Virus record (IMG/VR): IMGVR_UViG_3300017788_000192
Coordinates: 1 to 22,449 of that record
DNA: 22,449 nucleotides
Source: a virus
Reading direction: 5' to 3' (one strand)
Each line of letters starts with the position of its first letter. Position 1 is the first letter of the stretch. The translations under genes were made by a program, and so were the position numbers. Below are positions 1 to 22,449 of the stretch, piece after piece. The notes under the pieces were generated by a model that was not told where the DNA came from, searched no databases, and saw nothing but the letters and a program-made list of their open reading frames with translations.

Positions 1-869
1 GAGTGATTTCTTCCTTCATTATCTCCAGTTTGATGTGGAAATTTATATCCCATTCTAGAGCAATATTCTCTAACGGTTAATGTTTGAAAATATAAATCGA
101 TATGTTTGGTTTTGAATCCTTCATACTCAGCATAAGTTATAACATTTTCATGCGGAAGAATCTCAACTTTACGGGATTGAATATCAGTGTCATGTAACCG
201 TCTAAAATATGCTCCTGGCCATTTTCTATGAGGTTGACCATCTCTCAGTAACAACCTAACATCAATACTCATTCTGGTTTTACCAGTTCTATTTGGAATT
301 CCACCATGAATATTCTCTTGAGTAAAAAGTAAGAATGTCCCTGGAGACATATTTACTGGATAACATTCTTGAGCACAGACTTCTTCTAATTTTTCATGAG
401 ACCATTTTTCCTCCTCAGATCTACGAGTAATTTCCCTACTCTTATCAATTCCAATAATCTGAAGTGAATTAGTATCAAAAGTTTCTGTAAAAGGCAACCA
501 AACAGTTCTCAATCCAAGTCCATTACCAACCCATCTACCTTGATGGAATGGGAGAACTGTTCCATTCTTATCTTGGTCTGGAATTGTTGCTCTGATGTTA
601 CCAAACTTTTGTATAAGAATATCTGTATCTAATTGAGTAACGACATATTCCTCTACCATTTTATCAAACAACACATAAAAATCAGTATCAACAAGATCTT
701 TAGTTAGATGTTTTACCAATTCACCAACAGAATGTGAAGGAACATGTTCATGAAGATATTGAAGTTCTTTTACTTCTGGATAATACTTTTGAACCAAAGA
801 CAATAAAATATCTCCAAAAGGATATTTGGTCATATCATATTGGTTATGTGTGGCATTAAATATACTCAT
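1..869 (-). CDS. 2OG-Fe(II) / phytanoyl-CoA-type dioxygenase-like protein, 3' end outside window
   Basis: I translated 289 codons from ATG at 869; the frame stays open to the window edge, so the C-terminus is missing. The middle looks like a double-stranded beta-helix dioxygenase: PFHQGRW at residues 107-113, a strand reading TVWLPFT (122-128), then SPGTFLLFTQENIHGG (175-190) with His188, and RMSIDVR with Arg199/Arg205 where such enzymes bind the 2-oxoglutarate carboxylate. The nearest match I recall is a phage family related to phytanoyl-CoA dioxygenases and StrG-like sugar-pathway proteins. Oddly, the first metal motif reads H-Q-G (109-111), without the usual acidic residue. It is the last visible gene of the tRNA-containing unit and begins 16 bases after tRNA-Thr. 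No clear Shine-Dalgarno is visible; a second ATG lies at codon 13. The fold call is fairly secure, but substrate and activity are unknown. Confidence 0.6.
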   Translation of the reverse strand, partial: MSIFNATHNQYDMTKYPFGDILLSLVQKYYPEVKELQYLHEHVPSHSVGELVKHLTKDLVDTDFYVLFDKMVEEYVVTQLDTDILIQKFGNIRATIPDQDKNGTVLPFHQGRWVGNGLGLRTVWLPFTETFDTNSLQIIGIDKSREITRRSEEEKWSHEKLEEVCAQECYPVNMSPGTFLLFTQENIHGGIPNRTGKTRMSIDVRLLLRDGQPHRKWPGAYFRRLHDTDIQSRKVEILPHENVITYAEYEGFKTKHIDLYFQTLTVREYCSRMGYKFPHQTGDNEGRNH

Positions 870-885
870 ATCTATTTTTATTCTA

Positions 886-957
886 AGCCCCCGACTGGAT
901 TTGAACCAGCGACCAACGGTTTACAAAACCGTTGCTCTACCACTGAGCTACAAGGGC
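886..957 (-). tRNA. tRNA-Thr (anticodon TGT)
   Basis: The minus strand folds as a cloverleaf. The 7-bp acceptor GCCCTTG/CGGGGGC closes with two G-T wobbles, the D arm is GCTC/GAGC, the anticodon stem ACGGT/ACCGT encloses loop TTTGTAA (anticodon TGT), and the T arm is GCTGG-TTCAAAT-CCAGT. CCA is not encoded. The 5' end lies one base after the stop codon of the 95-aa ORF, so mature ends must be released from a mixed mRNA/tRNA transcript. It would read ACA, a common codon in these AT-rich genes. Confidence 0.95.
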
Positions 958-958
958 A

Positions 959-1246
959 CTAATAATCGTCCAATTCTGCTAAAACTTCTGGATTTTCTAA
1001 CTCCATCTCAAAGAAGCATGGATGTGCTTCTTCCATTATTAAATATGCAGATGACCTGAATAAGTCTTCTGCGGTATATATGCGGTTATTGTTAGCTTCA
1101 ATAACAACAGATGGGTCTACTTCTTCTTCTTCGGTTAAATCATCCCATGTAAACGGTATAGAATTAACGAAGTACATCATAACAACTTTTTTTATACTCT
1201 TTTCTGGAGAATGCCAACAATAAGCTTTGGTGAGTCTAAGCTTCAT
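959..1246 (-). CDS. Hypothetical acidic 95-aa protein between tRNA-Leu and tRNA-Thr
   Basis: I do not recognise this protein. The N-terminal third is basic and contains Trp and Cys (residues 1-25). The rest is strongly acidic, with a run of four Glu (TEEEEVDP) near residue 40 and a C-terminus rich in Glu/Asp ending ELDDY. No membrane segment or signal peptide is apparent. The start at 1246 is supported by a CTAAATA late-promoter-like element about 20 bases upstream. A shorter product starting at the internal Met-Met before YFVNSIPF is possible. The stop codon ends one base before tRNA-Thr. That tight packing between two real tRNAs supports a real gene, but the function is open. Confidence 0.6.
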   Translation of the reverse strand: MKLRLTKAYCWHSPEKSIKKVVMMYFVNSIPFTWDDLTEEEEVDPSVVIEANNNRIYTAEDLFRSSAYLIMEEAHPCFFEMELENPEVLAELDDY

Positions 1247-1265
1247 TCTCTACACCGTTTTTTTA

Positions 1266-1272
1266 TATTTAG
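1266..1272 (-). promoter_or_regulatory. Late-promoter-like element CTAAATA
   Basis: On the minus strand CTAAATA matches the last six bases (TAAATA) of the T4 late -10 element TATAAATA, and it lies about 20 bases upstream of the ATG at 1246. The same core occurs upstream of gp4 on the other strand (17239-17246), which argues against pure chance. In AT-rich DNA this remains suggestive only. Confidence 0.35.
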
Positions 1273-1277
1273 TTTAA

Positions 1278-1319
1278 GGAAGGCGGAGAGTTATACTCAA
1301 TCCCTTTATTATTCCTTCC
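1278..1319 (-). repeat. Inverted repeat just 3' of tRNA-Leu
   Basis: GGAAGG (1278-1283) pairs with CCTTCC (1314-1319) and encloses a small GAGT/ACTC hairpin with a 3-base loop (1288-1298). It starts right after the tRNA-Leu 3' end in transcript order. It lacks a clean U-tract, so it may be a processing or stability hairpin rather than a terminator. Confidence 0.35.
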
Positions 1320-1321
1320 AG

Positions 1322-1404
1322 TAGGGCGAGGGGGACTTGAACCCCCACAGGCAATGCCCGACAGATTTTAAGTCTGGTGTGTCTACCGATTCCACCACCG
1401 CCCC
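1322..1404 (-). tRNA. tRNA-Leu (anticodon TAA)
   Basis: This is a class II tRNA of 83 nt with a long variable arm (TCGGGCATTGCCTG). The acceptor GGGGCGG pairs with TCGCCCT using terminal wobbles. The anticodon loop CTTAAAA carries TAA, and the T arm GGGGG-TTCAAGT-CCCCC is perfect. The D loop contains the expected GG (AATCGGTAGAC). CCA is not encoded. It would read TTA, a frequent leucine codon here. It begins 8 bases after the stop of the 67-aa ORF. Confidence 0.95.
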
Positions 1405-1412
1405 ATAAGAAC

Positions 1413-1616
1413 TTACTCTTCGTAAGTAGGTGGATGATACTTCAAATATTCCCTAAAAGTCATTTTCATTTCTTTTTGGGTCATTCCACAGTGTTTTGCT
1501 GCGGCAGGAAGTGTCATCATACAATTAAAAAGACCTTGGTTTGCTTCCTTGACATTCTCTGGAGTTGTCTTTACAGGCATTTCAATCAGGTCAGAATAAA
1601 AAGGTTTTTTTATCAT
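1413..1616 (-). CDS. Conserved small protein of unknown function (67 aa), helix-turn-helix-like core
   Basis: The product is basic to neutral. Its central segment LPAAAKHCGMTQKEMKMTF (about residues 36-54) resembles a helix-turn-helix: a helix ending in a CGMT turn, followed by an amphipathic recognition-like helix, then REYLKYHPPTYEE. I recall similar small proteins as conserved but uncharacterised in T4-like cyanophages, without an assigned function. It lies between tRNA-Gly and tRNA-Leu on the strand driven by the strong promoter at 1789-1817, which suits an early regulatory protein, but DNA binding is inferred from pattern only. The ATG at 1616 has no obvious Shine-Dalgarno; a small hairpin (1635-1650) lies just upstream. 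Confidence 0.6.
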   Translation of the reverse strand: MIKKPFYSDLIEMPVKTTPENVKEANQGLFNCMMTLPAAAKHCGMTQKEMKMTFREYLKYHPPTYEE

Positions 1617-1634
1617 GGTTATTTAATTTGTAAA

Positions 1635-1650
1635 TCCCCAATAAAGGGGA
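1635..1650 (-). other. Small GC-rich hairpin directly 3' of tRNA-Gly
   Basis: On the minus strand TCCCC-TTTATT-GGGGA forms a 5-bp stem with a 6-base loop immediately after the tRNA-Gly discriminator base, followed by TTTACAAATT. It could aid 3'-end processing, attenuate transcription or insulate the next ORF. The U-tract is too broken for a confident terminator call. Confidence 0.4.
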
Positions 1651-1721
1651 AGCGAATGACGGGGATCGAACCCGTGACACCAACTTGGAAGGATGGGATG
1701 TTACCGCTACACCACATTCGC
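1651..1721 (-). tRNA. tRNA-Gly (anticodon TCC)
   Basis: The acceptor GCGAATG/CATTCGC is perfect, the T arm is ACGGG-TTCGATC-CCCGT, and the anticodon loop CTTCCAA gives TCC. The anticodon stem CCATC/GTTGG has a T-T mismatch at the 30-40 position, the only clear irregularity. CCA is not encoded. It would read GGA codons, the main glycine codon in the neighbouring structural genes. It is the first tRNA after the promoter and leader. Confidence 0.93.
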
Positions 1722-1726
1722 GTGTG

Positions 1727-1784
1727 GGGTAATCAGAGAGAAGATCTAGACTGAGACTTGGGCGACCACCTCAACTGATTACCC
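1727..1784 (-). ncRNA. Structured 5' leader of the tRNA operon
   Basis: A perfect 10-bp inverted repeat, GGGTAATCAG (1784-1775) with CTGATTACCC (1736-1727), encloses 38 bases. Inside it TGAG (1773-1770) can pair with CTCA (1755-1752). The predicted transcription start of the upstream promoter falls at about 1782-1784, so the RNA would begin with this stem. It ends 5 bases before tRNA-Gly. It is too short for a tRNA and I do not recognise a known RNA family. A 5'-end protecting stem or a small stable RNA released by tRNA processing are both plausible. Confidence 0.5.
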
Positions 1785-1788
1785 ATAT

Positions 1789-1817
1789 ATTATACGAAGT
1801 TGCTTCTGGGTTGTCAA
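1789..1817 (-). promoter_or_regulatory. Consensus sigma70-type promoter of the tRNA operon
   Basis: On the minus strand TTGACA (1817-1812) is followed after exactly 17 bases by TATAAT (1794-1789). Both hexamers are perfect. It sits between the stop codon of the upstream gene (1826) and the structured leader. Such a match suggests expression by unmodified host RNA polymerase early in infection, unlike the late structural genes around it. Confidence 0.85.
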
Positions 1818-1825
1818 CTCCCCCC

Positions 1826-2578
1826 CTACCAAGGTCCCCCATAAGCAGGGTCTGATGAGATTCCAATTGCTTCTTCAATATCAACAAGTTTTTCAGTATT
1901 CTCTTGTAGTTGTCGATTAAGTCCCCACACCTGCAATTCATAATCACCCTTTACTTCTTGTGCTGCGGTTGACGCTGTTGCTTGACTACCAGCAGTAGAC
2001 CATGTTGAATTATATTGACTGATTAAAGAACTTACATTTACTGCTGGTCCAGTAATATCAAATACTTTACCAATTTCAGATCCACCAGATTGAAACAATC
2101 TAGTGCTAACCCCAGCACCAAGGTTGGAGCTTGTAAGGACAACAAATCCTTCTCCAACAAATGGAAAATCTGAACCATAATTTTCTCCAGATATTTTGGG
2201 ATAATCATACACTCTTGCCTGATCTGCTGTTACGGTTCCATATGCAATAATAGCAGTTCCCAAACCAGAAATTCCAAGACTTGCTCCAGTAGCAGTTGCA
2301 ACTCCAGATACTATACTCCCATATTGAGAGGTTATATTTGAAGTGCTAGCACCATATCTTGTAGTCGTTAATCCAGTATTTCCACCAATAGCAACAATCT
2401 GACTCTTTAAACTATTTACGGAATTTATAGTAGTAAGTGTTTGACTTGTTGCTTGTGTAGCTGGACCAGCAAATGAATCCCTCAAAGAACTAGCTATAGC
2501 AATTCTTGATGGTAATCTTTGTTGTTGACGCAGATACATCTCTCGATCTGCTTGCAACCTATCTATTACAATTCCCAT
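1826..2578 (-). CDS. Probable virion structural protein, unassigned (250 aa)
   Basis: No enzyme motif is visible. The N-terminus (residues 1-35) is charged and helical (RLQADREMYLRQQQR). Residues 36-110 are Ser/Thr/Ala/Gly rich, like an extended or beta-rich fibre segment. Residues 115-190 look like a globular beta domain (GEGFVVLTSSNLGAG). A C-terminal helix (about 208-240) contains QVWGLNRQLQENTEKLVDIEEAIG, typical of a coiled coil for oligomerisation. A late-promoter-like AATAAATA at 2601-2608, 23 bases before the ATG, suggests late expression with virion genes. A tail or neck accessory protein seems most likely. The ATG at 2578 is the first in frame. No function is assigned. Confidence 0.6.
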   Translation of the reverse strand: MGIVIDRLQADREMYLRQQQRLPSRIAIASSLRDSFAGPATQATSQTLTTINSVNSLKSQIVAIGGNTGLTTTRYGASTSNITSQYGSIVSGVATATGASLGISGLGTAIIAYGTVTADQARVYDYPKISGENYGSDFPFVGEGFVVLTSSNLGAGVSTRLFQSGGSEIGKVFDITGPAVNVSSLISQYNSTWSTAGSQATASTAAQEVKGDYELQVWGLNRQLQENTEKLVDIEEAIGISSDPAYGGPW

Positions 2579-2600
2579 AAATCATTATATGTGTTTTTTA

Positions 2601-2608
2601 TATTTATT
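2601..2608 (-). promoter_or_regulatory. Late-promoter-like AATAAATA
   Basis: The minus strand reads AATAAATA, seven of eight bases of the T4 late element TATAAATA, 23 bases upstream of the ATG at 2578. It lies in the 30-base divergent gap to the glycosyltransferase-like gene. The identical octamer precedes gp26 at 16343-16350. Confidence 0.5.
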
Positions 2609-3349
2609 GTGAAAATTGCTCTATTACTAACTGGATACATGAGGAATTGGGAAGACCACTTCCCAAATATCCAGGAAAATATTATAAAAAAATATAACGC
2701 CGACGTTTATATCAGTTCATATAGTTATTCAGAACTTTACATGGGTTCTGGAATAGTACAAATTGACACTAAAAAAGTTATAGAGGCATACAAACCAAAA
2801 GAATATCTTTTTAGAGATGTGGAGACATTGCCACTATTTAACTTTAAAGATGGTGGATTGGAAATCAGCGGTAGAGAATGGTCTTACAGAATATTAAGAC
2901 AATGGTATACAAATTATCTTGGATTACGATTATTCGATCCTAGAGATTATAATACCGTCATTAAATGTAGATCCGACTTTTCAATTAAAAATTTTAAATT
3001 GCAACCAGATAAAGATCTAGTTTTACCAACATGGAAGGTTCATCCAGGTCCATGTAATCCAGAAGACTCTTACGTGGATTACTTTGCACATGGAAATGGA
3101 TATTGGATGAAGAAGTATCTCAAATTATATGAACGAACAAAAGAGATGCATGATAATGATTGGGGTGATGTCTCACTAGGAGAGACCCTAATCAAATCAT
3201 ACATCGATAGGTATATTGGTTCCGAACATATCACATTAGATTATGATATGGATTGGAAAATGAGAGATGAACCTTGGATGTCTGAGGTTCAAAGCATCTA
3301 TAAAAAATACGATCCTACTAAAGTTGTAACCACTGAGAAGGGTGAGTAG
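2609..3349 (+). CDS. Glycosyltransferase-like protein (246 aa)
   Basis: The N-terminus VKIALLLTGYMRNW is the first beta strand and turn of a Rossmann-type sugar transferase domain, which favours the GTG at 2609 over upstream in-frame codons that would run into the neighbouring minus-strand gene. Residues 117-124 (VIKCRSDF) carry an R-S-D where such phage proteins have a DxD-like metal/nucleotide-sugar motif. Further conserved-looking stretches are WKVHPGPC, DYFAHG and DWGDVSLGETL. I recall similar proteins in marine phages labelled glycosyltransferase, with no proven substrate. It is the only plus-strand gene between 1 and 17239, and its last 32 bases overlap the oppositely oriented oxygenase gene. 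It probably modifies a virion or host glycan; this is inference. Its promoter is unclear, though CATAAATC at 2576-2583 is a weak late-like match. Confidence 0.55.
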   Translation: MKIALLLTGYMRNWEDHFPNIQENIIKKYNADVYISSYSYSELYMGSGIVQIDTKKVIEAYKPKEYLFRDVETLPLFNFKDGGLEISGREWSYRILRQWYTNYLGLRLFDPRDYNTVIKCRSDFSIKNFKLQPDKDLVLPTWKVHPGPCNPEDSYVDYFAHGNGYWMKKYLKLYERTKEMHDNDWGDVSLGETLIKSYIDRYIGSEHITLDYDMDWKMRDEPWMSEVQSIYKKYDPTKVVTTEKGE

Positions 3350-3995
3350 ATCCTTGATGGTAATCTGGATTAAATGGATTTAAAGTAACTCTAATATCTC
3401 CAGGAATAACTAGTCTTTCTTCTTTTCTTTCAGCAAACTTTTGAGTAAAATGTCCCGTTTTACTAGGAAAGATTAAAACACTACCCTCAATAGGAGTAAT
3501 ACTATAAACATTACAATTATATCGATTATACCCAGTAATTAAATTCTTTTGAATTGCTTCAGTAAACATATCACCAACACATTCATTGGGATTCTTTTCT
3601 TGGGCAATGCAGAACTTGTCGGAAGTCTCACCTGTGCTTACATAATAAACAAAACTCAGATCTGAAGCGTTATGATTGTGCGGTTTTACTGATGGGGTTT
3701 CATCGTCTTTGTGATAACCAACCCAGGATTTAATGATATGGTAATCTAACTTTGAGTGATCAACACTCAAATAATCAAAGTAATTATCAACATGAGTCCG
3801 AAGTTCTTGAAAGAATGGTTTGCAGGACTCTTTTTGGTGTGCAAAAATTCTTCCAGAATATTCTGGACTCTCGTTCTGATACCCATCAAACCAATAGTCA
3901 CGAAGTTCATCAAGATGATTTTTGATTTGTTCATGACACTCCACCATCCCCTGGTAAACAATCAGAGGGAACGCTTCATGTACTCGGTGCATCAC
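3318..3995 (-). CDS. Putative 2OG-Fe(II) oxygenase (225 aa)
   Basis: The pattern fits the small phage/marine 2OG-Fe(II) oxygenase type. It has an aromatic strand SWVGYHKDD (90-98), then PHNHNASDLSFVYYV (105-119) with His106/His108 and the following strand, then SVLIFPSKTGHFTQKF (172-187) with the distal His182. A C-terminal basic strand follows, with Arg194 or Arg202 as 2-oxoglutarate ligand candidates, and ends in an Asn (VTLNPF). Length suits the family. The start overlaps the stop of the preceding gene by 4 bases; a second ATG directly follows the first. The 3' end overlaps the glycosyltransferase-like gene on the other strand. Hydroxylation of a phage or host protein or small molecule is plausible, with the substrate unknown. 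Confidence 0.6.
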   Translation of the reverse strand: MMHRVHEAFPLIVYQGMVECHEQIKNHLDELRDYWFDGYQNESPEYSGRIFAHQKESCKPFFQELRTHVDNYFDYLSVDHSKLDYHIIKSWVGYHKDDETPSVKPHNHNASDLSFVYYVSTGETSDKFCIAQEKNPNECVGDMFTEAIQKNLITGYNRYNCNVYSITPIEGSVLIFPSKTGHFTQKFAERKEERLVIPGDIRVTLNPFNPDYHQGSTHPSQWLQL

Positions 3996-4639
3996 TTACC
4001 GTTGATATTATATTCCCTATTATCTCCTGGATAGTCTGCTGGTGTCAAGCCCTGATATTCAGAAATATTCTTTGAGGTATCAATACGTTCACCATAAACC
4101 ACATAATCGCAGTTAATAGCAGTTCCCGCATTATTCTTAACGTAAATTTTATCACCCCATTCAATACAATCTACAAATAATTCTTGCCAATGACCATTTG
4201 GAGTAAGATTGATAACAAGAGTCTCCATATCAACAAAGTCTTTCCAATAATCTGGAAGTTGAATATAGGACTGCTCTACCAATTTACCCTTTAGATACAC
4301 ATCTGCAGTTGGTCCTTCTAAACAAATATATCTAAGACGATGGTCTTTTTTAGTGGGATGCTGAATATCAAATGACTTTTTGGCATCCCAAATGGCAGAC
4401 TTTGCATTCAAAGATCCAACCGCAGCGGTTTTAACATCTTGTGCTTGAACAAGTGCATCTGCCTTAAGATTACCAACCTTAACATTATAGTGAATCCAAG
4501 GAGTACATGCTTCTGCTGGATAATCAGGATCTCCTGTAGTTGATTTTAAAATATAATCAAACTTACTAGAAAAAGGTCCAGTAATACCCTCATCAAGACA
4601 GGTACTTTTATTAGTAAAATCTGGTATAAATTCTGCCAT
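3992..4639 (-). CDS. Virion fibre/tip-like protein, paralogue of the upstream gene (215 aa)
   Basis: The C-terminal domain (about residues 86-184) starts with AKKSFDIQHPTK and continues through RLRYICLEGP, DVYLKGKL, LPDYWKDFVD and INLTPNGHWQELFV. This K-x-F-I-x-H-P ... E-G-P ... V-x-x-x-G pattern recurs at the ends of many marine phage fibre and structural proteins. The same blocks, in the same order, occur in the upstream gene, as does the C-terminal signature TPADYPG-x-N-x-EY (199-210). The short N-terminal part (1-85) differs more. It starts 2 bases after the upstream stop. A peripheral baseplate or short-fibre component acting in host contact is likely. The domain family is recognised; the role is inferred. 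Confidence 0.6.
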   Translation of the reverse strand: MAEFIPDFTNKSTCLDEGITGPFSSKFDYILKSTTGDPDYPAEACTPWIHYNVKVGNLKADALVQAQDVKTAAVGSLNAKSAIWDAKKSFDIQHPTKKDHRLRYICLEGPTADVYLKGKLVEQSYIQLPDYWKDFVDMETLVINLTPNGHWQELFVDCIEWGDKIYVKNNAGTAINCDYVVYGERIDTSKNISEYQGLTPADYPGDNREYNINGK

Positions 4640-4641
4640 AA

Positions 4642-5415
4642 TTAAATGCTCTTGGTATCATAATGAAATCCAGATACAGAATATTCATCATTATTGCCAG
4701 GATAATCTGCTGGTGTTGACCCTTCATATTCTGGAATCAACTTTTCTCCGTCTTTACGCTCACCAAAAACATGATAATGACAATTTATCGGTGTAGATGC
4801 ATGAAGGTATACTTTATTATCTGAGATTTCTCTAACAATAATATTTTGATGCGTTCCTACTGGAGTAATTGAGACTGTAATACTATTAGAATCTACCAAC
4901 TCTCTCCAGTATTCTGGAAGTTCAATTATGCTTTTATTTTGTAATTTACCCCTTATGTATACATCATTAGATGGCCCTTCTGGGCAAGTATGACGTAATC
5001 TCCAACCATCTTTTGTTGGGTGAGGAATATCAAAATTCTTTTTAGCGGAAAGGATATGTCCACCACAACGGGACATGACTTCACCTTGAGTAATTAGATT
5101 ACCACCAACATTTACATTATCATTTGTATCAATAACTCCCAAAAATGCTGCTGGTCCATCAACAGCTAATGAATAGGGATTATTGATTCCAGTACATAAT
5201 GCTCCAGGAATTAAAGGAGGAATTAGTATATCTGAGTTTTCAACTGGACCTACCATTAAGGTAGCAGTAAGAAATGGTGGAATTGAACCAAAAATTCCTG
5301 GTCCTTCACAATAAAATCCACCTCTAGTTTGCAAGGGACCTTTACCCAAAACTAAACTAGGATCACCAATACCACAATAAAAAGTCTTTTTTACCTCTAA
5401 ATCAGGAACCTTCAT
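4642..5415 (-). CDS. Virion fibre/tip-like protein (257 aa)
   Basis: I chose the ATG at 5415 over an in-frame ATG at 5451. It lies one base after the upstream stop, is preceded by GGAGG (5427-5431), and gives an N-terminus (MKVPDLEVKKTFYC) of similar size and layout to the paralogue downstream (MAEFIPDFTNKSTC). Residues 35-120 are Gly/Pro-rich beta repeats with PFLTATLMVGPVEN and AAFLGVIDTNDNVNVGG, like a fibre shaft. Residues 124-220 form the recurring marine-phage fibre domain: KKNFDIPHPTK, RLRHTCPEGP, YIRGKL, LPEYWRELVD, ITPVGTHQ. The tail TPADYPGNNDEY is shared with its neighbour. It probably forms a trimeric fibre or spike-associated protein at the baseplate. Confidence 0.62.
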   Translation of the reverse strand: MKVPDLEVKKTFYCGIGDPSLVLGKGPLQTRGGFYCEGPGIFGSIPPFLTATLMVGPVENSDILIPPLIPGALCTGINNPYSLAVDGPAAFLGVIDTNDNVNVGGNLITQGEVMSRCGGHILSAKKNFDIPHPTKDGWRLRHTCPEGPSNDVYIRGKLQNKSIIELPEYWRELVDSNSITVSITPVGTHQNIIVREISDNKVYLHASTPINCHYHVFGERKDGEKLIPEYEGSTPADYPGNNDEYSVSGFHYDTKSI

Positions 5416-5416
5416 G

Positions 5417-6004
5417 CTATAAAATTCCTCCAGTTTTTTGTTGACCTTCAAATTTTGAAATCCCTTTAGATGGCTTCAAGGTTGTACAAGAATCAGCACA
5501 ATCAATTAGTCCACCATAAAAATTAAGACATCCGTTTCCTACTAATTCAAGTATCCCAGAACATAAAATTTTGGCAACAGAATCAATATTTGCTTCAAAA
5601 TTCTTTGATGTCAACTTAATTTTTTCATTACCCTCAATGTTAACATATCCTGTTTTATTGCCACTTCCATTGGCAATAATGTCAATCATTTTTGCCTCTA
5701 ATCTAATTCTACCCAAGGGGGCAGATATTGAAATATCACCATCGGAAGATCTCAACATAAATCCCATATTATCTACAGGTTTCATTCCACAATGAATTTG
5801 ATAAACCCCAGGACAGCGATTAATTGTACTACCCTTCATCTTTCCAGAAGATCCAAACATCAAATATTGTTCACATGGCATTCCATGTGGTCCATTTCTC
5901 AATAAAACACCTGCATGAGTATTATTAAGATTAATATGACCCAATTTCAAGTGCCCATAATTGCTACCCAGTTCTACTGGGTTATGAAGTTTTGGTTTTC
6001 CCAT
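5417..6004 (-). CDS. Beta-helix spike-like baseplate protein (195 aa)
   Basis: From about residue 83 the chain is a run of short alternating strands, GDISISAP, GRIRLEA, IDIIANG, GYVNIEG, EKIKLTS, ILELVGNG, NFYGG. This resembles the triple-stranded beta-helix of T4 gp5 C-terminus and VgrG needles. The N-terminal part (1-80) contains GVLLRNGPHG and several Cys/Met residues and could be a cap or attachment domain. The start codon overlaps the stop of the gp5-like gene (TAATG), suggesting translational coupling and stoichiometric assembly. I infer that it supplies the membrane-piercing needle that the long gp5-like protein itself does not show. It could instead be a minor fibre. Confidence 0.5.
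   Translation of the reverse strand: MGKPKLHNPVELGSNYGHLKLGHINLNNTHAGVLLRNGPHGMPCEQYLMFGSSGKMKGSTINRCPGVYQIHCGMKPVDNMGFMLRSSDGDISISAPLGRIRLEAKMIDIIANGSGNKTGYVNIEGNEKIKLTSKNFEANIDSVAKILCSGILELVGNGCLNFYGGLIDCADSCTTLKPSKGISKFEGQQKTGGIL
5427..5431 (-). promoter_or_regulatory. Shine-Dalgarno GGAGG deciding the start at 5415
   Basis: GGAGG on the minus strand lies 11 bases upstream of the ATG at 5415. No comparable site precedes the alternative ATG at 5451, which would also overlap the upstream gene by 35 bases. Confidence 0.6.
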
Positions 6005-8400
6005 TAGTCAACTCTTCCTACGCAATCGACGATTCTAATAACTTTAAACTTGTCTTTATCTGGTATTTCTCCAACTTCATCGTCACCAATTCTTCTTACA
6101 CAAAAAACTGGAACAATATTTGCATTATAACCTGTTTCAGATTTAATGTAAATTTCTGGTCTTTCTGTAAACCCATTACCAGAATTTATAATTCTAAGAG
6201 AAGACACTGTACCAAAAGGTCCAAATTTTACTTCAATCTCAGCACCACCAAGATTAGGTTCAATAACAACTTGATCCCCTTCAGAATAATTTAACCCATA
6301 ATTATCAACATACAAATCACACAAATATAGTAAAGCAGGATAACTACCAATATTAATTACTGGGAATGCATCAAATTGAGTTGTACCATTTGGTCCAGTT
6401 CCAGGTATTCTAGTTATACCCCTTGCATCTGCAATTTGATCTCCAATTGGTTGCCCAGCATTATTATCACTTCCAAATCCTGGGGTAACAAGTCCACCAG
6501 GACCAATTACAGGTAATCCACCCTCTAAAACTTGGCGATCTTCTGGTCTAATTATAGTATCTCCTGGGCGTTCAGGAATTTCAGCTCCTGGGGGATATTG
6601 TTCCCAGCGACCATCAGGAGTCCTAACAACTGTATTTTGTGCAGGAGACCAAATTCTTCCATCTCCACCCAAATCACCATCTGGTCTTGTTGGATAATCT
6701 CCACCAGGAGTTTCTATTACAACCTGCACAACTTGTTGAGTTGGCAGTCCAGTATCTGGATCTGTTCCTCCATCTGGTTCTGTAATTGCAATTGCATTAA
6801 CTCCCGACCCCTTACCACAATTATCAGAAATATCAACAAAAGGAGCTTTTGTATATCCAGCACCCCTAGCAATAATATCTACACCTAAAATATCTCCAGC
6901 AGCACTTACAATTACATTACCTGTCGCTCCACCTCCACCACCGCCACCCCAAAAAGTAACTTGTGGAGGACCACAAAAAACAGGACCAATATTACAACCA
7001 TCAGTTGCACTAATAGCACTATTAATTAAATCACTAAAGTCTACTGCAGCGGCAACTGTATCAATTAATCCAGAAGCACTTCCAACAAGACCCAACGCTT
7101 GATCCGCAACTCCTTTAGCGGAATTTATAATCGAATCAATATCAAAAATTGCTGATGGTTTTCCGCCTTCAAAAATATTCCATTCTTTTGTTTCTGGACA
7201 TTCTTGATCTTCCTCACAAGCAAAAAATCCAGCAAGTGCTTTTAAAATGTTTAAAATAGAATTAGCAAGGCTGAATACACCACCAATCAATCCAGATACT
7301 GAACTAATGATTGCATCAATTGCTCCAGCAATTCTTCCTATGGTATTGCCCAAAAGGTCTGCAATAAAATTTGCGACTGCACAAGCTGGAACATTGATGT
7401 AACGATCAAAAATTTGATTAAGAAAATTACCAACCATTTTGAAAAGATTTTGGATCAACTTGTTAAACAAACAAGTAATCAACTCCATTAAAGCATCATG
7501 ACCAACTTTAGCTTTATCTCTGTCTGGGGGATTTATATTCTCATATAATTTTTTTGTCTGTTTGTTTATTTCTTCTTCAATATTTTTACGAATTTCTTTA
7601 AATACCCATTTAATTCCTTGAGTAATAAAGTCTTGTGCTTTTTGAGTTTTTTCTTGAATCCATGCTTGCTTTTCACCAATCCAACCTTGAGCAGCAGTTT
7701 CCCATTCACCTAATTGCTTTTGTGCTTTTTCAATTTGCTGAATTAACTCCTGCATTGACTTCATAATTCCATTCAATGGAACCTTTTCACATTCAGTTGG
7801 AGAAGAAAGACCGTAAGTAAATTCCTTCATCAAATTAACATCAGATATTCCCCAAAGATTAGGTAAATTTGCACCCTCTAAAGCATTAAAACCCACACCA
7901 AGGTTCAAGGCAGGAACATTGAATCCAGCAATCAAATCTGTATTCTTATATCCACTGTATGCCTCAAACCCAGTTTTTGGGGTTCGTGGTAAAGCAACAT
8001 GTTCATTAGTAGGATATACTCCTGTAAGTATTGGACCAGTCTTACGCACAGGATCGGACCAAAATCCATAAACTCTAGACCCCTGTGTTGGTCCTCCAAT
8101 TAAAACGGCTCCACCTTGACCAGACATAGGACTTAAACACACTTCTACATCTGGAAGTTTTTCATCTGGAAGTAATTTTTTATCTGGATGAATATCATCT
8201 ATTCTAACTTTTACATGAGTACCCCAATTACCAACTTTACAAACATTTGGATTTTTAGTACCCTCCTCCTGTTCATTTGTAGACCACGTTTCTCTGGGCG
8301 CAACTGTTCCCTTCCACCTAATTCGATCTAAAGAAGGATCATCAATAATATTATATGGTACGTTATTAAAATCGCTTGCAGTTAATTTTATATCTGACAT
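6004..8400 (-). CDS. 5: gp5-like baseplate hub protein with OB-fold, no lysozyme domain (798 aa)
   Basis: Residues about 25-150 look like the gp5/VgrG OB-fold: RIRWKGTVAPR, THVKVRIDDIHPD, VEVCLSPM, SRVYGFWSDPVRKTGPILTGVYP. A long helical part follows, with a charged coiled coil (212-290) and hydrophobic Ala/Gly/Ile helices (302-395 and 425-465). After a seven-glycine tract (485-491) come four beta modules with the signature G-x-x-Y/F-T-x-x-P (513-520, 566-573, 702-709, 741-748), similar to those in gp53. No T4-lysozyme-type E...D...T catalytic region is seen, although T4 gp5 has one. It sits between the gp27/CP12-like genes and a spike-like gene, the expected hub context. The hub assignment is fairly secure; what the hydrophobic helices do is unknown. 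Confidence 0.7.
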   Translation of the reverse strand: MSDIKLTASDFNNVPYNIIDDPSLDRIRWKGTVAPRETWSTNEQEEGTKNPNVCKVGNWGTHVKVRIDDIHPDKKLLPDEKLPDVEVCLSPMSGQGGAVLIGGPTQGSRVYGFWSDPVRKTGPILTGVYPTNEHVALPRTPKTGFEAYSGYKNTDLIAGFNVPALNLGVGFNALEGANLPNLWGISDVNLMKEFTYGLSSPTECEKVPLNGIMKSMQELIQQIEKAQKQLGEWETAAQGWIGEKQAWIQEKTQKAQDFITQGIKWVFKEIRKNIEEEINKQTKKLYENINPPDRDKAKVGHDALMELITCLFNKLIQNLFKMVGNFLNQIFDRYINVPACAVANFIADLLGNTIGRIAGAIDAIISSVSGLIGGVFSLANSILNILKALAGFFACEEDQECPETKEWNIFEGGKPSAIFDIDSIINSAKGVADQALGLVGSASGLIDTVAAAVDFSDLINSAISATDGCNIGPVFCGPPQVTFWGGGGGGGATGNVIVSAAGDILGVDIIARGAGYTKAPFVDISDNCGKGSGVNAIAITEPDGGTDPDTGLPTQQVVQVVIETPGGDYPTRPDGDLGGDGRIWSPAQNTVVRTPDGRWEQYPPGAEIPERPGDTIIRPEDRQVLEGGLPVIGPGGLVTPGFGSDNNAGQPIGDQIADARGITRIPGTGPNGTTQFDAFPVINIGSYPALLYLCDLYVDNYGLNYSEGDQVVIEPNLGGAEIEVKFGPFGTVSSLRIINSGNGFTERPEIYIKSETGYNANIVPVFCVRRIGDDEVGEIPDKDKFKVIRIVDCVGRVD

Positions 8401-8404
8401 CTAT

Positions 8405-8617
8405 TCAATCATCGTAAACTTTACATTCTGATGCACTTGGATGAAAATCGCAAAACAACTCTAAAGATGTTGGATCATGATTATCTTCAGGATGACGTAT
8501 CTGATAAGATTCCAAATCCCTCAATTCTTCTTCAGTATGACGACGCATCTGTGGAGAGATCGTTGGATCATCAAGAATTTTTTTGTCGGTATCAATGTGT
8601 TGTTGAATGTTATCCAT
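8405..8617 (-). CDS. CP12-like small protein (70 aa)
   Basis: The last 21 residues, TSLELFCDFHPSASECKVYDD, follow the C-terminal signature of CP12, the disordered cyanobacterial/chloroplast protein whose C-terminal tail enters the GAPDH active site and bridges it to phosphoribulokinase. The two cysteines (56 and 65) have the same 9-residue spacing as CP12's redox pair, followed by the V-Y-D-D end. The N-terminal half (HIDTDKKILDDPT, RRHTEEELRDLESY) is charged and helical, and it lacks the first Cys pair of full CP12. It lies 9 bases after gp27's stop and 4 before gp5. It may be a metabolic regulator made with the late genes, or a virion or chaperone protein that kept the motif. The motif is clear; the function is inferred. 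Confidence 0.65.
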   Translation of the reverse strand: MDNIQQHIDTDKKILDDPTISPQMRRHTEEELRDLESYQIRHPEDNHDPTSLELFCDFHPSASECKVYDD

Positions 8618-8626
8618 AGAATTAAC

Positions 8627-9922
8627 CTACTTTGGTTTTCTGCCGTAAGAATCCCTAATCAAAATCATTTTAGTCATACATTGTTTAGGTGTCAAGTGAT
8701 GGCAAATATCCTGTATGATATATATGCCACTTAATTCCTTATTTGCAATTGTTTCCTTTTTGGAAGATTGCTCTGGAAAATCACAATGAACCAGTTGTCC
8801 TGCTCTTAAAGACAAATCTCCAACAACTGCAATTTCAACAGATAAATTAAATATTTTATTATATGTCATTGCAGATTGAACTAAAATATCTGCGGACTTT
8901 AAATTCTCTTCAGTCTTTTTCTCCAATTGCCGACCCCTATTTCCTGGGGCAACTTGTCCAGTATCTTTCCTATAAGTAAATCTCTTAGTTAAATCACCGT
9001 AAATACTGAACTCTGAGGGTATTTTAGGTAATTCTTGCCCACCTCTTGGTTTTTGTTCTTCACTCTTTACTTCTTTTGCTTTGGGAGTATAAACTTGATT
9101 ATATGGATCATATGCTGTTAGTCTTCCACCATATGCTCCAGCATTTAGATTTTTTTTAACATCTATTGTTTTTATAGACTTATAAGCAATAATTTTTGAA
9201 TCATATCCAGGTGGTAGTAAAGTACTACTATTGTAAATAAATGATTTTTTGGGAGATCCTTCAAATAATTTATCAATTGATTTAAAATTAAATCCATCAT
9301 AAGTTTCAAAAATAAAATATCCAGCAGAAGACTTCGATCCAACTGGAATTGCTAGTGTTGCTATTTCTGCACAAAACTCAAATGCTGGTTTACCAGAACC
9401 ATAGAGACCGATCTGATTTGATGTTTGATCGCTAATAATCTTCTTTTTAGTTTTTAAAACTTCTTTTAAAATAATACTAACAGACTGAGATAATTCACCA
9501 TCAAATTTTTGATAAACTTCACACTTTAAAAAATCACTTGCTAAATCCTCTATTGAGGCAAGGTCTATCGTATAAAGAACAGTCTCTGATGATGAGATAA
9601 CATTCTCAATTTTACTAATATAAAGTGCATTACTACCAGCAAATTTTAATTTATTATTATTATTATCTTCAAAACTTAATTCAACTTTTTCAAATCCAGA
9701 TAATTTCAATTTATATAAAATTGCAATATCATTTCCCGCAGAACTATGACCTGTCTCTAAAATTATCAACCTAAACCGCACAGATGTATCCAAAACACTT
9801 TCAAAATAAGAGAGATCTTGAATTAATGCCGATATGTCTTGAGAACCGCCACCCCTATTAGAGGTAACAACACACTTTGTTATATTGCCAGATAATCCTT
9901 TTGTATTTGCAGTTGCTGCCAT
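8627..9922 (-). CDS. 27: gp27-like baseplate hub protein (431 aa)
   Basis: The length is close to T4 gp27 (391 aa). The N-terminal domain has tube-like strands (GNITKCVVTSNRGG, SVRFRLIILETG), and residues 60-130 and 330-425 contain the paired beta barrels expected of gp27/gpD-type hubs (VELSFEDNNN, LSVEIAVVGDLSLRAGQLVHCDFPE, GIYIIQDICHHLTP). The C-terminal piece ...GQLV... followed by Y-x-I-x-x-x-x-H-x-L resembles late-control-D-type hub proteins. A less ordered Lys/Pro/Gln-rich loop lies near residues 280-300. In the particle it would form the trimeric ring joining the spike protein to the tail tube. Position between the long tail proteins and gp5 fits. The call rests on fold pattern and context. 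Confidence 0.6.
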   Translation of the reverse strand: MAATANTKGLSGNITKCVVTSNRGGGSQDISALIQDLSYFESVLDTSVRFRLIILETGHSSAGNDIAILYKLKLSGFEKVELSFEDNNNNKLKFAGSNALYISKIENVISSSETVLYTIDLASIEDLASDFLKCEVYQKFDGELSQSVSIILKEVLKTKKKIISDQTSNQIGLYGSGKPAFEFCAEIATLAIPVGSKSSAGYFIFETYDGFNFKSIDKLFEGSPKKSFIYNSSTLLPPGYDSKIIAYKSIKTIDVKKNLNAGAYGGRLTAYDPYNQVYTPKAKEVKSEEQKPRGGQELPKIPSEFSIYGDLTKRFTYRKDTGQVAPGNRGRQLEKKTEENLKSADILVQSAMTYNKIFNLSVEIAVVGDLSLRAGQLVHCDFPEQSSKKETIANKELSGIYIIQDICHHLTPKQCMTKMILIRDSYGRKPK

Positions 9923-9934
9923 TTTTAGAACTTA

Positions 9935-9949
9935 TATTTACTATTTAAC
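9935..9949 (-). promoter_or_regulatory. Possible late-promoter-like tandem TAAATA
   Basis: On the minus strand GTTAAATA (9949-9942) and AGTAAATA (9942-9935) both carry the TAAATA core of the T4 late element, 13 to 27 bases upstream of the gp27-like ATG at 9922. The first overlaps the stop codon of the upstream gene. This is weak evidence in AT-rich sequence. Confidence 0.25.
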
Positions 9950-12900
9950 CAACTAAACTTGTGGGATCTTTTTCTAATATCTTTAATATAAACACATGGT
10001 CAACACCATCATCATATGATGTTCGTCTTCTTAATAATCCAATATCTTGAGATCTTGATCCACCTGTTGATGGTGCTAATGAACTACTCGTTCCATCATT
10101 TAAAAATATCCACTTACCTCCAACCCACTTATAATAAGAACCATCTGCTGCTTGCTTGGTTTCTCCTTCCGTTTTACCAGTTCCCAGTCCAAATCCCTTA
10201 ACTGTTGCTCTAAGATTTGTATTTTGGGTATTTGTTACAGCAACTGCTTGATTAGTTCCTAAGACACCACCACCCAATTGAATAAATTTACCATCTCTGT
10301 ACACTACACCTTTGTTTTGAGTATTTGCAGGTTTTGCTGCTGGTTTTGGTGCTACTGATTGTAAATAACCAGTTGGATCTACCGCTGTTCCAGCAAATCC
10401 AACTCCACCCATTCTATATTCTAAATGGAGGTGAGTATTGTCTCCAGGGGGAGCACGATATTCTCCTTTTTTCCAAGCTTTAACTGTAGCAATTTTATCT
10501 CCTTTTTTAACTCTTTGACCATCTTTTACTGTTGGATTAACGTGACCATATAATGTTGAATTTCCATCTCCATGATCAATAACAACAGCTTGTCCATGAG
10601 ATCCCCAAGTAGCATTACTAATAATTCTGGCAACACCATCACTCAAGGATAAAACTCTAGAACCAGCATCAACACCAATATCAATTCCTTTATGATCAGG
10701 AGAACCCCAGTCTATAGTTCTTGGATCATATCCACTAGTTAATTGGGGATTTCCTTCTGGTAATACAGCTTTGAATTGAGCACTAGTTAATTTACTTGGT
10801 TTTGGTGCTTTAGAACTTTGCAATACAGACATGACCTGATTGGTCCAGTTGGGATTTGTATTGTAATATCCAGGTCCACCATGTAATCCTTGTCGTATAC
10901 TTTCAATAACTTCTCTATCATCTTTTCCCTTATAAGATTGTTTCCAACGATCAACGTGTGCTTTAACGCCTTCTTCAAGGTCATTATAGACTGCATGTTC
11001 TTTTCCGTCCTTACCAATTACAAATCCTTTTGGACCTCTACCTTGTTGCCCAAATGGATTTGTCTTTCCACTTGCAAAATAAACACTATCAGGATTTGCC
11101 AACCACCCACTTTCAAGCATAGCAATTGCAGCAGTTACTGATGGATTGGGCGATCCTACCTTTTCAGCTATTTTTTTAATTTTTTCAAACGCTGCTTGTT
11201 GATTTGCATCCAAAGGTGTCCCACCACCACCATAAGGATCATTAAATGGTCTATCACCGATTCTAATAATAGATGCTAAAGATCCTAAACTTCCAATATC
11301 TTTATCCAAGGCTTTTTCTATGCCTCGCATAAATCCCGCCATCTGTTCATTTTTTCTTCTTATCTTTACATCTCTACGCAAAACTTCTCCACCACCAGCA
11401 AGTGCTTGGAATGATTTTGTAATATCAGCACCAGCAGCGTCTGGATATTCAGATATCATTGACATTAAAGAAGCAAAACTTTTAGCAATGTCCTTTTTAG
11501 TTGACTTAGATGGTTTTTGCCCCAACACGTAATCAACACCCAATGACATAATTTTACCCATAATAGAACTTCCAGATCTCTTTAGACGTTCTGAAGTGGC
11601 AACTAAAGTTGAAAGGGGTTTTTGTCTTACATCTTTTGTTCCATACAAATCTTGAATGGATCTACCACCAGATGATTGACCAACACTAACTTTACTAATC
11701 TTTAATTTTTGAATCCGAACTGGTTTTGGTTTTTTTCTTTTTACATTTTTACCTGGGTCTCTACCAGTTCTTTGTGTAATTTTTCCACCTGAAGATCTTC
11801 CTTCAATCTTTCCTTGTTTTGAGTTTGCCAAAACATTATAAAGACTTACTCCAATTTGATCTCCAATTAATCCTCCTATTAATCCACCAATCGTAGCTCC
11901 TGCAGCACCCGCAAGAAGGTTGCCAATAACTGGAACTACAGATCCAGCAATACCACCAATAGTACCTCCTACCCATGCACCAAGAGCCTGTCCAACTCCA
12001 GCACCAACTGCTCCTGCTGCTGCTTTACCTAAAGGTTCTTCAAAAACAAAACGACGAATACTAAAATCAATTATAGGTCCTACAATTGGGATTCTACCCG
12101 CAATTCTACCAACATTTTTACCAGCAACTTTGGTTACTCCCCGTTGAACTAGTCTCTGATCTAATCCACGAGCAGGTCTAGATGTTTGCCCCTTAAGTCG
12201 TTTTAAATTTTTATTACCAAATCTATCAGAATATTGGCGATCACCAAATCTTCTTTGGTATCTTCGTTGTGCGGTATCACTAACTCTTCTACCAGATCGA
12301 TCAAACCCTCTTCTTTGTGGTCCTTGGAATCTTCTATCTCTAAGTGGATCTTGTCCACCCATTGTTGCCATTCCCGCAATAATTGCGAGATTCATAAATT
12401 TAGTAAAGGTGCTTGTAAATTCACTAAACTTCTTTTCACCATCATCACCAAACAATTCTTTAACTTTAGACTGAGCACCATCTACAATTTTATATCCAAG
12501 ATCTATGGCAAAGACAAATTTATCAAACATTCCTTTGACAAAATCTTCAATAAACGCCGTAACTGGTTTGACATAATCCAAAAATTCTATCAATTTTGGC
12601 AACAGTTTGAATATCTGCATGACCAAAAAACCAGCAAAAACCGCTCCTAAAAATTGTTTTATTCGATCAATAAAACTCATTCCAGGAATAGGAATCTTTG
12701 GCATTCCTATTCTTTTTTTATCCTTCTTTTCTAACTTGTCTTCTTGTGCCTTTCTTTTTTTATTCTCATCCTCCTTTCTACTAAGTTGAATTTTTTTAAC
12801 ATTAATTTTAATAGTTTTTTTGAGAATATCCTCAATCTTAACAACCTTCTCACGAATAACTTTAATATCTTCGATTACTTGCTGCTCAGGATCACTTAAA

Positions 12901-13052
12901 TCATCCTCTTGAATTTGCTCAGATAGATCTACAGTTTGTTTATATTCTGTATTTTTAACAGGAACCAAAAACATTTTTGGTTGTGCAACAAGAGCACCAC
13001 CGCCACTATTACTTGAAGAATTTAATAGTTTTTTGGGATCAATCAATGCCAT
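9945..13052 (-). CDS. Large tail protein with glucosaminidase and M23 peptidase domains (1035 aa)
   Basis: Order of parts: an N-terminal Lys/Glu coiled coil (60-115); hydrophobic helices (125-160 and 215-235); an Arg-rich stretch (236-320); a glycine-zipper hydrophobic segment (343-401); Gly/Lys linkers; a FlgJ-type glucosaminidase/lysozyme-like domain (about 618-745) with AMLESGW placing Glu647 as catalytic acid and NPFGQQG; then an M23/LytM endopeptidase (about 770-900) with HKGID (His787, Asp791), LYGH (His837) and HLHLE (His874, His876), the complete zinc set. It would cut both glycan strands and peptide crosslinks of murein while the tail penetrates the envelope. It starts one base after the stop of the tape-measure-like gene. 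It may be a second tape-measure part or a tail-tip lysin. Domain calls are strong; the tail role is inferred. Confidence 0.75.
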   Translation of the reverse strand: MALIDPKKLLNSSSNSGGGALVAQPKMFLVPVKNTEYKQTVDLSEQIQEDDLSDPEQQVIEDIKVIREKVVKIEDILKKTIKINVKKIQLSRKEDENKKRKAQEDKLEKKDKKRIGMPKIPIPGMSFIDRIKQFLGAVFAGFLVMQIFKLLPKLIEFLDYVKPVTAFIEDFVKGMFDKFVFAIDLGYKIVDGAQSKVKELFGDDGEKKFSEFTSTFTKFMNLAIIAGMATMGGQDPLRDRRFQGPQRRGFDRSGRRVSDTAQRRYQRRFGDRQYSDRFGNKNLKRLKGQTSRPARGLDQRLVQRGVTKVAGKNVGRIAGRIPIVGPIIDFSIRRFVFEEPLGKAAAGAVGAGVGQALGAWVGGTIGGIAGSVVPVIGNLLAGAAGATIGGLIGGLIGDQIGVSLYNVLANSKQGKIEGRSSGGKITQRTGRDPGKNVKRKKPKPVRIQKLKISKVSVGQSSGGRSIQDLYGTKDVRQKPLSTLVATSERLKRSGSSIMGKIMSLGVDYVLGQKPSKSTKKDIAKSFASLMSMISEYPDAAGADITKSFQALAGGGEVLRRDVKIRRKNEQMAGFMRGIEKALDKDIGSLGSLASIIRIGDRPFNDPYGGGGTPLDANQQAAFEKIKKIAEKVGSPNPSVTAAIAMLESGWLANPDSVYFASGKTNPFGQQGRGPKGFVIGKDGKEHAVYNDLEEGVKAHVDRWKQSYKGKDDREVIESIRQGLHGGPGYYNTNPNWTNQVMSVLQSSKAPKPSKLTSAQFKAVLPEGNPQLTSGYDPRTIDWGSPDHKGIDIGVDAGSRVLSLSDGVARIISNATWGSHGQAVVIDHGDGNSTLYGHVNPTVKDGQRVKKGDKIATVKAWKKGEYRAPPGDNTHLHLEYRMGGVGFAGTAVDPTGYLQSVAPKPAAKPANTQNKGVVYRDGKFIQLGGGVLGTNQAVAVTNTQNTNLRATVKGFGLGTGKTEGETKQAADGSYYKWVGGKWIFLNDGTSSSLAPSTGGSRSQDIGLLRRRTSYDDGVDHVFILKILEKDPTSLVG

Positions 13053-13053
13053 T

Positions 13054-15426
13054 TTATGCTACACCCTTTATCCCATAAATTGCTAAATTTTTACTACGAG
13101 ATCTGCTACTATAAGCAACATCAAAACTAGTATCAATATCTCTTTGACCCACACTCTGTTGACCTTTAACATTTGTCTTTTTCTCAATCGTTGTAGCAGT
13201 TATCTCAACCTTTCTTACTGGAGCAGAGATGTTTGATGCCACTGTCATATTCTTCTTGGGAAGGACATTTGATTGTGGTTGCATAACAGCAGGATGCCTA
13301 TTAAACATTGTATCATAACCAGCTGGTTTATGCCCATACTGTTCCATAGCACGAATTTGTGCTTGTATCCTTTTTTGTATAATTCCACCATTCTGTCTGA
13401 CATTTGAACCCGTAAAGGATCCACTTTGAACTGGTCTTGGTTTTGGGACGCTTACTTGAACAGGATCATAAGCACTCCAATCTCGGATAAAACTTGACTT
13501 AGATTTTTGATTATATCGTTGAACCTCAGGTTGAGAGAACTGTTGTCCAGTAATTTGCGGTAATCTAATTCTATTAAGATTCATTCCAAGGAATTTATTC
13601 TGATATCCCATATCAGTATACCTTGGTGCCATGACACTACCAGTTCCTGGTAGTCCAAGATTACCTAAAGCATTCAATCCCCTACCAATAAGTCCACCAC
13701 CATAAGCAAGTTGAATATTATTTGTATTCATAAATTTAGGGGCGTTAGTTCCCCCATGTTTTTTATTTAATTTTTTCAATCGGTCTATTCCAAGTTCTTG
13801 TGCTGCACCAGGAACAAGAACAAATTCTTTTGGTCTTAATGCAGTAAGTTGAGTATCTCTCCCTGCACCAGCAACAGAAACACCAGTTTCTTTGGTTATT
13901 TCACCATCACCATTATATGGTGCAACCGTTTGTTCTCCACCACCAGCAAATCCTTTTATTAATCCACCACCACTTGCTCCCTGAAGAGATCCAGTTGGAG
14001 ATGCAGGTCTAAGGTTACCCGTACTTGGCATTTGATCTGCCATAGTATCCGTTCCTTGAACCGATAGTGCTTTTCCTCTATCTACTTTTGACTGTTGATC
14101 TGCTTGAATACCTGCTGCTTTACGCTGTCCTGTAACCTCATTTGCAAGAAGTGCAGTTCCACCTATTGCTAAAGCACCAGCAACATAGGGATTTTTCCTT
14201 ATAAAATTCAACAGCATAGGAATTCCCTTCCTTGCCATTGTAATTGTTAATTTAGTTAAAGTACCTAGAACTGTTCTAATTAATGCACCAGCAGAAGTTC
14301 CAAATAGTAAAAACGCAGCAAGTAACGCAGGCCACCAATCTTTTATAAACCTAAAAATTGTATCTACTTTCTTTTTATTTGCTGGATCTGCAAACCACTG
14401 AAATAACTTTAGTACTAAATGCCCTACAAGAACAGTTGTTAAGAATTTAATGATTCTATCTAAAAGACTTTGGACTGGAGATAACATCTTTTTGGCAAGT
14501 GCCAGAACTGCCTTCCCACCTTTTTCTAAAAGATTCTCTTTATCTTGTCTCTTTTTACCTTCTTTTAATCTCCTATCTTTCTCCAACTCCTTTTTAATCA
14601 TGGAGATTTGTTGAGTCATTAAATCAGCAATTGACTCAACAGTTTTTCTAATTGCAGCAATATCATCCGCAATTGCTGCAAGACCAACTAACTTTTTATC
14701 ACCCTCTTCTTTTTCTGGGAACGCTACTTTTTGTGCAACAAAAAATGATCCTGTTCTAATTGCTAAAGGTCCACCACCAAATCCTTCGGTATTTACACTC
14801 TTTCTTTTAATTCTAAATCTACCAACCTTACCCTTTACTCTCTTCCATTCATTTGTTAGCAATTCTGCTTCTTCAGTAGGAATACTATTGCCAGACATTC
14901 TAGCAGCAGCCATTCTCTCCCTTAAAAGAGACATGTATGTTGCATAATCTATATCAAAAACATTATCAAGTCCTAAAAGTTTTAGGATACGTTCATCAAC
15001 ATCTTCATCAACAAGATCTTCTTCACTAACACCCTCATATAATTTCTCTTTACCTGGTGGTTCTTGTTGTGAACTATCATCAGTAGGAACCAATGCTCCT
15101 TTATCTTTTTCCTTTGGGAGGTCTTTTTTAGTTCCTGAATTTTCTACATAATATTCCCACAAATATACAATATAGTTGTTAAAAGACTCCCATTCTTTTG
15201 GGTTTTGGGGTCTAGCGTGAGTTGGTGATGGATAATCTTTTGTTGAATTATCCCAAGCACTTAAAAAGATATCTTTAACTCTATCAGCATTTACATTATA
15301 AGTATTTGCAATCAAGAATTTAGCAAACTCCATTCTTTCAGCAAGAATGGATCTCCAGAGTCCACGCTTTGCTTGAACAGAAGAGTAAGATATAAACTTT
15401 TCTACATACTTGGGTTTATCCGCCAT
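13054..15426 (-). CDS. Probable tail tape-measure protein (gp29-equivalent, 790 aa)
   Basis: The N-terminus (1-95) is an aromatic helical domain. A charged coiled coil spans about 246-295, followed by hydrophobic helices (about 325-345, 364-395, 412-428), a common tape-measure arrangement. Residues 485-565 contain GGGLIKGFAGGGEQ and RPKEFVLVPGAAQELGIDRLKKLNKKHGG, the Gly-rich plus [EF]-V-[LV]-x-P-G-A-x-x-x-x-G-x-x-x-L-x-x-L-N pattern often found toward the end of phage tape measures. No enzyme motif is seen. It follows gp26 and gp51, as tape-measure and hub genes cluster in T4, and its start overlaps the gp51 gene by 11 bases. It would set tail length, occupy the tube and be ejected with the DNA. 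It could be a hub-only protein. No sequence similarity to T4 gp29 can be asserted. Confidence 0.55.
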   Translation of the reverse strand: MADKPKYVEKFISYSSVQAKRGLWRSILAERMEFAKFLIANTYNVNADRVKDIFLSAWDNSTKDYPSPTHARPQNPKEWESFNNYIVYLWEYYVENSGTKKDLPKEKDKGALVPTDDSSQQEPPGKEKLYEGVSEEDLVDEDVDERILKLLGLDNVFDIDYATYMSLLRERMAAARMSGNSIPTEEAELLTNEWKRVKGKVGRFRIKRKSVNTEGFGGGPLAIRTGSFFVAQKVAFPEKEEGDKKLVGLAAIADDIAAIRKTVESIADLMTQQISMIKKELEKDRRLKEGKKRQDKENLLEKGGKAVLALAKKMLSPVQSLLDRIIKFLTTVLVGHLVLKLFQWFADPANKKKVDTIFRFIKDWWPALLAAFLLFGTSAGALIRTVLGTLTKLTITMARKGIPMLLNFIRKNPYVAGALAIGGTALLANEVTGQRKAAGIQADQQSKVDRGKALSVQGTDTMADQMPSTGNLRPASPTGSLQGASGGGLIKGFAGGGEQTVAPYNGDGEITKETGVSVAGAGRDTQLTALRPKEFVLVPGAAQELGIDRLKKLNKKHGGTNAPKFMNTNNIQLAYGGGLIGRGLNALGNLGLPGTGSVMAPRYTDMGYQNKFLGMNLNRIRLPQITGQQFSQPEVQRYNQKSKSSFIRDWSAYDPVQVSVPKPRPVQSGSFTGSNVRQNGGIIQKRIQAQIRAMEQYGHKPAGYDTMFNRHPAVMQPQSNVLPKKNMTVASNISAPVRKVEITATTIEKKTNVKGQQSVGQRDIDTSFDVAYSSRSRSKNLAIYGIKGVA

Positions 15427-15583
15427 TTTGTTGTTGCTTTAATTTCTCTTCTTCTAAATGAGCCTTCAACAGAGCAACATATACATCTCGCTCCCATGGT
15501 ATTAGATTTTCAATTTCAGTTAATGAATATTTATGATACTGTATCAAAGCAAAATTCAATTTATAATAATTCTCTAAGTCCAT
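15416..15583 (-). CDS. 51: gp51-like baseplate hub assembly protein (55 aa)
   Basis: ATG at 15583 opens a 55-codon frame ending TAA at 15416. The protein begins MDLENYYKLNFALIQYHKYS and continues SLTEIENLIPWERDVYVALL, then a charged helix LEEEKLKQQQ. I recall this H-x-Y-S-L-x-E-I-x-x-x-x-P-W-E-R-D-x-Y pattern in small proteins following the gp26-type chaperone in T4-like cyanophages, where they are named gp51. Similar N-F-x-x-x-x-x-H-x-x-S ... P-W-x-x-R/E-D segments occur in GpG/GpT-type tail assembly chaperones. It lies 11 bases after gp26 and overlaps the tape-measure start by 11 bases. It probably acts catalytically in hub assembly and may be absent from the particle. It is easily missed because of its size. 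Confidence 0.7.
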   Translation of the reverse strand: MDLENYYKLNFALIQYHKYSLTEIENLIPWERDVYVALLKAHLEEEKLKQQQNGG

Positions 15584-15594
15584 GTGAGAGAGGG

Positions 15595-16314
15595 CTATGC
15601 GAAAAAACTTGAGAGTCCCTCCAGAACAACAGTGCTTTCAACCCCAGTCTTAGGATTCTTAACTTTAATTTCGTGAGACAATTTTGGCATAGTCTCAAAA
15701 AATTTCTCAATTTGTTTGAATTGAGATGAATTCATTTGATCCAGAAATTCAACAACTTCTTTTTTAGTTATATCTGAAGTTGCCCAAGATTCTTCTTCAG
15801 TATAAATTTGATCGATACATGTAGCAATAAGATCAAAAGATTGTTCGACTGTTCCACCAGAAGCAAAGTCAAAATTGTTTTTAATAAACTGATCAAGAGA
15901 TGGATATTTCATTTCCATCATGATACTATCATCAACTTTGATCTGCTTATTGTGATCATCATTTTTCTTAACACCGATGTCATCGATGTTAATTTTAACT
16001 GGCACTAAAGTTTCTTCATCATCTGGACAAATAACATTAACCTCCAGATCTTCTCCTACAGACTTTCCTCTAATGTTAAGGAATAGATATTCAATATCAA
16101 ATGTAGGAAGTTCTTCTACTTTAACGCTTTTTGTCAAGACACAATTTTTAATTACTGTTTTGATTGCAGTAGTAATTTGTTTTGTGTCTTCACTCTCTAA
16201 GGCAAGAACAAGAAGTTTTTCTTCTCTTACTAAAAATGGTCTGTATTGAATTGGTTTTCCAGTTGATGGCAATTCAAGTTCATAAGTTGGCGTAGATATC
16301 TTAGGTAAAGGCAT
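15595..16314 (-). CDS. 26: gp26-like baseplate hub / T4-type baseplate protein (239 aa)
   Basis: The start MPLPKISTPTYELELPSTGK followed by IQYRPFLVREEKLLVLALES is the hallmark of the T4 gp26 family: a short beta strand, then R-P-F-x-V-x-E-E-K-L-L-x-x-A. It continues with a helix and CVLTKSVKVEELPTFDIEYLFLNIRGKSVGE, again typical. The C-terminal half contains paired acidic helices (YPSLDQFIKNNF, DLIATCIDQIYTEEE, EVVEFLDQMNSSQFKQIEKFFETMP) and resembles tail-assembly chaperone proteins. T4 gp26 is 208 aa, so size fits. It is preceded by a late-promoter-like AATAAATA and followed 11 bases later by gp51, a pairing that supports both calls. Confidence 0.85.
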   Translation of the reverse strand: MPLPKISTPTYELELPSTGKPIQYRPFLVREEKLLVLALESEDTKQITTAIKTVIKNCVLTKSVKVEELPTFDIEYLFLNIRGKSVGEDLEVNVICPDDEETLVPVKINIDDIGVKKNDDHNKQIKVDDSIMMEMKYPSLDQFIKNNFDFASGGTVEQSFDLIATCIDQIYTEEESWATSDITKKEVVEFLDQMNSSQFKQIEKFFETMPKLSHEIKVKNPKTGVESTVVLEGLSSFFA

Positions 16315-16342
16315 GATATTCTGATATAGGTTTCAGTGTGAT

Positions 16343-16350
16343 TATTTATT
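16343..16350 (-). promoter_or_regulatory. Late-promoter-like AATAAATA upstream of gp26
   Basis: The minus-strand octamer AATAAATA matches seven of eight bases of the T4 late -10 element and ends 28 bases before the gp26 ATG. It overlaps the stop codon of the gp54-like gene, so gp26, gp51 and downstream genes could be transcribed independently of gp54. Confidence 0.5.
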
Positions 16351-17239
16351 AACCCAATTCAGAGTTAGTTCCTGCTCCAGTTGTTCTACGTGTTCCTCCA
16401 ATTCCATTAAATGAATTAAAAAATGCAGTACCTTGGGAACTCTCTCCAAAGGCTTTTTGTATTGCCTCTGTTCTGAATGTTGAGGTTACATTATTTTGTA
16501 GATTTAATGTTCCCAAAGTTCTGTTTAACTCTGGATTTCCAGGAGAGTTTGCATTTGACGGACCTGACTTGCCAGTCTCAATAGTTTTATCAATATAATA
16601 ACGAGTATATGTAAATGAAACTGTAACTCTTAGTAAATCAGATTGATCATAAGATACTGGCACAGAATTAATTGCTTTTGGATAAGCACCAATAAAATTG
16701 TAAATTAAAAGTGGCACTGCTCCATTAATTCCAGATCCAAGATTTTTTTCAAACTTTGTGACAGTTACCCCTGTTTGATAATCTTTTGGATATTTTACTC
16801 TAGAATAAAAATTTGGTTGGCCAATTTTTCTTCCTTCTTGCTCATTATTAATAAATCTCAACCAAGCATCAAAAAATCTAATTTGTTGATAATTATCAGT
16901 CTGTGTTACTAAAAAAGTAAAGTCTATAGTATCATCATATAATCTACGATATGCATGTTTCTCGGTAACTCCAGTATAATCCATAGTCTCTATAGTGGCA
17001 AGACTAGATCCAGGAAGAGAAGCTTCAAGACAAGTCAATTCCATTAATTGTTTATCATAGTTTAATCCAAACTCATTTTTAAAATATGTTGCTAAAGGAA
17101 CACCAGAAGATTTGCCCTGTCGTTGTGGTTGTGGAGGAGACTCTATAATAACAGAGTAAATTGAAGTTTGAGCAGGATTGAGAATCCTACTCTTCAATGT
17201 ATTCATCGTAACTCCAGAAAATATTGGAGGAGTTGGCAT
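16349..17239 (-). CDS. 54: gp54-like baseplate-tail tube initiator (296 aa)
   Basis: The fold looks like the gp19/gp54 tube family. It has an N-terminal strand after a Pro-rich loop, CLEASLPGSSLATIETMDYTGVTEKHAYRR (here only the pattern: Leu-Pro-Gly-Ser then a Y-x-x-x-x-x-x-H/R-Y segment; residues about 68-98), TIDFTFLVTQTDN, RFFDAWLRFIN, then FIGAYPKAINSVPVSYDQSDLLRVTVSFTY (about 180-210), the signature strand pair of T4 tail-tube proteins. T4 gp19 is 163 aa and gp54 about 320 aa, so length favours gp54. A Ser/Gly/Asn-rich C-terminus (220-296) extends the core. It would cap the hub and nucleate tube polymerisation with gp48, encoded divergently nearby. An additional tube-like protein is the alternative. 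Confidence 0.65.
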   Translation of the reverse strand: MPTPPIFSGVTMNTLKSRILNPAQTSIYSVIIESPPQPQRQGKSSGVPLATYFKNEFGLNYDKQLMELTCLEASLPGSSLATIETMDYTGVTEKHAYRRLYDDTIDFTFLVTQTDNYQQIRFFDAWLRFINNEQEGRKIGQPNFYSRVKYPKDYQTGVTVTKFEKNLGSGINGAVPLLIYNFIGAYPKAINSVPVSYDQSDLLRVTVSFTYTRYYIDKTIETGKSGPSNANSPGNPELNRTLGTLNLQNNVTSTFRTEAIQKAFGESSQGTAFFNSFNGIGGTRRTTGAGTNSELG

Positions 17240-17246
17240 CTAAATA
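17239..17246 (+). promoter_or_regulatory. Late-promoter-like TCTAAATA upstream of gp4
   Basis: TCTAAATA matches seven of eight bases of TATAAATA and lies 32 bases before the gp4 ATG, within the 38-base divergent gap between gp54 and gp4. No clear oppositely oriented octamer is visible for gp54 in this gap. Confidence 0.45.
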
Positions 17247-17277
17247 AAGTTAACTTATATTATATGTAGTATACTTA

Positions 17278-17721
17278 ATGAACGAAAGTATAAAAAGTAA
17301 GTATAAACCTTCTTACCCACAAAAATATAAAGGGAACCCCAATAATATTATTTGTAGAAGTAGTTGGGAAAGAAGATTTTGTGCTTGGTGTGATTTAAAT
17401 GAAAACATAATTGAGTGGGCAAGTGAAGAATTTTATATCCCATACATATCTCCATTAGACAAAAAAATTCATAGGTATTTTCCAGATTTTATTATAAAAG
17501 TAAAAGAATCTACTGGTCAACTTAAAACTTATGTTGTTGAAGTAAAACCAAAAAGACAAACTTTACCACCAACAAGAAAATCGAGAGTCACAAAATCTTT
17601 TATTTACGAGGCAAAAACATATGAAGTCAATAAAGCAAAATGGAGAGCTGCTGAAGAATGGTGTAAGGATAGAAGATTAGAATTTAAAATCATCACAGAA
17701 GACGAACTAGGAATCAAGTAA
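17278..17721 (+). CDS. 4: gp4-like head completion nuclease (147 aa)
   Basis: The length matches T4 gp4 (150 aa). The layout is that of a PD-(D/E)xK-like nuclease: SSWERRFCAWCDLNENIIEW (28-47) with Glu31, SEEFYIPY, then RYFPDFIIK (66-74) with the Pro-Asp at 69-70, a second acidic/basic motif EVKPK (88-92), and a helix with conserved-looking KWRAAEEWC. In T4, gp4 acts late in head maturation, trimming or sealing packaged DNA so that tails can attach. It begins the plus-strand unit after the divergent gap, and its stop overlaps the next start (TAATG). Family assignment is firm; nuclease activity is known from the family's motif rather than shown here. Confidence 0.9.
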   Translation: MNESIKSKYKPSYPQKYKGNPNNIICRSSWERRFCAWCDLNENIIEWASEEFYIPYISPLDKKIHRYFPDFIIKVKESTGQLKTYVVEVKPKRQTLPPTRKSRVTKSFIYEAKTYEVNKAKWRAAEEWCKDRRLEFKIITEDELGIK

Positions 17722-18368
17722 TGGCGAAAAAAACTCTCTTTGAGGAATTAAAAGAAGAGGTAGACGCAGAAGAAGGTAGATCTCCATTTTTTTATAGGAG
17801 AGCATATCGTAGATTGACACGACAATATTTAAACAACCCTAAAAAATTCATATTGGATGAAAAAAGAGATTCGGCACAAGAAGATCCTGATGATCAAGAT
17901 GAGAATTTATTAAGAAGAGTTCCTAGACAGGGACATATTTACATGTTTGAATATACTCCACCATTTAAAAAGGATGTAAAAACATTTGACCCATTTCCAT
18001 TGGTCTATGTCATTTCTTTTGATGGTAGATCTTTTACTGGTTGCAACTTACATTACATTCATCCAATCAAAAGAAAGATAGTCCTTGAGAATTTAAAAGA
18101 GGGTAAATTAACATTGCCATATAGTTCGATATCTAAATATATAATAAGTCAAATTGATGGACTTCTTTTAGATATTGCATTTAGTGAGTGGTCTGTTGCC
18201 GCCAACCTGCCTATTGAAGGATTTGTTTCTATTGTAAATGGTGAACAAAAAGATTTAATGTTAGAAGACATTTGGAAGCAAACAAACAAATCGTTTAGAC
18301 AAATGTTGAGAGGATCTAGAATATACAAAGGATACGGTCAAAAAGACCAAGATTTTAAGGGAACTTAA
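17721..18368 (+). CDS. Conserved phage protein between gp4 and gp48, unassigned (215 aa)
   Basis: The N-terminal 60 residues are highly charged and helical, with paired Arg residues (FYRRAYRRLTRQY). The core (about 70-170) reads RQGHIYMFEYTPPFKKDVKTF and then FDPFPLVYVISFDGRSFTGCNLHYIHP, a G-H-x-Y-M-F-E-Y ... F-P-L-V ... G-x-N-L-H-Y-x-x-P pattern that I associate with a widespread marine myovirus family. I cannot name it with certainty. In T4 the genes around 4 are 2 (DNA end protector) and 53, so a gp2-like or head/baseplate joining role is possible, and the basic N-terminus could contact DNA. Translational coupling to gp4 (TAATG) fits a shared head-completion job. The gene is real; the function is tentative. 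Confidence 0.5.
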   Translation: MAKKTLFEELKEEVDAEEGRSPFFYRRAYRRLTRQYLNNPKKFILDEKRDSAQEDPDDQDENLLRRVPRQGHIYMFEYTPPFKKDVKTFDPFPLVYVISFDGRSFTGCNLHYIHPIKRKIVLENLKEGKLTLPYSSISKYIISQIDGLLLDIAFSEWSVAANLPIEGFVSIVNGEQKDLMLEDIWKQTNKSFRQMLRGSRIYKGYGQKDQDFKGT

Positions 18369-18371
18369 CCA

Positions 18372-19799
18372 ATGTCAGTGCAAACATTAACTGGTGGTCA
18401 AATACCAAATCTGCCCGCAAATCTTCGTGACTCAACTTTATGGGTCAGTTCACCTATAAGAATTCCAAATCCTGGAGGTGGTAATACAACAATTAGAACT
18501 GCTTCAGTAAAACAAACTGGATTAACATACGCCTTTGCATTAAATGCACAAGGTAATTTGGATTATAATAATGTTGTGGCAGTAAGACAATCAAATGGTA
18601 CTTGGGAACCCACACCTTACGCTAGTACAATCGGAACATCATTTGCAAATAGTATAGCAAATAACCAGAATGTTCCAGTGGGTTTTAATAATGCAGCAAA
18701 CACCACAGTAAGTGCTGCATTAAGAGCAGCAGGACTACCATCAAACCAAAGAGCGGTAAGTAATTTTTTATCGGGCAATAATCAAACTGGTGGAGGGCAA
18801 TGGGATGCACCAGCGGTTCGTCCACCAGGAGCAAATCCCCTCCAAGGCGCAGTTGGAGGAGACTCAGATGTAACTGGAACTACTAATCAAGTAAAACAGT
18901 CATTAACTTCTCTTTCCACTCTTGCTTTATCTATAACAGGCGAAACTGCTAAGGCAAGGGATGGTGCTGTTGCTGGGTTGAAATACCCAGAATCATTACC
19001 AGAAGGTATGGATTATGTTCAATTCTCATCTAAAACATACGGCACCAAAAATCTTAACAGCGCGACCACTCTCAAACCTGATGCCAGGACTAACGGTCGA
19101 ACAGAAGAATCCGTAATTTTACCAATTCAATCGTCTATAAGTGATGCAAATACAGTTGGATGGAATGAAGAGACTTTTAATCCAGCTCAAGTAATTGGAG
19201 CAAACTTAGCAATAGCTGGAGTTAGTCAAGGTGTCTCAGGATTTGTTGGTAGTCTTCAAGAAGCTTTGGAAAAAATGACTAATGCCACCGCAAATAAAAA
19301 TGATGTACAAAAAGCAATCATTGCATACTTTACTGAACAAGCAATAGGAACACAAGTTTTATCAAAAGTATCAGGAGCAGTATTTAATCCAAATACTGAG
19401 TTATTGTTTCAGGGTCCTCAACTTAGATCCTTTAGTTTTACTTTTAAACTAACTCCTAGATCAGATAGTGAGTCTGAAATTGTTAAGCAAATTATTGGAT
19501 TTTTTAAACGCAATATGGCCCCACAAACAGTAAAAAGTGGACTGTATTTAAAAGCACCTAAAATTTTTGAAATTAATTATTACTTCAACGGAAAAAAAGG
19601 TCATCCTGGTATAGGTTTGATTAAAGATTGCGCTCTTCAAGCATGTAATGTTGATTACACTCCTGATGGGAGTTATATGTCATTTGAAGATGGTACAATG
19701 GTCTCTTATAATTTGTCACTACAATTCATGGAATTAGAGCCCATATATGCAACAGATTATGATGATGAAAAAGCTGCGAAACACCTAATAGGATATTAA
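18372..19799 (+). CDS. 48: gp48-like baseplate tail-tube cap (475 aa)
   Basis: The C-terminal half is the recognisable part. LLFQGPQLRSFSFTFKLTPR, then EIVKQIIGFFKRNMAP, LYLKAPKIFEINYYFNGK, DCALQACNVDYTPDGSYMSF, and SYNLSLQFMELEPIYATDYD form the tube-like beta barrel of gp48-type proteins (about residues 335-465). The N-terminal 200 residues are Gly/Asn/Ser/Thr-rich (TTIRTASVKQTGLTYAFAL) and longer than in T4 gp48 (364 aa), suggesting an added surface domain. A helical part (about 270-325) carries the A-N-L-A-I-A-G-V and K-A-I-I-A-Y segments. It would sit on the hub with gp54 and start tube assembly. It lies 3 bases after the preceding gene and 4 before gp53. Confidence 0.8.
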   Translation: MSVQTLTGGQIPNLPANLRDSTLWVSSPIRIPNPGGGNTTIRTASVKQTGLTYAFALNAQGNLDYNNVVAVRQSNGTWEPTPYASTIGTSFANSIANNQNVPVGFNNAANTTVSAALRAAGLPSNQRAVSNFLSGNNQTGGGQWDAPAVRPPGANPLQGAVGGDSDVTGTTNQVKQSLTSLSTLALSITGETAKARDGAVAGLKYPESLPEGMDYVQFSSKTYGTKNLNSATTLKPDARTNGRTEESVILPIQSSISDANTVGWNEETFNPAQVIGANLAIAGVSQGVSGFVGSLQEALEKMTNATANKNDVQKAIIAYFTEQAIGTQVLSKVSGAVFNPNTELLFQGPQLRSFSFTFKLTPRSDSESEIVKQIIGFFKRNMAPQTVKSGLYLKAPKIFEINYYFNGKKGHPGIGLIKDCALQACNVDYTPDGSYMSFEDGTMVSYNLSLQFMELEPIYATDYDDEKAAKHLIGY

Positions 19800-19803
19800 A
19801 GAA

Positions 19804-22185
19804 ATGTCAAGAGAATATTTTAAACAGGTTCCCAATTTTGAATATGCCGCGTTTGATTTAGAAAGAAATTCTATTTCAGATTATACTACCGTAAAAAATC
19901 TTTTCAAGAGAGCTAAGATAAGAGAAGATATTTTTCAAAATATTTCTTATTTTCAAAAATATACAATTCGGGGTGATGAAAGACCAGATCAAGTAGCAGA
20001 TTATTTTTATAAAGATCCAACACTAGATTGGTTGATATTAACCTCAAATAATATCAATAATGTTTATGATGAATGGCCAAAAACTCAATATGCATTCAAC
20101 GAACATCTTCTACAAAAATATGGAAGTTATGAAAATTTATATTCAGGAATACATCATTACGAAACCACAGAAGTTGTAACAAGAGCAGGATACATTATTG
20201 TAGAAGGTGGTAAAGAAGTCAATGAAGGATTTTTTAAGGCTCCAGAATATGAAATAGAATTAGACCCAAATGTTGAATTACCAAAAATTATTCCTGGTAT
20301 TTTTGCAGCAGGAACAGCATCTGTTGATCCTGTATCTGGAACCGTTACTCAATTAGTATTAACAGGTCCTGGAGCAGGATATACTGGCATTGGGTCTGTG
20401 ACAATCACACCACCACCAAATCCAAGAAAAGGAATAGTAGATGTAGCACTCAACGTTCCACCAGATGAAAGAGAAGTTGGAGCAATCACAATCATAGATG
20501 CTGGAACTGGATATACATTCCAACCAACAATCACATTTAGTGATCCTCCACCAACAATCACTGCACAACTAACACCAGTTATTAGTGTTGGTGGATCGAT
20601 AACTTCCATGACAATCACAAATCAGGGAGATGGATACACATTTACTCCAATAATCACAATAGATCCACCACCTGATGTTATTAGTAGTGCATTATTCATT
20701 ACAGATTCTAATTTTACCGTAGAATCTGGATTTGAAGGATTCTTTATGGATGCACTAGGTATAAGAGTCTATACATGCCATGGAGCAAGCACTTATACTA
20801 GTGGTGTGATTGAACATTATGAGTTATCATCACCTTACAATATAACAAGTGGAACTCAAGTCGCAACACGCACATTAAACTTTGGCGGTGCATCTTTCAT
20901 ATACTTAACTGGTATTGAATTTAAACCAGATGGAACAAGAATGTATGTTTGTGGTTTAACAGGATCTGGATTTAAGATTGCACAATATGATTTATCAACA
21001 GAGTGGGATATTAGCACTGCAACAGTGACGGGTGCTATCAGTATGCCAACCTCTTCTGGAATCAGAATGCAAGATGATGGATTTTATCTTTACATTGTTG
21101 ATATTCAAGATCCAGATACAATTAAAAAATACGAATTACTGACTGAATGGAATATAACAACTTTAAGACCTCTTCCATCCCAACAAGCTAATATACAATC
21201 ATTAACTGGAGAAACTTCAGTCCGTGGTTTTGCCTTTAAAGATGATGGAACAAAACTCTATGTCTCTGGAACAGATACCAGACAAATGCACGTATTAGAA
21301 TTAGGTGCAAATTGGGACTTAGATAGTTTTACTTTGCTAGGTTCTCGTAATATTCAAACAGATAGTGGAGACACTATTCCAATGGATGCTTATGCAAATC
21401 CATCTGAAACCTTCTTTATCGTTGGTGGATCTAGCAATAGAAAATTATATCGCTACAGTACAGACATTACTGCTACTGCAACAGCAACTGTTGGAGTAGG
21501 AACTACAACATCAGAAAAGATTGTTAGTATAACAATCACAAAGGCAGGTGCGGGTTATACTACAACCAATCCACCAAACATTTATATTCAACCGCCAATC
21601 CCACATAGAACGGCAACTGGATACGTATTAATCAACAATGGTGGAGTTTCTGAGGTTGTCATGGTAGACCGTGGTTATAATTACAGAACTCCTCCAACTG
21701 CTGTAATTGAAAATCCACTTCCACCAATTACAGCAACTGGAGACGTAAAAACAGAAAATGGTGAAGTAATTGAGTTAACTCTCAGAAATCCTGGTAGAGG
21801 GTATAACAGTCCTCCAGATCTTATTTTTAGTAAACCTGGTAATTTATATGAACCTCAAGTTAATGAAGTTTTTGAAAGAAGTGGGCAAGAATGGAAGTAT
21901 GATGGATTTAATTGGAGAAAAAGAATTAGTTATGGTACAGTTTATTTTGATACTAGAGCAGCAGAAATTTTAGAGATTAATGGTAGAGAATCTTGTGTTC
22001 CAGTAACAAACTTTCAATATGAAGAACGTGTTGAAAATGAAAAAAGAAATATTTACATACTAAAAGCAGATTACTTGAGCCTCGTTTTAGATGATATTGA
22101 GGGTATCATGGAATACAAAGAAGGTTCTGAACAGTATGTGTCCAGAACCCTTAAGAGAGGAGATAATCCTCGTTTATATAATTAA
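19804..22185 (+). CDS. 53: gp53-like baseplate wedge protein with inserted repeat and beta-propeller domains (793 aa)
   Basis: Residues 1-125 are the gp53 core: KQVPNFEYAAFDLERN, YFQKYTIRGDERPDQVADYF, DPTLDWLILTSNNINNVYDE with the typical R-P-x-x-x-A-x-x-x-Y-x-x-P-x-L-x-W pattern. The chain ends (about 680-793) with a second wedge-like part (YEERVENEKRNIYILKADYL). T4 gp53 is only 196 aa. The extra material is six beta modules with G-x-G-Y-T/N-x-x-P (188-194, 233-238, 274-280, then 581-586, 622-630, 662-671) and, between modules three and four, a propeller-like region (295-553) with F-K-P-D-G-T-x-x-Y and W-D-I-S blade repeats. It joins the wedge in the baseplate; the inserts probably project outward. 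Start ATG follows AAAGAA. Confidence 0.8.
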   Translation: MSREYFKQVPNFEYAAFDLERNSISDYTTVKNLFKRAKIREDIFQNISYFQKYTIRGDERPDQVADYFYKDPTLDWLILTSNNINNVYDEWPKTQYAFNEHLLQKYGSYENLYSGIHHYETTEVVTRAGYIIVEGGKEVNEGFFKAPEYEIELDPNVELPKIIPGIFAAGTASVDPVSGTVTQLVLTGPGAGYTGIGSVTITPPPNPRKGIVDVALNVPPDEREVGAITIIDAGTGYTFQPTITFSDPPPTITAQLTPVISVGGSITSMTITNQGDGYTFTPIITIDPPPDVISSALFITDSNFTVESGFEGFFMDALGIRVYTCHGASTYTSGVIEHYELSSPYNITSGTQVATRTLNFGGASFIYLTGIEFKPDGTRMYVCGLTGSGFKIAQYDLSTEWDISTATVTGAISMPTSSGIRMQDDGFYLYIVDIQDPDTIKKYELLTEWNITTLRPLPSQQANIQSLTGETSVRGFAFKDDGTKLYVSGTDTRQMHVLELGANWDLDSFTLLGSRNIQTDSGDTIPMDAYANPSETFFIVGGSSNRKLYRYSTDITATATATVGVGTTTSEKIVSITITKAGAGYTTTNPPNIYIQPPIPHRTATGYVLINNGGVSEVVMVDRGYNYRTPPTAVIENPLPPITATGDVKTENGEVIELTLRNPGRGYNSPPDLIFSKPGNLYEPQVNEVFERSGQEWKYDGFNWRKRISYGTVYFDTRAAEILEINGRESCVPVTNFQYEERVENEKRNIYILKADYLSLVLDDIEGIMEYKEGSEQYVSRTLKRGDNPRLYN
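20365..20676 (+). repeat. Three G-x-G-Y beta modules (first half of array) in gp53
   Basis: The modules at protein residues 188-194, 233-238 and 274-280 share a strand, then G-x-G-Y-T, a strand ending in T-I-T/I-T-I, then Pro-Pro-Pro. The DNA repeats the theme of ACAATCACA and CCACCACC blocks, showing duplication at nucleotide level too. Similar modules recur at 21526-21843 and in the gp5-like protein. Confidence 0.7.
20686..21462 (+). other. Beta-propeller-like insertion domain in gp53
   Basis: About five blade-like repeats lie at residues 312-346, 372-404, 421-452, 478-509 and 530-552. The pattern is [FM]-x-D-D/P-G-x-x-[LM]-Y-[VI] ... a second strand ending Y-[DE]-L-S/L-T-x-W-D/N-I-[ST]. 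The same theme is common in marine phage and bacterial surface proteins. It is placed between G-x-G-Y modules three and four, as a domain inserted into an existing array. Confidence 0.65.
21526..21843 (+). repeat. Three G-x-G-Y beta modules (second half of array) in gp53
   Basis: The modules at residues 581-586 (GAGYTTTNPP), 622-630 (RGYNYRTPP) and 662-671 (GRGYNSPP) repeat the first half's pattern after the propeller. Each pairs with a strand of the type V-x-x-[LIV]-x-[LIM]-x-x-x-G. Confidence 0.7.
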
Positions 22186-22449
22186 TTAACTTTCAGCAAG
22201 ACGCTGGAAGTAACTAAGAGCATCATCATCTTCATCATCAGAAGATTTTGAAGAACTCAGAGATTCAAGTTGAGCACTCAAATCTTCTGAGAGTTGACTC
22301 TCTTGAGTTTGACGAGAACCAAAGTCTGGTTTGAAGGAACCACGAGCGGTATCCTCCTCTTCATACTCATCAGGATCTTGATACTTGGGTGTTCCTTTTT
22401 TACCAAGAACATAATCAAGACGCTTCTGAAGTTCTTCATAAGTTTTGAA
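22186..22449 (-). CDS. 32: Probable gp32 ssDNA-binding protein, C-terminal 87 residues only
   Basis: The frame is open to the window's right edge and stops at 22186. It starts in a helix (FKTYEELQKRLDYVLGKKG), passes a Glu/Asp and Ser-rich linker, and ends SSDDEDDDALSYFQRLAES. A long disordered acidic linker capped by a short hydrophobic D-D-D-A-L-x-Y-F-x-x-L motif is what I expect of the gp32 C-terminal domain, which recruits replication and recombination partners in T4-like phages. The zinc-binding OB core would be outside the window. Its stop directly abuts gp53's stop (22185/22186), so the two transcription units converge with no spacer. Without the core the assignment is provisional. Confidence 0.55.
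   Translation of the reverse strand, partial: FKTYEELQKRLDYVLGKKGTPKYQDPDEYEEEDTARGSFKPDFGSRQTQESQLSEDLSAQLESLSSSKSSDDEDDDALSYFQRLAES

Follow-up and report, generated by a model that had tools for sequence, protein, structure and literature searches.

The window analysed here is a stretch of viral DNA of 22,449 bases, in which an open reading frame whose product ends in ECKVYDD, and which contains Cys56, Pro60 and Cys65, lies between two genes assigned to the baseplate hub. In cyanobacteria, CP12 serves to shut down carbon fixation, and cp12 is a common metabolic gene of marine and freshwater cyanophages, the only such gene thought to brake carbon fixation directly. The features of the locus are as follows.

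9942..9948, minus strand: TTAAATA, a T4-late-type promoter box matching the consensus, placed 26 bases ahead of the gp27-like gene; a joint candidate promoter of the gp27-like, cp12 and gp5-like genes
8627..9922, minus strand: gp27-like baseplate hub protein, 431 amino acids, immediately upstream of cp12; PHROG 350 'tail protein', E = 2.1e-71; its model matches T4 gp27
8405..8617, minus strand: cp12, 70 amino acids, picocyanobacterial/cyanophage-type CP12, assigned by PF02672, PHROG 627 and an AlphaFold2 model
8408..8473, minus strand: 22-residue CP12 tail with the CX3PX4C pair (Cys56, Cys65), aligning with the solved cyanobacterial CP12 tail (6gfo, 3zdf)
6004..8400, minus strand: gp5-like hub/spike protein, 798 amino acids, immediately downstream of cp12; PHROG 1922 'baseplate hub subunit and tail lysozyme', E = 4.6e-61

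A C-terminal CP12 signature, consisting of Cys56, Cys65 and the ECKVYDD end, had been pointed out in an earlier note on this DNA and is borne out by the sequence. The same note had proposed a Pfam search for CP12, and the PF02672 profile indeed matches the protein, exceeding its 22.7-bit cut-off with a score of 40.9 bits (E = 3.5e-10), with residues 3-69 aligned to profile positions 4-70 of 70. PHROG 627 covers the whole protein (E = 3.6e-30; residues 1-70 on profile positions 1-75 of 75), and NCBIfam gave no match to it at E 0.001. In a tblastn survey conducted at a loose limit of E 10, relatives were found in 443 of 50,697 phage records, 363 of which cover at least 80% of the query. All 443 records are named Synechococcus, Prochlorococcus, 'Cyanophage' or 'Marine', and the best GenBank records are 60-69% identical to the window protein. 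A chance resemblance to CP12 is ruled out by PF02672, PHROG 627 and the tblastn relatives. Pairwise comparisons indicate that cp12 evolves under purifying selection, with dN/dS far smaller than 1. Of the 19 pairs chosen, 16 gave a defined dS, and their ratios lie at about 0.02-0.25; dS was undefined in the other three, and several pairs are saturated. As judged from its sequence, the window gene is a genuine orthologue of cp12 as an auxiliary metabolic gene of cyanophages, and its product is of the picocyanobacterial type that lacks N-terminal cysteines. It is an ordinary member of a known gene kind, to which the window adds one more copy, and the available text of PMC3037559 and PMC3906501 agrees with the earlier note that cyanophages carry cp12 as a metabolic gene.

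The AlphaFold2 model of the protein (mean pLDDT 91.7) contains helices at residues 4-16, 22-41 and 51-58. Its top Foldseek match in the PDB is a CP12 chain, 6ghl_F, with a probability of 0.77 and an E-value of 0.11 that is not significant, and VIA-align places helices of E. coli RNA polymerase (Z 5.0) level with or above CP12 chain 6gfo_E (Z 4.6, rmsd 5.8). The structural match of the model to CP12 therefore appears weak, which is not surprising for a small protein made of helices.

The gp27-like protein was also modelled with AlphaFold2 (mean pLDDT 82.6, 28 sequences), and the best Foldseek matches to this model are the T4 gp27 chains 2z6b_D (E = 1.2e-20), 1k28_D (E = 1.7e-19) and 9mkb_iC, with a probability of 1.00. 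Because the model is best matched by T4 gp27 chains, the 'gp27-like' label for the upstream product appears to hold. The matched chains come from gp27-gp5 structures. Within the gp5-like protein, the Pfam Gp5_OB domain is weak, scoring 14.7 bits, below the cut-off of 25. On its upstream side cp12 is separated from the gp27-like gene by 9 bases, and on its downstream side from the gp5-like gene by 4 bases, as the earlier note had described in giving a distance of 4-9 bases from structural genes.

Farther upstream lie genes for a glucosaminidase-M23 protein, a T4_baseplate (gp26-like) protein and a tail tube protein. The first of these adjoins the hub genes (9945-13052, minus strand) and encodes 1,035 amino acids with Glucosaminidase and Peptidase_M23 domains, making it a candidate tail-associated lytic protein. 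Two adjacent open reading frames at 3992-4639 and 4642-5451, both on the minus strand, were seen by eye to have a common C-terminal module (RLRHxCxEGPxxDVY ... GERxD ... TPADYPGxN); they are likely a tandem duplication, and neither has a Pfam match. At the end of the tail operon are two genes of the 2OG-Fe(II) oxygenase type, 3-869 and 3318-3995 on the minus strand, matching PhyH (just over the cut-off) and 2OG-FeII_Oxy_5. Genes for tRNA-Thr(TGT) (886-957), tRNA-Leu(TAA) (1321-1404) and tRNA-Gly(TCC) (1651-1721), all on the minus strand, lie near the fragment end, and a TnsA-like endonuclease N-terminal domain (PF08722, E = 1.1e-23) is encoded at 17278-17721 on the plus strand.

The cysteine tail and the N-terminal half of CP12

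In known CP12 complexes, the CX3PX4C tail is the part that enters GAPDH. The tail of the window protein is identical at 11 of 22 residues to that of the solved GAPDH-bound cyanobacterial CP12, and every one of the 129 distinct phage CP12 proteins has retained the CX3PX4C arrangement. An alignment of the window protein with 56 distinct phage proteins and four host proteins has 13 invariant columns, including R26, H27, E31, L32, L35, D48, P49, C56, P60, E64 and C65.

The earlier note had recognized only a CP12-like tail. This view must be replaced, as the whole protein is a CP12 domain, both by the span of its Pfam match and by its alignment with picocyanobacterial CP12, in which all 70 residues align end to end at 47% identity. 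The full-length Pfam match and the host alignment together rule out that the tail alone is CP12 and the N-terminal half something else, and the host alignment likewise rules out that this half is a foreign or truncated part.

The remark that the N-terminal half lacks the first cysteine pair of CP12 is correct for the window protein, which has no cysteine before residue 56. The AWD motif is absent from the window protein, from the 129 phage proteins and from 35 host proteins, and thus neither the N-terminal cysteine pair nor the AWD_VEE core of canonical (N/C-type) CP12 is present in the window protein. CP12 scored above the cut-off in 149 of 150 genomes of the picocyanobacterial order, and the CP12 proteins read at 36 picocyanobacterial loci, 35 of them distinct, all lack both the N-terminal cysteines and AWD. 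Because these host proteins lack the pair too, the sequences indicate that its absence is a host trait, in agreement with the accessible portion of PMC3906501.

The first loop of phage CP12 (residues 16-26, DDPTISPQMRR) is strongly conserved, unlike the alanine-rich host stretch, and may have a phage-specific function.

Placement of cp12 and a possible hub role

The placement of cp12 was surveyed in 159 loci, a non-random sample comprising the window, five named phages and 153 IMG/VR contigs. The contigs are the closest relatives from two scans (76 of 76 and the best 80 of 575, with three duplicate contigs dropped). Gene order was called 'tight' when gaps did not exceed 150 bases, and the surveyed loci themselves supplied the sequences for the HMMs of both hub genes. 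By this measure, the tight order gp27|cp12|gp5 occurs in 94 of the 159 loci, with downstream gaps of mostly -1, 4 or 5 bases. Another 14 have cp12 after the gp27-like gene with gp5 farther away or out of reach, five are consistent with the tight order but interrupted by a contig end, and one, with little sequence upstream, has gp5 1.4 kb downstream of cp12. In the remaining 45, cp12 is away from the hub, at sites that include psbD (locus L023), DNA methylases (L133, L126) and glutaredoxin (L053).

Named phages are similarly divided. Five of 14 have the tight order (DSL-LC02, DSL-LC03, S-RSM4, S-WAM2 and Sf-CH8), and five have cp12 after the gp27-like gene with other genes before gp5 (S-SM1, S-SZBM1, P-SSM4, S-RIM8 and S-MS29); the hub genes of these ten were confirmed by HMM. 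The other four carry cp12 elsewhere (P-HM2, beside talC; S-TIM5; S-SRM01; S-SKS1). The hub position had been presented in the earlier note as unusual, a view that these counts contradict. A unique or recent insertion in the window phage is ruled out by the same order in 94 of 159 loci and in S-RSM4. The location of cp12 'near gp5' is already in print in the available text of PMC3037559. No discussion of the strict gp27|cp12|gp5 order or of a late-type cp12 box was found in the accessible parts of the open-licence literature.

A tree of 136 rows, which rests on 70 columns and leaves many forks open, separates phage from host CP12 with support 100/99. To explain the tight-hub label on this tree takes 21 changes, no fewer than 12 of which are forced by well-supported branches, and therefore cp12 appears to be mobile between genomic contexts, the hub operon being one of several settling places. 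In one case, the protein encoded near psbD (L023) and one encoded in the hub (L031) are identical at 68 of 70 residues. Such free movement makes it unlikely that the protein is bound to a hub role.

These findings bear on two readings in which CP12 belongs to the particle. In the first, CP12 has taken on the task of a structural adaptor that joins the gp27-like and gp5-like proteins, with its cysteines serving assembly. Its position alone speaks for this role, to which we give a close to negligible probability: cp12 lies away from the hub in 45 of the 159 loci, cpeT, oxygenase or tRNA genes after cp12 separate the hub genes in other phages, and S-PM2 is viable yet reported to lack cp12. The conserved tail motif is, moreover, the GAPDH-binding one. 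A structural adaptor role was thus set aside as unlikely, given the non-hub loci, the intervening genes and the retained binding motif.

In the second reading, CP12 is a virion component that is made with the hub, travels inside the tail tip or on its surface and is set free in the next host cell, where the Calvin cycle would be braked before phage gene expression. This idea draws on the tight hub placement, with gaps of 1 to 9 bases or overlaps in many loci, and on virion-associated non-structural proteins reported for cyanophages in the available text of PMC9964418 and PMC10665884. However, the gene enters and leaves the hub with little change in the protein, and the consulted portions of published virion inventories give CP12 no place. 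Table 1 of S-SZBM1 (30 proteins) has the gp27-like SSZBM1_65 and not the CP12 SSZBM1_64, which is weak evidence in that the table lacks the gp5 protein SSZBM1_61 as well. The S-CREM2 virion table, as available, has no row labelled CP12, where the S-CREM2 cp12 is a divergent branch matched by label alone, and the accessible S-SM1 text reports the detection of GC15 and gp5 but does not mention CP12 among the proteins found. The earlier suggestion that CP12 is packaged and delivered with the tail thus finds no support, either in the protein near psbD that differs at so few positions or in the S-SZBM1 list. We consider a virion component very improbable, and the same applies to the proposal that part of the CP12 made late exits in the particle and is active as soon as a new cell is entered.

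Promoter boxes and expression timing

Upstream regions were scanned for the T4-late-type box as [ACT]TAAATA, and the box count covers loci with at least 200 bases upstream. No such box is present in the 100 bases upstream of the window cp12. Across the survey, a box lies at -20 to -40 of the cp12 start codon in 44 of 45 non-hub, nine of 14 gp27-side and 35 of 94 tight-hub loci, such that 59 of the 94 tight-hub loci resemble the window in lacking a cp12 box of their own. By comparison, 72 of 7,950 random 27-base windows hold a box, and control windows 500-600 bases upstream of cp12 hold one in 0/38, 0/13 and 3/76 distinct cases. Among the named phages, a box precedes cp12 in nine of 14 and is lacking in five. 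Some structural genes have a box at a similar distance (S-SM1 gp26 at -28 and gp5 at -29), and TATAAAT is used for late promoters according to the available text of PMC3037559.

Of 39 distinct hub loci that were scanned, 17 likewise have a box before the gp27-like gene in the same position class. Because the window cp12 has no box of its own while a late-type box precedes the gp27-like gene, late co-expression of cp12 with the hub genes is plausible from the sequence. The survey regularity is that non-hub cp12 carries a late-type box and tight-hub cp12 often does not, and late transcription would be expected in both settings. The earlier note had proposed that cp12 is made late with the hub. 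This stands as plausible for the window, but a simple reading is opposed by P-HM2, the one phage with published timing in the literature searched, whose cp12 is classed as 'middle' in the accessible portion of PMC5082946. The P-HM2 gene carries an ATAAATA box plus a sigma-70-like site, and its 'middle' class despite the box means that a box does not prove late timing.

Late timing of cp12 might nonetheless be a general rule in T4-like cyanophages, through either its own Gp55-type box or the hub operon, instead of 'middle' expression, a generalization that we hold to be possible and rather doubtful. If late timing is true, CP12 would shut down the Calvin cycle when virions are being assembled and not when nucleotide synthesis begins. 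Were such timing general, the view that CP12 serves mainly to save NADPH for nucleotide synthesis would have to be reconsidered.

Another explanation is that CP12 is active but not late, being expressed at an early or middle stage from a host-type promoter missed by the box scan, with the hub place neutral. S-RSM4, whose cp12 occupies exactly the window-type hub place, stops CO2 fixation at about 2 h, and S-PM2, reported without cp12, does so at about 4 h (PMC10452541, available text). This difference is confounded, because S-RSM4 also carries talC, gnd and zwf. Excerpts of PMC5931967 further describe psbA upstream motifs with both sigma-70 and Gp55 sites. The 70 bases upstream of cp12 were scored with a simple TTGACA/TATAAT scan, in which at least 10/12 was reached in two of 41 non-hub (L053 with 12, P-HM2 with 10), one of 13 gp27-side and two of 74 tight-hub loci. 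Control counts were 1, 0 and 4, and sigma-70-like sites at cp12 loci therefore occur at about the control rate; the window cp12 scores 8. Non-hub loci average slightly above the control (8.49 vs 7.71). We consider early or middle expression unlikely for this gene.

The sole 12/12 case found, L053 (3905-4117), has a perfect TTGACA-17-TATAAT upstream of a cp12 that lies beside a glutaredoxin gene and has no late-type box at -20 to -40.

Proposed function and comparison with known systems

The best joint explanation, which we consider probable, is that the window gene encodes a CP12 orthologue that is transcribed with the hub operon, inhibits host Gap2 and acts in the cytosol. Its transcription would be driven by the late-type box ahead of the gp27-like gene, on a message that also covers the two neighbouring hub genes. 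By analogy with the CP12 family, the oxidised tail would then enter the NAD site of host Gap2, and this binding would lower Calvin-cycle flux and spare NADPH and ATP for the phage. CP12 would thus act in the host cytosol, whichever site its gene has settled in. A rise in NADPH and expression of cp12 during infection are reported in the available text of PMC5082946, and the earlier halt of CO2 fixation with S-RSM4 than with S-PM2, confounded as it is, also counts in favour of this explanation. No binding or enzyme data for any phage CP12 were found in the accessible literature.

Among known systems, the nearest is the cyanophage CP12 family (PHROG 627; T4-GC337 of Sullivan et al. 2010), represented by S-SM1, P-HM2 and S-RSM4, with which the window protein has full-length alignment and the same cysteine tail in common. 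The gp27|cp12|gp5 place of the window is also that of S-RSM4, S-WAM2, DSL-LC02, DSL-LC03 and Sf-CH8, whereas five of the 14 named phages have extra genes between cp12 and gp5, four have cp12 elsewhere, and the window copy is without its own late-type box. Picocyanobacterial host CP12, as in Synechococcus sp. RCC307 (L085), has the same full length and tail and likewise lacks the N-terminal cysteine pair and AWD. It differs in the first loop, which reads DPTISPQMR in the phage protein and is alanine-rich in hosts (e.g., AAKAQGDEGKV), and the phage proteins form one side of the well-supported branch between the two. The canonical CP12 of Thermosynechococcus, algae and plants (6gfo, 6ghl, 6kez) has the C-terminal CX3PX4C tail in common with the phage protein, which is without the N-terminal cysteine pair and AWD_VEE core that are canonical according to the available text of PMC3906501 and PMC9406205.
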